Source: Dyella jiangningensis (GTDB lineage Bacteria > Pseudomonadota > Gammaproteobacteria > Xanthomonadales > Rhodanobacteraceae). Taken from it: a DNA stretch of 64,000 bases. The number at the start of each line of letters is the position of its first letter. Position 1 is the stretch's first letter. Below the pieces are notes generated by a model. It was not told where the DNA came from. It ran no database searches and saw only the letters and a list, made by a program, of their open reading frames with translations. The stretch lies in NCBI RefSeq assembly GCF_003264855.1, contig NZ_NFZS01000001.1, forward strand, positions 1,364,001 to 1,428,000, read 5' to 3'. The position numbers and the translations under genes are program-made. Below, piece by piece: positions 1 to 64,000 of this stretch.

Positions 1-1064
1 TAACCGCCATCAGTGCGCTGGACGCCGCCTATTCCGATGCATCGCAACTGATCGCGATCGGCGAGCCGCAATCGTCGTTGCTGCTGGCGCGCAAGATCGT
101 CCAGCTCAATACGGACAACAAGGCCACGGTCGGCGTACGAGGGATGGGGCTGCTCGAAACCGATGCGATCGCGGCCGCGCAGTACGCCAAGCGGTACACC
201 ATCCCCACGGCGGGTCGCCGCACGGCGGATGCCGATCGCCTGGCGAACGTGGTGATGGAAGCGCGCGATGGTTTTTCGAAGAAGCGCGACGGCGGCATCG
301 GCCCCATCCACAAGCGCGGCGGTACCGATCTGGTCAATTACCGCGACTGGGTGGGCGTGGATACGCTGAACGTGAAGTTTCGTTCATTCATTCCACCGGT
401 GAAGATAGACGTGCCCCTGGCCTGGGGCGGCGCAGCCGCGGTGGCACGAACGCCCGCGTCGTTCCGCTCGGTGGCATCGCCCGGCATCAACAACGGCCGC
501 GGCTGGGATTCGCCCTATGAAATCGATCGCGGCCACTACAGCCGCTATGCCGATGGCCTGGACAACAACGCCGCGAGCGGGCGCGTGCTGTCGTCGCCAG
601 CGATGGGCGGCACGAGCAAGGCATGGCTGAAGAGCTATTCAGGCACTTCTCCCGGCCTGCAGGATTACAACGACGTGGCCGCCGACAAGGCGACCGTACC
701 CTACGACAACGGCCGCAGCGCCATGCAGAACGGAGTGAACAAGGTCGATGTCGGGCCCGTCTTCACCGTGCTGGTCGAGCAGCCCATGAACACCGTGCGC
801 ACCAGCGAGAACGTGCAGGGCATCGGTGGTCCACCCGATTTCCAGACCAAGGACCAGGCAGTCGCCGACAACATGACGGCGCTGTCTTCCGCGCAGGTCT
901 ATTTCAGCCGTCCGCGCGAACTGTTCGCCAACGTGATCGATTCGCGCCGCGAACTGGGCAGCCTGTTCAGTCCGTACTGGCAAGTGCGTCTGATCGATAC
1001 GCCATGCACCGTGCGCCAGGAAGTAGCCGTGAGTTACGGCACCGTGGCGCCGTGCGTGAAATGA
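1..1064 (+). CDS. TadG-like Flp pilus-associated protein, C-terminal part (5' truncated by window edge)
   Basis: The reading frame is open from base 3 and stops with TGA at 1062-1064, so the gene begins before the window. About 350 residues are visible. The first part is helical and Ala-rich, and the rest is a soluble, polar domain ending in a Cys-containing stretch (DTPCTVRQEV...APCVK). No catalytic motif is visible. It is the first gene of a run of Tad pilus genes and has the general look of the periplasmic region that follows the N-terminal pilin-like helix of TadG-type minor pilins, but that helix would lie outside the window. The TadG-like label therefore rests mostly on position. It could equally be an unrelated Tad-locus hypothetical protein. 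Confidence 0.55.
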   Translation, partial: TAISALDAAYSDASQLIAIGEPQSSLLLARKIVQLNTDNKATVGVRGMGLLETDAIAAAQYAKRYTIPTAGRRTADADRLANVVMEARDGFSKKRDGGIGPIHKRGGTDLVNYRDWVGVDTLNVKFRSFIPPVKIDVPLAWGGAAAVARTPASFRSVASPGINNGRGWDSPYEIDRGHYSRYADGLDNNAASGRVLSSPAMGGTSKAWLKSYSGTSPGLQDYNDVAADKATVPYDNGRSAMQNGVNKVDVGPVFTVLVEQPMNTVRTSENVQGIGGPPDFQTKDQAVADNMTALSSAQVYFSRPRELFANVIDSRRELGSLFSPYWQVRLIDTPCTVRQEVAVSYGTVAPCVK

Positions 1065-1099
1065 CGAAGTGAACCCTGGCCAAGCCTTTGAGGAAATCC

Positions 1100-1984
1100 A
1101 TGCCGCAACGTTCGACGACCTGGTGGGTGTCCGCCCTGATCATTCTTCCGCTGGCCGCCTGCTCCGCCAGCAGCAATCACGAGGCGACCGACAACGCCAG
1201 CGGCTCCTCCGACGCGGCCAGCGCCACGCCGCCGATCCACGTCAGGCAGACCATGGTGGTGCTGCGCGACGGCCAGCCGGCCAGCGAACAGAACTATCGA
1301 CAGGCGCTCGCCGATTGCCGCAAGGGGCCGTTCCCCACGCAGCCGCTCGGAGACGACGTGGCGGGCAAGCTGGGACGCACGTTCTACGACGTGTGGTACG
1401 AGGGCGCGCGCGTGTCCGAGCATGCGGAGCGCTGGGACTACGAGACGACCGGTACGTGCCAATTCAAACTCGTGCATGAGTCGACGCTGGCCATCATCAA
1501 ACCCGGCGAAGCGGTGACGGTCGATCTGATCGGCAAGACCGGCACGCGGCAGCCTTCCGACGGCGTGATGCGTGAAACAAGGGTGGACGACGGCGACGAC
1601 AAGGCCGCCAAACCGGCGGACAGCGATGACGACGCGGCGCTGCGCGCAGCCGTGGCAGCACAGCTGAGCAAGCAGGGGAAGGGCGACCTCATGGCGCATG
1701 CCGGAGGCACGGATACCGCCGCAGGCCAGCCCTGCAAGCGGCTCGACCAGCCTGGCATCGGTGAATCCTGCGTGTGGAGCGGCGGCAGGAAGTGGGGCTT
1801 TTCGTCCGATGTGGTGGATGACACCGAGGGGCTCAATGGCCGGCTCGACAGCATCCTGCTGTGGCGCCATCCGCCGCAGGGCACCGGCAAGCAGTGGACC
1901 ACGGAAAAAATGACGGTGGGCGAAGCCATCGACGGCAAGGTGTTCGAGGTGCCGTCCGGCATAGCGGTGTCCGCCACGAATTGA
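1100..1984 (+). CDS. Predicted lipoprotein of the Tad locus, unknown function
   Basis: A 294-residue protein. The N terminus is a lipoprotein signal: a short basic region, a hydrophobic run (WWVSALIILPL) and the lipobox LAAC at about residue 21, followed by a Ser/Asn-rich linker. ATG at 1100 is chosen because GAGGAAA sits five to six bases upstream; the frame also opens at a TTG at 1088. The mature part contains paired Cys residues and a central Asp/Lys-rich stretch (DDGDDKAAKPADSDDD). No known domain was recognised. It lies 35 bp after the TadG-like gene and just before a TadE gene, so it is probably an outer-membrane-anchored accessory protein of the pilus. That role is inference from context. 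Confidence 0.75.
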   Translation: MPQRSTTWWVSALIILPLAACSASSNHEATDNASGSSDAASATPPIHVRQTMVVLRDGQPASEQNYRQALADCRKGPFPTQPLGDDVAGKLGRTFYDVWYEGARVSEHAERWDYETTGTCQFKLVHESTLAIIKPGEAVTVDLIGKTGTRQPSDGVMRETRVDDGDDKAAKPADSDDDAALRAAVAAQLSKQGKGDLMAHAGGTDTAAGQPCKRLDQPGIGESCVWSGGRKWGFSSDVVDDTEGLNGRLDSILLWRHPPQGTGKQWTTEKMTVGEAIDGKVFEVPSGIAVSATN

Positions 1985-2008
1985 CGTTGGATGTCCCGGG
2001 AGGGAGCT

Positions 2009-2905
2009 ATGGAAGCGAAGCAGCGGAACGGGCGACACAGGCGACAAGGATCGGGGCGTCGCGAGCGCGGGCAGAGCCTGGTCGAGATGGCGGTGGCCTG
2101 CATCGTGCTCGTGCCGTTGGCCGCCGGCGTGATGTTGCTTGGCCAGTACATCCATGTGAAGCAGCAGACGCAGGCAGCCGCACGCCAGGCCGCATGGGCG
2201 GCCACGGCGGACCGCACGCTGCTTAGCGAGCAATTGCCGGCGCGAGGCCGTGTCGAGCAGGATCTTCGGGTGCGCCAGTATGGCGATGCCAAGGAAAAGC
2301 TTCGCAGCGGGCAAAGCGCGCCGCGCCAGTTCAGCGACGCCATGCTCACCACATTCGCGGGCAACGAACTGCTCAAGCCGAACGCGGTGACCCTGCAGGT
2401 ATACAAGCAGGAGAGTTCGCCCGGCTTTCTCGACAAGGGGCTGGCGATCGTCGGCAAGGCGACGAAGTCGCTGGGCAATCTGCCGCCGAACACCAAGGGC
2501 CTGGTCACCGCCGAAGTGCACGCCAAGCCGGAAGTGATTCTGGGCAGGGACGGCAGTCCGCTCGCCTATCTCGATCCGCTGGACACCATGAAGCTCGACT
2601 TCTCCTCGAAGACCGTGCTGTTGGCCGATGCATGGGATGCCGCCGGCGGCGGCGAGGATCGGAATGGCAAAGGCATCAGTGGTGCCAGCAACCGCACGGT
2701 GCGCAACGTGATCCGACCGCTGGTGCCCACGTCGCTGGTGGGCGACAAGTTCGACGACGCCACCAACAACGTGATGCACCTGCTGGGCAGCATTCCGTTC
2801 GTCAACGACATCTTTACGCCCGGCTTCGACCAGTTCGAGCTCGGCAAGATGGCACCGGACGTGGTCCCGTCCGACAAGCTGGTGAAGTATGCGGACAAGC
2901 GCTAG
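2009..2905 (+). CDS. TadE-family minor pseudopilin
   Basis: A 298-residue protein with a TadE-type N terminus. A basic leader (RRQGSGRRERG) is followed by a prepilin-peptidase-like junction G/QSLVEM, with Glu at +5, and a hydrophobic helix (AVACIVLVPLAAGVMLLG). The Gln/Ala-rich amphipathic stretch QQTQAAARQAAW that follows is usual for TadE/TadF proteins. The remaining 240 residues form a periplasmic domain without a recognised fold. ATG at 2009 is preferred over the in-frame ATG at 1991 because GGGAGGGAGCT lies directly upstream of it. TadE-type pseudopilins are thought to prime Flp pilus assembly. The gene overlaps the next one by 17 bp, which suggests coupled translation. Confidence 0.85.
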   Translation: MEAKQRNGRHRRQGSGRRERGQSLVEMAVACIVLVPLAAGVMLLGQYIHVKQQTQAAARQAAWAATADRTLLSEQLPARGRVEQDLRVRQYGDAKEKLRSGQSAPRQFSDAMLTTFAGNELLKPNAVTLQVYKQESSPGFLDKGLAIVGKATKSLGNLPPNTKGLVTAEVHAKPEVILGRDGSPLAYLDPLDTMKLDFSSKTVLLADAWDAAGGGEDRNGKGISGASNRTVRNVIRPLVPTSLVGDKFDDATNNVMHLLGSIPFVNDIFTPGFDQFELGKMAPDVVPSDKLVKYADKR

Positions 2906-3560
2906 ACACCTGCTTGCCTGGGCGGCCTGTACGGCACTGCCTTCTGTCGCATTGGCAGGCTCCTGGCCGAGCGCGCCCCTGCCGGCCGGGACGCGCACGG
3001 ACGAAGTCGCGCAGCACATCGTTTTCAACGGCCTGGACATGCGTGCGCAGACGTTTACCTCGTCGCATAGCCAGGACGACCTGGTCGAGTTCTACCGCAC
3101 AGCCTGGGACAAGGAGGTAGTGGTCAATCGCCTGGGTCCGGCCCAGGTCATCGGCCATCGCGACGGCGACTACTACATCACCGTGCAGGTAAGCAGCAGC
3201 GGTTCGGGAAGCAAGGGCAACATCGGGATCGTGGATGTGGCCGATGCGCCGAAGCATTTCGTGCCCGGCAAGGGCCTGCCGGCGCCCGCGGGATCCAAGG
3301 TGTTCAACGACATCGCCTATCCCGACGACAGCGTGCCTGCGCGCACGGTGGCCATGCGCAACAGCTTGTCGCCCGCGCAGAACACGGCGTATTTCCGCGA
3401 ACACCTGGTGGCGGACGGCTGGAAGGTGGACGACGCAGGCACCTGTGGCGCGGCCAACTGCGTCATGCGCTACGAACGTGGCGACAGCAAGCTCACCCTG
3501 CTGGTCATGCGCGAAAGCGCCAGCCAGTCGCAGGTGCTGATCAACGTGCTGCAACCGTGA
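2889..3560 (+). CDS. Secreted protein of the Tad locus, unknown function
   Basis: A 223-residue protein with a typical Sec signal peptide (MRTSARHLLAWAACTALPSVALA, cleavage after ALA near residue 23). The mature part has no recognised domain. It contains a pair of Cys residues in a CGAANC context near residue 195, suggesting one disulfide. The ATG lies inside the last codons of the upstream TadE gene, overlapping it by 17 bp, and the stop overlaps a possible GTG start of the next pilin gene. It is therefore tightly embedded in the pilus operon. A periplasmic accessory role is inferred from position only. Confidence 0.7.
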   Translation: MRTSARHLLAWAACTALPSVALAGSWPSAPLPAGTRTDEVAQHIVFNGLDMRAQTFTSSHSQDDLVEFYRTAWDKEVVVNRLGPAQVIGHRDGDYYITVQVSSSGSGSKGNIGIVDVADAPKHFVPGKGLPAPAGSKVFNDIAYPDDSVPARTVAMRNSLSPAQNTAYFREHLVADGWKVDDAGTCGAANCVMRYERGDSKLTLLVMRESASQSQVLINVLQP

Positions 3561-3571
3561 TGAGGGCGGCC

Positions 3572-3760
3572 ATGAGCCATGTTTCGCGACAGGGTCTGCG
3601 CCGGTACCAGCGCGGGAGTGCGGTGGCCGAATACACCATCGTGGTGCTGTTCCTCGTGCTGGTGCTGATGGCCAATCCGGATGCCATCCCGAAGCTGATC
3701 CAGAGCCTCAAGGAGGCCTACAGCAGTTTCGTCTACGCATTATCCGTCAGTTGGATCTAA
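3572..3760 (+). CDS. Flp-like small prepilin
   Basis: A 62-residue protein. A basic leader (RQGLRRYQRG) precedes the Flp-type processing site G/SAVAEYT, which has the Glu-Tyr pair at +5/+6 characteristic of Flp prepilins (G/X4EY). One hydrophobic helix (TIVVLFLVLVLMA) follows, then a short amphipathic tail. ATG at 3572 is preferred because GAGGG lies five bases upstream; GTG 3557 and ATG 3560 are in-frame alternatives that would overlap the preceding stop. Length and motif fit a major Flp pilin or a small pseudopilin. It lies directly upstream of cpaB. No prepilin peptidase gene is visible in the window, so processing must depend on a gene elsewhere. Confidence 0.75.
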   Translation: MSHVSRQGLRRYQRGSAVAEYTIVVLFLVLVLMANPDAIPKLIQSLKEAYSSFVYALSVSWI

Positions 3761-3775
3761 GGGAAGGGAACTCGT

Positions 3776-4552
3776 ATGCCAAAGATCAACCGCAACCTGC
3801 TTTTTCTCGGGGTTGCCATCCTTCTGGGCATCGCTGCCAGTTTCATGGCGGTGCACTACATCAACAATAAGGTGGCCGAGCGCACCCAGGTCAAGCCGCA
3901 GGAAACACGCACCGTGGTGGTGCCGGTCCGCGACCTGGAGAAAGGCGTGCTGCTGAGCGATGACGACGTGGCCACGCGTGACGTGCCGGTGGAATTCGTG
4001 CCGGCGGACGCGCTCACGCCCGACAACTACCAGACCTATCTCGGGCAATTGCTTCGCTCGCCGCTAGGCAAAGGTGCGCCCATTCCGGGCAGCGCCATCG
4101 ACCTGGTCAGCGATCATTTCTCCACCGTGATCGATCCGGGCAAGGTCGCCTACACCATCAGTGTCGACGAATCCGGCTCGGTGTCGGGCCTGATCGTGCC
4201 GGGCGACCACGTGGACATCATGTTGCTGCTCTCCGGCGAGGCCGCGGGCAAGGACCAGATCCGGCCGCTGCTCGGCGATGTGCTGGTGCTGGCGACCGGC
4301 AAGCGCGCGCAGGGCGTGAAGCCGTCCGGCGATGACGAGAGCTACTCCAACCTCACGCTGGGCCTCACGCCGGGTGATGCACAACGCCTGGGCATGGCGA
4401 TGAAGGTGGGCGAACTGCGCGTGATGCTGCGCAGTGCGGGCAACAAGGATGCATTCGGGTTGGAGACGCTCAGCAAGGCGGATCTCTTGCGGATGGGCCG
4501 GCCTGTCGTGAGCGGCTCGGGCATCCAATTCATCATCGGCGGGAAACAGTAA
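3776..4552 (+). CDS. cpaB: Flp pilus assembly protein CpaB/RcpC
   Basis: A 258-residue inner-membrane-anchored protein. One N-terminal membrane helix (residues about 7-28, LLFLGVAILLGIAASFMAVHYI) is followed by a SAF-like domain (TVVVPVRDLEKGVLLSDDDV) and the RcpC/CpaB domain with the recognisable LIVPGDHVDIML segment near residue 140. CpaB helps the secretin CpaC assemble or stay stable in the Flp/Tad secretion apparatus. The start is supported by GGGAAGGGAA shortly upstream. The gene ends two bases before cpaC. Family and gene order are both as expected. Confidence 0.92.
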   Translation: MPKINRNLLFLGVAILLGIAASFMAVHYINNKVAERTQVKPQETRTVVVPVRDLEKGVLLSDDDVATRDVPVEFVPADALTPDNYQTYLGQLLRSPLGKGAPIPGSAIDLVSDHFSTVIDPGKVAYTISVDESGSVSGLIVPGDHVDIMLLLSGEAAGKDQIRPLLGDVLVLATGKRAQGVKPSGDDESYSNLTLGLTPGDAQRLGMAMKVGELRVMLRSAGNKDAFGLETLSKADLLRMGRPVVSGSGIQFIIGGKQ

Positions 4553-4554
4553 GC

Positions 4555-5904
4555 ATGGAAGCGATCAAGCGAATCGGAAAAACGTTGCTGCTGGGCATGC
4601 TCGTGGCAGGTGTGGGCGCGTCGGCCGAACCATCGACGGCCGCTGTGCCGTCGGCGACCAAGATCATCCCGGATACGGTGAGCATGTACGCGGGGCAGGC
4701 GCTGGTGCAGCAGGCGCCGGGCGCGCTCAGTCGCGTCGCCGTCGGCGACGGCAAGCTGCTGCAGGTCAAGGTGATCGGCACCAAGGAAATGGTGATGATC
4801 GCCAACGAACCCGGCGATACGTCGGTGCAGCTGTGGATGACCGACGGTACGCAGCGCAGCGTGAGCGTGCACGTGGTGGCCGGCAATGCCGACCAGGCGG
4901 CGGACCTGGTCGGCAGGCTGGTAGGCGACGGCAGCGGCATCCGCGTGAACGCCGTGGGCGGCAATGTGGTGATGACCGGCAATGATCTTTCGCCCGGTGA
5001 CGTCGCCAAGGTTGCCGCGATCAAGAAGCTCTATCCGCAGGTGCTGGACTTCACCAGCGCCAATGCCGTCGACATGAAGCCGATGGTGATGATGCAGGTG
5101 CGCATCATGGAGTTCGACAAGAAAGCCATGAGCGACCTTGGCATCAAGTGGGACAGCATGATCGCCGGTCCCGGCGGCGGCCTGGTGCACGACTGGGTCA
5201 CCAATCCCTTCTATCGACTCACCGATCCGGCCTTCAAGGGCATCGATGCCGCTGGCCAGGCCGTGCAATTGCCACTGCGCGTGCCGGGCACGGCTTCGTA
5301 CTTCGGCATCGCCACGTCGATCGGTTCGCAGATCAACATCATGGAGCAGACCGGCAATGCCTGGGAGCTCGCCGCGCCGCAGCTGGCCGCGCGCAGCGGG
5401 GGCATCGCCGATTTCCTGGTCGGCGGCGAAGTACCGATTCCGATCACCCAGGGCCTGGGCGAGACCACGGTGGAATACAAGCAGTACGGCATCAAGCTGC
5501 ACATCGCGCCCATCGTGAGCGCGACCGGCGACATTTCCACGGACATCGAGACCGAGATCAGCCGCATCGATCCCAGCGTCAACGTGCAGGGCTATCCCGG
5601 CTTCATCACGCGCCGCGCCAGCGCGCAGCTCAACGTGCACGAGGGCGACTCCATCGTGATCTCGGGCCTGGTGGACGCCACGGCTTCCAAGACCTTCGAC
5701 AAGGTGCCGGGGCTGGGCGACGTGCCGATCCTCGGTTCGCTGTTTCGTTCGCGCAATTTCCAGCGCAACCGCACCGACCTCGTGATCTTCGTGACGCCGG
5801 TGGTGATCGATGCCTCGTCTCCCAGAAACCACGAGCTGATCGAGAAGAGCGACCGCCTGCGCGACGACATGCGCAAGGTGGCCGGCAGCGACATCGTCGA
5901 TTGA
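4555..5904 (+). CDS. cpaC: Flp pilus secretin CpaC/RcpA
   Basis: A 449-residue type II/III-secretion-like secretin. An N-terminal signal peptide (TLLLGMLVAGVGASA) is followed by a pilus-secretin N-terminal domain (residues about 40-115) and a BON-like stretch (VGDGSGIRVNAVGGNVVMTG). The C-terminal secretin domain holds the usual GGEVPIPI, VEYKQYGIKL and VPGLGDVPILGSLFRS motifs, ending in TDLVIFVTPVVI. It forms the outer-membrane pore through which the Flp pilus passes. It sits two bases after cpaB and nine bases before the FHA-CpaF gene. Length is normal for the family. Confidence 0.95.
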   Translation: MEAIKRIGKTLLLGMLVAGVGASAEPSTAAVPSATKIIPDTVSMYAGQALVQQAPGALSRVAVGDGKLLQVKVIGTKEMVMIANEPGDTSVQLWMTDGTQRSVSVHVVAGNADQAADLVGRLVGDGSGIRVNAVGGNVVMTGNDLSPGDVAKVAAIKKLYPQVLDFTSANAVDMKPMVMMQVRIMEFDKKAMSDLGIKWDSMIAGPGGGLVHDWVTNPFYRLTDPAFKGIDAAGQAVQLPLRVPGTASYFGIATSIGSQINIMEQTGNAWELAAPQLAARSGGIADFLVGGEVPIPITQGLGETTVEYKQYGIKLHIAPIVSATGDISTDIETEISRIDPSVNVQGYPGFITRRASAQLNVHEGDSIVISGLVDATASKTFDKVPGLGDVPILGSLFRSRNFQRNRTDLVIFVTPVVIDASSPRNHELIEKSDRLRDDMRKVAGSDIVD

Positions 5905-5913
5905 GGTGGATGC

Positions 5914-7617
<1,704 letters not shown>

Positions 7618-7618
7618 G

Positions 7619-8461
7619 ATGCTGGGCATCGCCATTGCCGTGTTTGCCTGCGTCACCTTGGTGGGTTTCCTGATGGCGCGCTCGTCCACGGTGTTCTGGG
7701 GGCGCTACCAGGAGGCCTTCACCGAACAGGCGCGGTTCAATCTCGCCGACATGTTCATGTTCATGGACACGGGCAACCTGTTCCGTTTCAACGTGATCGC
7801 CATGGTGGTGCTGCCCGCCGTGCTGTGGGTGGCGACGGGCAACCCCTTGTTGTCGGGCGCCGTGCTGGTGCTGATCTACGTGTTGCCGAAGAAGGTCTAC
7901 ACGTGGATGCGCCAGCGACGGATGGACCTCATCCAGGCCCAGCTGCCGGATGGCCTGATGATGATCGCCGGCAGCATGAGGGCCGGCCTGGGCTTCACGC
8001 CCGCGCTGGAAAGCCTGGCGCGTGATATCGAGCCGCCCCTGGCGCAGGAGTTCGCACTCGTGCTTCGCGAGCAGCGCATGGGCGTGAAGCTCGACGATGC
8101 GCTCGTGCATTTCAACGAACGCGTGCCGGTGCAGGACGTCGCTTTGTTCGTGTCGGCGGTGGGTATTTCGCGCGAGGTCGGCGGCAATCTCGCGGAGATC
8201 CTCGCCTCGCTGTCCGACACGCTGAGGCGCCGGCAGATCATGGAAGGCAAGGTGAAATCGCTCACCGCGCAAGGCCGCCTGCAGGGCATCGTGATGGCGA
8301 TGATGCCGGCCGGCCTGGTGGCCTTCCTCACCTTTGCCTATCCCGACACGATGCGAGCCATGTACCACACGCCCATAGGCTGGGTCGTCATCGCGATCTG
8401 CGTGGTGATGGAGTACCTGGGCTACCGCATGTGCCGCAAGATCATGAGCATCGACATATGA
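7619..8461 (+). CDS. tadB: Flp pilus inner-membrane platform protein TadB
   Basis: A 280-residue GspF/TadB-type membrane protein. Membrane segments are at the N terminus (LGIAIAVFACVTLVGFL), around residues 60-95 and at the C terminus (GIVMAMMPAGLVAFLTFAYP; GWVVIAICVVMEYLGY). The cytoplasmic T2SSF domain between them carries LPDGLMMIAGSMRAGLGFTPALE and ISREVGGNLAEILASLSDTLRRR. It forms the platform with TadC on which the CpaF motor acts. It starts one base after the cpaF stop and overlaps tadC by ATGA, so the three are translated together. Confidence 0.93.
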   Translation: MLGIAIAVFACVTLVGFLMARSSTVFWGRYQEAFTEQARFNLADMFMFMDTGNLFRFNVIAMVVLPAVLWVATGNPLLSGAVLVLIYVLPKKVYTWMRQRRMDLIQAQLPDGLMMIAGSMRAGLGFTPALESLARDIEPPLAQEFALVLREQRMGVKLDDALVHFNERVPVQDVALFVSAVGISREVGGNLAEILASLSDTLRRRQIMEGKVKSLTAQGRLQGIVMAMMPAGLVAFLTFAYPDTMRAMYHTPIGWVVIAICVVMEYLGYRMCRKIMSIDI

Positions 8462-9348
8462 CCTTCCTGCTTATCGTGCTTTCCGTGTGCGCAGGCGGTT
8501 GCATCGGCCTGGTCATCTGGTCGGTGTACGGCTTCATGCGCGAAGTGCCGCTGGCCGACCGGCACTTCCAGGATCCGCTGCCGTTCGGCTTGCGCATGAT
8601 CTGGCCGCTGGTCAACGCGGCGACCTTCGTGATCGGGCCGCGCCTGACGCCGGACAAGCTGGAGCGCGCGCATCGCGAGCTGCAGACGGCCGGGCAGGAT
8701 TTCGTGCTCAGTCCGGAACAGCTTTACGGTCTGCGCGTCGTGGGCGCCACACTGGTGGCCTTGTTCATGTGGCTGCTGGTGGGGCTGCTCAAGGCGCACG
8801 GGCTGATGCTCTACATCGGCGCCGTCGGCCTGGGCGCGGTGCTCGGCTGGTTCTACCCGAACCTCTGGCTGGGCGAACGCCGCAACAAGCGGCGTCGCCA
8901 GGTGATCAAGGATCTTCCGGTCTATCTGGACTTCATCACCATGGCGGTGGAGGCGGGGCTCAACGTGACCGGCGGCATCGAGCAGGCCACGCAGAAGGGG
9001 CCGCCGGGACCGCTGGCGCAGGAATTCACCCGGTTGCTGCGCGACGTACGTTCGGGCCTGCCGCGTTCGGAGGCCTTGTCGCGCATGTCCGAGCGGATGG
9101 ACATGCCGCAGATCTCCAGTTTCACCGGCACGCTGATCCAGGCCGACCGCGTGGGTGCCAGCCTCGGCGATACGCTGCGCGCCCAGGCGTCGCAACGTCG
9201 CGAGGAGCGTTTCCTGCGTGCCGAGAAACTCGCGCTGGAAGCGCCGGTCAAGATGATGCTGCCGCTGGTGATGTTCTTCTTCCCGCTGATCTTCCTGATG
9301 CTCGGCTATTTCATTTTCCTGCGCATGCAGGAGGAGGGCATCCTGTGA
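8458..9348 (+). CDS. tadC: Flp pilus inner-membrane platform protein TadC
   Basis: A 296-residue TadC-type T2SSF protein. Membrane segments: MTFLLIVLSVCAGGCIGLVI at the N terminus, two around residues 85-140 (VVGATLVALFMWLLVGLL; LMLYIGAVGLGAVLGWFY) and one near the C terminus (MMLPLVMFFFPLIFLMLGYF). The cytoplasmic domain has LPVYLDFITMAVEAGLNVTGGIEQA and QADRVGASLGDTLRAQA. ATG at 8458 forms an ATGA overlap with the tadB stop and is preferred to the in-frame ATG at 8431, which lies inside tadB. It partners TadB in the assembly platform. Its stop overlaps the GTG start of the DUF192 gene. Confidence 0.93.
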   Translation: MTFLLIVLSVCAGGCIGLVIWSVYGFMREVPLADRHFQDPLPFGLRMIWPLVNAATFVIGPRLTPDKLERAHRELQTAGQDFVLSPEQLYGLRVVGATLVALFMWLLVGLLKAHGLMLYIGAVGLGAVLGWFYPNLWLGERRNKRRRQVIKDLPVYLDFITMAVEAGLNVTGGIEQATQKGPPGPLAQEFTRLLRDVRSGLPRSEALSRMSERMDMPQISSFTGTLIQADRVGASLGDTLRAQASQRREERFLRAEKLALEAPVKMMLPLVMFFFPLIFLMLGYFIFLRMQEEGIL

Positions 9349-9698
9349 AGTGCGGCGTCATCCGCAGCGACGGACGGCTGATCGTGTCGACGGCATGGCG
9401 TGCGGACCGGGCCTGGTCGCGTCTGCGCGGTTTGCTGGGACGCGAGCCGCTGCGAGCGGACCGCGGCGAAGCGCTGTGGCTGGTGCCGTGCGGCAGTGTC
9501 CACACCATCGGCATGGGGTACCCGCTCGATCTGGTGTTCCTTGATCGCCAGGGCGGCGTGATCGATTGCCACGAGCATGTCGGGCCCTGGCGCGTGCGAG
9601 GCGCGCGCGGCGCTCATCAAACCATCGAATTCGCTTCCGGCGCGTTGCGTCGCCTGAAGCCCAGGCTGGGAGACGCATGGACATGGGAGTTGGCATGA
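9345..9698 (+). CDS. DUF192 family protein within the Tad operon
   Basis: A 117-residue protein starting at GTG 9345, which overlaps the tadC stop (GTGA) and has an excellent upstream Shine-Dalgarno (GGAGGAGGG). It shows the DUF192 pattern: RLRGLLGREPL at the front, then GEALWLVPCGSVHTIGMGYPLD and LVFLDRQGGVI. The function of DUF192 is not established. No signal peptide is visible in this copy, so it is probably cytoplasmic. Overlaps on both sides place it firmly in the pilus operon, between the platform genes and a TPR lipoprotein. Confidence 0.85.
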   Translation: MKCGVIRSDGRLIVSTAWRADRAWSRLRGLLGREPLRADRGEALWLVPCGSVHTIGMGYPLDLVFLDRQGGVIDCHEHVGPWRVRGARGAHQTIEFASGALRRLKPRLGDAWTWELA

Positions 9699-10195
9699 AC
9701 ACGATGATGCGCATGGTGATGACGGCGATGGCATGCGCGGGGCTTGCCGCGTGTGCGTCGTCCAGCGCGCCCAAGCCCACGCTTGCAGGCGTCAAGGCGC
9801 TGCAGGAGCAGGCCGATCGCGATGCGGCGTCGGGTCGGCCCGAGCAGGCCCTGGTTGCCTACCGGCAACTCGCCCATCAGTTGCCGACCAACGCCGATGC
9901 CTGGTTCCGCCTCGGCAATGCCTATGTGCGCGTTGGTCAGCCGGAGCAGGCGGTGGCGGCCTACGAGCAGGTACTGAAGATCGAACCCAAGCATGCGAAG
10001 GCGTGGCACAACCTGGGCGTGTTGCGCCTGCGCCAGGCGGCCGCGGCATTCTCGGAAAGCGCAGTCGATGCGAATGGCGCCGATCCCACGCTGCAGCAGC
10101 AGAGCACGCACATGGTCGACGGCATCGCGCGCCTTACATCGCCACTGGGCGACAGCCGTGCGCCTGCGGCGCCCGATGCGGGGCACGGGCCATGA
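9695..10195 (+). CDS. TPR-repeat lipoprotein, TadD-like
   Basis: A 166-residue protein. It has a lipoprotein signal (MVMTAMACAGLAAC, lipobox LAAC near residue 20), then two clear tetratricopeptide repeats: ASGRPEQALVAYRQLAHQLP and NADAWFRLGNAYVRVGQPEQ, followed by AVAAYEQVLKIEPKHAKAWHN. ATG at 9695 overlaps the DUF192 stop (ATGA). TadD is a TPR lipoprotein that supports secretin assembly in Tad systems; length, lipid anchor and position suit that role, though this protein is shorter than typical TadD. The C-terminal 40 residues are low-complexity. Confidence 0.82.
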   Translation: MNTMMRMVMTAMACAGLAACASSSAPKPTLAGVKALQEQADRDAASGRPEQALVAYRQLAHQLPTNADAWFRLGNAYVRVGQPEQAVAAYEQVLKIEPKHAKAWHNLGVLRLRQAAAAFSESAVDANGADPTLQQQSTHMVDGIARLTSPLGDSRAPAAPDAGHGP

Positions 10196-10857
10196 AACGC
10201 CGCGTCGCCGGGCGCCGCCAGCGCGGCCAGAGCGTGATCGAAACCTGCGTGGTGATGGCCGTGTTCGGCACGTTCCTGCTGGGCATCTTCCAGATGATCC
10301 TGTTCTATCGCGCCAAGAGCCTGGTCGACTACGCTGCGCTGGAAGCCGCCCGCAACGGCGCCACCCACGGGGTGGAGATGAATGCGATGCGGGTGGGATT
10401 GGCGCGTGGCCTGCTGCCGCTCTACACGACGGAAGCGAGCAAGACGGCGCTGATCGATGCCTACGCCAAGGCGTACGCGGACACCATCAATCCGCTGGCT
10501 TCGCAGATCCAGGTGGTCAGTCCGACCAAGGCCGCGTTTGCGGATTGGAAGGTGCGCCAGTTCGATGGCGTGGACGCCATACCCAATGACAGCCTGCCGT
10601 ATCGATCCACAAGCACGGGCGGACGCAGCGGCCTGACCGTGCAGGACGCCAACGTGCTGAAGATCCGCGTCGTGTACGGCTACAAGATGATCGTGCCCGT
10701 GATCGACAAGATCATCCTCAGCGTCTACCGGCTCGCGTTCTACCAGGGCATGAGCGCGCAGGAAGTCGCCATGCTGGAAAGCGGCCGCCTGCCCATCGCC
10801 ACGCAAGCGATGGTGCGCATGCAGACGCCGATCCGCGACAGCGGCTTGCTGCCGTGA
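10192..10857 (+). CDS. TadE-family minor pseudopilin (second copy)
   Basis: A 221-residue protein. Basic leader MKRRVAGRRQRG, then a prepilin cleavage-like site G/QSVIET with Glu at +5, followed by a hydrophobic helix (CVVMAVFGTFLLGIFQMILF). The stretch DYAALEAARNGA after the helix is a hallmark of TadE-like proteins. A periplasmic domain of about 170 residues follows. The start overlaps the upstream stop by ATGA, and the stop overlaps the next GTG start. It is probably a minor component needed for Flp pilus assembly, alongside the TadE at 2.0 kb. Confidence 0.87.
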   Translation: MKRRVAGRRQRGQSVIETCVVMAVFGTFLLGIFQMILFYRAKSLVDYAALEAARNGATHGVEMNAMRVGLARGLLPLYTTEASKTALIDAYAKAYADTINPLASQIQVVSPTKAAFADWKVRQFDGVDAIPNDSLPYRSTSTGGRSGLTVQDANVLKIRVVYGYKMIVPVIDKIILSVYRLAFYQGMSAQEVAMLESGRLPIATQAMVRMQTPIRDSGLLP

Positions 10858-11501
10858 CGATGCGAAGCCATGGGCTGCCGTTGCGCGGTCTTGCGCTGCT
10901 CGTCATGGCCTGTGCGCTTCCACGCGCGTTGGCCGCGGACGAGGCGAAGGACATCAAGCTGGCGTCCGTCATCACCGGCGATGGCATCCGGTCCTCCACG
11001 GCCAGCGTTTCGCGCGAAGGCTCGATGGTCACGACGACCTGGCTCAGCGGCGACAAGGTGCGCGTGGATTTCGACGCGGGGCCGGGCATGCGCGGGCGCA
11101 TCCTGCGCGACAAGGATCACGCCTGGTTGATCCGTCCGAATTCGCATCAGGCCATACCGGCCGGTGGCGTGGCGATCGGCCGTGTCACCAGGCTCGATCC
11201 CAAGCGTCCCTGTTGGGACCTGGGCTTTCCCTGCCAGGAATTGGAGAACAAGACCATTGCCGGGCGACAGGCCACCGGCTGGCGATACCGCCACGCCGAA
11301 CGCAGCGGCCCGCAGGGCACCGATCAGGGCGAGTTCTGGATCGATGCCGCCACGGGCGTCGTGCTCGCGTTCGATGCGCGCGATCTCGCCGAACACCGCT
11401 ACCGCATGCAGACCGTGAGCTTCGAGCAGGTCACGCTCGATGACGCGGTGTTTGCAGTGCCCAAGAGCGTGACGCTGCCGACAGGACGCTGGGGCCGCTA
11501 G
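10854..11501 (+). CDS. Secreted protein closing the Tad operon, unknown function
   Basis: A 215-residue protein with a Sec signal peptide (LPLRGLALLVMACALPRALAAD, cleavage near residue 28). GTG at 10854 overlaps the previous stop (GTGA); ATG at 10860 is an alternative two codons in. The mature domain is mostly beta, with a CWDLGFPC pair of Cys near residue 125. Its general form (a MVTTTWLSGDKVRVDF start, then GEFWIDAATGVVLAFD) resembles periplasmic proteins of the LolA/DUF4412 type, but this is a loose impression. It ends the operon; a hairpin lies 26 bp downstream. Confidence 0.65.
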   Translation: MTMRSHGLPLRGLALLVMACALPRALAADEAKDIKLASVITGDGIRSSTASVSREGSMVTTTWLSGDKVRVDFDAGPGMRGRILRDKDHAWLIRPNSHQAIPAGGVAIGRVTRLDPKRPCWDLGFPCQELENKTIAGRQATGWRYRHAERSGPQGTDQGEFWIDAATGVVLAFDARDLAEHRYRMQTVSFEQVTLDDAVFAVPKSVTLPTGRWGR

Positions 11502-11527
11502 CTGCACGGCGCGGGCATGTGCAAGTG

Positions 11528-11559
11528 GACGCGTGTTCGCACCACGGCGAACACGCGTC
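11528..11559. terminator. Hairpin between convergent genes, possible bidirectional terminator
   Basis: A perfect 13-bp inverted repeat (GACGCGTGTTCGC / GCGAACACGCGTC) with a 6-base loop lies between the end of the Tad operon and the convergent penicillin-acylase gene. There is no T-run on either side, so if it terminates transcription it would be of the weak or Rho-assisted kind. Confidence 0.5.
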
Positions 11560-11567
11560 TTCGTCGC

Positions 11568-13988
11568 TCATGACGACGCAGGCATCAGCGTCAGCGTGTG
11601 TTGGTCCGGGCCCGGCAGCAGCGGTGTTGGACGTCCATTTACCCAGTCTTCTTCGCCGGCGCCGTAGTAGGGCGACAACGGATGGCCGCTCTGGCCGCCC
11701 GGCATGTGCAGGATGCTTTGCGCTTCGTGGCCGGGCATGACGTCCAGGCGTTCGGAGGCGCCGAAACCAGGCGAGACGACGCGCGGCATGTTGTGGTCGC
11801 CGGCCACGGGTTCATCGGGCATGTCCAGCACGCGTCCGATGAAGGAGGGAAGGGCGCGCGACAGCGGATGACGGATCTGCGTGCGGTTGTATTCGCCCCA
11901 GGTGCGTGCGGCGAGGCCGCCCGGCTGGCTGCCGAGTTCGTCCACCACCTGATGTGCTGCAGCGGTGAGCAATGCGTTCCAGTTGTCGTACTTCGGATCC
12001 AGCAGGTTGGCGGGACGATCGCGCAGCATCGCCCACACCGCAGCCTCCGCATCGACCATGCCGGGCCACGCGAAGTCGTCGTATTTCGCCTTCACCTGCG
12101 CCACGAACGGCGCCAGCGCTGCTTCCTTCACCTGGTCGCGGAATGCACGCACCAGCCGGTAGTCCACGCTTTCGGGCGCGGCGCGGCCGGTCCAGGTGGC
12201 GGTGAGCTGGCGCAACTGTTCGAGGCCGGGATCATGCGTGCCGGCCAGCGTATCCTGCAGCAGGCGCTGCCAACGCGTGAGCAGGACCGCGCGGTTGTCG
12301 AGCTGGATATCCAGCAGGTTGCCCGGCGTGAAGCTGTTGCGTCCGCGCAGGTCGTCGCGGATCTGTTGCGCGCGTGCGCCCAGATCGTGGCCGCCATTGC
12401 CCAGCAGTTCGAGTTCCGCGCCGTCGATGGTGCGGTTGTTGGCCGTCCACAGGCGGCCGTCGGACGGATCCTCGATGCGCGGGTACTGCGAAGCATCGGC
12501 ACAGCCCGTCCAGCCGGTGTCGGGTGTGGACCAATCCGCCGGGCCCCTCGGATCGAAGCCCTTGCGCAGCGGAATGCAGTTGCCGGTGATGGTCCAGCCG
12601 ATGTGGCCGGCGGCGTCGGCAGCCAGCAGGTTCTGCGGCGGCATGCCCATGGTGGAGGCAAGATCCAGCGCCGCATGCATGGTGGTGGCGTGCTCCAGCT
12701 GCATCACGTTGATGTTGTAGCCGCGCGCACGATCGCCCACCCAGGCCAGCGCCAGCGAGGTGCCGTCGGTGTCCTTGCCCATGATCGGGCCCCAGCGCGT
12801 CACTTCCACTTTCAGCGTATGGCTGGGCGCGTCCTTGATGCGGATGACTTCGTCGTGCGTCTCGATGGCGGCCCAACCCTCGGGCACCTTGTAGTGCGTG
12901 GCGTCGTTCGGATCGCGCTGCACGCGCACCCAGTCCAGCCAGTCGCCGTAGCTGTTGGTGAAGCCCCACGCCACCTGGCCGTTGGAGCCGACCACCAGGG
13001 CCGGCGTGCCCGGCAGCGTCACGCCACTGGCGTCGCGCTGGCCGCCCGGCGCGGTCGGGTCGGCATAGCGCAGGCGCGCGCGGAACCAGATGTTCGGCAC
13101 GCGCAGGCTCAGGTGCATGTCGTTGGCGAGAATGGCCGAGCCGCTCTCGGTGAGGTTGCCGGAGACGGCGAAGCTGTTGCTGCCGGGGCGCGGCTGGTCG
13201 AGTGCAGGCAGCAGCGCGGCGGTGAGCGCGGTGTTGTCAGCGCTGGTGGTGGGCTGCGCATGGCGCAGGTCGAATACGTCAGCGCTCGGGATCACCGGCG
13301 GGCGCGATAGATCACCCTTGAGTGGTGCCTCCCAGTCGGGATCGGGTGAGAGCAGGAAATCCGCCACGGGGCGCGGCAAGGTCGCGCGCAACTCGGCCAT
13401 GTGCAATTCGCGCTCGTTGCGGCCATCGCCGTTGAGGTCGAGGTACATCGCCGCGATTACCAGGAATGAATCCTCCGGACGCCAGGGTTGCGGCCTGGTG
13501 TTGAGCAGCAGGTATTCCCACGGCTTCACGTGCAGATGCGTGAGGCCGGCGTTGACGCCCGAGGCATACATGTCGAGCGTGTGCTTCTGCTCCGGCGGCA
13601 GCGCGGCATAGGCAGCCTGGGCAACGGCGCGCAGGCGATGGCGGCGATGGTTGATGTCGGTATCCAGCGCCTTGGCTCCCACCAGTTCGGAGAGCTCGCC
13701 GGCAGGCAGTCGGCGCATCAGGTCCATCGCGAAGAAGCGTTCCTGGCCGTGCACGTAGCCGAGTGCATAGCTGATGTCGTCGCGACTCTTGCCCTGCAGG
13801 GTAGCTGTGCCCAGCGCGTCGCGCGTGATCGAGACCGCGTCGCCGAGCCCGGCCACGCGCACTTCGCCATCGAGCCTGGCGCGGCTGCCGGCCAGCAGGA
13901 ACCAGACCGCGGCGAGTGCGCCGACGATCAGGACCAGCAGGGTCCCGATGAGATAACGAAGCCAGCGGAAACGTCGTGGTTGGGTCAT
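11568..13988 (-). CDS. Penicillin acylase family Ntn-hydrolase, membrane-anchored
   Basis: An 806-residue precursor of the penicillin/N-acyl-homoserine-lactone acylase family. An N-terminal hydrophobic anchor (residues about 13-33) precedes the alpha-chain region, which has ALGYVHGQERFFAMDLMRR near residues 75-93. The catalytic Ser that becomes the N terminus of the beta chain is Ser270 in PGSNSFAVSG; Ile/Leu/Asn motifs such as ILANDMHLSLRVPN follow it. Processing after Gly269 would give two chains held together in the periplasm. The family hydrolyses amide bonds in acyl side chains; substrates range from beta-lactams to AHL signals and cannot be read from sequence. It has no operon partner. 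Confidence 0.88.
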   Translation of the reverse strand: MTQPRRFRWLRYLIGTLLVLIVGALAAVWFLLAGSRARLDGEVRVAGLGDAVSITRDALGTATLQGKSRDDISYALGYVHGQERFFAMDLMRRLPAGELSELVGAKALDTDINHRRHRLRAVAQAAYAALPPEQKHTLDMYASGVNAGLTHLHVKPWEYLLLNTRPQPWRPEDSFLVIAAMYLDLNGDGRNERELHMAELRATLPRPVADFLLSPDPDWEAPLKGDLSRPPVIPSADVFDLRHAQPTTSADNTALTAALLPALDQPRPGSNSFAVSGNLTESGSAILANDMHLSLRVPNIWFRARLRYADPTAPGGQRDASGVTLPGTPALVVGSNGQVAWGFTNSYGDWLDWVRVQRDPNDATHYKVPEGWAAIETHDEVIRIKDAPSHTLKVEVTRWGPIMGKDTDGTSLALAWVGDRARGYNINVMQLEHATTMHAALDLASTMGMPPQNLLAADAAGHIGWTITGNCIPLRKGFDPRGPADWSTPDTGWTGCADASQYPRIEDPSDGRLWTANNRTIDGAELELLGNGGHDLGARAQQIRDDLRGRNSFTPGNLLDIQLDNRAVLLTRWQRLLQDTLAGTHDPGLEQLRQLTATWTGRAAPESVDYRLVRAFRDQVKEAALAPFVAQVKAKYDDFAWPGMVDAEAAVWAMLRDRPANLLDPKYDNWNALLTAAAHQVVDELGSQPGGLAARTWGEYNRTQIRHPLSRALPSFIGRVLDMPDEPVAGDHNMPRVVSPGFGASERLDVMPGHEAQSILHMPGGQSGHPLSPYYGAGEEDWVNGRPTPLLPGPDQHTLTLMPASS

Positions 13989-14055
13989 GGCGCGCGATGC
14001 TCGATCCGTTGGTGGTGACGTTGGAAACGATCCCGGCGGCGCGAGCGCGCCGTGA

Positions 14056-14874
14056 TCAGGGCGTGGGTTGTGCGAACACGGCGAAGATGCCCGCGTAAGG
14101 CTTCACCATGAACGTGGGTGCGCCGGCGTAGCCTTCGCCATCCACGTAGAACTGCGAGATGGTGCCGTCGAGATACAGCGCATCGCGGCAACCCAGTTCT
14201 TCCTTGAACAAGCGCGCGAAGGTATGGAAGTTCACCGGTGCCTCGCTCACCGCGAACACCACGTGATGCGGTGACTTCGCACAGACGCCGCTGCGCCACT
14301 TGAGGCTGTTGGAGTCGTCGATGAACTGGTCGTTGAGCTTGCCGTCGATCACCAGCATCGGCCCTGATTGGCTGGCCCACTGCACCGGCTTGTGGTCCGC
14401 CTTGAAATCGGCGCTGGTACGCACCGCGGCGTGGCCGTCCGGATACACGGCGAACACGCCGTTGGGCAGCAACGAGAAATTGCCCGACGCGGGGTTGCCA
14501 TGCGCGAGATTGAGCGGCACGACGGTCTTGCCGTTCTCCACGTACAGGCCGAGTGGCGCGTTCTGGCGGTCGTAGATGCCGGCGTTGGCGGCGAACAGCA
14601 TGCGCCGCCCGTGCGACATGCCCCACTGGCGCAAGGCATTGATGGTGCCGTAGGGCTCGCCGTTGTCGGGGTCCTTCCAGTGCAGGCTCAGCGTTTCGCG
14701 ACGCAGGTCCACGCTCACCACGCGGAAGTTCTGGCCTTCGAACACCTGCTCGGTGCTGTCCACGGCGCGGGCTTGCCGGTCGCAGCCGGCCAGGCCGCCG
14801 AGCAGCGCCAGCGGCACCAGCAGTGGCCAGGGCAGGCGGCGAAGCAGCGGACGTCGGTCGTGAGACGTGGGCAT
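14056..14874 (-). CDS. Phosphodiester glycosidase (NAGPA-like) family lipoprotein
   Basis: A 272-residue protein if started at ATG 14874, which places a lipoprotein signal at the front (LPWPLLVPLALLGGLAGC, lipobox LAGC); the frame continues 20 codons upstream without a better signal. The mature part shows the pattern of the phosphodiester glycosidase / NAGPA domain: AANAGIYDRQNAPLGLYVENG, GNFSLLPNGVFAVYPDG, SGPMLVIDGKLN and the C-terminal CRDALYLDGTISQFYV. Close relatives in proteobacteria are uncharacterised. Human NAGPA removes GlcNAc from a phosphodiester; whether this protein does similar chemistry is unknown. It stands alone between convergent and divergent neighbours. Confidence 0.8.
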   Translation of the reverse strand: MPTSHDRRPLLRRLPWPLLVPLALLGGLAGCDRQARAVDSTEQVFEGQNFRVVSVDLRRETLSLHWKDPDNGEPYGTINALRQWGMSHGRRMLFAANAGIYDRQNAPLGLYVENGKTVVPLNLAHGNPASGNFSLLPNGVFAVYPDGHAAVRTSADFKADHKPVQWASQSGPMLVIDGKLNDQFIDDSNSLKWRSGVCAKSPHHVVFAVSEAPVNFHTFARLFKEELGCRDALYLDGTISQFYVDGEGYAGAPTFMVKPYAGIFAVFAQPTP

Positions 14875-14985
14875 ACCCCAGATGGTCGCCGGCCAAGCCC
14901 GGCGTGCGCAAGCCCAACGCGGTGCATGCTCCATTCAATGAAGCCGCATAGGATGGTGGTCCATACACAGGCAAGGAGCAGGTAG

Positions 14986-15351
14986 GTGGACCCTCTGGCA
15001 ACCGTGGAGATCAAGGCGTTCGTGCCAGCGCGGGATTACGCGCTGAGCCAGGCGTTCTATCGCGACCTGGGTTTCGAGGAAGGCTGGTCCGACGGCGATC
15101 TCACGTATTTCCGGCGAGGGAACACCAGTTTTCTGCTGCAGAACTTCTACGTGAAGGAGCTGGCAGCCAATTTCATGATGCATATGCTGGTGGCCGACGT
15201 GGAAGCGTGGTGGGCGCATGTACAGGCCAGCGGAGTTATCGAGCGCTACGGCATACGGTCCATCGCACCGCAGGACCAGCCCTGGCGCATGAGGGACTTC
15301 GTGCTGGTCGATCCCAGTGGAGTGCTCTGGCGGATCGGCCAGAATCTCTGA
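14986..15351 (+). CDS. VOC (glyoxalase/bleomycin-resistance) family protein
   Basis: A 121-residue protein with a GTG start and an AAGGAGCAGG ribosome site just upstream. It has a vicinal-oxygen-chelate fold pattern: KAFVPARDYALSQAFYRDLGF at the front, LTYFRRGNTSFLLQNFY in the middle, and the C-terminal MRDFVLVDPSGVLWRIGQ. The usual metal-ligand Glu of the last strand is not evident, so a binding role rather than glyoxalase activity is possible. No substrate can be named. It is followed by two Nudix genes on the same strand. Confidence 0.8.
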   Translation: MDPLATVEIKAFVPARDYALSQAFYRDLGFEEGWSDGDLTYFRRGNTSFLLQNFYVKELAANFMMHMLVADVEAWWAHVQASGVIERYGIRSIAPQDQPWRMRDFVLVDPSGVLWRIGQNL

Positions 15352-15402
15352 AAGCGGCACCTGACTATACTGGCGACTTCCCCTCGCAAGCGTAGCGTAC
15401 CG

Positions 15403-15891
15403 ATGCTTTATACCCCCATCGTCGCGACCCTCGGCTATGTGCTGTCGCCGGATCGTCGGCAAGTCCTCATGATCCACCGCAATTCGCGTCCGGACGATAT
15501 GCACCTGGGCAAATACAACGGCCTGGGCGGCAAGATGGACCCGGGCGAGGACATCGCCGCCTGCATGCGTCGCGAGATCCAGGAGGAGGCGGGCATCGTC
15601 TGCGAGTCCATGTCGCTGCGCGGCACGCTCAACTGGCCCGGCTTCGGCAAGCATGGCGAGGACTGGCTGGGCTTCATCTTCGTGATCGACCGTTACAGCG
15701 GCACGCCGCACCAGGGCAATCACGAAGGCACGCTGGAATGGGTGCCGTTGGACCGCCTGATGGACCTGCCGATGTGGGAAGGCGACCGCCACTTCCTGCC
15801 GCTGGTGTTCGACGAAGATCCGCGCCCGTTCCATGGCGTGATGCCGTACAAGGATGGTCGGATGCAATCGTGGGCGTTCTCCCGGCTGTGA
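15403..15891 (+). CDS. Nudix hydrolase, MutT/8-oxo-dGTPase-like
   Basis: A 162-residue Nudix protein. The box is canonical: GKMDPGEDIAACMRRE then IQEEAGI, matching GX5EX7REUXEEXGU. Family members hydrolyse nucleoside diphosphate derivatives; the LGKYNGLGGKMDPGE context and the C-terminal region resemble the 8-oxo-dGTP diphosphatase/MTH1-like group. The stop overlaps the GTG start of a second Nudix gene, so the two are translationally coupled. Confidence 0.88.
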   Translation: MLYTPIVATLGYVLSPDRRQVLMIHRNSRPDDMHLGKYNGLGGKMDPGEDIAACMRREIQEEAGIVCESMSLRGTLNWPGFGKHGEDWLGFIFVIDRYSGTPHQGNHEGTLEWVPLDRLMDLPMWEGDRHFLPLVFDEDPRPFHGVMPYKDGRMQSWAFSRL

Positions 15892-16292
15892 GTTCGACGA
15901 AGCTGATCCGCATCGTCGCGGCGGTCATTCGCGACGAGGCTGGGCGGGTGCTGATGGTGCGCAAGCGTGGCGCCGAGGTGTTGCAGCAGCCCGGTGGCAA
16001 GCGTGACCCAGGCGACCGCGACGACCTGCACACGCTGGAGCGCGAGCTGCACGAGGAACTGGGTTGCACGATGCGGCGCGAGGGCGCGCATCGTCTGGGA
16101 TGCTTGAGCGCGCCGGCGGCCAATGAGCCGGGTCACGTGGTGGAGGCCGAGGTATACGAAGTGCGCGTCGAAGGGACGATCGAGGCGCGGGCGGAGATTG
16201 AAGAGATCCGGTGGATCGATCCGGCGGCGACGGGCGATCTGCTGATCGCGAGGTTGAGCAGGGAGCAGATCTTGCCGTTGTTGGTGATTTGA
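15888..16292 (+). CDS. Second Nudix hydrolase, coupled to the first, with an altered Nudix box
   Basis: A 134-residue Nudix protein starting at GTG 15888, which overlaps the preceding stop (GTGA). The fold is clear (IRIVAAVIRDEAGRVLMVRK, QPGGKRDPGD, then RELHEELGC, and EIEEIRWID near the end). Relative to the consensus box, the first Glu is Asp and eight rather than seven residues separate it from the Arg-Glu pair (RDDLHTLE). The catalytic RE-x-x-EE core is intact, so activity is likely but spacing is unusual. The reading frame also opens further upstream within the first Nudix gene, but the overlapping GTG fits the protein start best. Confidence 0.85.
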   Translation: MSSTKLIRIVAAVIRDEAGRVLMVRKRGAEVLQQPGGKRDPGDRDDLHTLERELHEELGCTMRREGAHRLGCLSAPAANEPGHVVEAEVYEVRVEGTIEARAEIEEIRWIDPAATGDLLIARLSREQILPLLVI

Positions 16293-16371
16293 GCGGGCAT
16301 TGTTCTTCTGGATGTTTCCGTGACCGGGCTCGCCTGCCGCGGGCTTCCGCTCGCCTGCCGGCGAGCGGGTA

Positions 16372-16399
16372 ACTTCTCTTTGTCTCGCCAAAGAGAAGT
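16372..16399. repeat. Intergenic hairpin repeat, 11-bp stem
   Basis: Perfect inverted repeat ACTTCTCTTTG / CAAAGAGAAGT with a 6-base loop, followed by CACCAAGAGAAAGG. The AT-rich AGAGAAG motif stands out in this GC-rich context. As far as I recall, very similar sequences recur in intergenic regions of Xanthomonas and relatives and often cause spurious ORF calls. Only one copy is present in this window. Confidence 0.65.
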
Positions 16400-16609
16400 C
16401 ACCAAGAGAAAGGCGACCCTGATGTCCCGCCCCTGCGGGGGCGCGGCCGGGAGACGGGGTGGATCGACAGGGCATCCTGCCCTGACGATCCACTGGCCGG
16501 CGTCCATGCCGGCCACCCTTCGGGCTGTTCCGCCTCCCGACCGCTCGGGCCATAAGGGACCCGTGACGGGCTCGAGCCGCTGCGCGGCTCATCGCCACGA
16601 AAGGAGCCC

Positions 16610-16639
16610 CTGTAGGAGCGCACCCAGTGCGCGACCGCA
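16610..16639 (+). repeat. REP-type element, single copy
   Basis: Begins CTGTAGGAGCGC and contains the palindromic core GCGCACCCAGTGCGC (6-bp stem, 3-base loop). The 30 bases are identical to the left arm of the paired element at 34.4 kb. It lies between two convergent genes, a normal site for REP sequences. Confidence 0.85.
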
Positions 16640-16713
16640 ACCTGCACGCGGTCACTGCGTTCGTTTTCGACCTGGCGTTGCGGCCCGCGGTAGTGCCCAC
16701 GGCGCCTGCGATA

Positions 16714-18798
16714 TCACACCGTCGCCGCCGACTTATGCCGGTTGCGCCCCGTGATATGCGCCAACGTATTCACGTTATCCACCAGGCGGTCGGTGATGCG
16801 CATCAGCAGATCGGCCGCCTGCCGATCCTCGCCCATGTTGAGCAACGCCGCATACGTGCGCTGCAAACCACGCAGATCCGGCAGGCGCTCGGGCGTGCGT
16901 TGCATGCGCAAGGCGGAGGCGATCTCGTGCAGGGCCGATGACGTGTGGTCGACGAACGCGCACATCTCCGCCGTCTCGGGCAGACTGTCGTGATCGTCGA
17001 TCAGGGCTTCCAGCGTCATCGCGGTACGCGCCAGGCGATTGCCGTTGGAGAACAGCGCGGTGGCGAGTTCCAGCAGCGGCTGTGGCGTGGCCGGTTCCGA
17101 GCGCATGCGGTCCAGCGAGGCCTGCGCATTGCTTCGCGCGGTGCGTGCCGCGGTGCGCGCCTCGCGCCGGGCGTCGCGTCGTTCGGGGCGCGCCAGCGCA
17201 TGGAGGTAATCGGCATAGGCGTCGAGCATGTCCGACAGCGCGGCGCGGGCGCGGCCGCGTTCCCAGGTCGGCCATAGCACGTAGGCGAGCAGGGCGAAGC
17301 CGCTGCCGAGCGCGGTGTTGATCACGCGGTCCACCACGGCATCACTCGAGTTCACGCCTTCCAGCGAGAGCAGGATCACCACCGTGCCGGTCAGCGCCGC
17401 GACGGCCACGCCGTAGTGTGCCGTGGCGAGATAGCGAAACGACATGCACAGCACGGCCATCAGTGCGAGATGCGCCCAGGTGTCGTGCGGCGTGATGTGC
17501 AGCAACGCCGTGGTGAGCACCAGGCCGAGCACCGTGCCGACCACGCGCAGCAGTCCGAAATTGAAGGTGGCCGCGAAGTCCGGACGCAGCACGATGGCCG
17601 CCGTCATCGGCAGCCAATAGCCATGCGGCAGGGCGAGCTGTCGCGCGACGAACAAGGTCGCGCTCAACGTGATGGCGCTGCGCACCGCATGACGGAACGC
17701 CACCGAATGCGGCGTGAGGTTGGCCCGCAACGTCGCGCGTGCGGAGCTGCTGCGCAGCGCGGCGGGCAGCGGTGTTTCGGCGGCGGCCGCACGCAGTTCG
17801 CCACGGCTGCCGGCCCAGTTCGCGTTACGCACCGCGGCGGCGAGCTGGCCGGACAGCGCGTGGATATGCGCGGCCAGCCCGTCCGCGTTGCCGCCATCGC
17901 CCAGCAGCGCGTTTTCGCTGGCCTGCAGCGTCTGCAGGGCGCGTTCGGCCTGCGTCGGCGGTTCGCCGGCTTCCAGCGCGTCGGCAATCGCGGCCAGCAC
18001 GCGCGCCGCATCGCCGCGGAACATCGCGTGGATGGAGGCGCTGGCGCGCAGCTCCGCCATCGCCGTGAGTTCCAGGCGGATGCGTTCGGCCAGTTCCAGC
18101 ATGACGCCGAACGCTTCCATCGCCCGCCCGCGCGCGTGGTGGCGACCGAGCAACGTGTGCTGCAGCGTGGTCATGGCGTCGGTGAGCGCGGGCACGTCGG
18201 CATCGTCATGTGCCTGCTGCCGCGCCAGCGAGGAGAGGCCGCGATACACGGCGGCCAGCGCATGGCGCTCCGGCCGGTAACGTTGCAGCGGCCAGGCGGC
18301 GACCGAGAACACGGTAAGCAGCAGGCCACCGGCAAAGATCAGGCTGGCAGCGCCGATCGCTTCGCCCAAGGGACGCGGCGTGGCCGCGGTGACCACGAGC
18401 AGGATCATGCTGGTCATGCCCACGCGGGTCATGTCCGGGCCGAACACCACCACCAGGCCGCCGAAGAAACCGAACGCGGCGGTGGCGATGAGCATCGGCA
18501 CCAGCTGGTCGCCGATCAGGAAGCCGATCAGCGAGGCCAGGCCGGCGGCGAGCGAGGCAAGCAGTAGCCGGGCCAGGCGCTGGCGGTAGGGACCGGGCTG
18601 GTCCGAAAACATGGTATCCAGCGCACCCGCCGCGATGCCCAGGCCGATGCCGGGATGGCCGCTGGCGAGGCCGATGACCAAGGGCAGTATCACCGCCGCC
18701 GTGTTGCGGACCACCACGCGCACGGGCACGTCGGGCCGCTTGGCCGTCAACAGGCTGTCGACGACCGTGGCGCGCAGGGAATAACCGCTCGTGGACAT
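16714..18798 (-). CDS. FUSC-family inner-membrane protein (aromatic acid exporter-like)
   Basis: A 694-residue protein with the FUSC layout. The N-terminal block of membrane helices covers residues about 35-175 (AAVILPLVIGLASGHPGIGLGIAAGALDT; LVPMLIATAAFGFFGGLVVVF). A long helical cytoplasmic region (about 180-350) follows, then a second helix block at about 365-500 (YWLPMTAAIVLRPDFAATFNFGLLRVVGT) and a C-terminal helical domain. The PDFAATF motif is typical of YccS/AaeB-type proteins. These are proposed exporters of aromatic carboxylic acids or other small molecules. No membrane-fusion partner is adjacent, which argues against an AaeAB-type pump. Confidence 0.82.
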   Translation of the reverse strand: MSTSGYSLRATVVDSLLTAKRPDVPVRVVVRNTAAVILPLVIGLASGHPGIGLGIAAGALDTMFSDQPGPYRQRLARLLLASLAAGLASLIGFLIGDQLVPMLIATAAFGFFGGLVVVFGPDMTRVGMTSMILLVVTAATPRPLGEAIGAASLIFAGGLLLTVFSVAAWPLQRYRPERHALAAVYRGLSSLARQQAHDDADVPALTDAMTTLQHTLLGRHHARGRAMEAFGVMLELAERIRLELTAMAELRASASIHAMFRGDAARVLAAIADALEAGEPPTQAERALQTLQASENALLGDGGNADGLAAHIHALSGQLAAAVRNANWAGSRGELRAAAAETPLPAALRSSSARATLRANLTPHSVAFRHAVRSAITLSATLFVARQLALPHGYWLPMTAAIVLRPDFAATFNFGLLRVVGTVLGLVLTTALLHITPHDTWAHLALMAVLCMSFRYLATAHYGVAVAALTGTVVILLSLEGVNSSDAVVDRVINTALGSGFALLAYVLWPTWERGRARAALSDMLDAYADYLHALARPERRDARREARTAARTARSNAQASLDRMRSEPATPQPLLELATALFSNGNRLARTAMTLEALIDDHDSLPETAEMCAFVDHTSSALHEIASALRMQRTPERLPDLRGLQRTYAALLNMGEDRQAADLLMRITDRLVDNVNTLAHITGRNRHKSAATV

Positions 18799-18879
18799 GA
18801 CGCTTCGTTCGCTCCTAAACGGACGCCATTCTGCCGCACCGTGCCTGAAGCCTGCGCGACGATTCCGGCAACGCTGGAC

Positions 18880-19632
18880 TCAGTCGCCCCCGGCGCCGAG
18901 CTGCCGCGACAGCGCATAGAGCACGCGCAGATCCTGCGCATCCAGCTCGTTACCATCCATGCCGCGGAAGTGGTGATGGAACGAGCGCACCGTGGCGGCC
19001 CGGTCATCCAGCGGGTAACCGATCAGGCCCAATGCCATCCACGGATCGAAGCCCGGCGGCGGATCGGCCAGCACGCCGCGCGGCCACAGGCCGAAGCCGG
19101 CGTCGGCCAGCAGCTGCCAGGGGAAGCTTGGTCCCGGGTCGTCCTTGCGGCCGGGGGCGAGATCCTCGTGGCCGATGATCTGCGTGCGCGGAATGCGCAG
19201 CCGGTCGGTGAGATCGGCGAGCAGGTGCAGCAGGCTGTCGATCTGCGCCTTCGTGAAGGGCGAGTGGCCGTCGTTGTCCAGCTCGATGCCGATCGATGCC
19301 GAATTGACGTCGGTAATGGTGCCCCAGTGCCCGGCGCCGGCGTGCCAGGCGCGCTGGCTGTCGGCCACGAGTTGATAGATGCGGCCGTCGTTGCCGACCA
19401 GGTAATGCGAACTCACCGGCCCTCCGCTGTTCGCCGTGCGCAACGTATGCAGCGCCTGCTCGGCGGACTGCTCGTCGGTGAAGTGCACGACGATTAGCAC
19501 GGGACGCCGCTGGTCGAAATTCGGCGAAGGCACCCACTGCGCGATAGGGTTGCGCACGGGGGCCGGCGCGCAGGCGCTCAGCAACAGGAGCACGGAGGAC
19601 AGCAGCGCAAGCCGGGCATGGGTCGACAGCAT
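18880..19632 (-). CDS. N-acetylmuramoyl-L-alanine amidase, AmiD/AmpD-type lipoprotein
   Basis: A 250-residue Amidase_2 protein. ATG 19632 is chosen because it opens a lipoprotein signal (LALLSSVLLLLSAC, lipobox LSAC). Zinc ligands are visible: the His of VVHFTD, the His of IIGHEDLAPGRK and the Asp of KDDPGP. The substrate-site segments NSASIGIELDNDG and SSHYLVGNDGRIYQLV are as in AmpD/AmiD. It cleaves the amide between MurNAc and L-Ala in cell-wall fragments; the lipid anchor points to the periplasmic face of the outer membrane, like E. coli AmiD rather than cytoplasmic AmpD. Confidence 0.9.
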   Translation of the reverse strand: MLSTHARLALLSSVLLLLSACAPAPVRNPIAQWVPSPNFDQRRPVLIVVHFTDEQSAEQALHTLRTANSGGPVSSHYLVGNDGRIYQLVADSQRAWHAGAGHWGTITDVNSASIGIELDNDGHSPFTKAQIDSLLHLLADLTDRLRIPRTQIIGHEDLAPGRKDDPGPSFPWQLLADAGFGLWPRGVLADPPPGFDPWMALGLIGYPLDDRAATVRSFHHHFRGMDGNELDAQDLRVLYALSRQLGAGGD

Positions 19633-19751
19633 GGCGGTCACGTCGCGATGGAATGGTGTGAAGCTGCCGCACCGCGCGGGCAAGGTCAAGCAAAACGAAA
19701 ACGGCGCCCGGAACACCGGACGCCGTCGTCGCCGCAAACGAGTTGGAAGGA

Positions 19752-20315
19752 TCAGGCGCGGCCGGCGAACTCGCCCGTCAGCGTGTTCACCCACACCTTC
19801 TCTTCATTGGTGATGTACTCGGGCACCTGGATCTCGACGCCGGTGTTGAGCTTGGCCGGCTTGGTGCGCTTGGTGGCACTGGCGCCCTTCAGTTCCGGCG
19901 CGGTATCGACCACCGTGAGCACGACACTGGTGGGCACCTGCAGGCCGACCGGCGCATCGTCGATCACCTGCACGTAGTAGCCCTCGACGCCTTCCACGAT
20001 GTAGCCGGCGTTATCGCCCACCAGTTCGGGGCCGAGCGTGTACTGCGTGTAGTCCTCGTTGTCCATGAACACATAGGCGTCGCCGTCCATGTAAGAGAAG
20101 TTGGCCGCGCGGCGCAGCAGGTCCATTTCCTTGAGATCGTCGTCGGCGCGCAGGCTCAGGTCGAACTTGCGGCCACCGGGGATCGAATACATGGTGAAAC
20201 GGAAGGTGACGTTGCCGCCACGTGCGGTAGGCGAACTGCGCTCGATGTCGCGCACCTGGTAGACGGTGCCGTCGTGTTCGACCACGTTGCCTTTCTTGAC
20301 GTCGGAAGCTTTCAT
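19752..20315 (-). CDS. efpL: Elongation factor P-like protein EfpL (YeiP)
   Basis: A 187-residue EF-P paralogue with three beta-barrel domains: KOW-like N domain ([15 protein letters not shown]), a middle OB domain and a C-terminal OB domain ([39 protein letters not shown]). The tip loop reads SPTARGGNV with Arg32 where canonical EF-P carries the modified Lys/Arg at position 32-34, and the loop is extended as in YeiP. YeiP/EfpL helps ribosomes through proline-containing stalls. It lies alone; canonical EF-P is not in the window. Confidence 0.9.
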
Positions 20316-20387
20316 GAGTGTGGGACCAGTCGTGAATGTGTTTCATGGTCGTCATCCCGGCGAGCGCCGGAACGACGGCTGGAAAAG

Positions 20388-21149
20388 TTACTTCGGCTGC
20401 AGACGCACCGCGCCGTCGAGACGGATGGTTTCGCCGTTGATGTAGCGGTTGCCGAGGATGAAGCCCACCGTGTTGGCGAACTCGTCGGGCTTGCCCAGGC
20501 GCGAGGGGAACGGAATCGAGGCCGACAGCGACTCCTGCACCTGCGGCGGCATGCCGTCCACCATCGGCGTCCAGAAGATGCCCGGCGCGATGGTCGCCAC
20601 GCGGATGCCGAAACGCGACAGCTCGCGCGCCATCGGCAAGGTCATGCCGACCACGCCACCCTTGGAGGCGGAGTAGGCAGCCTGGCCGATCTGGCCTTCG
20701 AACGCGGCGACGGAGGCGGTGTTGATGATCACGCCGCGCTCGCCGTCCTCGCCCGCTTCGTTGTTCTGCATCAGCGAAGCGCCGGCCTTGGCGACGTTGA
20801 AGCTGCCCACCAGGTTCACCATCACGGTGGTGGCGAAGGTATTGAGCGGCATCGGGCCTTCCTTGCCCAGCATGCGGCCGGCGCCCAGGATGCCCGCGCA
20901 GTTCACCACCACGTTGAGGCCGCCCATCGCTTCGCGCGCGGCGGCGACGTTGGCGCTGACGCCTTCCTCGGAGGTGACGTCGGTGCGGTAGAAGTGGCCG
21001 CCCAGCGCCTTGGCCGCTTCCTGGCCCTTTTCTTCGTTCACGTCGAACAGGGCGACCTTGCCGCCGTTGGCGACCAGGAACTGCGCCACCGCGTGGCCGA
21101 GACCGGAGGCGCCGCCGGTGATGATCGCCTTGACCTGATTGAGCTGCAT
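20388..21149 (-). CDS. SDR-family 3-hydroxyacyl-CoA dehydrogenase-like oxidoreductase
   Basis: A 253-residue short-chain dehydrogenase. The NAD-binding GGASGLG motif is at residues 12-18, VNCAG at about 83-87, and the catalytic Ser (INTASVAAFEG), Tyr and Lys (YSASKGG) are all present. The whole pattern (GIFWTPMVDGMPPQVQESL, then SRLGKPDEFANTV) matches type-2 3-hydroxyacyl-CoA dehydrogenase (HSD17B10-like), which oxidises branched- and short-chain 3-hydroxyacyl-CoA. That would suit a role in branched-chain amino acid breakdown, but it is not adjacent to the liu genes. Confidence 0.88.
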   Translation of the reverse strand: MQLNQVKAIITGGASGLGHAVAQFLVANGGKVALFDVNEEKGQEAAKALGGHFYRTDVTSEEGVSANVAAAREAMGGLNVVVNCAGILGAGRMLGKEGPMPLNTFATTVMVNLVGSFNVAKAGASLMQNNEAGEDGERGVIINTASVAAFEGQIGQAAYSASKGGVVGMTLPMARELSRFGIRVATIAPGIFWTPMVDGMPPQVQESLSASIPFPSRLGKPDEFANTVGFILGNRYINGETIRLDGAVRLQPK

Positions 21150-21376
21150 GGGAAGTCCGTAAAGCGGTTGGAAAACGCCAATGGTAGCCCAGCGGGCGCC
21201 ATCCGGTCCGCAGGGCGCACTGCGGCTGGCGGGATGGGCGGTCGGCCTATCACCGATAGCCGTACTTAGAGCTTTTGTCGGCGCTGCTTATATCCATTTT
21301 CCGGGCTCTTTTTGCAGTGCAGCGGAGTAAAACCTAAAGGGTTGGCTACGGGCGCCGCCACCGGAGGAAGGCTGCC

Positions 21377-24300
21377 ATGGAGCTTAAGGACGACCAGCCG
21401 CGATACGGCAGGGGACTTGCCTCTATCTCGCCGGCGATGCCCTGGTGGCGCGCGCTGGTCGTCGCATGCCTGTTGCTGGCGGGTATGGCTCATGGAGCGG
21501 ACGCGTCACCCCCCAGCTATTTCATGACCACCTCGCAACTGGCCGATCCGCTGAAGCCGTTTGCGCATCTGCCCAGCCATGCGTCGGTGCGGGTGCAGGC
21601 GGCCGTCATTGCACTTCCCGACCCGCTGGAAACACGGCTTGGGCGCGCCTTCGACGTGGAGGTTGGCGCGGTGATCAGCGCCTTCCAGGCCAGCGGTTAT
21701 GCACTGGATGGTTTTGCGTTGGCGTGGCCGCCGCGTAAGCCGAGCGATGGTGACAGCTACCCCAGCAGCAGTGATCCCGCACGCACCTTGCCCGGCGTGA
21801 TGCTGTTCCGCCATGACAACTGGCGGGACTGCCACGCAACGCCGGACGCCAAGACGTTTTGCGGTTCGACCTATTACGCCTTGTTCGTCGTCGGTGAAAC
21901 GCCAACCTCCGGCGTGCATCCCGAAGCCTTCAAGGTGGCCGCGCGCTGCGCCATGGCCGTGGATGGCATGCAGCGCCTGGGGCAGGCTGCCGATGTCGCA
22001 TCGCTCGATTGCCATCCCGGCGAACCGCTGAAACCGCCGGGTTGCGAGCATCAGCTGGACATCATCGGTCCATCCTTTTCCGGCTCGATGGAATCGATGG
22101 CGGCTGCGCTTGGCAGGGTTGCTGCCGATGTCGCCGCCGGGCCATGCGCGAACGCCGGTCCCCGCGGGATCAGGATCCGTCTGGTGTCGCCTTCGGCAAG
22201 CATCAACAACAACGACGAGATCAAGTACCACGCGTATCTTGCGCCGTCAGACCTGCCGTCGTTCAAGGTGTCGTTCGAGTACCGCGCGTTGGCGTACAGC
22301 GTGGCCGACCAGATGGACACGGTGATGGACTATCTGGAGCCGCGTCTGGGCCCCGATGGCAATGTCGTCGTGCTCAGCGAAGAATCGAGCTTCGGCGAAG
22401 GTGCGCGCAACCTCGCCACGGATCGCCTTGGTGCTCGCAACGCCATCTGCACACGGCGCAGCGACGGTGGAAACGCGGCCGCGTTGCATTGCTGGGGGCA
22501 CCTCGTCAACGTGCAGTTTCCGCCCAACATCGCGGCGATCCGCGCCGAGCACGTAAAGGCGAAGCAGGCCGACGATGCAGAGCGCAAGCAATTGCTGCCC
22601 GACCGCCTGCTCGAACTCGATCTCACTGGCGTGGACAAGAGCGCCGACCAGCCGCCGACCTACCAGCCAAGCCTCACCTCGCGTTCGGACGAGCTCATGC
22701 TTTACCAGACGTTCGATGCGCTCAAGAAATACATCCGTCCCGCGGCCGTGATCATCGTGGCGACCGACGTGCGCGACCGGTTGTTCCTGCTCAGCGAAGT
22801 GCGCGACCTGTTGCCGGGGTCGCTGCCCATCGTGCTCGAGCAGGACAACCTGCTGGCGCATCCGGACTATCGCGACATCAGTCGTGGCAGCATCACCATG
22901 CCTGCCGGGCAGAGCCTGATCTGCCTCAACAGCGACAACGAGCCGATGCCGTGCCCACCGGGCGAAGGGAAACGCAGCCTGTCATCGACCGGCGAGGACA
23001 CGTGGAAATGCCCCCTGGTCCCGCGGCATTTCGCGTTCGCCACGGATTACGCCGCCAACATGTTTCGCGCCGCGACGCGGTTGGCGAGGCTGCAGTATCT
23101 CCCCGCGGAGAAGCAGGACACGTTCACCGCAGCCGATGAGACCTGGCTGGCACCGCCGATGCTGGTGGCCACGCTGGCCGGCTTTCAGTACGTGGATGCC
23201 AAGAGCAAGCCGTCGGCCACGGCCATCGCGACCAATCCCTGCAAGACCGCACCGTTGCCGGAGGGTCGACAGGACATCCTCATCGTTGCGGACGCCCGCA
23301 TCCAGTTGCAGGAGCCGGTGTATCTGGCGATGACCTTGTTCTTCGCCGTGATGCTTACGGTGGCTTCGTGGCTCATGTGGAATGGCCGCGATATCTCGCT
23401 GGTGTCGTTCCCCGTCTGCCGCCATGCCCTGCGATGGATGCGCGTGACGCCGAACACCACGGAAGCGTTCCGCAACACGTCGTCGGGATGGCTGTTCGCG
23501 TGGCTGACCTTCGCCTTGGCGGGGTTGGTGATTGCAGGTGGCAAGGTACTCACGATGCTGCCGCCGCCTTCCTATGGCGACACCAATCTCGCCCATGGCC
23601 GCGATCTGTGGGCGCTGCTGGCCTTGTGCCTGGGCTATGGGTGTTTCGTCGCGTTCGCGGCCCTGCGCGTGCTCGACTGGAACACGCACAGCAACGTGCT
23701 CGCCCAGGCGATGGGTGACGGCTCGCGCTTTGGCGTGCGTCTCAGGCAGCAGGGCCATTGGCACGCCGTAGCGGGTGCGCTGATCCTGCTGATATGCCTG
23801 CCGCTGAGCGTCAACGACATGACGCCCACGACCACCGATCGCCCATGGATTTCCGAGTTGAGCGGCATCTTCGCGTTGGGCGGCAGCGCATTCTTCTTCG
23901 TGCTGCTGGCTGAAACGTTCGATCGCTGGCGGCGGACCTGCCTGGAGCTGGCCAAGGTGATTCCGCTCGTGCGCGAAAAGGAGTCGAAGCTTGCCGAATG
24001 GCCCACGCCGTGCCTGCTCGATGAGCGTCCGCGCAGCCCGTTCAACATCGTCATGCGCAGCGACAACTACGATGCATGGCGCAAGCAGCCCTTGTCCGAG
24101 TGGGCCACGCAGACGCGAAGCCTGCTCGACCAGGCGTGGCCCTTCGACACCAGCGGACCGTCATTCGTCATCTGGCAGGCACAGCTGGTGGCGGAGATGA
24201 AACTGGCCGCAGCCGCCGTGCGCACCTGTGCGTGGTGCGCCGTGCTGGGGGCGACGCTGGCCCTGCTGCTGATGCAGGTCTATCCGCCGGTCTACCCGCG

Positions 24301-24556
24301 GCTGCAGACTACGGTTGCCACCGTCCTGCTGGGCGTGTCGTTCGCGGCCATCGTGTATGCGGTGCTGCAGCTGGAGAAGGATGCGCTGCTTGGTCGCATG
24401 TTCACCGCCGACAAGGATCACCTCACGCTCGGCGGCGCATTGACGGCGCTGTGGCCCAAGCTGCTCGCCTTCGGTTCCATCCTGGTGATGGTGTTCCTGC
24501 CCAGCGCGTGGGACTGGGTGGGCGGCCTGGTGAAGGCAATCAACACACTGCACTGA
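21377..24556 (+). CDS. Large exported-domain membrane protein of unknown function
   Basis: A 1059-residue protein that I do not recognise. ATG 21377 has GGAGGAAGG upstream. Residues about 23-41 form a signal peptide or anchor, and 42-645 an exported domain with many Cys. About eight membrane helices follow at roughly 648-668, 704-722, 744-764, 796-812, 826-846, 950-968, 977-997 and 1027-1045. Between helices five and six there is a 100-residue cytoplasmic or periplasmic loop. In the exported part, LDIIGPSFSGSMESMAAAL, GNVVVLSEESSFGEGARN and AAVIIVATDVRDRLFLL with SLPIVLEQDN look like the strand-turn pattern of type I periplasmic-binding folds (inference). It has its own 227-bp upstream region and no operon partner. 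Confidence 0.75.
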   Translation: MELKDDQPRYGRGLASISPAMPWWRALVVACLLLAGMAHGADASPPSYFMTTSQLADPLKPFAHLPSHASVRVQAAVIALPDPLETRLGRAFDVEVGAVISAFQASGYALDGFALAWPPRKPSDGDSYPSSSDPARTLPGVMLFRHDNWRDCHATPDAKTFCGSTYYALFVVGETPTSGVHPEAFKVAARCAMAVDGMQRLGQAADVASLDCHPGEPLKPPGCEHQLDIIGPSFSGSMESMAAALGRVAADVAAGPCANAGPRGIRIRLVSPSASINNNDEIKYHAYLAPSDLPSFKVSFEYRALAYSVADQMDTVMDYLEPRLGPDGNVVVLSEESSFGEGARNLATDRLGARNAICTRRSDGGNAAALHCWGHLVNVQFPPNIAAIRAEHVKAKQADDAERKQLLPDRLLELDLTGVDKSADQPPTYQPSLTSRSDELMLYQTFDALKKYIRPAAVIIVATDVRDRLFLLSEVRDLLPGSLPIVLEQDNLLAHPDYRDISRGSITMPAGQSLICLNSDNEPMPCPPGEGKRSLSSTGEDTWKCPLVPRHFAFATDYAANMFRAATRLARLQYLPAEKQDTFTAADETWLAPPMLVATLAGFQYVDAKSKPSATAIATNPCKTAPLPEGRQDILIVADARIQLQEPVYLAMTLFFAVMLTVASWLMWNGRDISLVSFPVCRHALRWMRVTPNTTEAFRNTSSGWLFAWLTFALAGLVIAGGKVLTMLPPPSYGDTNLAHGRDLWALLALCLGYGCFVAFAALRVLDWNTHSNVLAQAMGDGSRFGVRLRQQGHWHAVAGALILLICLPLSVNDMTPTTTDRPWISELSGIFALGGSAFFFVLLAETFDRWRRTCLELAKVIPLVREKESKLAEWPTPCLLDERPRSPFNIVMRSDNYDAWRKQPLSEWATQTRSLLDQAWPFDTSGPSFVIWQAQLVAEMKLAAAAVRTCAWCAVLGATLALLLMQVYPPVYPRLQTTVATVLLGVSFAAIVYAVLQLEKDALLGRMFTADKDHLTLGGALTALWPKLLAFGSILVMVFLPSAWDWVGGLVKAINTLH

Positions 24557-24583
24557 GCCGCCGCGCGCCGCGACGGCGCCGCA

Positions 24584-25150
24584 TCATCGTGTGAGCCGTT
24601 CGCGAAAGGCCTGCGTTTCGGCGAGCGCGGGGAAGGGCGTCACGGGGCGTGGCGGATTCTCCGGTGGCTGCAATTCCTTCTGCCACACGCCCACATCCCA
24701 CCATTGGCCCAGCTTGTAACCGCTGCTGCGCCACACGCCTGCCGGCGTGAAACCCATGGCATCGTGCATCGCCACGCTGCTTTCGCCAGGCAGGGTGATC
24801 ACGCCCACGGCCTGGTTGATGCCTTGCAGCTTCATCACATCCAACAGGACGCCGTAGAGGCGGCGCGCGATGCCGCGGCGGCGCGCATCGGCGTGAACGT
24901 AGATGGACGTCTCGGCGATCCAGTCGTAGGCCGCGCGTTCGCGAAAACGACTGGCATAGGCGTAGGCCAGCACCCGGCCGTCTTCTTCCCACACCAGCCA
25001 CGGGTATTGTCGCAGTCGCGTCACGATGCGCTCGCGCATCGCGTCGACGCCCGGCAGTTCGTTCTCGAAGGTTTCCACGCCGTGCAGCACCGAGGGCGTA
25101 TAGATATCGTGTGCGGCCGCGGCGTCATCGGGGCGGGCGATGCGGATCAT
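24584..25150 (-). CDS. GNAT N-acetyltransferase, phosphinothricin-acetyltransferase-like
   Basis: A 188-residue GNAT protein. The Pat/Bar pattern is clear: IRIARPDDAAAAHDIYTPSV, FENELPG, WLVWEEDGRVLAYAYASRFRERAAY, ETSIYVHADARRRGIARRLY (the acetyl-CoA-binding motif A, RRRGIA) and the C-terminal GFTPAGVWRSSGYKLGQW. It acetylates a small amine using acetyl-CoA. It is the last gene of a compact three-gene operon; its ATG overlaps the upstream GNAT stop. Confidence 0.87.
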   Translation of the reverse strand: MIRIARPDDAAAAHDIYTPSVLHGVETFENELPGVDAMRERIVTRLRQYPWLVWEEDGRVLAYAYASRFRERAAYDWIAETSIYVHADARRRGIARRLYGVLLDVMKLQGINQAVGVITLPGESSVAMHDAMGFTPAGVWRSSGYKLGQWWDVGVWQKELQPPENPPRPVTPFPALAETQAFRERLTR

Positions 25151-25614
25151 GCGAGCGATTTCTCCATGCAGATGCTGAGAGGGTTGGCGCGGTGGTCGCC
25201 GAACGGCGGACAGCGCCGGTAGCCGGCGCGTTCGTAGAGTTCGAGCGCTTCGGTCTGCGCCGTGCCCGTTTCCAGGCGAATCGTGGTGTTGCCGCTGCGC
25301 CTCACTTCGCGCTCCAGTGCTTCCAGCAACTGCTTGCCGAGCCCGAGGCCGCGGCAGGCGGGCAGCACGTACATGCGCTTCACTTCCACGTAGTCCTCAT
25401 GCCGCACGCAGGCACCGCAGGCCACCGGCGTGCCGTCCACGCGCGCGGTGAGGAAGGTGACGTTGGGCTGCGTAAGCTCATCCACCGATACGGGATGGAT
25501 ATTGCCAGTGGGGTACAGCTCGGTGAGATAGCCATCCAATTGCAGGATCAACGGGGCGACATCGGTAGCAGTCGGGTCGTCGACGTCGAACTGCAGGGCG
25601 GGCGGGTTCAACAT
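25147..25614 (-). CDS. GNAT N-acetyltransferase
   Basis: A 155-residue GNAT protein starting at ATG 25614, which overlaps the stop of the upstream YdeI-like gene by seven bases. The acetyl-CoA site is VKRMYVLPACRGLGLGKQLLE (R-x-x-G-x-G), followed by IRLETGTAQTEALELYERAGY, the typical C-terminal GNAT strand and helix. Substrate unknown. The stop overlaps the next ATG. Confidence 0.87.
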   Translation of the reverse strand: MLNPPALQFDVDDPTATDVAPLILQLDGYLTELYPTGNIHPVSVDELTQPNVTFLTARVDGTPVACGACVRHEDYVEVKRMYVLPACRGLGLGKQLLEALEREVRRSGNTTIRLETGTAQTEALELYERAGYRRCPPFGDHRANPLSICMEKSLA

Positions 25615-26204
25615 GATTCGTACTTCCAGTTGCGGCGCTTGCCTTCGGCCAGCCACTCCAGCGTGGTGGCCAGGCGCTTCTGGCGCGTGGCATCCGTCCT
25701 GGCTTCGTTGATCCAGTCGATGTACTCGCGCTGTGCGCCAGGCGGAAAACCTTCGAAGACCCTGCGCGATGCGCCGTGCTTGCGCTGGGCGAGCGCCGCG
25801 GCCAGATCATCCGGCACCACCGCTGGTGGCTTGGCCGTCGCGGTGCGCTTCGGCTTCACGCCGCCATCGATCAGCGACATGGCCTTCTTCACGTATGCGA
25901 CCAGGGCCTTCTTCGCGGGCAGGTCCTTCAGCGTCGTGATCTTGCCGAACTGTCCCATGCCGTCGCCGGCTTCGCCCACCACGTCCTTGTGCTGCCAGAA
26001 GCCGAAGCTGCAGTGCTGCTTGAAGGCTGCCATGTTGCACAGGAGCGAACCCTTGTAGCTGAAGAAGGGCATGCTCCATTTCTGGCCTTCCTCCACGTCG
26101 GGACAGGCGTCGTGGACGACCTTGCGCAGGTGCTCCAGGATCGGCTGCGCGAACGGCGCCGCCTTGGCGATGTACGCATCGATGCGTGGATCATGGCTGG
26201 CCAT
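25608..26204 (-). CDS. YdeI/OmdA-like protein with DUF1801 domain
   Basis: A 198-residue protein. The N-terminal half is DUF1801-like (DPRIDAYIAKAAPFAQPILEH, then EGQKWSMPFFSYKGSLLCNMAAFK). The C-terminal half is a YdeI/OmpD-associated domain (VVPDDLAAALAQRKHGASRR, then FEGFPPGAQREYIDWINEA and TRQKRLATTLEWLAEGKRRN). ATG 26204 is the start that matches the domain; earlier in-frame codons overlap the upstream gene. Such proteins have been linked to antimicrobial-peptide tolerance in enteric bacteria, but their biochemistry is unknown. Confidence 0.85.
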   Translation of the reverse strand: MASHDPRIDAYIAKAAPFAQPILEHLRKVVHDACPDVEEGQKWSMPFFSYKGSLLCNMAAFKQHCSFGFWQHKDVVGEAGDGMGQFGKITTLKDLPAKKALVAYVKKAMSLIDGGVKPKRTATAKPPAVVPDDLAAALAQRKHGASRRVFEGFPPGAQREYIDWINEARTDATRQKRLATTLEWLAEGKRRNWKYESC

Positions 26205-26220
26205 TGAACAGGCTCTCTTC

Positions 26221-26706
26221 TCACAGTTCGCGTAGGTAGAACTGATCGCAGCTGAAGTGACCGGTGCCCCCCATGGGAGCACACAGGGTGGTAAATCCGT
26301 GTCTGCGATACAGCGCCTGCGCCGCATCCATGCCGGTCAGGGTTTCCAGGTAGCAGCGGCGGAAGCCGTGCGCGCGTGCGGCATCCAGGCAGCGCACCAT
26401 CATCGCGCTGCCGGCGCCGATGCCGCGTGCCTCGGGCAGGAAGTACATCTTGCGCAGCTCGCAGACGTCTTCCTCGCCGCCTTCGAGTGGCGCCACGCCG
26501 CCACCGCCGATGACCGTGCCCTGTCGCTCCACCACGAAGTAGGCGCTGCGCGGTCGCGCATAGGCTTCGTACATGGTGTCCACTTCCGCATCGTGGATGG
26601 CGAAGCCCGGGCCATCGGCGCCGAACTCCGGCATCACGCTGCGGATGATGCGGGCCATGGCGGCGTTGTCGCGCGGCTCGATGGGGCGGATCGCGTAATC
26701 GGTCAT
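26221..26706 (-). CDS. GNAT N-acetyltransferase
   Basis: A 161-residue GNAT protein. Motif A reads LRKMYFLPEARGIGAGSAMM (R-G-x-G-x-G/S), followed by RCYLETLTGMDAAQALYRRHGF. Its start codon overlaps the stop of the upstream amidohydrolase gene (ATGA), so the two are coupled. It is followed 16 bp later by the YdeI-like gene, giving one five-gene minus-strand unit. Substrate unknown. Confidence 0.87.
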   Translation of the reverse strand: MTDYAIRPIEPRDNAAMARIIRSVMPEFGADGPGFAIHDAEVDTMYEAYARPRSAYFVVERQGTVIGGGGVAPLEGGEEDVCELRKMYFLPEARGIGAGSAMMVRCLDAARAHGFRRCYLETLTGMDAAQALYRRHGFTTLCAPMGGTGHFSCDQFYLREL

Positions 26707-28025
26707 GGCGTGTTCTGCGGCGTGCGGTAGACGGTGCCGTCCTTCATCACGAAGGCGGCCTGCTTGAGATCGTCGATGTGCGTGCTGGGATCACCGGTGA
26801 ACGCGGCGAGATCGGCTCGCAGGCCCGGCGCGATGCGGCCGAGCTTGTCCTGCTGGCGCAGGATGCGCGCGGCCACGTCGGTGGCGGCATGCAGCGCCTG
26901 CGGCGCACTCATGCCGTCACGCACCATGTTGGCGGGCTCGCGCCAGTTGTCACCATGCGTGAACACGCCGACATCGCTGCCATTGCCGATGGTGACGCCC
27001 AGCTTGAGCGCGGTGCGGAACGCGCGCTCCGCTTCGCGCATGCGTGCGGTCGGTTCGCTCTGGCCCGGCACGTAATGCTCGAAGTACTGCGCGGTGGCCT
27101 CCACCGCGGTGAGCGTGGGCTCGTAGGCCACGCCGCGCTGTTTCATCAACTTGAAGGTGGACTCGCTGGCGCCGTAACCGTGCTCGATGCTGTCCACGCC
27201 GGCTTCCACGGCGAGATGCACGCCTTCATCGCTGGAAGCGTGCGCGGCCACGGGCCGCCCGGAGAGGTGCGCGGTATCCACGATGGCCTTCATTTCCGCG
27301 AGTGACAGCGTCGGCTGCGTGCTGCCGTCGGTGCCGACACGGTAGTCGGCGTAGAGCTTGATCCAGTCGGCGCCATGGCCCGCCTGTTCGCGCGTGGCGC
27401 GAATGGCTTCGTCCACGCCGCTCACTTCCTGCGCGCCGCCGGGCAGGTCGATATCGGGACGAAAGCCTCGCGGGCCCGGTCCGTAGCTTGCCGTCGCAAC
27501 GATGGCGCGCGTGGCAATGAACAGGCGCGGCCCCGGGATCATGCCTTCGTCGATGGCGCGCTTGACCGAGACGTCGGCGAAGCCCGCGCCCTCGGTGCCG
27601 AGGTCGCGCAGCGTGGTGAAGCCGGCCATCAGCGTGGCGCGCGCATGCGCGGCGGCTTCCAGCGTGCGGTAGTCCTGCGGTTCCTTCAGCACCTGGTCGT
27701 TCCACAACGTTTCGTTGTAGGGGTGCAGGAACACATGGGAATGCAGGTCGATCAGGCCCGGCGTCAGCGTGGTGCCGGGCAGGGCGATGCGCTGTGCGCC
27801 GGCAGGGGCGTTGATCGAGCTGAGCGGGCCGACCGCGGAAATGACGCCGTCATGCACCAGTACGGCCCAGCCCGCATGGGCGGCGTCGCCTTCGGCCGTC
27901 CAAACGCGGTCGGGAACCAGCAGGACATCACCCTTGGCCGCGGCCGCCGTGACGGTGGACGAACCCGCCATCAGCACGGTCGCCAGCACGCCACCCCACA
28001 CTTTCCAACGATTCCACCGCATCAC
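26703..28025 (-). CDS. Secreted metal-dependent amidohydrolase
   Basis: A 440-residue amidohydrolase-superfamily enzyme with a signal peptide (VWGGVLATVLMAGSSTVTAAAA). Metal ligands are visible in order: LIDLHSHVF (HxH), IKLYADY (a Lys in the position of the carboxylated lysine), AAHASSDEG, SIEHGYG and GNGSDVGVF. It resembles the Xaa-Pro dipeptidase/imidazolonepropionase-like periplasmic amidohydrolases common in Xanthomonadales, whose substrates are short acyl- or N-methyl-dipeptides in characterised cases. Exact substrate unknown. It heads the unit that continues into the GNAT genes. Confidence 0.87.
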   Translation of the reverse strand: MMRWNRWKVWGGVLATVLMAGSSTVTAAAAKGDVLLVPDRVWTAEGDAAHAGWAVLVHDGVISAVGPLSSINAPAGAQRIALPGTTLTPGLIDLHSHVFLHPYNETLWNDQVLKEPQDYRTLEAAAHARATLMAGFTTLRDLGTEGAGFADVSVKRAIDEGMIPGPRLFIATRAIVATASYGPGPRGFRPDIDLPGGAQEVSGVDEAIRATREQAGHGADWIKLYADYRVGTDGSTQPTLSLAEMKAIVDTAHLSGRPVAAHASSDEGVHLAVEAGVDSIEHGYGASESTFKLMKQRGVAYEPTLTAVEATAQYFEHYVPGQSEPTARMREAERAFRTALKLGVTIGNGSDVGVFTHGDNWREPANMVRDGMSAPQALHAATDVAARILRQQDKLGRIAPGLRADLAAFTGDPSTHIDDLKQAAFVMKDGTVYRTPQNTP

Positions 28026-28086
28026 GGGTCCCCATGCGTCGAAGGCCCGATTCTAGCCAGATGGGACAGGCCGGAGCGAGGTGGCT

Positions 28087-28461
28087 TCAGGGGGATGCGC
28101 TGGCCATGGCGGCGGCGAAGGGCGCGCAATCGCCATCGGAAGCCGCCGTGGCGGCGACGCAGCTGCGGAAGCCGGACGGCAGCGACGTGAAGCTCATGGT
28201 ATTGCCTTCGCCGACGGTAAAGCGCTTGGGCGGCGACGGGCAGGCCGTGCTGGCCGGCGCGCAATCGTCGGCGACCACGGTGTAGTGGCACTGGCCGCTC
28301 TCGCTGTGCAGGCAGCGGAACGTGGCGAGCTGGCCGATGACGTGCACCTGGCTGTAGACCACGTCGTGGCCGTTGGCGATGGCATGCACGACGACGGTGC
28401 GTCCTCGTTCGCAGCCGGTGAGGCAAAGCAGCAGGCAGATCGATGCAATGAACTTGTTCAT
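28087..28461 (-). CDS. Small Cys-rich lipoprotein, unknown function
   Basis: A 124-residue protein with a lipoprotein signal (FIASICLLLCLTGC, lipobox LTGC). ATG 28461 is favoured over ATG 28467 because GAG then lies at a workable distance. The mature part has several paired Cys (FRCLHSESGQCH, DDCAPASTAC, FRSCVAATAASDGDC), suggesting up to three disulfides. No domain recognised. It sits between the amidohydrolase and the two-component genes, on the same strand. Confidence 0.7.
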   Translation of the reverse strand: MNKFIASICLLLCLTGCERGRTVVVHAIANGHDVVYSQVHVIGQLATFRCLHSESGQCHYTVVADDCAPASTACPSPPKRFTVGEGNTMSFTSLPSGFRSCVAATAASDGDCAPFAAAMASASP

Positions 28462-28504
28462 GATCATCTCGTGCGCGATGGGGTGCGCGTCGTGGACGGG
28501 TGGT

Positions 28505-29266
28505 TTACATGTTTCGGAACAAAGCCATGAAGGGCTGGCTCACCACCAGCGTCTCGGGCCGCTGCTTGAGCCGCAGCGTGCCCTTGCCCGTGTCGTCGCG
28601 GACGATAGACGCCACGGCGCGCAGGTTGACGATGGTCGAGCGGTGAATCTGCTTGAACGTGTTGGGGTCGAGCACGCCGGCCAGCTCGCGGATCGGCGTG
28701 CGCAGCAACGCTTCGCCATCGGCGGTCATGGCCACGGTGTACTTGTTGTCGGCGCGGAAATAGGCAACGTCGTCCACCATGATGAGTCGCGTCTCGCGGC
28801 CGTTGCTGGCGGTGATCCAGGTCAGCGGCGACCGGCCCGGGCCGCCGCCGGCGCTCAGGTCGCGCAGCAGCGCGGCGAGCGCCGTGGCGTCCGGCACGGC
28901 CGTGGCGCGCGCCTTGATGCGCTGCACGGTGGCCGTCAGTCGTTCCGTGGTGATGGGCTTGAGCAGGTAATCGATCGCGCCACGTTCGAACGCATCCACG
29001 GCGTACTGGTCATAGGCCGTGGTGAACACCACCTGCGTGCCGGGGCTGGCTTCGCTCGCGGCGGCGGCCACTTCCAGCCCGCTCAGGCCCGGCATGCGAA
29101 TGTCGAGGAAGGCGATGTCGGGGCGATGCTGGTCGATGGCTTCGAGCGCGCTGGCGCCGTCGTCGCATTCGGCGACGATCTCCAGCTCAGGCCAGGTCGT
29201 GGCGAGCAACTCGCGCAATGCCGTGCGCAGCAGCACTTCGTCTTCGGCGATGATGGCGGTGGTCAT
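28505..29266 (-). CDS. LytTR-family response regulator
   Basis: A 253-residue regulator. Residues 1-120 are a receiver domain with acidic pocket ED at 8-9, phospho-acceptor Asp55 (IAFLDIRMPG), Thr82/83 and Lys103 (YLLKPI). Residues about 150-250 are a LytTR DNA-binding domain (DDVAYFRADNKYTVAM; FKQIHRSTIVNLRAV). The start overlaps the stop of the histidine kinase gene. In this family the regulator usually controls a neighbouring operon; here targets are unknown. Confidence 0.92.
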   Translation of the reverse strand: MTTAIIAEDEVLLRTALRELLATTWPELEIVAECDDGASALEAIDQHRPDIAFLDIRMPGLSGLEVAAAASEASPGTQVVFTTAYDQYAVDAFERGAIDYLLKPITTERLTATVQRIKARATAVPDATALAALLRDLSAGGGPGRSPLTWITASNGRETRLIMVDDVAYFRADNKYTVAMTADGEALLRTPIRELAGVLDPNTFKQIHRSTIVNLRAVASIVRDDTGKGTLRLKQRPETLVVSQPFMALFRNM

Positions 29267-30582
29267 GACGATACCTCCGCGCTCTCCTTGGCGACGCGCA
29301 CCGGCACGATGATGGTGCTGGCCACGCCTTCGGGCGCATTGCTCACCACCGACAGCGAGGCTTCGGGGCCATAGATGAGGCGCAGGCGTTCGCGCACGTT
29401 CTTGAGGCCGATGCCGGTGCCCCCGCTGGCGCCGGTGAAGCCCAGGCCGTCATCCGCCACGGTGATCGCCACCTTGCCGTCGTCGCGGCGTGCGCGGATC
29501 CACACCGTGCCGCCACCGGGCTTGCGCTCCAGGCCGTGCTTGATCGAGTTCTCCACCAGGGTCTGCAGCATCATCGGTGGCAGCGAAATCGGGCGCAGCA
29601 CGTCGGCCACGTCGATCTCCAGCGAGAGGCGCGGGCCCATGCGCAGCTTCATGATTTCCAGATAGGCCCGCGTGCGTTCCAGTTCGTCGCCGACGGTGGA
29701 CAGCGCGTCTTCGGTCAATGGCAGCGAGTGGCGCAGGTAGTGGATCAGATGGCCGAGCATCTGGTCGGCCTGCGCGGGATCGGTGCGCGTAAGGTACTGC
29801 GCGCTGGCAAGCGTGTTGTAGAGGAAGTGCGGCTCCACCTGCGCATGCAGCAGGTTCAGGCGGGCGACGGTGCGTTCCTTCTCGCTTTCCGACTGCGCGG
29901 CCCGCGCTTTTTCGTGGCGGCGCTTCTCGGCGACGCGGCGGGTGATGGCGCGGGTGATCGCTTCGGCATTCTCCAGATTGGTGCCGTCATCCACGCGGAA
30001 CCAGTCGCTCCATGCGCCGGCTTCGGGCTCGCAGATCAAGGTGACGCTGCTGCTGCCGTCGCCTGGCGTCACCGTGGCGAAGATCTGGTTGCGCAGGTGG
30101 CCGAACCAGGTGCCGGGGTCCAGTTTTCCGAACGAGCGGTGGCCGTAGGTGATCGGTCGCTGCACCTTGGCGCGGACCTGCAGGCTGTCGCGCGCGCTTT
30201 CCACTTCTTCCGTACGTGGAAGCTCGCGGATGGCTGCGTCGAGCAGATCGAAGGATTCGTCGGCATCGAAGGGAATTTCCACGCGGCGACGCTGACGGTT
30301 GCCGAGCGTGTCGTCATCGATGCGGCCGGCCACCAGGCGTACGCGGCGCAGGTGCGATACGGCGCCGGTGACCACCATCAACAGGGCGATGAAGATCAGC
30401 AGCACGACCATGCCGCCCATATCGTGATGCCGGAACGGCGGACTGTCGGCGAGCACGAGGGCCACGAAAAGCAGAACCAGGAACCAGGCCACGACCAGTC
30501 GTGCAACGAACATCAGGCTCTTCAACACGACACGACCCTGTGAAATGGCGATGGGGAGGAGGATACCCAGCCTCGTCGTCAC
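29263..30582 (-). CDS. LytS/YehU-type sensor histidine kinase
   Basis: A 439-residue kinase paired with the LytTR regulator. Two membrane helices are at residues about 22-46 and 55-80, with no large sensor domain between them. The cytoplasmic part has a 130-residue region, then the His_kinase segment HAQVEPHFLYNTL with the phospho-accepting His and an HATPase domain (LVENSIKHGLE, VADDGLGF, GIGLKNVRERL). The frame opens with GTG at 30582 without a clear ribosome site, so a slightly later start is possible. The central region carries a WFRVDDGTNLENAEAITRAI stretch of unknown role. Confidence 0.9.
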   Translation of the reverse strand: MTTRLGILLPIAISQGRVVLKSLMFVARLVVAWFLVLLFVALVLADSPPFRHHDMGGMVVLLIFIALLMVVTGAVSHLRRVRLVAGRIDDDTLGNRQRRRVEIPFDADESFDLLDAAIRELPRTEEVESARDSLQVRAKVQRPITYGHRSFGKLDPGTWFGHLRNQIFATVTPGDGSSSVTLICEPEAGAWSDWFRVDDGTNLENAEAITRAITRRVAEKRRHEKARAAQSESEKERTVARLNLLHAQVEPHFLYNTLASAQYLTRTDPAQADQMLGHLIHYLRHSLPLTEDALSTVGDELERTRAYLEIMKLRMGPRLSLEIDVADVLRPISLPPMMLQTLVENSIKHGLERKPGGGTVWIRARRDDGKVAITVADDGLGFTGASGGTGIGLKNVRERLRLIYGPEASLSVVSNAPEGVASTIIVPVRVAKESAEVSS

Positions 30583-30675
30583 CGGAAGCGGTCCGGCGAT
30601 GAAACGGGCGTCCGGGCGACGAAACCGGGGAACGTCGGGACGAAATGCGAAGCGGAACGGACGCCAGGGGATGCC

Positions 30676-31305
30676 CTAGGGAGCGTAAAGCCCGCGATGG
30701 GGGCCGTAGCGGTACCACTCGACGACGGATTCGGGCAGCAGATCCGTGAGTGGCAGCCCCGTGGCCTCGCACATGGCCAGCGTATCCAGCAAGGCCAGTT
30801 CCATCGGGCCGGAGCCGGGCAAGCCGGCATGTTCGCGCTCCAGCGAGGCCTCCGCCAGCATCCGTTCGCTCCAGTCGTAAAGCGCGTCGGCCCGCTGGGA
30901 CAGCTGGGCGGCCAGCCAGGGGCGCAAGGGATGATGGAGCGTCAGGCCTTCGTCCCGTGCAAGCTGGTGTGCCAACGACGTGACCTCGTCGCCGATGCCG
31001 CGATACCACTCGGTGTGTCCCGCGGCCGAGGCCGGCACCACCAGCGGGGCGGGTGCGCGCTGCTCGATCCACGAGGTGAGAAACAGGCGCTCGATGCGGC
31101 GTGCATGCGCCACGCGATCCACCTCGACCAGCAGCCCTCGTTCCAGGTCGAAGAACTCGAAGAAGCGGCGATGGAGCGTGCGGAAGCGTTGCAGCGGTTC
31201 GCGGGAAAAGCCGATCTTCAGCAGGTCCTCGTCGCGACAAGGCAACACGTAGACGTAAGCACGCCCGCGCGAGGCAAAGCGTGGTTCGGTGAATTCCTCA
31301 TCCAT
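30676..31305 (-). CDS. GIY-YIG-like (T5orf172/MUG113-type) protein
   Basis: A 209-residue protein starting at ATG 31305. The first 90 residues resemble the MUG113/T5orf172 branch of GIY-YIG nucleases: AYVYVLPCRDEDLLKIGFSR, then EPLQRFRTLHRRFFEFFD. The Y-V-Y, K-I-G and Arg positions match the fold's active-site layout. The remainder (YRGIGDEVTSLAHQLARDEG onward) is helical and unassigned. Members are often found as stand-alone proteins without known function. Nuclease activity is not established here. Confidence 0.72.
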   Translation of the reverse strand: MDEEFTEPRFASRGRAYVYVLPCRDEDLLKIGFSREPLQRFRTLHRRFFEFFDLERGLLVEVDRVAHARRIERLFLTSWIEQRAPAPLVVPASAAGHTEWYRGIGDEVTSLAHQLARDEGLTLHHPLRPWLAAQLSQRADALYDWSERMLAEASLEREHAGLPGSGPMELALLDTLAMCEATGLPLTDLLPESVVEWYRYGPHRGLYAP

Positions 31306-31386
31306 GGCAAAGGGTCGGATGCTCGTGGCGCTGCGCAAGGAGAGGCAGGATGCACACGCCCCGTCTCACCGCCACGGACTCGCCTG

Positions 31387-32286
31387 CTAGGCCGCGGTGC
31401 GCGCGCGCGTCACGCGGCTTGCCGTTTCCTTGTGCAACTGGCCGGCGAGCCACGCGCCGGTGGCGATCAGGATGTCCAGGTCGATGCCGGTGTGCAGCCC
31501 TAAGCCTTGCAGCATGTACACCACGTCCTCGCTGGCGACGTTGCCCGTGGCGCCCTTGGCGTACGGGCAGCCGCCCGTACCCGACACCGCGCTGTCCACC
31601 ACGCGCACGCCTTCTTCCAGGCACGCGAGGATATTCGCCAGCGCCTGCCCGTAGGTGTCGTGGAAATGGACGGCCAACGCCGCCATGGGCACTTCCTGCG
31701 CCACCGCATGGAGCATGGCGCGCGCCTTGGCCGGCGTGCCCACACCGATGGTGTCGCCGAGCGAAACCTCGTAGCAGCCGAGCTCATGCAGGCGGCGAGC
31801 CACGCGCACCACGTCACTCACCGGCACCTCGCCCTGGTAGGGGCAACCAAGCACGGTGGAGACATAGCCGCGTACTTTCACGCCATCGGCTTTCGCACGA
31901 TCGAGCACGGGCATGAAGCGCTCGATCGACTCGTCGATCGAGGCGTTGATGTTCTTGCGATTGAATGCTTCGGAGGCCGCGGTGAACACGGCGACTTCCG
32001 TCACGCCCACGGCACGCGCGCGCTCGTACCCCTGTTCGTTCGGCACCAGCACGGGAAAGCTCACGCCCGGCACCTTGCGGATGCCCTGGTAGACCTCCGC
32101 CGCATCCGCCATCTGCGGCACCCACTTGGGGCTGACGAAGCTGGTGGCTTCGATGGACTTGAGGCCGGTGCCGGAGAGGCGGTCGATCAACGCGATCTTC
32201 ACGTCGGTCGGCAGCAGCGTTTTCTCGTTCTGCAGGCCGTCGCGGGCGCCGACTTCGACGATGCGTACGTGGTTGCTCGTGTTCAT
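31387..32286 (-). CDS. liuE: Hydroxymethylglutaryl-CoA lyase
   Basis: A 299-residue HMG-CoA lyase. It shows the RDGLQNEKTLLPT start with the metal-ligand Asp, HFHDTYGQALAN with the His ligands, and the signature GTGGCPYAKGATGNVASED with the catalytic Cys. It splits HMG-CoA into acetoacetate and acetyl-CoA, the last step of leucine degradation. It lies 51 bp downstream of the methylcrotonyl-CoA carboxylase alpha gene and is most likely in one transcript with it. Confidence 0.95.
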   Translation of the reverse strand: MNTSNHVRIVEVGARDGLQNEKTLLPTDVKIALIDRLSGTGLKSIEATSFVSPKWVPQMADAAEVYQGIRKVPGVSFPVLVPNEQGYERARAVGVTEVAVFTAASEAFNRKNINASIDESIERFMPVLDRAKADGVKVRGYVSTVLGCPYQGEVPVSDVVRVARRLHELGCYEVSLGDTIGVGTPAKARAMLHAVAQEVPMAALAVHFHDTYGQALANILACLEEGVRVVDSAVSGTGGCPYAKGATGNVASEDVVYMLQGLGLHTGIDLDILIATGAWLAGQLHKETASRVTRARTAA

Positions 32287-32337
32287 GGTCGAAGCCTAGC
32301 TCGTGGGAGGTACGGGCAATGTGAGCGTGCGTGGGGT

Positions 32338-34335
<1,998 letters not shown>

Positions 34336-34418
34336 GCGGCTTCCGGGGTCGATGCGAAGCTGCCAAAACTAGCAGATTGCCGCGGCGGAGCCGATGCGCG
34401 GCGCAGCAAAAAAGCCTT

Positions 34419-34547
34419 CTGTAGGAGCGCACCCAGTGCGCGACCGCAGCGCCATGTCAACATCATGGTGCGTGGTTTTCGCGCAGAAGTGCCGGATAAG
34501 GCGTCAGCGCTTCGTGGGTTTATCGCGCACTGGGTGCGCTCCTACAG
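34419..34547. repeat. REPIN-like pair of inverted REP elements
   Basis: A 25-base REP sequence at 34419-34443 (core GCGCACCCAGTGCGC) is repeated as an exact inverted copy at 34523-34547. The 79 bases between them are non-coding. A further direct copy lies at 16610. Paired inverted REPs are the mobile unit (REPIN) spread by RAYT transposases in gammaproteobacteria; no RAYT gene is in this window. The pair sits in the 227-bp gap between liuD and the cupin gene. Confidence 0.85.
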
Positions 34548-34562
34548 TGAAACGGCGAGGTG

Positions 34563-35081
34563 CTATTCGCCTTCCCAATACCCCACGGCGAGTTCCGCCT
34601 TGCTCACATGGCGGAAACCTTGCGGCTTGCCGTCGGCCGTGGGCGGGTACTCGGCCATGATGCCGAACTTGCCGGTGTCGGGGTATTCGCAGATTTCCGG
34701 CGATTGCTTGGTGCTGACGGCGAGATAACGCATCTCAGTGTCGCCGGTGTTGATGATCTGGTGCGCCGCTTCGGGACCACCCGGCGGGCAGGCGATGATG
34801 TCGCCGGCGCGGATGGCGTGGCGCTCCTCGCCGATGCGTACTTCGCCGGTGCCTTCGAGGATGAAGAACATTTCCTCGTTCACGCGGTGGCAATGCAGCG
34901 GAAAGGCGCGCTTGCCGGGCGGCACGGCGGTGATGTTGTAGCCGAGCTTCTGCGCGCCGATCTGCATCGAGAGGCGCCCCATGCGTGCTTCAAAGCGCTC
35001 GGCGGTCTCGCCCGTAGGGCCCATGCCGGGCGGGAAGGGCTGCAGTTCGACGTCGGCGATGTTCATGATCGGGCGCGGCAT
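34563..35081 (-). CDS. Cupin-domain protein
   Basis: A 172-residue single-domain cupin. The conserved strands are visible: FPLHCHRVNEEMFFILEGTG (motif 1 with His-His-Glu) and GDIIACPPGGPEAAHQIINTG (motif 2 with His). ATG 35081 is the likely start; ATG 35090 is a close alternative three codons earlier. The ligand cannot be predicted. It lies between liuD and the VOC gene on the same strand but with a REP pair between it and liuD. Confidence 0.82.
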   Translation of the reverse strand: MPRPIMNIADVELQPFPPGMGPTGETAERFEARMGRLSMQIGAQKLGYNITAVPPGKRAFPLHCHRVNEEMFFILEGTGEVRIGEERHAIRAGDIIACPPGGPEAAHQIINTGDTEMRYLAVSTKQSPEICEYPDTGKFGIMAEYPPTADGKPQGFRHVSKAELAVGYWEGE

Positions 35082-35172
35082 GACGGGCATCCTCGGGGAA
35101 GAGAAACCCGAGTATCCCTCCAACGCGCCGATGCTGCCGGTGCAGGAAGCCACGGTTGCCCGCAACCGCCGT

Positions 35173-35565
35173 TTACTCCGGACGGTGGCAGACCGCTTCG
35201 ATGTTGTGGCCGTCGGGATCGAGCACGAAGGCGCCGTAATAGTACGGGTGATAGTGCGGACGCAGGCCCGGTGCGCCGTTGTCCTTGGCGCCAGCGGCCA
35301 GGGCCTCGCGATGGAACGCATCGACGGTGGCGCGATCGGGCGCCGTGAAGGCGACATGCACCGGGCTGGCCGGATGACCGTTGTGTGACGTGCCGATCCA
35401 GAACGTCGGCTTGCCGTCGACCCCAAAACCGGCGTGATCGCCATCGCCGGTCTGCTCGGACGTCACTTCCATCACCAGCGTCGCGCCCAGCGGCTCCAGC
35501 ACCCTTCGATAGAACTCGCGGCTGCGTTCGAAACCGGAAACATGCAGGCCGATGTGATCGAGCAT
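35173..35565 (-). CDS. VOC (glyoxalase-like) family protein
   Basis: A 130-residue VOC protein of the group that starts with LDHIGLHVSGFERSREFYRR. It shows FWIGTSHNGHPASPVHVAF (His ligand) and the C-terminal YYGAFVLDPDGHNIEAVCH (Glu ligand). Metal ligands His, His and Glu are all plausible, so it may be an active metalloenzyme. It lies 45 bp downstream of the liuC gene. Substrate unknown. Confidence 0.85.
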   Translation of the reverse strand: MLDHIGLHVSGFERSREFYRRVLEPLGATLVMEVTSEQTGDGDHAGFGVDGKPTFWIGTSHNGHPASPVHVAFTAPDRATVDAFHREALAAGAKDNGAPGLRPHYHPYYYGAFVLDPDGHNIEAVCHRPE

Positions 35566-35610
35566 GGCGTCACTCCTTGTGGGCGTTCGAAGCGGGAAAC
35601 CGATGTTCTG

Positions 35611-36396
35611 TCAGCACCAGCGCGGCGCGCGCTTGCCGAGGAAGGCACCGAGACCTTCCTGGCCTTCGTCCGAAACTCGCAGCCGCGCGATCAGCGCGGC
35701 ATTGTCTCGATCGATGCGCTCGGCGGCTTCCTCGGTGGCACCCGCCATGCGCAGGGCCAGTTGCTTGGCTTCCGCCTGCGCGATGGGGCCGGCCTTGGCG
35801 AGCAGGGCGAGCGTGGCGTCGACTGTTTCGTCCAGCTGTTCGGCAGGCACGCAGCGGTGCAGCAGGCCGATCGACTGCGCGGTGGCGGCATCGAACAGTT
35901 CGCCGGTGAGGAACAGGCGGCGTGCATGGCGCAAGCCGATCGCATGGATCACGTAAGGCGAGATCACCGCGGGCACCAGTCCCAGCTTCACCTCGGTAAG
36001 TCCGAAGCGCGCGCTGTCCACGCCGATGGCGATATCGCAGCAGGCAATCAGCCCCACGCCGCCGCCGTACGCGGCGCCGTTGACGCGGGCAATGGTCGGC
36101 TTGGGCAGGTATTGCAGCGTGCGCATGAGGCTCGCGAGTCGCAGCGAATCCTCGCGGTTCTCCGCTTCGCCGGCCGAGGCCATGCCGCGCATCCAGTTGA
36201 GATCCGCGCCCGCCGAGAAGCTGGCGCCATCGCCGGTGAGCACCACCGCGCGCACCGCTCCATCGCGGCCTGCGGCAGCAAGCGCCTCGGAGAGTTCCGC
36301 GATCAGCACATCGTCGAACGCGTTGTGCACCTGCGGGCGATTCAGGGTGATGCGGCGAACGCCCGCGAGGTCGGCGATATGGATGTGGTCGGTCAT
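35611..36396 (-). CDS. liuC: Methylglutaconyl-CoA hydratase (enoyl-CoA hydratase family)
   Basis: A 261-residue crotonase-fold enzyme. ATG 36396 is chosen because the protein then begins MTDHIHIADLAGVRRITLNR as in related hydratases. The oxyanion-hole motifs are ASFSAGADLNWMRGM and NGAAYGGGVGLIACCDIAI; the Glu region is LTEVKLGLVPAVISPYV. The context with HMG-CoA lyase and methylcrotonyl-CoA carboxylase points to 3-methylglutaconyl-CoA hydratase, the step between those two enzymes. Confidence 0.88.
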   Translation of the reverse strand: MTDHIHIADLAGVRRITLNRPQVHNAFDDVLIAELSEALAAAGRDGAVRAVVLTGDGASFSAGADLNWMRGMASAGEAENREDSLRLASLMRTLQYLPKPTIARVNGAAYGGGVGLIACCDIAIGVDSARFGLTEVKLGLVPAVISPYVIHAIGLRHARRLFLTGELFDAATAQSIGLLHRCVPAEQLDETVDATLALLAKAGPIAQAEAKQLALRMAGATEEAAERIDRDNAALIARLRVSDEGQEGLGAFLGKRAPRWC

Positions 36397-36514
36397 GATC
36401 GGCTCCATGGGATCGCGACATCTTAGGGCCGATCCGTTCGCTGCGCGCCGTTCCGGTGCAGCCACGGCAAGGCTCGGCTGTTTGCACCAAGCCCTCGCGA
36501 TGGAGCGTGCCGCG

Positions 36515-37606
36515 TCAGTCCTTCGCCGGCAATACCAGGAATTCGGCGGCTTCCCGCGCCGATCCCTGCCAATGGCCGGGCGCCACGTCACGCCACCACG
36601 GCTGCACGCTTTCCACGCGCGATGGCTCCACGGCTTCGCCGAGTCGAGGCATCACCAGGCCCTCCGGTGCCTTCGCGAGCAGGACTTCCGCCGGTTCGGC
36701 CCAAGGATGCATGGCAAGGTTGAACGTGCCCCAGTGCACCGGCAGCAGCTTGCCGCTGCCGAGTTGCCGCCATGCATCGACGGCGTTGTCGGGCCCCAGG
36801 TGCACGCTGCCCCAGGAAGGATGAAACGCGCCCACTTCGATCATGACCAGATCGAACGGGCCCAGCCGTTGGCCGATCTCGGCGAAATGCGGAGAGAGGC
36901 CGGTGTCGCCGCTGAAGAACACCGAGTGCCGCTCGCCGCGCAGCACGAAGGACGACCACAGCGTGGCATTGCGGTCGCGCAGGCTGCGGCCGGAGAAATG
37001 ATGCGAGGGCGCGGCGGTGATGGTGAGCCCGCGTGGCAGCGTGATGCGTTCCCACCAGTCGAGCTCGGTGATGCGCTCCGGCGGCACGCCCCAGGCTTCC
37101 AGATGCACACCGACGCCCAGGGAGGTAATGAAGGGCACGCCAAGCTTCGCCAATTCGCGGATGCTCGGGTAGTCGAGGTGATCGTAGTGATCGTGCGAGA
37201 TCAGCACGGCATCGAGCGGCGGCAGCGCGCTGATGTCCACCGGCACGGGCTGGAAGCGCTTGGGCCCGAGGAAGGAGAACGGCGATGCGCGCTCGCCCCA
37301 CACCGGATCGGTGAGGATGCGCACGCCATCGATTTCCAGCAGCACGGTGGAATGGCCGAGCCAGGTGGCACGCAGGCCGGACTGGACGGGGCGCGTCCAG
37401 CCTTGCCGCGGATCCAGCGCAGGCAGCGGCCGCGCAGGCGTGCGTCCTTCGCCGCGGAACACGAAGTCGGCCAGCGATGGGCGCTCCTCCGTCACGCGTG
37501 GCGTGCTGGCGGGGTAAGTGTTGACGAAACCGCCCTCGGCGTACTGCGCCGACGACTGCATGCGTTCGAGCCGGAGACCGGTTGCCTGTCGCGAAAACCA
37601 AGCCAT
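36515..37606 (-). CDS. MBL-fold metallo-hydrolase, NAPE-PLD/UlaG-like
   Basis: A 363-residue metallo-beta-lactamase-fold protein starting at ATG 37606, with GAAGAGG upstream. Metal motifs: SHDHYDHLDYPS (HxHxDH-like), the His of AAPSHHFSGRS, FFSGDTGLSP and PVHWGTFNLAMHPWAEP. The order and spacing match the group that includes bacterial N-acyl-phosphatidylethanolamine phospholipase D-like proteins and UlaG-type lactonases. The N-terminal 55 residues are extra and hydrophilic. Substrate unknown. Confidence 0.85.
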   Translation of the reverse strand: MAWFSRQATGLRLERMQSSAQYAEGGFVNTYPASTPRVTEERPSLADFVFRGEGRTPARPLPALDPRQGWTRPVQSGLRATWLGHSTVLLEIDGVRILTDPVWGERASPFSFLGPKRFQPVPVDISALPPLDAVLISHDHYDHLDYPSIRELAKLGVPFITSLGVGVHLEAWGVPPERITELDWWERITLPRGLTITAAPSHHFSGRSLRDRNATLWSSFVLRGERHSVFFSGDTGLSPHFAEIGQRLGPFDLVMIEVGAFHPSWGSVHLGPDNAVDAWRQLGSGKLLPVHWGTFNLAMHPWAEPAEVLLAKAPEGLVMPRLGEAVEPSRVESVQPWWRDVAPGHWQGSAREAAEFLVLPAKD

Positions 37607-37870
37607 CGAAGACCTCTTCACGGAAGAGTGGGGTGATGCCGCGGTTTGGCGCATGGACGTGGGGCACGTCACGCGCCGGCGCTGCGGCATGGGGTAGTTC
37701 TGCTATCGGGGTGGCGCGTGGGTTTCCCAAGGCGCCGGAAGGATCACCGTGCCGTTCGTTGGGTCTGGCGCCGTTTTTTGCCCGGGCGCAAGCAGCTGCA
37801 GCCGGCGCGCGGAGCACCGCGACGGTTTCCAGCGGCAACCGGCCACGCTGCAGTCGGGGGACGACTCGGA
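37607..37870. other. Intergenic region upstream of feoA
   Basis: Non-coding stretch between the divergent MBL gene and feoA. Apart from the promoter and Fur site that follow at 37871-37890, nothing clearly structured was seen. Confidence 0.5.
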
Positions 37871-37890
37871 TACAATGCGAACCATTCTTA
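37871..37890 (+). promoter_or_regulatory. feoAB promoter element with overlapping Fur box
   Basis: A TACAAT hexamer (5 of 6 match to the -10 consensus) runs directly into TGCGAAC-C-ATTCTTA at 37876-37890. That fits the 7-1-7 Fur pattern TGAGAAT-N-ATTCTCA seen in gammaproteobacteria at most positions. It lies 18 bp upstream of the feoA start, so Fur-Fe2+ binding would block initiation. No good -35 hexamer was found. Confidence 0.75.
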
Positions 37891-37907
37891 TTTGAATTTG
37901 GTGACCA

Positions 37908-38153
37908 GTGCGCCTGTCCGACCTGCCGAAAGGGGCTACTGCCGTGGTGGACCGAGTGGACGATGCTCATGCTTCCGACCCGATCGCGCAGCGCCTGCGC
38001 GACCTGGGGTTCGTGGCGGGTGAGCCGGTGCGCCTGGTGGCGGTCGGGCCGATGGGCGCCGATCCGCTGCTGATCCAGATCGGCTCGACCCGTTTCGCGC
38101 TGCGCCGCAACGAAGCGGCGCGCGTGACGGTGCATGCGGAGGCCGCGGCATGA
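37908..38153 (+). CDS. feoA: Ferrous iron transport protein A
   Basis: An 81-residue SH3-like FeoA protein starting at GTG 37908. The family pattern is clear: RLSDLPKGATAVV, then QRLRDLGFVAGEPVRLVAVG and RFALRRNEAARVTV at the end. FeoA interacts with FeoB and is needed for Fe2+ uptake. The stop overlaps the feoB ATG (ATGA). A Fur box lies immediately upstream, so expression should rise under iron limitation. Confidence 0.93.
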   Translation: MRLSDLPKGATAVVDRVDDAHASDPIAQRLRDLGFVAGEPVRLVAVGPMGADPLLIQIGSTRFALRRNEAARVTVHAEAAA

Positions 38154-39985
38154 GCGCGGGCACGGTGCGCATCGCCCTGGTGGGCAATCCCAATTGCGGC
38201 AAGACGGCGCTGTTCAACCAGCTCACCGGTGGCCGCCAGAAGGTGGCGAACTATGCCGGCGTCACCGTCGAGCGCAAGGAAGGCCGCTTCACCGCGCCTT
38301 CGGGTCGCGTGCTGCAGATCCTGGATCTGCCGGGCACCTACAGTTTCGACGCCACCAGTCCCGACGAGCAGATCACGCGCGACGTGCTGGAAGGCAACTA
38401 CCCGGGCGAAGCCGCGCCGGACCTGATCGTCTGCGTGGCCGACGCCACCAACCTGCGACTGCACCTGCGCTTCGTGCTGGAAGTGAAGCGGCTGGGCCGT
38501 CCCGTCGTGCTGGCGCTGAACATGATGGACGCCGCGCGTCGCCGCGGTGTCGTCATCGATGTCCCCGAACTCTCGCGCCGGCTGGGCATGCCGGTGGTGG
38601 AAACAGTGGCGGTGAAGCGCGATGGCGTGAAGGCGCTGATCGCCCGCGTGGACGGCGAGATTCCCGACGCCGCGCCCGCCCGGCCGGACGACGCGGCCAG
38701 CCGTGCCGATCTGCACGCGCAGGTGCGCGAACTGCTGGCGGCCACGGTGACCATGCCGCGCGCCACCGCCGAACTCGACGACGCGCTCGACCACTGGGCG
38801 CTGCATCCGGTGTTCGGCCTGGCGATCCTGTCGGTGGTGATGTTCCTGGTGTTCCAGGCCGTGTACGCCGCGGGCAAGCCGATGACCGACCTGATCGGCG
38901 ATGGTTTCGGCTGGCTGGGCGAACACGCCACCGCGTGGATGCCGGCGGGGCCGCTGCAGAGCCTGATCGTCGACGGCGTGTTCGGCGGCCTCGGCACGGT
39001 GATCGGCTTTCTGCCGGAAATCCTGGTGCTGTTCTTCTTCATCCTAGTGCTGGAGGAATCCGGCTATCTGCCGCGCGCCGCGTTCCTGCTCGACCGGATG
39101 ATGGTGTCGGTGGGGCTCACCGGCCGATCGTTCATCCCCCTGCTGTCGAGCTTCGCCTGCGCCATCCCCGGCATCATGGGCACGCGCAGCATCACCGATC
39201 CGCGCGACCGTCTCGCCACCATCCTGGTCGCGCCGCTGATGACGTGTTCGGCGCGCCTGCCGGTGTATGCGTTGCTGATCGGCGCGTTCATTCCCACGCG
39301 CAAGGTGCTCGGCATCTTCAACATGCAGGGCCTGGTGCTGTTCGCGCTGTATGCCGCCGGCATCGTCGGCGCGATGGTGGTGGCCTGGGTGATGAAGAAG
39401 CTGCGCCGCGATCGCAGCGAGCATGCGCTGCTGATGGAGCTGCCTTCCTATCGCCTGCCCAAGCCGCGCGACGTGGCGATCGGCCTGTGGGAACGCGGCA
39501 TGATCTTCCTGAAGCGCCTCACCGGCATCATCCTGGGGCTGACCATCCTGATGTGGTTCCTCTCCAGTTTCCCGGCGCCGCCCGCGGGCGCGACGGGGCC
39601 GGCGATCGACTACAGCGCGGCCGGCTACATCGGTCGCGGCCTGCAAGTCATCTTCGCGCCGCTGGGCTTCAACTGGCAGATCTCCGTGTCGCTGATCCCG
39701 GCGTTCGCCGCGCGCGAAACGGCGGTGGCCGCGCTGGCCACGGTGTATGCGGTGGGTGGCGAGGGCGCTGGTTTGCAGCAGGCGCTGGCCGCCAATTTCT
39801 CGCTCGCCAGCGCGCTGTCGCTGCTGGTGTGGTTCGCGTTCGCGCCGCAGTGCATGTCCACGCTCGCGGTGATCCGTCGCGAGACCAACAGCTGGCGCAA
39901 CGTGGGCATCTCGTTCGGGTACATGTTCGTGGTGGCGTACGTGGCCTCGTTCCTCACCTACCAGATCACGAGCCTGCTCACATGA
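38150..39985 (+). CDS. feoB: Ferrous iron transporter FeoB
   Basis: A 611-residue FeoB. N-terminal G domain: G1 GNPNCGKT at residues 12-19, YAGVTVERKEG (G2), LPGTYS (G3) and LNMMD (G4). A helical domain and a membrane domain follow, with the two gate regions (FLVLEESGYLPRAAF-type segment; LLSSFACAIPGIMGTR) and the second repeat (LIPAFAARETAVAALATVY). It is shorter than the 773-residue E. coli protein but normal for Xanthomonadales. It transports Fe2+ into the cytoplasm. It overlaps feoA and the following Cys-rich gene. Confidence 0.96.
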   Translation: MSAGTVRIALVGNPNCGKTALFNQLTGGRQKVANYAGVTVERKEGRFTAPSGRVLQILDLPGTYSFDATSPDEQITRDVLEGNYPGEAAPDLIVCVADATNLRLHLRFVLEVKRLGRPVVLALNMMDAARRRGVVIDVPELSRRLGMPVVETVAVKRDGVKALIARVDGEIPDAAPARPDDAASRADLHAQVRELLAATVTMPRATAELDDALDHWALHPVFGLAILSVVMFLVFQAVYAAGKPMTDLIGDGFGWLGEHATAWMPAGPLQSLIVDGVFGGLGTVIGFLPEILVLFFFILVLEESGYLPRAAFLLDRMMVSVGLTGRSFIPLLSSFACAIPGIMGTRSITDPRDRLATILVAPLMTCSARLPVYALLIGAFIPTRKVLGIFNMQGLVLFALYAAGIVGAMVVAWVMKKLRRDRSEHALLMELPSYRLPKPRDVAIGLWERGMIFLKRLTGIILGLTILMWFLSSFPAPPAGATGPAIDYSAAGYIGRGLQVIFAPLGFNWQISVSLIPAFAARETAVAALATVYAVGGEGAGLQQALAANFSLASALSLLVWFAFAPQCMSTLAVIRRETNSWRNVGISFGYMFVVAYVASFLTYQITSLLT

Positions 39986-40281
39986 GCACCGGACTGCTGG
40001 TGCAGTACGTGATCATCGGCGTGGTCGTGCTGTGCGGCGCGCTCATCACTTTCCGCAAGCTGGCGCCGCAGCTCACCAACCGCTGGCTGGCGGCGCTGGC
40101 CCTGCATTTCGACCGCGCCGATCGTTCCGCCTGGCAGCGTGCGCTGGGCCGTCGCCTGCAACCGAAGCAGGCCAGCGGCAACTGCAGCGACGGCTGCAGC
40201 ACCTGCGGTGCCTGCGGGCCCAAGCCGCCCGCCGCCGCACACACTGCGCAGCCGCTGGAATTCCGCCCGCGCGCGAAGTGA
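39982..40281 (+). CDS. Cys-rich single-pass membrane protein of the feo operon
   Basis: A 99-residue protein with one N-terminal membrane helix (VQYVIIGVVVLCGALITF) and a cytoplasmic tail ending in a Cys cluster (CSDGCSTCGACG). ATG 39982 overlaps the feoB stop (ATGA), so it is coupled to FeoB. It does not look like the winged-helix FeoC of enterics but resembles in layout the small FeoB-associated Cys-rich membrane proteins of other bacteria. Binding of Fe2+ or an Fe-S cluster by the Cys cluster is inference. Confidence 0.82.
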   Translation: MSTGLLVQYVIIGVVVLCGALITFRKLAPQLTNRWLAALALHFDRADRSAWQRALGRRLQPKQASGNCSDGCSTCGACGPKPPAAAHTAQPLEFRPRAK

Positions 40282-40326
40282 TCCGCAGGCGCTGCGTGGC
40301 GCCTGCGTATGCCGTTTCGGCAGCGA

Positions 40327-41283
40327 TCAGGCGCTGCCGGCCTGTTCGTAATGCGCGAGATGGCGGCTGAAGATCGGCCAGAACGGTTGCGGCTGTCGTC
40401 CCGCCAGTCGGTCGGCGAGTACGTCCAGGTGTGTGTGCCAGCCGCCGCTAGTGGTCGGTATATCGCCCGGTTGCAGGCGGCTGTGGGTCACCACGAGGCG
40501 TACCTCGTCGCCCTGTGGCGTCAGCTCGAAGCGGACTTCGGACGGTTGTGCCGGGTTGCCCCAGGTGAAGCCGAGCAGTCGCGGCGGATCGCATGCAGTG
40601 ATCTGGTGCTGCGATGTGACGCCATCCGCGTGATCCCTGAAGCGCTGCGGCGCCGGCACGGGCGTGCGTGATAGTTCGACGTGGTGGAAATGCAGCTCGA
40701 ACCGGCTGCCCACGTTGAGCTCCATCGCACCACTGGACAGCCACTGGCCCCGCTTTTCCGACTCGGTCAGATAGGCCCACACGCGTTCGATCGGCCCGGG
40801 CAGCAGTCGTTCGAAGCGCAGCGTGTCCGGCGCCACGAGCTGGCGGGTCGGCTGCTGGTGCAGGTTCTCCTCGAGGTGGCCAAGGATCATGCCCCAGCCC
40901 TGCTGCGTGGCGTCGGCCCAATCCGGCAGCACGTCCTCGTGGGTCAGCACGAGCTCGCAGCCTTTGCCGACGGGTGTGATGTCGAGGGTCACGCGTGTCA
41001 CGGCGGGATCGAATTTCGGCACGGCGAAGGTGAACACCAGGCGGCGCGGACGATCGATCTCCAGGTATTCACCGACATGCTCCACGTCCTCGCCATCGCG
41101 ACGGGTAAAGCTGAAACGTCCGCCGACGCGGGCGTCGATGGTCACGTCGACCATCTCGCCGCTGTCGGTGGCGAACAGCCAGCGACCGGCGGTGGTGGGA
41201 TCGAGCCAGGCGTCGAAGACGCGCTCGGCGCTGGCGTCGAAGTGGCGGGTGAGGCGAAGGGAGCGGAGGGTGGTGGTGTTCAT
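40327..41283 (-). CDS. Two-domain SRPBCC (AHSA1-type) protein
   Basis: A 318-residue protein made of two tandem START/SRPBCC modules. Module 1 (residues about 1-145) begins LRLTRHFDASAERVFDAWLDP, and module 2 (about 150-310) begins LRFERLLPGPIERVWAYLTE. Each ends with the usual AHSA1 pattern (TQQGWGMILGHLEENL; TTSGGWHTHLDVLADRL). AHSA1-type domains bind hydrophobic ligands. The start overlaps the stop of the ArsR-type regulator gene (ATGA), a pairing often seen for this family. Ligand unknown. Confidence 0.88.
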   Translation of the reverse strand: MNTTTLRSLRLTRHFDASAERVFDAWLDPTTAGRWLFATDSGEMVDVTIDARVGGRFSFTRRDGEDVEHVGEYLEIDRPRRLVFTFAVPKFDPAVTRVTLDITPVGKGCELVLTHEDVLPDWADATQQGWGMILGHLEENLHQQPTRQLVAPDTLRFERLLPGPIERVWAYLTESEKRGQWLSSGAMELNVGSRFELHFHHVELSRTPVPAPQRFRDHADGVTSQHQITACDPPRLLGFTWGNPAQPSEVRFELTPQGDEVRLVVTHSRLQPGDIPTTSGGWHTHLDVLADRLAGRQPQPFWPIFSRHLAHYEQAGSA

Positions 41284-41648
41284 CGCGGCTTACCTTTGCG
41301 TGGGGGAAGGGCCGTGGCGAGATCCTCGGCCTTGAGCAGGGCGTCGAGCGCATCGAGCTGGCGGTTCCAGAACTGCTCGTAGAAGCGCAGCCATTCGTCG
41401 GCGGCGGCCAGCGGCGCAGGGTCGAGCCGGCAGACGTGGGTGCGGCCGCGCACGGCACGCTGTACCAGGCCGGCGCGTTCCAGCACCTTCACGTGTTTGG
41501 AAGCGGCGGCCAGCGACATGTCGAACGGCGCGGCCAGTTCGCCGATGTTGCGTTCACCAGCTGCCAGGCTGCGCAGCATGGCGCGCCGGGTGGGATCGGT
41601 GAGGGCCTGGAAGACGGCGTCGAGGGCGGGAGTGGAAGATTCAACCAT
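41280..41648 (-). CDS. ArsR-family transcriptional regulator
   Basis: A 122-residue winged-helix regulator. ALTDPTRRAMLRSLAAGERN, IGELAAPFDMSLAAASKHVK and LERAGLVQRAVRGRTHVCRL form the HTH and wing. There are no Cys pairs of metal-sensing ArsR proteins, so this is the SdpR/AHSA1-associated branch. ATG 41648 is chosen: it gives the normal N terminus (MVESSTPALDAVFQAL), while the frame's earlier ATG at 41684 lies inside the likely promoter. It should repress its own operon with the downstream SRPBCC gene, probably through the paired palindromes just upstream. Confidence 0.9.
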   Translation of the reverse strand: MVESSTPALDAVFQALTDPTRRAMLRSLAAGERNIGELAAPFDMSLAAASKHVKVLERAGLVQRAVRGRTHVCRLDPAPLAAADEWLRFYEQFWNRQLDALDALLKAEDLATALPPRKGKPR

Positions 41649-41697
41649 GAGGTTGAATATCTGCCCATGAAGAAAGATTGTCAACCTTTTGGTTAAG
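41640..41697 (-). promoter_or_regulatory. Promoter of the ArsR-SRPBCC operon with two palindromic operators
   Basis: On the minus strand, a perfect -35 TTGACA (41684-41679) is followed after exactly 17 bp by GATATT (41661-41656, 4 of 6 to the -10 consensus). Two palindromes with the same AACC-N4-GGTT core flank it. TTCAACC-ATGA-GGTTGAA at 41640-41657 covers the start codon, and TCAACC-TTTT-GGTTAA at 41681-41696 covers the -35. Their centres are exactly 40 bp apart. The expected transcription start (about 41649) is one base before the ATG, so the mRNA may be leaderless. Confidence 0.8.
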
Positions 41698-41702
41698 CGT
41701 TC

Positions 41703-43112
41703 TCAGGCGGCCCGTCGATCCGCGACGCGAAGCACGGCCCGCTGGCGCCACAGGTCCCAGCACCAGGGCACCATGGCCAGCACCAGCAGGAACGGGAGGG
41801 TCACGTCCTGCTGCACCACGGCGCGCAGCAGCGGCACCAGGAGGAAGATCCCGACGCGGAACACATTGGGCGATACCCAGTCGCCCGTGGCCGAACGGCG
41901 CCAGAACCGCCGCAGGGCGAGCCACGCAGCGGGCACCAGTGGCAGCAGGAAGGCCAGGCTGTCCGGCTGCCACAGCTTGATGGCCGCGCCTGCCGCGCAA
42001 AGCAAAGGAACCAGCAGCAGGTTGAGCCAGGGCCAGCGCACCGCCACGTGCTCGGGATGGCCATGCCACGCGTCCAGTGGCAGATACAGCATCCACATCG
42101 CCCAAAGCAGGCCCGGGGCGAGGGCCACCCCCACCAGCACGTACACGGGCGTGAGATCGACGGACACGGCTTGACGACTGACGTCGTTGCCATTGGCCGG
42201 CGCAATGGCGATCAACAGACCGATGATCGCCGCGACGAACAGCGCAGTGAGCCAGCGCGTCACGCCAAGCGCCAGACGCGCACGCGTGACGCCGCCCTGC
42301 GTGGCATCCAGCCAGAACTGGACGCGGCGGCGATCGAACGATGCAGGCAGGTCGTTGAACTGGCCCTGGCACAGGCGCGTGATGAACTGTGCGCGTCTGT
42401 GCGCGGCCGACGGCAGGAAGCCCGCCATCCATACCGAAGGCCACGAGAACGGCCGGGTGAATTCGCCCAGCAGCGATCGGATCTTCGGCACCGTGAAGGT
42501 CTCGATGCCGACGCGGCGGCGCAGCGTTTCGTGATGCGCGCGCTGCATCTCCCACGCCAGTTGCATGCGTCGCGAAAGGCGCGCGAGCGACGCGGCATCG
42601 ATGCGCGACTGCACGCGGTCGAGGTCGAAGAAGCCGAGCAAGGCTTCCTGGCAATCGACCGGCATGGGCGGTACTTCCTGGAACATGCGTTCCACGCAGC
42701 GCCAGCCGGTTCTCGCCTTCGCCTGCAACGACCAGAGAGCCGGTTGCGTGCGCAGCCATGCCAGCAAGGCCTCGGCATCGCCCTTGGTCCCGAGCGAAAT
42801 CGCCTCCTGCGCCAGCGCATCGACGGCTTCCTGCGAGAGCAGCGGCTCGAGCAACGCGTGTTGGGTGATCTCCGGTTCCTGCGTGTTTTCCTGCAGCGTT
42901 ATCGCCGCTTCCTGCTCCAGCGGGAACGCAGGCACCTGTCCGCCCTGCGAGCGGCATTGCGCCAGCGCGCGCTGGTACATCGCGTGCAGTTGCTGGAAAC
43001 CTTCCGGATCTTCGTCGGGACGCGTCGCGCGCAGTCGCTGCGCATAGGCACGCTTGAGTGCGCGCTCGTCCGCGTCGCCCGACAGGCCGAACCATTCCAG
43101 TGGCGAACTCAA
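41703..43112 (-). CDS. J-like-domain membrane protein paired with HscC
   Basis: A 469-residue protein. Its TTG start at 43112 overlaps the hscC stop, and translation is probably coupled. Residues about 3-55 form a J-like domain ([20 protein letters not shown], then [20 protein letters not shown]) in which the invariant HPD is RPD. The middle is helical, and several membrane helices follow at about residues 265-460 ([65 protein letters not shown]). Position next to an HscC-type Hsp70 suggests it is the cognate co-chaperone, similar in idea to the DjlB/DjlC partners of E. coli HscC. The His-to-Arg change makes normal J-type ATPase stimulation doubtful. Confidence 0.82.
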
Positions 43113-44800
43113 AGCGATTTCTCCAGCAGGTCCATCGCTTCGCCGAACAGGCGGCGATGTTCGCGGATCTGCGACTCGTCCTGGCTGTCCAGCACGCTGC
43201 GGAACTGCATGATCCACTGCTGCAACTGCTGGCGCGCCGATACGTATTCCTCGTAGAGACGTTCGGCACGCGCCAGCACGGCAAGGTTCTCCTGCTTGTC
43301 GCGCGGATGGATCTTGATGGCATCCAGTGCGGCAAGCCGCGCGCGGATCTCGGCCGGGTCGAGCACGCCGGGGTTCTGTTCCAGCACCAGTTCGTGGCGC
43401 GCGCCGGTGGCCTGCACGGTGGCTTCCACCTGCAGCACGCCGTTGACGTCGTAGGTGAAGCGCACTTCCACCGCATTCTCGATGGCGGTGCGTCGCGCCG
43501 GCAGCACGATGCTGAGCGAGCCGAGCTTGATGTTGCGCTCGACCATCGGGTTCTCGCCCTGGTAGACGTTCAATTCCAGCTGCGTCTGGTGATCCTGCAC
43601 CGGCTGGAAGGTTTCCGCGCGACTCACCGGCACGGTGCTGTTGCGATGGATGATGGGCGCGAAAAATCCCTGCTGGTGTCCGCCCGCTTCGTCGCGTCGC
43701 GACACTTCGATGCCCAGCGTGTATGGGCACACGTCGGTGAGGATGATTTCATCCAGCCGTGCGTCGCGCGCCTTCAGGCCCGATGCGATGCACGCGCCGA
43801 GGGCGATGGCCTCGTCCGGATTCACATGGCGCAAGGGCAGGCGGCCGAACATGCGCGAGACCAGGCGCGCCACCAGCGGCATGCGGCTGGCGCCGCCGAC
43901 CAGCACGATCTCGTCCAGTTGCGTGGGTTGAAGGTTGGCGTCGCGCATCGCGCGTTCCAGCGGCGCGCGCAGGCGATGCACCAGCGGTTCGCTCAGGCGC
44001 GCGAAGCGTTCTTCGTCGATATCCCAGGCGACGGCTTGCTCGCCGTACTGCCATTCGACGCTCGCAGCACCACCGTTGCCGAGCTGTCGCTTGGCGACTT
44101 CCAGGCGGCGGCGAAGCTGGCCGCGCTCCTGCGGCGAGAGCTTGGCCTGGTCGATCTGCCGTTCGCTGCAGACGGTCATTTCCAGCACGTCGAGGAAATC
44201 CTCGCCGCCTAGGAAGTTGTCGCCGGCACTGGCATGCACTTCCACCACGCCCTCGAACATCTCCAGCACGGACACGTCGAAGGTGCCGCCGCCGAGATCG
44301 AACACGAGGAAGCGCGAACCGTCATGCTTTTCCTGCAAACCGTAGGCGAGGGCGGCGGCGGTGGGCTCGTTGATCAGCCGTTCCACGCGGATGCCCGCGA
44401 GCTCGCCCGCGGCACGCGTGGCCTTGCGTTGCGCATCGGAGAAATAGGCGGGCACGCTGATCACCGCCTCGGTGACCTTCTCGCCGCTGGCCGCTTCGGC
44501 GTCCGCGATCAGGGCGCGCAAGATCAGGGCCGACAGTTCCTCCGGACGGAAGACATGCGGGCCCAATCGCGTCTCGCGCGGCGTGCCCATCCAGCGCTTG
44601 AAGGTGGCGACGCTGGCTGCCGGGTGGCTCACCATCCGGTCGCGCGCGGCCTGGCCCACGATCACGTGTCCGGCGTCGTCCACGCTCACCACGGAAGGCG
44701 TGAGATAGCCTCCCAGGGCATTGGGAAAGAGCACGGGGCCTTGTTCCCCGTAAGTGCCGATAAGCGAATGCGTGGTGCCGAGATCGATGCCGACGATCAT
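43109..44800 (-). CDS. hscC: Hsp70 family chaperone, HscC type
   Basis: A 563-residue Hsp70 started at ATG 44800, giving the correct [14 protein letters not shown] terminus. Nucleotide-binding motifs: [29 protein letters not shown] and [17 protein letters not shown]. The substrate domain starts near residue 365 ([13 protein letters not shown]) and is short, and there is no long C-terminal lid or EEVD-like tail, as in HscC (about 556 residues in E. coli). HscC has a specialised role and works with dedicated J-like partners, one of which seems to be the next gene. Confidence 0.92.
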
Positions 44801-44906
44801 CCCTGACAGTTCCCCCTGTAGGTACACGCCCAGTGTACCGAAGCCGCCGTCGCCTACGCGGCGAGACGGCAACGCCGCTAGAATCGCGCGGACCCCAGGA
44901 GCCGCC

Positions 44907-45074
44907 ATGCATCCGACCAAGCCTCTCGACCCCTCCCTGCCTGCCGACGACGCCACGTCCAAGCACCCGCATCAGCCGGGCCAGGGTCTGCTCAACAACG
45001 AAGAGGTCGCGGCCCAGGACGAGCTTCAGCACGACGCCGCCCTGCGCGACTCGGCGCTGCGCGTGCCCCGCTGA
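44907..45074 (+). CDS. Small hydrophilic protein, unknown function
   Basis: A 55-residue protein with a good ribosome site (CCAGGAGCCGCC-ATG). It is Pro/Asp-rich at the front ([20 protein letters not shown]) and ends in an acidic amphipathic stretch ([20 protein letters not shown]). No Cys, no membrane segment. It is divergent from hscC and convergent with the AgaR-type gene. Conservation cannot be judged here, but codon use and the ribosome site suggest it is real. Confidence 0.6.
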
Positions 45075-45087
45075 CGCTCCGACGCGG

Positions 45088-45891
45088 CTACACCAGCTGC
45101 GTCTTCACACCCTTGGCTTCCAGCGCCTGCACATATTCGGCGGGCGCGGCGTCGTCGCTGATCACCAGATCCAGGTCGCCGACCGGCGCGATCACCGACA
45201 GGCTGCGCTGGCCGAACTTGCTGGCGTCCAGCACGGCGACGGTCTGGCGCGAGACGCGGATCATCAGCGCATTGAGCGAGGCTTCCAGCGGATCGGGCGT
45301 GGTCACGCCCACGTCCGGGTCCAGACCGTCCACACCCAGGAACAGGCGGTCGGCGGAAAGGCGCGACAGCGCCTGTTCGGCGTCGGGACCGGCCAGCGAA
45401 TAGGACGTCTGCCGCAGCAGGCCGCCCAGCATCATCACGCGCACCGATGGCAGCGCGGAAAGCTCCATCGCGATGTTCAGCGCGTTGGTGATCACCGTCA
45501 GCGCGGTCCACTTCTGCTGGCGGATCTGCCGCGCGATCTCCACGGTGGTGGAGCCGGAGTCGAGGATGATGGTGTCGCCGTCCTCGATCAGCCGTGCGGC
45601 GGCCTGGCCGATGCGGCGCTTCTGCGCGTGGTAGCGCGTTTCCTTGATGTTGAGCGGCGTGTCCAGCGTGGCAGGCGCCGCAGGCAGGGCGCCGCCGTGC
45701 GAGCGGCTGATCGAACCGGTGCGGTCCAGTGCCTCCAGATCGGCGCGGATGGTGACGGCGGAGATGTCGAACAGCGCCACCAGTTCGTCCACGGTGACCC
45801 GGCCTTGCTGGTTCACCCTCTCCACGATGCGACGGCGACGCTCTTCCACCAGCAGTTTGGGCGGCGGTGCAGCCTTGCGTCGAGTCGTCAT
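45088..45891 (-). CDS. DeoR-family regulator, AgaR-like
   Basis: A 267-residue DeoR/GlpR-type repressor. The N-terminal HTH reads VEERRRRIVERVNQQGRVTV, then DELVALFDISAVTIRADLEA and ISRSHGGALP. The DeoRC sensor domain contains DTIILDSGSTTVEIARQI and LSADRLFLGVDGLDPDVGV, whose GVDG-type pocket binds phosphosugars. The start overlaps the stop of the amidohydrolase gene (ATGA). Its neighbours (SIS isomerase, two PfkB kinases, aldolase) and the TTTCRT-type repeats in the divergent promoter at 48.1 kb match AgaR, the regulator of N-acetylgalactosamine catabolism. Confidence 0.9.
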   Translation of the reverse strand: MTTRRKAAPPPKLLVEERRRRIVERVNQQGRVTVDELVALFDISAVTIRADLEALDRTGSISRSHGGALPAAPATLDTPLNIKETRYHAQKRRIGQAAARLIEDGDTIILDSGSTTVEIARQIRQQKWTALTVITNALNIAMELSALPSVRVMMLGGLLRQTSYSLAGPDAEQALSRLSADRLFLGVDGLDPDVGVTTPDPLEASLNALMIRVSRQTVAVLDASKFGQRSLSVIAPVGDLDLVISDDAAPAEYVQALEAKGVKTQLV

Positions 45892-47147
45892 GGGTCCATT
45901 CCTAGGAGACGGGCGGCGTTGTCGTGGTACAGCTTGCGCAGGATCTCGCGCGGCAGGCCGACGCCGTAGATCGACCAGCGCCCCTGCGGCGGCACGGCGG
46001 CAGGAGCGTAATCGAAATATTCGTCTTCTGTCTCCAGGAAACGGTAGTAGATCTCGTACAGCTCGTCGCACAGCAGCTGCTGGGGCACGTCGTTGCCGTA
46101 GGGCGGTGGCACGGCGTCGGTGCCGAACAGGATACGGTCCTGATAGCGCTCGAAGAAGCGCCGCGCGGTCCTGGGCTGGCGCCCCAGCTCGCCGATGCGC
46201 GCGCTGATGTCCACCTGCACGTTGGGGTGGCGCGCCATGCAGTCGTCGATGGCGACCAGGTCTTCCGCCTGGTTGCCCACATGCATCAGCACGAAGGTCG
46301 TACCCGGGTGGCGCGCGATCACGCGGTTGCGCGCGGCCAGCAGTTCGCGGTGGCTGGGGTATTCCGGGCCGTAGAACGACCAGTCGGGATGGCGCGCCAG
46401 TTCCTCATAGCGCTCGTTGGTGCTGTCGCCGGGGAGGAAGAATGCTTCCGGATCGGAGGTGTGGATGAAGACCGGCATGTTCAGCGCGCCGCAGGTTTCC
46501 CACATCGGGTCGAAGCGTGCGTCGTCCACGGTCACCAGCTCGCCCTGGTCGATGCCTTCACGCAGGTACAGGCCCAGCGTCTTGAGCAGCTTCAATCCTG
46601 CGGCGCCCACGCGATGCGCGTGTTCGATCGCCTCGGCCTGTAGCCGCGGATAGTCCGCCTCGCCGAACAGCGCGAAGGAGGGTTCGGTCATGGTGCGGAA
46701 GCGTCCGGGCGCCACCGCATCGAAGCGCGCGATGGTTTCCTCCAGCCCGCGACCAGTGCCGCCGGTGAGGTTGACCATGGTGCGGATGCCCTTGCGATCC
46801 ATCAATGGCAACAGCTCGGCGGGATCGGCGAAGTAGCTCATCGCTTCGCCCAGCGACACGCCGCTGCGCGTTTCGCTCATCCAGCTCAGGTGCGTATGTA
46901 CATCGATGACCGGGAACGCTGGCTTTTCCACGCGTGTGGAAGGCACGTGCAGCATGCTGCGTGGCTGGAAGTCGCTGAGGCGAAGGTGCTCGCCCTGCGG
47001 CGCCATCACTGTCTGCAGCGGATTCTTGCCGCTGCCGCCGGCCAGCATTGGCGGCGCGCAGCAGCCGCAGCCGGTGCGCGTGGCGGAGAGGATGCGGCGG
47101 CGCTCGGGGTCGAAGCGCCGCCGGTCGCGTGGGGTCGCGCGCAGCAT
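45888..47147 (-). CDS. Amidohydrolase (PF04909-like TIM-barrel hydrolase) of the aga-like locus
   Basis: A 419-residue metal-dependent hydrolase. ATG 47147 gives an Arg-rich start followed by a Cys/Gly/Ala stretch (RTGCGCCAPPMLAGG) of unknown purpose. The barrel begins at PVIDVHTHLSWM (HxH) near residue 83; VFIHTSDPEAFFLPG, FVLMHVGNQAEDL and ILFGTDAVPPPYG supply further ligands. PF04909 members are decarboxylases, lactonases and amidohydrolases. A NagA/AgaA-type deacetylase is the missing step of the nearby pathway, so this enzyme is a candidate, but a lactonase role is equally possible. It lies between the aldolase and regulator genes in one transcript. Confidence 0.82.
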   Translation of the reverse strand: MLRATPRDRRRFDPERRRILSATRTGCGCCAPPMLAGGSGKNPLQTVMAPQGEHLRLSDFQPRSMLHVPSTRVEKPAFPVIDVHTHLSWMSETRSGVSLGEAMSYFADPAELLPLMDRKGIRTMVNLTGGTGRGLEETIARFDAVAPGRFRTMTEPSFALFGEADYPRLQAEAIEHAHRVGAAGLKLLKTLGLYLREGIDQGELVTVDDARFDPMWETCGALNMPVFIHTSDPEAFFLPGDSTNERYEELARHPDWSFYGPEYPSHRELLAARNRVIARHPGTTFVLMHVGNQAEDLVAIDDCMARHPNVQVDISARIGELGRQPRTARRFFERYQDRILFGTDAVPPPYGNDVPQQLLCDELYEIYYRFLETEDEYFDYAPAAVPPQGRWSIYGVGLPREILRKLYHDNAARLLGMDP

Positions 47148-47161
47148 CGTCACGTCCTGCG

Positions 47162-48079
47162 TCAGCGCGGGTAGCGCGCCATGATTTCGTGCGCCTGGCG
47201 CGTGAGCGCCACGGCCTGGTCGAACGGACGCAGCCACATGTTGCGGCCGAACATCACGCCGCTGGCGCCGCTCTGCATGTAGAACTCCACCTTGCGCAGC
47301 ACGGCATCGTCGTCGTCGTTCTTCTCGCCGCCGGAGAACAGCACCATCGTGCGGCCGGCCGAACGCACCACGCGCGCGCAGCGGGCACCGGCGTCTTCCT
47401 GCAGCTTGTCGTACGGCGCCGGCACATTGGCCACGCTGTCGTTGGGCTCATGCAGCTTCACGATGTCAGCGCCCAGTTCCAGCGCCACGCGCGCGGCGTA
47501 GTCCTGTGCGAACAGCGTGTTGGTGCCGCCCTTGGCGTTCACTGCGCTGCCGCGGGGGTACGACCACAGCACCAGCGGCATGCCGAAGCGCTCGCAATCC
47601 CGGCGCACCTTCTCGAACTGGCGGAATTCGTCGTGCTGGCGCGGCGAGCCCACGTACATGGTGTAGCCCACCGCATCGGCGCCCAGGCGCACCGCGTCTT
47701 CCACCGAGGCGAACAACGGTGACGTCGCTTCCGCATCGCTGGGGATATTGGTCTTGCCGTTGAGCTTGAGGATCAGCGGCACGCGGCCGCAGTACTCGGT
47801 CATGTACTTCTCGGCCAGGCCAATGCCCAGCGCGATGGCGGAAAAGCCGCCGGCCTCCGCGAGCTCGAACTGATAGCTCGGATCAACAGCCGGCGGATGG
47901 GGAAAGAAATCGGTCGGCCCGTGCTCCAGGCCCTGGTCCAGCGGCAATACCAGCAACGAACCGTTGCGCGGGCCGCTGCCGTACAGCAGGCGCCACAGAC
48001 GGGTGCGCTTGCCATGCGAGAGGGGCAACGAAGCCAGCTTGCTGGAGGAGAACGAAGGTGCTTGCAAGTTGTGTTTCAT
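47162..48079 (-). CDS. Class I fructose/tagatose-bisphosphate aldolase (FbaB/DeoC type)
   Basis: A 305-residue aldolase of the archaeal-type class I (FbaB/LsrF) family. LLVLPLDQGLEHGP holds Asp48, ADIVKLHEPND holds the probable Schiff-base Lys208, and SGGEKNDDDDAVLRKV and GASGVMFGRNMW are the phosphate-binding segments. The reaction would be cleavage of a ketose 1,6-bisphosphate into two triose phosphates. Next to AgaS-like and PfkB genes it most likely splits tagatose 1,6-bisphosphate, a role filled by class II AgaY in enterics. It is the first gene of the minus-strand transcript that includes the regulator. Confidence 0.9.
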   Translation of the reverse strand: MKHNLQAPSFSSSKLASLPLSHGKRTRLWRLLYGSGPRNGSLLVLPLDQGLEHGPTDFFPHPPAVDPSYQFELAEAGGFSAIALGIGLAEKYMTEYCGRVPLILKLNGKTNIPSDAEATSPLFASVEDAVRLGADAVGYTMYVGSPRQHDEFRQFEKVRRDCERFGMPLVLWSYPRGSAVNAKGGTNTLFAQDYAARVALELGADIVKLHEPNDSVANVPAPYDKLQEDAGARCARVVRSAGRTMVLFSGGEKNDDDDAVLRKVEFYMQSGASGVMFGRNMWLRPFDQAVALTRQAHEIMARYPR

Positions 48080-48135
48080 TTCGAATACCGTGGTATTGAG
48101 GTTTCGTTAGATTTCGTTTTACATCATATTTCATC
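48074..48135. promoter_or_regulatory. Divergent promoter with AgaR-like repeats and a palindrome
   Basis: The 58-bp gap between the divergent aldolase and SIS genes, with the first bases of the aldolase gene, contains TTTCATTTCG (48074-48083), TTTCGTT (48102-48108), TTTCGTT (48112-48118) and TTTCATC (48129-48135). The middle two are 10 bp apart. The E. coli AgaR consensus is built from TTTCRTTTYRTTT repeats, so these look like operator half-sites. Between them lies a perfect palindrome AATACC-GT-GGTATT (48084-48097), a separate possible operator. Core promoter hexamers are poor and overlap the repeats. Confidence 0.75.
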
Positions 48136-48137
48136 AG

Positions 48138-49343
48138 ATGACCATGCCTGTCAAACACGCCGCGAACGTTTCGATGCTGGAATCCCTGCAAGCCGCCCCC
48201 GCTTTCGAACAGCAGCGGCTGGGCTATGCGGACACGCTGCGCGAGATCCTCCAGCAGCCCGCCACCTGGCGTGATACGGCCGCGCGTCTCGCCGATGCGG
48301 GCATGCGCTCGATGCTGAAATCGCTGCTTGCCGCGCAGCCCGCACACATCGTGCTGACCGGTTCGGGCAGCTCGGTCTACGTGGGCGAGTGCGTGGCGCC
48401 GGTGCTGCAGGCGGCGCTGGGCGTTCCCTGCATGGCCATTCCCGCCGGCACGCTGCTGACCTCGCGTCGCGGCGTCATGCCGGGTGGGCGCGGCCTGCTG
48501 ATATCGATTGCGCGCTCGGGCGACAGCCCCGAAAGCACGGGCGTGGTCGACCAGGTGCTGGCGGCGGAGCCGGGCTATGCGCACCTCGCGGTCACCTGCA
48601 ACGCGCAGGGCAAGCTGGCGACGCGCTACCGCGACGAACCACGCATGCACGTGCTGCAGTTGGACGAGCGCACCAACGACCGCAGCCTGGTGATGACCAG
48701 CAGCTTCACCAACCTGTTGCTGGGCTGCAGCGGGCTGCGCCATGGCGCATCGAACGAAGGCGACGCGCGCCTGGCCGATGCGGCCGCCGCTGTCGCCGGC
48801 CAGGTGTTCGCACGTTACGGCGATGCATTGGCGCATGCCGCAGGGCAGGCCGCGCCTGCGGCCGTGTACCTCGGCAGCGGCGCGGCGCTGGGCGCGGCGC
48901 GCGAATCGGCACTGAAGATGCTGGAGATGTCCGGCGGCGCCGTGCGCGTGTTGTCGGAAACCTTCCTCGGCCTGCGCCACGGCCCGATGTCGTGGCTGGA
49001 CGAGCACTGCCTCGTCGTCGCGTTCCTTTCCGGTGAGCCGGGTGTGCGCGGGTACGAGTACGACCTGTTGCGCGAGCTCAATCGCAAGCGCCTGGGTGGC
49101 ACACGCGTGGTGGTCGGCGAGTCCATTCCCGAAGACGTGATCGGACCCCATGGCATCGCCATTGACCTGCCGGGCCTGTATGCGCTGGAGGAAGCGCAGC
49201 AGCAGATGGTCCACGTCGTGGTTGGTCAGCTGCTCGCGTTCTTCCGCTGCCTGGCGCTGGAACAGCGACCCGATGCACCCGCGCAGGGCGTGCTTACGCG
49301 CGTGGTGGAATCCTTCGCCATCCACGCCGAGGGCGACGCATGA
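48138..49343 (+). CDS. agaS: SIS-domain sugar isomerase/deaminase, AgaS-like
   Basis: A 401-residue protein with two SIS domains. SIS 1 contains HIVLTGSGSSVYVGECVAP, and SIS 2 contains VYLGSGAALGAARESALKML then SGGAVRVLSETFLGLRHGPM. The LRHGP motif and overall length suit AgaS, which converts galactosamine-6-phosphate to tagatose-6-phosphate and ammonia. ATG 48138 is used; ATG 48144 is two codons inside. The stop overlaps the next kinase gene. It is the first gene of the plus-strand operon. Confidence 0.88.
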   Translation: MTMPVKHAANVSMLESLQAAPAFEQQRLGYADTLREILQQPATWRDTAARLADAGMRSMLKSLLAAQPAHIVLTGSGSSVYVGECVAPVLQAALGVPCMAIPAGTLLTSRRGVMPGGRGLLISIARSGDSPESTGVVDQVLAAEPGYAHLAVTCNAQGKLATRYRDEPRMHVLQLDERTNDRSLVMTSSFTNLLLGCSGLRHGASNEGDARLADAAAAVAGQVFARYGDALAHAAGQAAPAAVYLGSGAALGAARESALKMLEMSGGAVRVLSETFLGLRHGPMSWLDEHCLVVAFLSGEPGVRGYEYDLLRELNRKRLGGTRVVVGESIPEDVIGPHGIAIDLPGLYALEEAQQQMVHVVVGQLLAFFRCLALEQRPDAPAQGVLTRVVESFAIHAEGDA

Positions 49344-50266
49344 AACCGGTGCTGGTCGCCGGCGAGATCAATGCCGACCTGGTGTTCACCGGGTGCAACG
49401 AACTGCCGGCGTTCGGTCGTGAAGTATTGGTGGAAGGCTTTCGCCAGGGACCGGGCAGCTCGTCGATGATCTGCGCGATGGGCATGGCGAAGCTGGGCGA
49501 CAGCGTGCTGTTTGCCGGGGTCGCCGGCCAGGATAGCTGGGGCGACTATTGCGTCGACGCACTGCGTGGTGCGGGCATCGATACGCATGCGGTGCGACGT
49601 GATGCGACGCTGCGCACGGGCCTGACCGTGGCCTTGTCGGCAGCGCACGATCGCGCGCTGGTGACCTATACCGGCGCCATCGCCGCGCTGCGCGCCGAAG
49701 ACATCGGCGACGATCTGTTGAAGCAGGCCGGCCACCTGCATGTGTCCTCGTATTACCTGCAGCAGGGGTTGCAAGCCGGACTGGGCGCATTGCTGACGCG
49801 AGCACGTGCGTGCGGCGTCAGCACATCGCTCGATCCCGGCTTCGATCCGGCGCAGCAGTGGGGAAGCGCGCTGCGCGAATTGCTTCCCTTGCTCGATGTG
49901 TTCCTGCCGAACGCACTGGAAGCCTGCGCCATCAGTGGCGCGGCCACTCCGCAACAAGCACTGCAGGCCTTTGCGAATGGCGTGACGCGCACGGTGATCA
50001 AGTGCGGCGCCGAGGGCGCCATGACGCTGGGCGACGATGGCGAAGTGCTGGCGGTGCCGGCCATTCGCGTCGATGCGGTCGACAGCACCGGCGCAGGCGA
50101 TTCCTTCGACGCCGGCTTCCTGCATGCATGGCGACGTGGATTGCCGCTGCGTGAAAGCCTGCGTTGGGGCGCCGCGAGCGGCGGCCTTTCCACGCGCGGC
50201 GTTGGCGGCACCGCAACGCAGGCTGACGAAGCGGATGTGCAGCGCCTGCTGGCAGGAACGCGATGA
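49340..50266 (+). CDS. PfkB-family carbohydrate kinase (ribokinase-like)
   Basis: A 308-residue PfkB kinase. VLVAGEINADLVFTGCNELP and GPGSSSMICAMGMAKLGDSV form the N-terminal signature; DAVDSTGAGDSFDAGFLHAW holds the catalytic Asp and anion hole. ATGA overlaps link it to the SIS gene and to the following kinase gene. In the proposed route it would phosphorylate the entering amino sugar, as AgaK does in Shewanella, although AgaK there belongs to the ROK family. A different sugar (for example a ketose or 2-keto-3-deoxy acid) cannot be ruled out. Confidence 0.88.
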   Translation: MKPVLVAGEINADLVFTGCNELPAFGREVLVEGFRQGPGSSSMICAMGMAKLGDSVLFAGVAGQDSWGDYCVDALRGAGIDTHAVRRDATLRTGLTVALSAAHDRALVTYTGAIAALRAEDIGDDLLKQAGHLHVSSYYLQQGLQAGLGALLTRARACGVSTSLDPGFDPAQQWGSALRELLPLLDVFLPNALEACAISGAATPQQALQAFANGVTRTVIKCGAEGAMTLGDDGEVLAVPAIRVDAVDSTGAGDSFDAGFLHAWRRGLPLRESLRWGAASGGLSTRGVGGTATQADEADVQRLLAGTR

Positions 50267-51195
50267 TCACCGTCGCCGGCTTCAACACCGCGATCGATCA
50301 CCTGTTCCTGCTCGATGCGTTGGTGCCCGGCGCCGTGCAGCGCGCATTGCGCGCAGAACTTTACCCCGGCGGCAAAGGCCTGCACGTGGCGCAGACCATC
50401 GCCGCGCTGGGCGAACGCGTGCAACTGGTGGGGCTTACCGATGCCACGCATCGCAACCTGATCACGCGCCGCATGGCCGAACGCGGCGTGCTGTTCCATG
50501 GCGTCGAGATCGACCAGCCGCTGCGCACCTGCATTGCCGTGCGCGAGCGCGAAGGACGCTTCACCGAGCTGCTGAGCCCTGGCCCGAACGTGCCCGCGTC
50601 TACGCGAGAGCAATTGCTGCGCACGTGGTCACGCTGCGCTGAAGAGAGCGAACTGCTGGTGATGTCCGGCAGCCTGCCACGCGGTTTCGGAGCGGATACC
50701 TACGCGCTGATGGTGCGCCAGGCGGCCGGCATGGGCGTGCCATGCCTGGTCGATGCCAGCGGCGATGCCTTGCGCCACGCGGCGGATTCCGAAGCGCGGC
50801 TGCTCAAACCCAACCGCGACGAAGCTTCCGATCTCACGGGATTTCCGGTGCGCACGTTGAAAGATGCCGCCGATGTCGCGCGTGCACTCCATGCGCAAGG
50901 CATCGCGCAGCCGGTGGTGACGCTGGGCGCCGAAGGTGCGGTGGCTTTCGACGGCTGCGCCGCGTGGCACGCATCGATCACCGTGACGCATAGCGCGAAC
51001 ACCGTGGGTTCGGGCGATTGCCTGCTGGCGGGCTTGGCGGTCGCGCTCAAGCGCGGCGAGCCGTTGGATGAGGCGTTGGGCCTGGGCGTGGCCTGCGGCG
51101 CGGCGAATGCGATGGATGAAGAAACGGGCTACGTGCGGCGCGAGTGCGTGGACGCGTTGCTGGGCCAGGTACGGGTGCGGAGGCTGGACGGTTGA
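50263..51195 (+). CDS. PfkB-family phosphosugar kinase, LacC/FruK-like
   Basis: A 310-residue kinase of the 1-phosphofructokinase/tagatose-6-phosphate kinase branch. It begins ITVAGFNTAIDHLFLLDALV and has LYPGGKGLHVAQTIAALGER, LLSPGPNVPASTREQLL, VMSGSLPRGF and the catalytic SANTVGSGDCLLAGLAVAL, where the usual GAGD is GSGD as in many FruK/LacC proteins. Tagatose-6-phosphate to tagatose-1,6-bisphosphate is the fitting reaction. It overlaps the previous gene by ATGA and ends 162 bp before the glycosidase start. Confidence 0.87.
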   Translation: MITVAGFNTAIDHLFLLDALVPGAVQRALRAELYPGGKGLHVAQTIAALGERVQLVGLTDATHRNLITRRMAERGVLFHGVEIDQPLRTCIAVREREGRFTELLSPGPNVPASTREQLLRTWSRCAEESELLVMSGSLPRGFGADTYALMVRQAAGMGVPCLVDASGDALRHAADSEARLLKPNRDEASDLTGFPVRTLKDAADVARALHAQGIAQPVVTLGAEGAVAFDGCAAWHASITVTHSANTVGSGDCLLAGLAVALKRGEPLDEALGLGVACGAANAMDEETGYVRRECVDALLGQVRVRRLDG

Positions 51196-51357
51196 TGCGC
51201 CCGTAGAACAAGCCACGGTCGCGAAAAGCCGCGGCCTATCGATGACTTTCGTGCTGCGGGGAAGGCAGCCGGCAACGACACAAGCGAGGTGGATGGCATG
51301 AACGGAGTGGTTGGGGGAGGCCGCAACAGCGGCGTCGTGCAGGGCAGGAGCGCGGCC

Positions 51358-53349
51358 ATGCGTACAGAGGGTCGGTGGTCATCCATGCCGGCACGCCTGG
51401 GCATCGCGATGGCTTGCGCATTCTGCGTGGCCACGGGCGCTGCTTCGGCCGCACTGGCCGGCACGACCTTCGGCAACGCGTCCATCGACGTGCGCTGGAA
51501 CCTCGCCGACGGCAAGCTGGCCGACATGGTGGTGCGCGACCGCATCAATGCGCTCGACATCCCGGTCGGCCAACCATTCGTGCTCACCTATCGCGACGGC
51601 CGCAAGCTCGACACCACGCAACTGAAGCTGCTGTCGGCGCCGAAGGAGAGCAAGCTCAAGGCCGACCCCAAGGCTTCGCGCGAAGCCGAACGTGTGCCAG
51701 GCCGCGCCATCAGCGCCACCTTCGGCGACGCCGACGGCCACCTGCGCATCGAATGGCAGTGGGTGCAGCGCCAAGGTTCGGATTATCTGCGCGAGATCGT
51801 AACGGTCACCGCGCTCAAGCAGGACGAGGACATCTCGCGTGTCGACCTGCTGCAGGCCAAGGCCGAGAGCACCGAAGTGGTGGGCTCGGTGTCGGGCTCG
51901 CCGGTGGTGGCCGGCCCCGACTATTTCGGCTTCGAACATCCGCTCTCGTCCAGTGAGGCCTGGGGCAATCGCGTCAAGCTGTGGATCGACCGCGGCCTGC
52001 CGCTGCCCAAGGGCCAGTCGATGACCTATTCGGCGGTCGTGGGTGCGACGCACGGCAACCAGCTGCGTCGCGACTTCCTCGCCTATGTGGAGCGCGAGCG
52101 GGCGCATCCCTATCGCACCTTCCTGCACTACAACTCCTGGTATGACATCGGCTACTTCACGCCGTACACCGAGGCACAGGCGCTGGATCGCATCCATGCG
52201 TTCGGCGAGGAGCTCTCGGTCAAGCGTGGCGTGAAGCTTGATTCGTTCCTGTTCGACGACGGCTGGGACGATCGCAGCGGCAGCTGGAGCTTCAGCAAGG
52301 ATTTCCCGCACGGCTTCGCACCGCTGCGCGATGCGGCGGCGAAGTACGGTGCGGCGCCGGGCATGTGGTTGTCGCCGTGGGGCGGCTACGGCCCGCCGAA
52401 GCAGGAGCGCGTGAAGAACGGCCAGGCGAATGGCTACGAGATCATCGACGGCGGCCTCGCGCTGTCCGGTCCGAAGTACTACCAGCGCTTCCATGACGTG
52501 ACGCTGGACCTCGTGCGCAACGACGGCGTCAACCAGTTCAAGTTCGACGGCACCGGCAATGCGGACAAGGTCTTCCCCGGCAGTCGTTTCAGCAGCGATT
52601 TCGACGCCGCCATTGCCTTGATCGACGACCTGCGCAAGGCCAAGCCCGATCTCTACATCAACCTCACCACCGGCACGCTGGCCTCGCCGTTCTGGCTGCG
52701 CTACGCCGATTCCATCTGGCGTGATGGCGAAGACGACTGGCATGCCGGGGTAGGCTCCGAGCGCGAGCGTTGGATCACCTATCGCGACCGCGAGACGTAC
52801 CGCAACATCGTGGTGAAGGGCCCGCTGTTCCCGCTCAATTCGCTGATGCTTCACGGCATCATCTACGCGAAGGAGAACAAGCGACTCAACACCGATCCGG
52901 GGCACGACTTCGCCAACGAAGTGCATTCCTACTTCGGCACCGGCACCCAGCTGCAGGAGCTGTACATCACGCCGTCGCTGCTGGGCAGCGCCGATTGGGA
53001 CATGCTGGCCGAGGCGGCCAAGTGGTCACGCGCCAATGCGCAGGTGTTGAAGGATACGCATTGGGTCGGTGGCGATCCGGGACGTCTGGACGTCTATGGC
53101 TGGGCCGCATGGACGCCAGCCAAGGCCATCCTGACGCTGCGCAATCCCAGCGACCGTCCGCAGCTGGCGGTGGTCGACCTGGCCAAACAGCTCGAATTGC
53201 CCCCGGGCGGTGCGCGGCGGTTCCAGGCGCGCAGCCCATGGCAGGCGGATGCCTCGCAGCCGTCGCGTGAACTGGATGCCGACCACGCCCAGACCATCGA
53301 GCTTGCGCCATTCCAGGTGTTGACGCTGGAGCTGACGCCCAATCACTGA
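51358..53349 (+). CDS. Secreted clan GH-D-like alpha-glycosidase (GH36/GH27-type fold)
   Basis: A 663-residue secreted enzyme. ATG 51358 is chosen because AGGAG lies seven bases upstream and it opens a signal peptide (ARLGIAMACAFCVATGAASA); ATG 51298 and GTG 51289 are in-frame alternatives. After a beta-rich N domain the barrel has RTFLHYNSWYDIGYF, LDSFLFDDGWDD and NQFKFDGTGNADKV, with Asp397 in the KxD position of the GH27/GH36 nucleophile. Later SIWRDGEDDWHAG is the likely acid/base region. Relatives are sometimes labelled enterotoxin by name transfer, which is misleading. Alpha-galactosidase or alpha-N-acetylgalactosaminidase activity is the best guess. Confidence 0.8.
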   Translation: MRTEGRWSSMPARLGIAMACAFCVATGAASAALAGTTFGNASIDVRWNLADGKLADMVVRDRINALDIPVGQPFVLTYRDGRKLDTTQLKLLSAPKESKLKADPKASREAERVPGRAISATFGDADGHLRIEWQWVQRQGSDYLREIVTVTALKQDEDISRVDLLQAKAESTEVVGSVSGSPVVAGPDYFGFEHPLSSSEAWGNRVKLWIDRGLPLPKGQSMTYSAVVGATHGNQLRRDFLAYVERERAHPYRTFLHYNSWYDIGYFTPYTEAQALDRIHAFGEELSVKRGVKLDSFLFDDGWDDRSGSWSFSKDFPHGFAPLRDAAAKYGAAPGMWLSPWGGYGPPKQERVKNGQANGYEIIDGGLALSGPKYYQRFHDVTLDLVRNDGVNQFKFDGTGNADKVFPGSRFSSDFDAAIALIDDLRKAKPDLYINLTTGTLASPFWLRYADSIWRDGEDDWHAGVGSERERWITYRDRETYRNIVVKGPLFPLNSLMLHGIIYAKENKRLNTDPGHDFANEVHSYFGTGTQLQELYITPSLLGSADWDMLAEAAKWSRANAQVLKDTHWVGGDPGRLDVYGWAAWTPAKAILTLRNPSDRPQLAVVDLAKQLELPPGGARRFQARSPWQADASQPSRELDADHAQTIELAPFQVLTLELTPNH

Positions 53350-53406
53350 GTCACGACGTCCGCCGGCGCGTGGCGTCGGCGGACCAGCCGCCCTGGGGAG
53401 GGAGCG

Positions 53407-54900
53407 ATGACCACCTTCGATCCGACACGACGCCAACTGCTGAAAGCCGCCGCCTGGTTGCCGCTGGCATCGGCATGCGGCCGCCTGGCGTTCGCAGCCG
53501 GCGTCGCTCCGAACGCGGCGCAAGCGTCGCTCGTCGTGCGCCCGGGCCGACTGGGCCGCACCGTCAGCGACTCGCTGACCGGCTTCAGCTATGAGACGCA
53601 ACAGCTGGAGAACCCGGCGTTCTTCTCCGCGGACAACCATGCGCTGGTCCGCCTGTTCCGCGAGCTGAGCCCACGCGGCGTGCTGCGTATCGGGGGCAAC
53701 AGCAGTGATTACACGGTGTGGACCGCGTATCGCGGCGAAGTACCCACGCAACGCACGCACAAGGGCGGTCCGCAGCGACCGGTGATGTTGAAGCCGGAGG
53801 CCCTGCATACACTGGCCGGCTTCCTGCGTGCCACCGGCTGGAAGCTGGTGTTCGGCGTCAATCTCAAGATCGGCGTGCCGGCGATGGCCGTGGAGCTGGC
53901 GCAGGCTGTGCGGCAGATCATCGGTGATGACCTCATCGCCATCCAGATCGGCAATGAGGCGAACAACTACGAAGCCGACTACAACGCGTTCGACCAGGCC
54001 TGGACGCCGTATGCGCAAGCCATCCGTGCCGCTGGCGTGCCCGTCGCCGGGCCGGATACCGGCGCGAACACCGACTGGGTGATCGAATACGCGAAGCGCC
54101 ATGCGGGCGAGAACGTGTTCCTCAGCCGCCATTACTATAAGGAAGCCGCGCCGCGCGGTTCCATCGCGGATCTGCTGGCCGGTGACGCGGCGTTCTACAT
54201 CGAGATCGAGCAGGCGATGCGGGCCGCCGACGCGAGCCATTTGCCATTTCGCCTCACCGAAGCCAACTCGTACTACCTTGGCGGCCGCGACGGCGTCAGC
54301 AACGTGTTCGCTTCGGCGCTGTGGGGCGCGGATTTCATGCTCGCCATGGCGCAGCGCGGCGTGGCCGGCATCCATTTTCACGGCGGCACGCTCGACTCGA
54401 TCGAGGCGTCGCTTGGGCGCACGGCCGACGGCTCCACGACGTCCACCGACCAGGCGGCACGCCGTGATGCCGTGACCTCGCGCTATTCGGCCATTGCGGG
54501 CGACGTTGCGTTCGGCTTCCAGCCACGCCCGCTCTACTACGGCATGCAGCTGGCGCAGCAGTTCGCCGGCGCGCAGATGGTAAGCGCCGACTTCGATGTT
54601 GCCGGCGCCAACCTCACCGCCTACGTGGCGAGACGCGAGCGCGCGCTGCTCATCGCCTTGATCAACAAAGACGCCGGTCGTGACGCGACGGTGTCCTTGA
54701 GTGGCCTCCATGGCGGTGGAAAGGGGCGGCTCATGCGGCTGAGCGCACCGGCGCTCGATAGCCGTAACGGCGTGGTTTTCGAGAACGGCACCGACGACGC
54801 GCATGCCGGTCGCAGCGTGGCCGTCGATACGCACGGCCGCTGCAGCGTCGTGCTGCCACGTGGCAGCGCGGCCTTGCTGCATCTGGATCGTTTTGTCTGA
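53407..54900 (+). CDS. GH79-like glycoside hydrolase, exported
   Basis: A 497-residue enzyme with a twin-arginine-like leader (TRRQLLKAAAWLPLASA). The barrel pattern is that of heparanase/beta-glucuronidase enzymes: SYETQQLENPAFFSADN, LRIGGNSSDYTVW, IQIGNEANNYEADY with acid/base Glu184, and FRLTEANSYYLGG with nucleophile Glu285. A small C-terminal beta domain follows. GH79 members release glucuronic acid or 4-O-methyl-glucuronic acid, or cleave glycosaminoglycan-like chains. It lies 57 bp after the GH-D-like gene and 100 bp before the TonB-dependent receptor gene. Confidence 0.83.
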   Translation: MTTFDPTRRQLLKAAAWLPLASACGRLAFAAGVAPNAAQASLVVRPGRLGRTVSDSLTGFSYETQQLENPAFFSADNHALVRLFRELSPRGVLRIGGNSSDYTVWTAYRGEVPTQRTHKGGPQRPVMLKPEALHTLAGFLRATGWKLVFGVNLKIGVPAMAVELAQAVRQIIGDDLIAIQIGNEANNYEADYNAFDQAWTPYAQAIRAAGVPVAGPDTGANTDWVIEYAKRHAGENVFLSRHYYKEAAPRGSIADLLAGDAAFYIEIEQAMRAADASHLPFRLTEANSYYLGGRDGVSNVFASALWGADFMLAMAQRGVAGIHFHGGTLDSIEASLGRTADGSTTSTDQAARRDAVTSRYSAIAGDVAFGFQPRPLYYGMQLAQQFAGAQMVSADFDVAGANLTAYVARRERALLIALINKDAGRDATVSLSGLHGGGKGRLMRLSAPALDSRNGVVFENGTDDAHAGRSVAVDTHGRCSVVLPRGSAALLHLDRFV

Positions 54901-55000
54901 CGACCTTCAGGGGACACCGCATCCGGCGCGGTCGGCATGCGGGGAGAGGGTCTTCCGTAATCAGTGCGATGTCCATCCGAACAACGGGGAGAGTTGCTAC

Positions 55001-58000
55001 ATGAGCAAGCGTGAGTTGATGAGCAGAAGCAGGCTGAGCCTGCTGATCGCAATGGCCCTGGCCAGTGGCGGCGTCTATGCGCAGTCCACGACCGGCAGCA
55101 TCGTCGGACAGGTGCCGACGGGTCTGGGAGACACGGTCACGGTGCAGAGCGACAACGGTCTGCAGCGCGACGTGGCTGTCGACAATCGCGGCCGTTATGC
55201 GGCCAACCAGCTGCCGCTGGGCAACTACAAGGTTACCCTCAAGCACAATGGCGAGGTCGTGCAGACACGCAACAACGTGGCGTTGCGCGTGGGCGTCTCC
55301 ACCGACGTGTCGTTTGCCGAAGCGACCACCGGCGCGAGGGAACTGGAAGGCGTCAAGGTGACGGCCAATGCCTTGCCCGCCATCGACGTCACCAGCGTCG
55401 ACTCACGCACGGTGATCACCGCCGATCAACTGGCCAGGTTGCCGCTGAGCTTTTCGGCGGAAGCCGTGGCGCAACTCGCGCCCGGCGTGGTGAACAACTC
55501 GGGCGGCTTCACCAGTGCGACGGGCGGTTCCCTGGTGAGCTTCGGCGGTTCGGGCGCCAACGAGAACGCTTACTACATCAACGGTTTCAACACGACCGAT
55601 CCGTTGAAGTCCGAAGGTGGCATCACCTTGCCGTACGGCTCGATCGACCAGGAAGAGGTGTACACCGGCGGCTACAGCGCGCAGTACGGTCGCTCCGACG
55701 GCGGTGTGCTGAACATGGTCGGCAAGCGTGGCACCAATGACTGGCACTTCGGCGGTATGGCGAGCTGGGAACCCGCATCGACGCGATCATCCTTCAAGAA
55801 CTGGTACTACGAGAACGGCCAGCCGAATCCGCCGCTGCCCACGGGTACGCTGTATGACCCGCGTGAGCAGAACGACTACTGGGTGACCACGTACGACGCC
55901 TATGTGGGTGGACCGCTGATCAAGGACAAGCTGTTCTTCTTCGCATCGGCGGAGATGGCGAAGAAGGATGGCACGTCCGTCGGCCCGGTTACCGGTTCGT
56001 CGCCGTATGCCGATTACAGCTATCACATGCCCAAGTGGTACGCGAAGCTGGACTGGAACATCAACGACAGCAACATCCTCGAATTCACCGGTGCGTCCAA
56101 CAAGCAGTCGTACGGCGCCGACCTGTATCGCTACGATTTCCAGAACAGGGCGCCAGGCAAGTTCGTGAGCCACGCGGATGGCACCAAGAATGGCGGCGAC
56201 CTGTGGTCGGGCAAGTACACCGGCTACCTCACCGACAGCCTCACGCTGACCGCGCTGTACGGCAAGATGCGCACCACCGCGTTCCAGCAGCCGGTGGGCT
56301 ACGACCCGACCCTTACCTACGTGGCGGGCATCACCGCACAGAACCCGGCCATCGTCGGCAGCCAGCCGCGCTACAACAACCAGACCACGTCGCAGCTGTA
56401 CGACCCCTCGCGCGGCAACAGCGTATCGAACCTGCGTGTGAGCCTGGAATACAAGCTGGGCGATCACACGCTCACCGCCGGTATCGACAACCTGACGGCC
56501 GAGGCGCTGAACCAGGGCAAGGTGTCGTCGGGCCCGGGCTACACCTGGTCGTATGCGCATTCCAACTTCCCGCAGAATCCGATCGACCCGGGCCTCGGCG
56601 TGGGCGCCCCCGCTGATTTCGCCAATGGCCAGACGGGTTACTTCGTGAAGAAGCTGGTCAACAGCCAGCTGGCCAACGTGAAGACGGTGGAGCACGCGCA
56701 GTACATCGAGGACAACTGGCAGGCGACCGACAAGCTGCTGCTTTCGCTGGGCCTGCGCAACGACCAGTTCACCAATTACAACGCCGACGCGCAGCCGTAC
56801 ATCAAGCAGACGGCGCAGTGGGCGCCGCGCCTGGGTTTCGCCTGGGACGTCAACGGCGATTCCAGCTTCAAGGTCTACGGCAACGTGGGTCGCTACTTCC
56901 TGGCGTCACCGCTGGAACCGGCCCTGAGCGCCGCCGGTGCGAGCTTGAGCACCACGCAGTACTTCACCTATAGCGGCATCAATCCGGACGGTACGCCCAC
57001 CGGTCTCACACAGATGTCGCCGCCGGTATCGGCCAACAACAACTTCGGCATCCTGCCCGATCCCAAGACGGTGACTGCCAAGGACCTGAAGTCGATGTAC
57101 CAGGACGAGTACATCCTGGGCTTCACCAAGATGCTCGGTACCTCGTGGCTCTATGGTGCGAAGGCGACGCGTCGCGTCCTGCGCAGCACCATCGACGACT
57201 TCTGCGACGTCGGCTTGATCACCGACAAGGCGCAGGCGTTGGGTTACAACGTCAGCTCGGTCAACAGCTGCTATCTCATCAATGCCGGCAGGGCCAATAC
57301 CTTCGTGGTGGTGGACGATGCCGGCCAGCATCACGACGTGAAGCTGAGCCGTGAAGAACTGGGCTTTCCGCCGGCCAAGCGCAAGTACTACGAGCTGGAG
57401 GCGTTCCTCGAGCATCCGTTCGATGGCAAGTGGTACGGCAAGATCGACTACGTGTTTTCGCGCAGCTACGGCAATACGGAAGGCATGACGCAGTCTGACG
57501 TGCAATCCGACGGTCCGAACGAATCGGCCGACTGGGACAACGCGCCGATCATGGTCTACAGCAATGGCGACCAGGGCAACGATCATCGCCACCAGGTGAA
57601 GTTCAACGGCTACTACCAGATCACGCCGGAGTGGCTGGTATCGGGCAACTTCTCGTACATCTCCGGTGGCCCCAAGGTGTGCCTTGGCCTGTTTCCGGGT
57701 GACAACCCGGATCCCGCCGGTTACGGCTCGTCGTACCACTTCTGCAACTACGTGCCGGTGACGCCGGGCAGCATCGGTCGCCTGCCCGCCCAGAAGCAGC
57801 TGGATGTCGGCGTGAAATACACCCCGGCCTTCGCTGCGCAGCGCCTGGGCTTCCATCTGGATGTATTCAACGTGTTCAACAACCAGGCGGTGGTCAACAC
57901 CACGCCGGCGCTGTACTCCAGCTCCGACGGCACGCCCAATCCGCTGTACGGTACGCCCAGGGTGATGCAGGCACCGCGTTACCTGCGCGTGTCGGTCACC

Positions 58001-58012
58001 TACGACTACTGA
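55001..58012 (+). CDS. TonB-dependent outer-membrane receptor, Oar-like
   Basis: A 1003-residue outer-membrane receptor starting at ATG 55001 after GGGGAGAG. Signal peptide LSLLIAMALASGGVYAQ; a carboxypeptidase-regulatory-like Ig domain (TTGSIVGQVPTGLGDTVTVQ, then RGRYAANQLPLGNYKV); a plug domain (ITADQLARLPLSFSAEAVAQ, YYINGFNTTDPLKSEGG, YSAQYGRSDGGVLNMV); then a beta barrel ending in YLRVSVTYDY. This Oar-like layout is common for Xanthomonadales receptors inside glycan loci, where they import oligosaccharides. It is the only transport gene visible in the locus. Confidence 0.92.
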   Translation: MSKRELMSRSRLSLLIAMALASGGVYAQSTTGSIVGQVPTGLGDTVTVQSDNGLQRDVAVDNRGRYAANQLPLGNYKVTLKHNGEVVQTRNNVALRVGVSTDVSFAEATTGARELEGVKVTANALPAIDVTSVDSRTVITADQLARLPLSFSAEAVAQLAPGVVNNSGGFTSATGGSLVSFGGSGANENAYYINGFNTTDPLKSEGGITLPYGSIDQEEVYTGGYSAQYGRSDGGVLNMVGKRGTNDWHFGGMASWEPASTRSSFKNWYYENGQPNPPLPTGTLYDPREQNDYWVTTYDAYVGGPLIKDKLFFFASAEMAKKDGTSVGPVTGSSPYADYSYHMPKWYAKLDWNINDSNILEFTGASNKQSYGADLYRYDFQNRAPGKFVSHADGTKNGGDLWSGKYTGYLTDSLTLTALYGKMRTTAFQQPVGYDPTLTYVAGITAQNPAIVGSQPRYNNQTTSQLYDPSRGNSVSNLRVSLEYKLGDHTLTAGIDNLTAEALNQGKVSSGPGYTWSYAHSNFPQNPIDPGLGVGAPADFANGQTGYFVKKLVNSQLANVKTVEHAQYIEDNWQATDKLLLSLGLRNDQFTNYNADAQPYIKQTAQWAPRLGFAWDVNGDSSFKVYGNVGRYFLASPLEPALSAAGASLSTTQYFTYSGINPDGTPTGLTQMSPPVSANNNFGILPDPKTVTAKDLKSMYQDEYILGFTKMLGTSWLYGAKATRRVLRSTIDDFCDVGLITDKAQALGYNVSSVNSCYLINAGRANTFVVVDDAGQHHDVKLSREELGFPPAKRKYYELEAFLEHPFDGKWYGKIDYVFSRSYGNTEGMTQSDVQSDGPNESADWDNAPIMVYSNGDQGNDHRHQVKFNGYYQITPEWLVSGNFSYISGGPKVCLGLFPGDNPDPAGYGSSYHFCNYVPVTPGSIGRLPAQKQLDVGVKYTPAFAAQRLGFHLDVFNVFNNQAVVNTTPALYSSSDGTPNPLYGTPRVMQAPRYLRVSVTYDY

Positions 58013-58031
58013 CGCATCGCGTCTCGTTGTT

Positions 58032-58065
58032 CGTCGCTCCTCGTGGTCATCCACGAGGAGCGACG
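58032..58065. terminator. Strong hairpin after the TonB-dependent receptor gene
   Basis: A perfect 15-bp stem (CGTCGCTCCTCGTGG / CCACGAGGAGCGACG) with a 4-base TCAT loop, 19 bp after the receptor stop. No T-run follows, so it may act as an attenuator or as a 3' stabiliser that lowers expression of downstream genes relative to the receptor, rather than as a full terminator. Confidence 0.6.
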
Positions 58066-58097
58066 GTCTACTCAGCATGAGCTTCAAGGGAGCAAGC

Positions 58098-59300
58098 ATG
58101 AAGCATGAGTGGTTCGCGATGATGGTGTTGTTCGCGTGCCTGGTCCCATGCGTAGGCGCTGTGGACGCTGCAGGTTCGAAAGCGGCATCGGACGATGATC
58201 CCAACGTCCCCTATCGCACCTTCGACAGCACGCCTGCCATCACGATGGGGCCGCTGCTGCTGGACATGTCCGATACCTCTGTGATCATCGAGTGGATGAC
58301 GGATGCGCCCAGCGATGGCCGGGTGAGTTATGGCGAAGGCAAACTCGACCACGACGTGCTTCCCCAGGTGGATGGCATGGTGCCGGTGGGGACGATGCAT
58401 CGCGTGCTCATCGAAGGCCTGAAGCCGGGCAGCCGTTATCAATACCGCATTGCATCGCGCAGGGTGGTGGCGCTGAAGCCTTACTGGCCCGACATGGGGA
58501 AGACGGTCGAAAGTGCGATCGGCAGCTTCACCACCTTCGACGCCGCGAAGAAGACCACACGCTTCGCGGCCATCACCGACACGCACGAGAATGTGGAACG
58601 CATCCACGCATTGATGGACCTGATCCACCGGTCGCCAGTCGACTTCGTCGTGCATACCGGCGACAGCCTCAACTATGTCGTCAGCGAAAACCAGATCAAC
58701 GACCGCTTCCTCGGTCCGATGGCGAGCGGCCTGCAGGCGAAGACGCCGTTGCTCTATGTGCGTGGCAACCACGACTATCGTGGCGAGATGGCGCGTTCGT
58801 TCGGCGATTACCTGCACGCCCAGGACGGACGCTATGTGTATACGCGCGACGACGGGCCGCTGCACATGGTGATGGTCGATACCGGCGAGGACAAACCAGA
58901 CGGCACGCAGGTCTACGCCGGGCTCAACAACCTGCGCGACTATCGCACGCAGGAATTGACGTGGTTTCGTCGTGTGCTCGACGATGAGCCGCGCACGAAG
59001 GCCGCGCCGTTCACCGTCGTGTTCGGACATGATTCGAGCTGGGGCTGGGTCGATGGAAAGAACGATCTGTGGACCCAGGCCGCCAACCAGGCACGGATCG
59101 ACCTGTTCATCGCCGGTCATGAGCATCGTTTCCAGCACATCAAGCCCGGTGAGCGCGGCAACGACTTTCCCATCCTGGTGGTCGGGCAGGACCAGGTAGC
59201 GCGCGTGGAAGCGAGCGATGCCGAGCTCACCGTCAAGGTGGTGGACCGGGCAGGCAAGCTGGTTGATGCTTTCACCCTCCGGCGCAAGCCGAAGTCCTGA
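58098..59300 (+). CDS. Secreted metallophosphoesterase, purple-acid-phosphatase-like
   Basis: A 400-residue exported enzyme. ATG 58098 follows AAGGGAGC; ATG 58077 is an upstream alternative. Signal peptide MMVLFACLVPCVGAVDAA. Residues about 45-145 form a fibronectin-III-like purple acid phosphatase N domain (TSVIIEWMTDAPSDGRVSYG; HRVLIEGLKPGSRYQYRI). The metallophosphoesterase core follows: ITDTHEN, VVHTGDSLNYV, YVRGNHDYRGE, VFGHDSSWGW and IAGHEHRFQH, all five metal motifs. It would remove phosphate from an external substrate, perhaps a phosphorylated glycan. It lies between the receptor and the GH89 gene. Confidence 0.87.
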   Translation: MKHEWFAMMVLFACLVPCVGAVDAAGSKAASDDDPNVPYRTFDSTPAITMGPLLLDMSDTSVIIEWMTDAPSDGRVSYGEGKLDHDVLPQVDGMVPVGTMHRVLIEGLKPGSRYQYRIASRRVVALKPYWPDMGKTVESAIGSFTTFDAAKKTTRFAAITDTHENVERIHALMDLIHRSPVDFVVHTGDSLNYVVSENQINDRFLGPMASGLQAKTPLLYVRGNHDYRGEMARSFGDYLHAQDGRYVYTRDDGPLHMVMVDTGEDKPDGTQVYAGLNNLRDYRTQELTWFRRVLDDEPRTKAAPFTVVFGHDSSWGWVDGKNDLWTQAANQARIDLFIAGHEHRFQHIKPGERGNDFPILVVGQDQVARVEASDAELTVKVVDRAGKLVDAFTLRRKPKS

Positions 59301-59310
59301 GGTCGGTATC

Positions 59311-61524
59311 GTGAACCCGAGTCTCGTGCATCGTCATCGTTATGGCCGCCTGGCCGTCTTTGCGGCCTTGTGCCTGGCGGTGGGCAGCGCATGGGCCGGA
59401 TTCGACACCACGCCTGCACGCCATGCGCTGCAGCGGCTGCTCCCTCGGCACCAGGCGCAGTTCACCCTGGTCGCGCTGGAGGGGCAGGGCGTGGATCGCT
59501 TCGAGATCAGCGGCACGCCGGGTCACGTCGTGGTGGCCGGAACATCGCCGGCCACACTGCTCACGGGCGTGGAAACCTATCTGGAGCAAGTCACCCACAC
59601 CAGCTTCGGCTGGCCCGGGGACAGCGTGGATCGCCTGCCTGCCACCTTGCCGGCTCCGCCATCACCGATCGGTCGCACGTCGAAGGTGCCGGACCGCTTC
59701 GCGCTCAATGACGTCGACGACGGCTATTCCGATGCCTACCTCGACTGGCCCAGCTGGGAACACAAGCTCGACCTGCTGGCCTTGCACGGCATCAACGAAG
59801 TCTTCATACCCATAGGCACGGAAGAGGTGTATCGGCGTACGTTCCGCGAGTTCGGTTACGACGATGCGCAGATCCGCGCCTGGATTCCCGCGGCAGGCCA
59901 CCAGCCCTGGTGGCTGCTACAGAACATGTCGGCCTTCGGCGGGCCGATGTCGACGGTGCAGTTCGCGCGTCGTACCGAATTGGCGAAGAAGATCGTGGCG
60001 CGCCTGCGCGAGCTGGGCATGACCGCGGTGATGCCTGGCTACTTCGGCACCGTGCCGGCGGGTTTCGCGGAGCGCCACGCCGGCGTACACGTGGTGCCTC
60101 AGGGCGAGTGGGTCGGCTTCACGCGGCCCGACTGGCTCGATCCACGCGATCCGATGTATGGCCGCGTCGCCGCCGCGTTCTATCGCCATCAGCGCGAACT
60201 GTTCGGCGACAGCACCTTGTACAAGATGGATCTGCTGCACGAAGGCGGACGCGCCGGCGACGTGCCGGTGGACCTCGCCGCGCAGCACGTGATGCAGGCA
60301 TTGCAGGCGGCCCACCCCGACGCGCGCTGGGTCATTCTCGGTTGGCAGCACAATCCGCCCATGGCAGTGATCGACGCGGTGGATCACCGGCGACTGCTGA
60401 TCGTCGATGGCCTTTCCGATCGCTACGAAGGGCTGGATCGTGAGCGCGACTGGCATGGCGCGCCGTACGCGTTCGGCGCCATCAGCAACTTCGGCGGGCA
60501 CACGACGCTTGGCGCGAATACCGGCGTGTGGCTGTCGCGTTTTCCGGCGTGGCGTGACAAGCAGGGCAGCGCGTTGCATGGCATCGCCTATATGCCCGAA
60601 GGCACCGGTACGGATCCGGCAGCCTTCGCGCTGTTCACGGCCCTGGCGTGGCAGGCGCTGCCCACGGAGCCTGCACCATGGTTTGCCGACTACGCCACCT
60701 ATCGCTATGGCGGCGCCGACGCGCATGCCTCCGCTGCCTGGCGTGTGCTGGCAACGACGGCCTATGCCATGCCTTCGAACGACTGGTCCGAGCCGCAGGA
60801 CAGCCTGTTCAATGCGCGTCCCGACCTGGCCGTGCGCACGGCGGCGCACTGGTCGCCGGAAACCATGCGCTACGACGCCGGCCATTTCGACCAGGCCGTC
60901 TGTGAGTTGTTGCAGGTGGCGCCTGCCTTGCGCGAAACGAGCGCTTATCGCTACGACCTGGTCGACGTCACACGGCAAGCGCTAGCCAACCAGGCACGCG
61001 TGCTGCTGCCGCGGATCGGTGCGGCCTACGGCGCCAAGGATATCCCGACATTCCGCGTGCTCACCGGGCAGTGGATGGACGACATGGCCATGCTCGACCG
61101 CCTGCTCGCCACCGAGCCGCATTTCCTGCTGGGCCACTGGTTGTCGAATGCCAGGCACGCAGCCGGGAACGATGCGGAAGCGGCTCAGCTGGAATACGAC
61201 CAGCGGTCCCTGATCACCAGTTGGGGCGATCGCTCCGGCGCCGACCGCGGTGGATTGCACGATTACGCCAACCGCGAACTGTCGGGCCTGGTCAGCGGGC
61301 TGTATGCGCCACGCTGGCAACGCTATTTCGACTCGCTGGCGAAAGCCATGGCCGATGGAACGCCGCCTGCGCCGATCGACTGGTTCGCCATGGAGCAGGC
61401 CTGGGCCCATGCGCGTGACGCGCAACGAACAACGCCGCAAGGCGATGCGTGGCAGTTGGCGAACGAGGCGACGCAGCGCATCCGGATCTGTCCGGCGACG
61501 GCGGCTACCGTGGACCCACGGTGA
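59311..61524 (+). CDS. GH89 alpha-N-acetylglucosaminidase, secreted
   Basis: A 737-residue GH89 enzyme (NAGLU family) starting at GTG 59311. Signal peptide YGRLAVFAALCLAVGSAWA. The family pattern is clear: the small N domain (HALQRLLPRHQAQFTLVALE), YLEQVTHTSFGWPGD, WEHKLDLLALHGINEVFIPI, QPWWLLQNMSAFGGPMS, VMPGYFGTVP, YKMDLLHEGGRAGDVP, WVILGWQHNP and AYMPEGTGTDPAAF. GH89 enzymes remove terminal alpha-GlcNAc, for example from heparan-type chains or GlcNAc-alpha-1,4-Gal. It is the last gene of the plus-strand unit and faces the convergent liuB gene. Confidence 0.9.
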   Translation: MNPSLVHRHRYGRLAVFAALCLAVGSAWAGFDTTPARHALQRLLPRHQAQFTLVALEGQGVDRFEISGTPGHVVVAGTSPATLLTGVETYLEQVTHTSFGWPGDSVDRLPATLPAPPSPIGRTSKVPDRFALNDVDDGYSDAYLDWPSWEHKLDLLALHGINEVFIPIGTEEVYRRTFREFGYDDAQIRAWIPAAGHQPWWLLQNMSAFGGPMSTVQFARRTELAKKIVARLRELGMTAVMPGYFGTVPAGFAERHAGVHVVPQGEWVGFTRPDWLDPRDPMYGRVAAAFYRHQRELFGDSTLYKMDLLHEGGRAGDVPVDLAAQHVMQALQAAHPDARWVILGWQHNPPMAVIDAVDHRRLLIVDGLSDRYEGLDRERDWHGAPYAFGAISNFGGHTTLGANTGVWLSRFPAWRDKQGSALHGIAYMPEGTGTDPAAFALFTALAWQALPTEPAPWFADYATYRYGGADAHASAAWRVLATTAYAMPSNDWSEPQDSLFNARPDLAVRTAAHWSPETMRYDAGHFDQAVCELLQVAPALRETSAYRYDLVDVTRQALANQARVLLPRIGAAYGAKDIPTFRVLTGQWMDDMAMLDRLLATEPHFLLGHWLSNARHAAGNDAEAAQLEYDQRSLITSWGDRSGADRGGLHDYANRELSGLVSGLYAPRWQRYFDSLAKAMADGTPPAPIDWFAMEQAWAHARDAQRTTPQGDAWQLANEATQRIRICPATAATVDPR

Positions 61525-61585
61525 CGTTGGCCGTCACGCCCATGCCAGCCGCGCGAAAAGCCATCGCGCGGCGTCCGTCCCATCG

Positions 61586-63193
61586 CTACATGCGGAACAC
61601 GCCGTAGCGCTGCGGCTCGATTGGCGCGTTGAGCGAAGCGGAGATTGCCAGCCCCAGCACACGGCGCGTATCGGCTGGATCGATGATGCCGTCGTCCCAC
61701 AGCCGTGCGCTGGCGTAGTAGGGGTGTCCCTGGCGCTCGTACTGCTCGCGGATCGGCGATTTGAAGGCTTCCTCGTCCTCGGCGCTCCACGTCTTGCCGC
61801 TGCCTTCGATGCCGTCGCGACGCACCGTGGCGAGCACGGACGCTGCCTGTTCACCGCCCATCACGGAGATGCGCGCGTTGGGCCACATCCACAGGAAGCG
61901 CGCGCCGTAGGCACGGCCGCACATGGCGTAGTTGCCGGCGCCGAAGCTGCCGCCGATCACCACGGTGAACTTCGGCACGTGCGAGCACGCCACCGCCGTC
62001 ACCATCTTGGCGCCGTCCTTCGCGATGCCGGCGTTCTCGTACTTCTTGCCCACCATGAAGCCGGTGATGTTCTGCAGGAACACCAGCGGAATCTTGCGCT
62101 GGCAGCACAGCTCGATGAAGTGCGCGCCCTTGAGCGCCGACTCGGAAAACAGGATGCCGTTGTTCGCGACGATGCCGACCGGATAGCCCCAGATATGCGC
62201 GAAGCCGCACACGAGCGTCGTGCCGTAGCGCGCCTTGAACTCGTCGAACTCCGAGTCGTCGACGATGCGCGCGATCACTTCGCGCACATCGAACGGACGA
62301 CGCGTATCCTGCGGAATCACGCCATACAGTTCTTCGGCGGGATACAGGGGCTCGCTCGGCGCCTTGAGCGCGAGCGGCATCGGTTTGTTGCGGTTGAGGC
62401 TGGCGACGATGTCGCGCGCGATGGACAGCGCATGCGCATCGTTCTCGGCGAAATGATCGGCCACGCCCGACACGGACGTATGGACGTCCGCGCCGCCCAG
62501 CGCTTCGGCATCGACCACTTCACCCGTGGCGGCCTTCACCAGCGGCGGGCCGCCCAGGAAAATGGTGCCCTGCTCGCGCACGATGATGGTTTCATCGCTC
62601 ATCGCCGGCACATAGGCACCGCCGGCCGTGCACGAACCCATCACCACCGCGATCTGCGGAATACCCAGGCCCGACATGCGCGCCTGGTTGTAGAAGATGC
62701 GGCCGAAATGCTCCTTGTCGGGAAATACTTCGTCCTGCAGCGGCAGGAAGGCGCCGCCGGAATCGACCAGGTAGATGCACGGCAGCCGGTTCTCCAGCGC
62801 CACTTCCTGCGCGCGCAGGTGCTTCTTCACCGTCATCGGGAAATACGTGCCGCCCTTCACCGTGGCGTCGTTGGCGACCACCACCACCTCGGTGCCATGC
62901 ACGCGGCCGATGCCGGTGATGATGCCGGCGGCAGGCGCCGCATCGTCGTACATGCCGTGCGCAGCGAGCGGCGAGAGTTCGAGGAACGGCGAGCCGGGAT
63001 CGAGCAGGGCGCGGATGCGCTCGCGCGGCAGCAGCTTGCCGCGCGCGGTGTGCTTCTCGCGCGCCTTCTCGCCGCCGCCCTCGGTACTGCGCGCCAGCTC
63101 GCGCTGCAGATCATCGACCAGTCCGCGCAGTTGCGCGCTGCTCGCCTGGAATTCGGGGGAACGGGGATCGATCTGCGAAGGAATGACACTCAT
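61586..63193 (-). CDS. liuB: Methylcrotonyl-CoA carboxylase beta subunit
   Basis: A 535-residue carboxyltransferase subunit. N-terminal acyl-CoA binding region ([20 protein letters not shown]), the [20 protein letters not shown] and [18 protein letters not shown] segments, and the C-terminal [20 protein letters not shown] and [15 protein letters not shown]. Length and sequence match methylcrotonyl-CoA carboxylase (LiuB/MccB) rather than propionyl-CoA carboxylase. Its alpha subunit partner is at 32.3-34.3 kb on the same strand, 27 kb away, so the liu operon is split in this genome. Confidence 0.93.
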
Positions 63194-63283
63194 GAGTCAG
63201 GGACTGCCGTTCGAAGGTAGTCGCTCATGATAGTGGCCGGCGGCGCCCGGCTAAATCGGCGTCGCAGCATGGCGAGCGCCCAC

Positions 63284-63316
63284 AAAAAAACCGGCCGCGC
63301 GAGGCGGCCGGTTTTT
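63284..63316 (-). terminator. Rho-independent terminator of the Ala/Pro-rich lipoprotein gene
   Basis: An 8-bp GC stem (CCGGCCGC / GCGGCCGG, 5-base loop) extended by A-T pairs. On the minus strand it is followed by a run of seven T, 18 bp after the lipoprotein stop. It is A/T-flanked on both sides, so it could also stop plus-strand transcripts. Confidence 0.88.
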
Positions 63317-63334
63317 CAGAAGTACACGAGGTAC

Positions 63335-63616
63335 TTAGTGACCCGCGGTCGTGGCCGGAGCCGGAGCAGCGGTCGAAGCCGGAGCCGGAGCCGGCTGTTC
63401 GGCCGGAGCGGTGGCCGGAGCAGCAGCGGTCGAAGCCGGGGCAGCAGCCGGAGCCGCAGCGTTGGCGTCGGCAGCAGCCTTCTGAGCCTGGTCAGAAGCA
63501 GTCTGCGCCTGGTCAGCCGACTTCTGGGCGTCCTGCGCGGAATCCTGCGCGCCGTTGCTGCAAGCCGCCAGCAGCGCGACGAGCGCAGAGGCGAGAAGGG
63601 TACGCGTGAACTTCAT
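63335..63616 (-). CDS. Small Ala/Pro-rich lipoprotein
   Basis: A 93-residue lipoprotein. ATG 63616 has an ideal ribosome site (AAAGGAGATTCAAC). Signal MKFTRTLLASALVALLAAC with lipobox LAAC. The mature part is a short helical Gln/Asp/Ala region (QDSAQDAQKSADQAQTASDQ) followed by a 45-residue Ala/Pro/Thr-rich repeat region, ending in ATTAGH. The helical repeats have a heptad-like spacing, as in small Lpp-like proteins, and the Ala/Pro tail may span the periplasm. It is followed by a good terminator. Confidence 0.85.
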   Translation of the reverse strand: MKFTRTLLASALVALLAACSNGAQDSAQDAQKSADQAQTASDQAQKAAADANAAAPAAAPASTAAAPATAPAEQPAPAPASTAAPAPATTAGH

Positions 63617-63762
63617 GTTGAATCTCCTTTGCCGTGGAATGCCGTTTGGCGGGCGTATTAATAGCGCTTTCGCGGAAAATGCGCCACATCTTTGTGTAAA
63701 GAGGGGAAAACGGTTAACCCCGCTTTCATCGGCGACCGGACGTCCGATCGCCGTAGACACCT

Positions 63763-64000
63763 TTAATCAAGGAGTTCCACGGCAACCGCGGTCGCTTCAC
63801 CGCCGCCGATGCACAGGGACGCCACGCCGCGCTTGAGGCCACGGGTTTTCAGCGCATTGAGCAGGGTGACCACCAGGCGGGCACCGCTCGCACCGATGGG
63901 ATGGCCCAGCGCGCAGGCGCCGCCGTTGACATTGATCTTGTCGCGCGGAATGTCCAGCTCGCGCATGGCCGCCATGGCCACCACGGCAAAGGCTTCGTTG
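63763..64000 (-). CDS. Acetyl-CoA acetyltransferase (thiolase), C-terminal part, 5' truncated by window edge
   Basis: About 79 C-terminal residues are visible, and the frame is open to the window end. NEAFA at the edge, the thiolase signature [20 protein letters not shown] and the C-terminal [18 protein letters not shown] with the second active-site Cys identify a thiolase. It would act in acetoacetyl-CoA or beta-ketoacyl-CoA cleavage, a sensible neighbour for liuB. Whether other liu genes such as isovaleryl-CoA dehydrogenase lie beyond the edge cannot be seen. Confidence 0.92.

Follow-up and report, generated by a model that had tools for sequence, protein, structure and literature searches.

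A Dyella jiangningensis gene for a predicted Venus-flytrap domain fused to an eight-helix membrane domain, a candidate ligand sensor

Introduction

The coupling of a flytrap domain to a polytopic membrane transducer is a hallmark of eukaryotic class C receptors. This clamshell fold binds amino acids both in proteins of transport and in receptors of the brain and of taste. Flytrap folds can also bind proteins, and LpoA carries a binding-protein-like domain that is thought to act in cell-wall synthesis by protein contact. Among the type I periplasmic-binding proteins, the ligand contacts of LivJ are taken here from the docking presented in PMC6983066. Two further systems serve for comparison: in System 3 of Kaur et al. 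2020, as set out in the corresponding section of PMC7159879, trypsin and NucA are coupled with papain and lysozyme effectors, and in System 4, as outlined in the same article, a caspase sometimes has membrane helices in addition to an external binding-protein domain.

The window analysed in this work is a 64,000-nucleotide stretch of the D. jiangningensis genome, in which the initial annotation had pointed out an unrecognised protein with an exported, binding-protein-like domain followed by eight membrane helices. We describe this protein, its family and the reading that we consider best suited to the data.

Results

The gene and its product

The open reading frame translates directly into 1059 residues on the forward strand (Table 1) and is a real gene: it has a good ribosome site, its codon statistics favour it, and its dN/dS against an 88% identical copy (G004) is 0.16 (0.158 overall, from two sequences only). 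By region, the same two-sequence comparison gave 0.152 for the exported part, 0.120 for the membrane part and 0.715 for residues 1-43, the last value suiting a signal peptide. A hydropathy scan detected an N-terminal hydrophobic segment and eight membrane segments between residues 648 and 1040, in agreement with the architecture first proposed.

Table 1. Features of the gene, its product and its flanks, with positions in the window
Feature	Position	Strand	Basis
SDR dehydrogenase gene, one flank of variable site	20388..21149	-	Pfam; congener comparison
Ribosome-binding sequence GGAGGAAGG, 5 bases upstream of ATG	21363..21371	+	Direct reading
Gene, 1059-residue flytrap-membrane protein	21377..24556	+	Translation, codon statistics, dN/dS
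Putative signal peptide region, residues 1-43 (model helix 21-41)	21377..21505	+	Hydropathy, AlphaFold2 model, dN/dS
Predicted exported type I periplasmic-binding (Venus-flytrap) domain, residues 71-613	21587..23215	+	AlphaFold2 model, VIA-align
Ser235	22079..22081	+	LivJ mature Ser79 position (profile alignment); Ser in 23/23 rows
Ser275	22199..22201	+	LivJ Thr102 position (profile alignment); Ser/Thr in 23/23 rows
Phe339	22391..22393	+	LivJ Tyr150 position (profile alignment); Phe/Tyr in 23/23 rows
Asp464, ATDVRD motif	22766..22768	+	Probable LivJ Tyr202 position (spacing and strand/helix limits); Asp in 22/23 rows
Glu488	22838..22840	+	Probable LivJ Glu226 position (spacing); Glu/Asp in 23/23 rows
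Membrane domain, residues 636-1059, eight predicted helices	23282..24553	+	Hydropathy, models, structure searches
Core of largest predicted cytoplasmic loop, residues 859-927, helices 5-6	23951..24157	+	Hydropathy, model, alignment
GNAT acetyltransferase gene, other flank of variable site	24584..25150	-	Pfam; congener comparison

Library searches yielded no usable family match. Pfam returned Ost5 alone, under its cut-off (E 0.1), and the window gene was not listed for PF13458 (Peripla_BP_6), either at the curated cut-off or even at E 10. No match to the window protein was obtained in NCBIfam, PADLOC, PHROGs or PDB sequences at the limits used, and a PDB profile search produced only chance-like local matches, the best being Nucleolar protein 56 (E 0.006). 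Pfam and NCBIfam scans of 18 family members were equally devoid of usable matches, with neither an ATPase nor a transporter among them; the 3 Pfam and 13 NCBIfam families that appeared did so in one member each, and the NCBIfam set was led by SMC-type models, probably as a result of coiled coil. A scan of genome contigs retrieved one locus, in Dyella sp. EPa41. A search of plasmids for P0001 was without match, none of 52 pattern matches in viral contigs was confirmed, and the best match among viral structures had an E of only 0.037. In the open-access literature we found no description of a flytrap-membrane protein family, a result that does not prove its absence.

Family members and conservation

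In larger surveys the family is present in 1-5% of genomes. Conservation was counted over 23 rows that leave out the broken, cut or partial loci L016, L038, L043, L044, L063, L065 and L093, as well as a weak match in G020 (E 7e-4, no confirmed ORF) that was nevertheless counted in one survey tally. For L013, L041 and some further members, the start used is that of the longest ORF and may be too early. Eight members, the window copy among them, form a clade (support 100/99) that has as its neighbour in the tree (support 96/95) locus L014. The motifs quoted in the initial annotation rank among the best-conserved stretches, with G231, P232, S235, E335, D467 and D490 invariant in 23/23 rows.

The exported domain

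According to the predicted structure, residues 71-613 form the two-lobe, Rossmann-like fold of type I periplasmic-binding proteins, so that the binding-protein fold first suspected from strand-turn motifs is clearly visible in the model. VIA-align matched model range 73-608 to 5ere at Z 19.6, with 293 residues aligned (rmsd 3.1), and LivK 3td9 (Z 19.0, 3.5 A, 313 aligned) and AmiC 1pea (Z 17.8, 3.5 A, 313 aligned) were also matched, the listed rows having 8-14% identity to the binding domain.

A profile comparison with LivJ/LivK aligned the GPxxS, SPxA[ST] and LSEESSFG strand-turn motifs with an E of 0.0016 at a probability of only 16%. Adding a third binding protein to the two weakened the match (E 0.004, probability 8.5), and the C-lobe motif ATDVRD lies outside both comparisons. 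At four LivJ contact positions, three aligned by profile and one placed by spacing, all 23 intact members have the same or a similar residue, which makes an amino-acid-like ligand plausible. Among these positions is that of LivJ Glu226, which we take to be a ligand contact.

The membrane domain

Lysine and arginine are unevenly distributed over the loops of the membrane domain, with 25 residues in loops 1, 3, 5 and 7 vs 3 in loops 2, 4, 6 and 8 (loop limits set by hand), a bias that fits an N-out, C-out topology. The model of this domain had a pLDDT of 78.7 and a pTM of 0.79. When searched against solved structures with Foldseek, the best match reached only E 0.81, and the best VIA-align match was insect Gr43a (Z 8.4, rmsd 6.1, 257 aligned), with GPCR rows at Z 6.2-8.3. 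Since all of these matches fall short of the helical background (Z about 13), no fold is claimed for the membrane domain and none is excluded. In Pfam, NCBIfam and the structure search, nothing clearly matched a transporter, whether as a family or as a solved fold.

A transport role was considered in which the flytrap would supply or sense a solute and the eight helices would serve as a pore or carrier, ligand-gated or ligand-loaded, as in glutamate-receptor-like channels or fused binding-protein importers. The binding domain is mostly matched by ABC importer subunits at the top of the VIA-align list and also by plant GLR3.4 (Z 16.4, rmsd 4.1, 333 aligned), and in the polytopic domain Gly741, which the predicted topology places in the periplasmic loop that follows helix 2, is invariant (23/23 rows). 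Such a role appears unlikely to us, given the lack of ATPase and transporter matches among the 18 members, the absence of any transporter fold near the top of a membrane-domain search that was itself wholly at background, and the gene's immediate neighbours, the SDR and GNAT genes assigned by Pfam, neither of which is a transport gene. An ABC importer nucleotide-binding subunit was found neither within the protein (Pfam) nor in the flanks, genes farther out being judged by eye.

The genomic site

The window gene is divergent from the SDR gene, with 227 bp between them, and convergent with the GNAT gene; a receptor gene lies between these two genes in 4/20 congeners. The initial annotation had credited the gene with its own regulatory region, for which the 227 bp gap is the sole basis, and a scan of 21100-24700 found no sigma-70-like site. 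The flanks contain neither a caspase gene nor, by Pfam, a trypsin-like peptidase with a NucA-type endonuclease, and none of the latter was seen by eye farther out. An Amidase_2 gene (18880-19794) was rejected as a partner because the intervening SDR and EFP-like genes, to which the congener check was confined, stay in the same order where congeners lack the receptor.

Neighbours of related genes

In other clades, some relatives lie in same-strand runs with genes for hydrolases or for a companion of about 220 residues, the latter detected at four loci by BLAST and at a fifth by eye. Muramidase-papain-hydrolase genes adjoin L014, L038 and L043, an amidase-hydrolase-caspase and a metallopeptidase-like gene lie behind the receptor of L040, a trypsin-endonuclease and a Tle1-like phospholipase adjoin L041, and a Tle1-like gene adjoins L046. 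Over independent loci, same-strand contiguous neighbours recurred in 6 pairs vs a shuffled mean of 0.63 (0/5000 shuffles), in a test that was defined after a first null and used a second gene caller, which gave only one gene each in L061 and L082. When all genes within three places were counted, recurrence was at chance (10 pairs vs 8.8, and 8 pairs vs 7.6 with the first gene caller).

Co-occurrence across genomes was examined for two partner families, with p values that treat related genomes as independent. The papain-hydrolase was present in 8/19 carriers vs 2/23 non-carriers (p 0.0145), and in 4/15 vs 2/23 (p 0.15), a weak co-occurrence, after removal of four genomes with previously seen adjacency. 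The metallopeptidase-like gene was present in 6/29 carriers vs 1/34 non-carriers (p 0.032), and in 3/26 vs 1/34 (p 0.21) after removal of three query-source genomes.

These neighbourhoods, together with the System 3 precedent in the corresponding section of PMC7159879, would suit a conflict-system component that anchors, senses for or restrains co-encoded peptidases and cell-wall hydrolases, with lone copies using enzymes encoded elsewhere or being leftovers. We give this role little credence for the window protein: a companion or hydrolase neighbour is found in 0/8 rows of its clade and, by eye, at none of the distant members L045, L060, L061, L063 and L064, and its genome has neither the L014-type papain-hydrolase nor the metallopeptidase-like gene. 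The early suggestion of an unknown surface system finds support in some relatives and none at the window copy.

Discussion

Our preferred reading, to which we assign a probability of about one half, is that the window protein is a membrane-bound ligand sensor acting through an undescribed eight-helix membrane domain. That some relatives lie beside genes for protein-, lipid-, DNA- or cell-wall-cutting enzymes suggests that the protein is probably a sensor. Against this reading, the protein shows no output domain of a known kind, such as a kinase or cyclase, no partner lies beside its gene, both partner families examined are absent from its genome, and neither the count within three places nor the reduced co-occurrence comparison favours a link with neighbours. 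After export, the predicted flytrap domain would close on a small ligand, which probably has an alpha-amino-acid-like head group, to judge from the conserved contact positions. Closure would be passed to the membrane domain, conserved between copies, which may then alter either the helix bundle or the cytoplasmic loop that connects helix 5 to helix 6. In some related clades the output would probably be at least one lytic or proteolytic enzyme of the same gene run, an association observed in part of the family, and the window copy, a family orphan, would have to act on some partner or by itself. We infer signalling through the protein's own membrane domain, as the initial annotation had suggested, and likewise its ligand and output.

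That the flytrap is instead an LpoA-like protein-contact module without ligand, acting on periplasmic cell-wall synthesis or repair, seems improbable, because the LivJ contact residues are retained through deep divergence, even if peptidoglycan-cutting enzyme genes adjoin some relatives.

Returning to the ligand sensor, a more specific and rather speculative version would make the family the equivalent in bacteria of the class C receptors, with a flytrap for amino-acid-like signals and an undescribed eight-helix transducer ancestrally triggering a peptidase, phospholipase and cell-wall-hydrolase cascade, lone copies having turned to other outputs. The family is sparse and bacterial, with a class C layout and a conserved membrane domain without recognised fold. 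It would supply a candidate sensor for caspase, papain, phospholipase and peptidoglycan-hydrolase systems, and would allow a test of how a flytrap, with neither kinase nor ATPase, can drive a domain that spans the bilayer; one gene in a laboratory strain suffices for testing ligand and output directly.

Comparison with known systems

With LivJ/LivK, AmiC and the type I binding proteins of the Peripla_BP_6 group, the window protein shares the two-lobe fold predicted for residues 71-613 (Z 17.8-19.6 for 5ere, LivK 3td9 and AmiC 1pea) and, with LivJ, matching ligand-contact positions. It differs from the former in the fusion to a polytopic membrane domain and from LivJ in the stretch from LSEESSFG to ATDVRD, which, as counted on the alignments, is longer by about 70 residues. 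Class C GPCRs (mGlu, calcium-sensing, sweet taste) head the full-length Foldseek list (mGlu2, E 5.9e-6) and have in common with it an external flytrap followed by a helix bundle, whereas eight helices, not seven, are predicted after the exported domain and the whole chain does not superpose (TM-score 0.23, rmsd 33 A); on the model, the match is one of layout.

Like System 3 of PMC7159879, some relatives have trypsin-endonuclease NS, papain-like and peptidoglycan-cutting genes beside them, but the combination of trypsin and NucA-type endonuclease occurs only beside L041 and not at the window copy, and the System 3 section of that article describes no binding-protein membrane receptor. In System 4, as outlined there, the binding-protein domain is C-terminal on a caspase protein beside EACC1, whereas the window protein, which has its own gene, carries this domain on the N-terminal side of a polytopic one.

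Gene integrity and membrane topology

The putative receptor gene and its 88% identical copy in genome G004 gave a dN/dS of 0.158 over 1057 codons (two sequences), with values of 0.120 for the membrane part and 0.152 for the exported part. Hydropathy scan and structural model both place one export helix at the N-terminus, followed by eight membrane helices at residues ~638 to 1040. Together with the reading frame and ribosome site, these data bear out the initial annotation of a 1059-residue protein with eight membrane helices. Since lysine and arginine residues of the membrane domain lie mainly on loops 1, 3, 5, and 7 (25 vs 3 on the remaining loops), an N-out, C-out topology is predicted, in which the biggest predicted cytoplasmic loop joins helix 5 to helix 6. 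The protein had no match in the family libraries (Pfam, NCBIfam, PADLOC, PHROGs) or among PDB sequences.

Positions of the putative receptor gene, its surroundings and features of related loci
Feature	Position	Strand	Detail
Putative receptor gene	21377-24556	+	1059 residues
Ribosome site of this gene	21363-21371		Strong
SDR gene	20388-21149	-	Flanking gene
GNAT gene	24584-25150	-	Flanking gene
GNAT/SDR junction	21149-24584
Receptor and GNAT genes	21377-25150
Amidase_2 gene	18880-19794	-	E 7e-36
LytTR response regulator and His_kinase sensor pair	28505-30582	-
Ser/Thr protein kinase with DUF4384 domain	L015:12033-13604		Upstream of receptor gene
Partial relative	L065:8616-9776		Sequence ATDPRDKLYLARLIR
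Possibly interrupted relative	L016:6147-11123		One strand
Run of enzyme genes, genome G1230	L150:1627-8630		One same-strand run

Exported flytrap domain

AlphaFold2 modelling of the full protein from an alignment of 18 rows gave a mean pLDDT of 68.7 and a pTM of 0.60; ten-residue pLDDT means in the exported domain were mostly 60-88, going down to 35-60 near residues 391-440 and 521-550. In VIA-align searches, residues 71-613 matched extracellular ligand-binding receptors: 5ere (Z 19.6, rmsd 3.1, 293 aligned), LivK 3td9 (Z 19.0, rmsd 3.5, 313 aligned), AmiC 1pea (Z 17.8, rmsd 3.5, 313 aligned), and GLR3.4 (Z 16.4, rmsd 4.1, 333 aligned). Structure prediction and structure search thus uphold the binding-protein-like exported domain proposed earlier, and the modelled region has its flytrap fold in common with LivK and AmiC. 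Profile comparison of the family with LivJ/LivK gave an E of 0.0016 and a probability of 16%. A search with Pfam PF13458, even at E 10, did not list the window gene, which therefore has this fold but does not belong to the Pfam family.

Profile comparison paired Ser235, Ser275, and Phe339 with LivJ Ser79, Thr102, and Tyr150, described as isoleucine contacts in a docking study (PMC6983066). The three positions hold Ser, Ser/Thr, and Phe/Tyr, respectively, in 23/23 rows of aligned intact family members. From equal spacing and strand/helix limits, Asp464 (Asp in 22/23 rows) and Glu488 (Glu/Asp in 23/23 rows) probably correspond to LivJ Tyr202 and Glu226. In LivJ, Glu226 is a ligand-contact residue. 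The exported domain may accordingly be pictured as binding a small, amino-acid-like molecule; that the flytrap is instead a protein-contact module appears improbable.

Membrane domain

Modelled alone (22 rows), the membrane domain reached a pLDDT of 78.7 and a pTM of 0.79, and Gly741, in the predicted periplasmic loop past helix 2, was invariant in 23/23 rows. The best Foldseek match in the PDB had an E of only 0.81, and the top VIA-align match, insect Gr43a (Z 8.4, rmsd 6.1, 257 aligned), lay below the helical background of ~13. With family libraries empty and structure searches at or below background, the membrane half gave no clear transporter match, in keeping with its first description as free of transporter motifs. 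A transport protein, with a LivK-like flytrap beside such a membrane half, seems unlikely. Whole-chain structure search put class C receptors on top (mGlu2, E 5.9e-6, TM-score 0.23, rmsd 33 A); the likeness lies in the order of the parts, and no common membrane fold was matched above background.

Distribution and genomic site

Matches were found in 8/233 genomes of the window's own family, 7/61 relatives, 14/398 order genomes (including a weak, unconfirmed one in G020), 9/369 class genomes, 5/398 phylum genomes, and 9/197 genomes of the family of G384, these being overlapping sets searched with non-identical models. Among named carriers, the closest is Dyella sp. EPa41, a member of the Rhodanobacteraceae. 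A tree of 23 exported domains, with a midpoint root only and several long branches, showed two deep groups (100/100), ATDVRD-like (15 rows) and GSDVYDK-like (8 rows) by motif. The window copy belongs to the former, in a clade of eight (100/99) devoid of hydrolase neighbours and of the ~220-aa companion encoded beside some relatives; locus L014 neighbours this clade (96/95). Two clade members, L039 and L081, have one same-strand gene each within 200 bp, by eye glutathione-peroxidase-like and peroxiredoxin-like, respectively. The partial relative at L065 may represent a third family branch. At L016, a transposase-like gene stands between an exported part and a separate 446-aa membrane protein, which by eye suggests a possible interruption of the receptor gene.

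The GNAT gene is present in 20/20 genomes of the genus. The junction contents differ among these congeners (receptor present in 4, GNAT adjoining SDR in 11, another gene in 5), which defines a variable site. Four of the five other genes resemble, by eye, ShlB/FhaC-type secretion transporters, with Pfam confirmation in the one tested (L101), and the fifth encodes a TonB receptor plug (L103). The receptor is ~52% identical to same-site copies in G014 and G016, vs ~87% for the adjoining GNAT, indicating either fast evolution or replacement. The Amidase_2 gene, three genes away from the receptor, was not counted as a partner because the intervening SDR and EFP-like genes keep their order in receptor-less congeners. 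Genes like the LytTR/His_kinase pair also occur close to the receptor in L012, L013, and L017.

Neighbouring genes in relatives

At L014, the receptor has a same-strand gene 42 bp upstream of it, whose 887-residue product contains an N-acetylmuramidase domain (E 2.5e-61) and also papain-like and alpha/beta hydrolase regions, the latter two below cut-off. Gene order is the same at L038, and in G283 (L043) a match to this partner adjoins the receptor matches. Three genes come after the receptor at L040: one for a companion (211 aa), one for an Amidase_2-hydrolase-caspase protein (973 aa), whose hydrolase part resembles that of the L014 partner at 27% over 355 residues (E 2e-21), and one for a 592-aa protein. 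A 604-aa protein encoded behind L015 is 46% identical to the 592-aa protein (E 2e-150). These 592-aa and 604-aa proteins, lacking a Pfam match, were called metallopeptidase-like by eye because both hold an HExxH stretch. Companions lie behind L015, L040, L093, and L094 (pairwise E 2e-31 to 8e-4) and, by eye, at L082; one of those scanned gave weak alpha/beta hydrolase matches. A Tle1-like phospholipase neighbours the receptor at L041, together with a Trypsin_2-Endonuclease_NS protein, and another does so at L046, together with a peptidoglycan-binding protein. L042 neighbours a weak lipase match, and L059 a TPR-S protein that matches LCAT weakly. The run in G1230 joins amidase-hydrolase-caspase, metallopeptidase-like, and trypsin-endonuclease NS genes, the receptor lying elsewhere in that genome.

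Homologous neighbour pairs at 21 loci from different sites were compared with shuffled sets. Genes up to three places from the receptor showed no pair enrichment (8 vs 7.6 with one gene caller, 10 vs 8.8 with another). Under a same-strand contiguous criterion set after the first of these null results (25/170 genes), 6 pairs were found vs 0.63; 0/5000 shuffles reached 6 pairs, and the signal is due to L014, L015, L040, L093, and L094. Searches of the window genome for the papain-hydrolase partner and the metallopeptidase-like gene found neither. An association with lytic enzymes thus holds well in part of the family but reaches the window gene itself only indirectly. The earlier idea of a surface system gains support from relatives with same-strand partners but not from the window clade.

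Proposed role and comparison with known systems

Computation shows or predicts export, a flytrap fold, conserved contact positions, and a conserved eight-helix domain, as well as a variable site and same-strand partners in some relatives. The most likely reading, ahead of its rivals, is a sensor (probability about 0.5). A small, amino-acid-like ligand would be bound by the exported flytrap domain, binding would be transmitted to the cytoplasmic loop, and the receptor would control enzymes.

A component of a conflict system is a doubtful alternative. In the account of these systems by Kaur et al. 2020 (PMC7159879), System 3 comprises operons for trypsin and NucA whose effectors are papain and lysozyme, and System 4 is a caspase system with an external binding-protein domain occasionally at the C-terminus; the descriptions of Systems 3 and 4 mention no gene that places a flytrap N-terminal to a polytopic membrane domain. 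As a sensor, the protein would be of a known kind, a flytrap sensor, but with an undescribed transducer. The System 4 binding-protein domain is C-terminal in that account, whereas here the flytrap is N-terminal and followed by a polytopic membrane domain.
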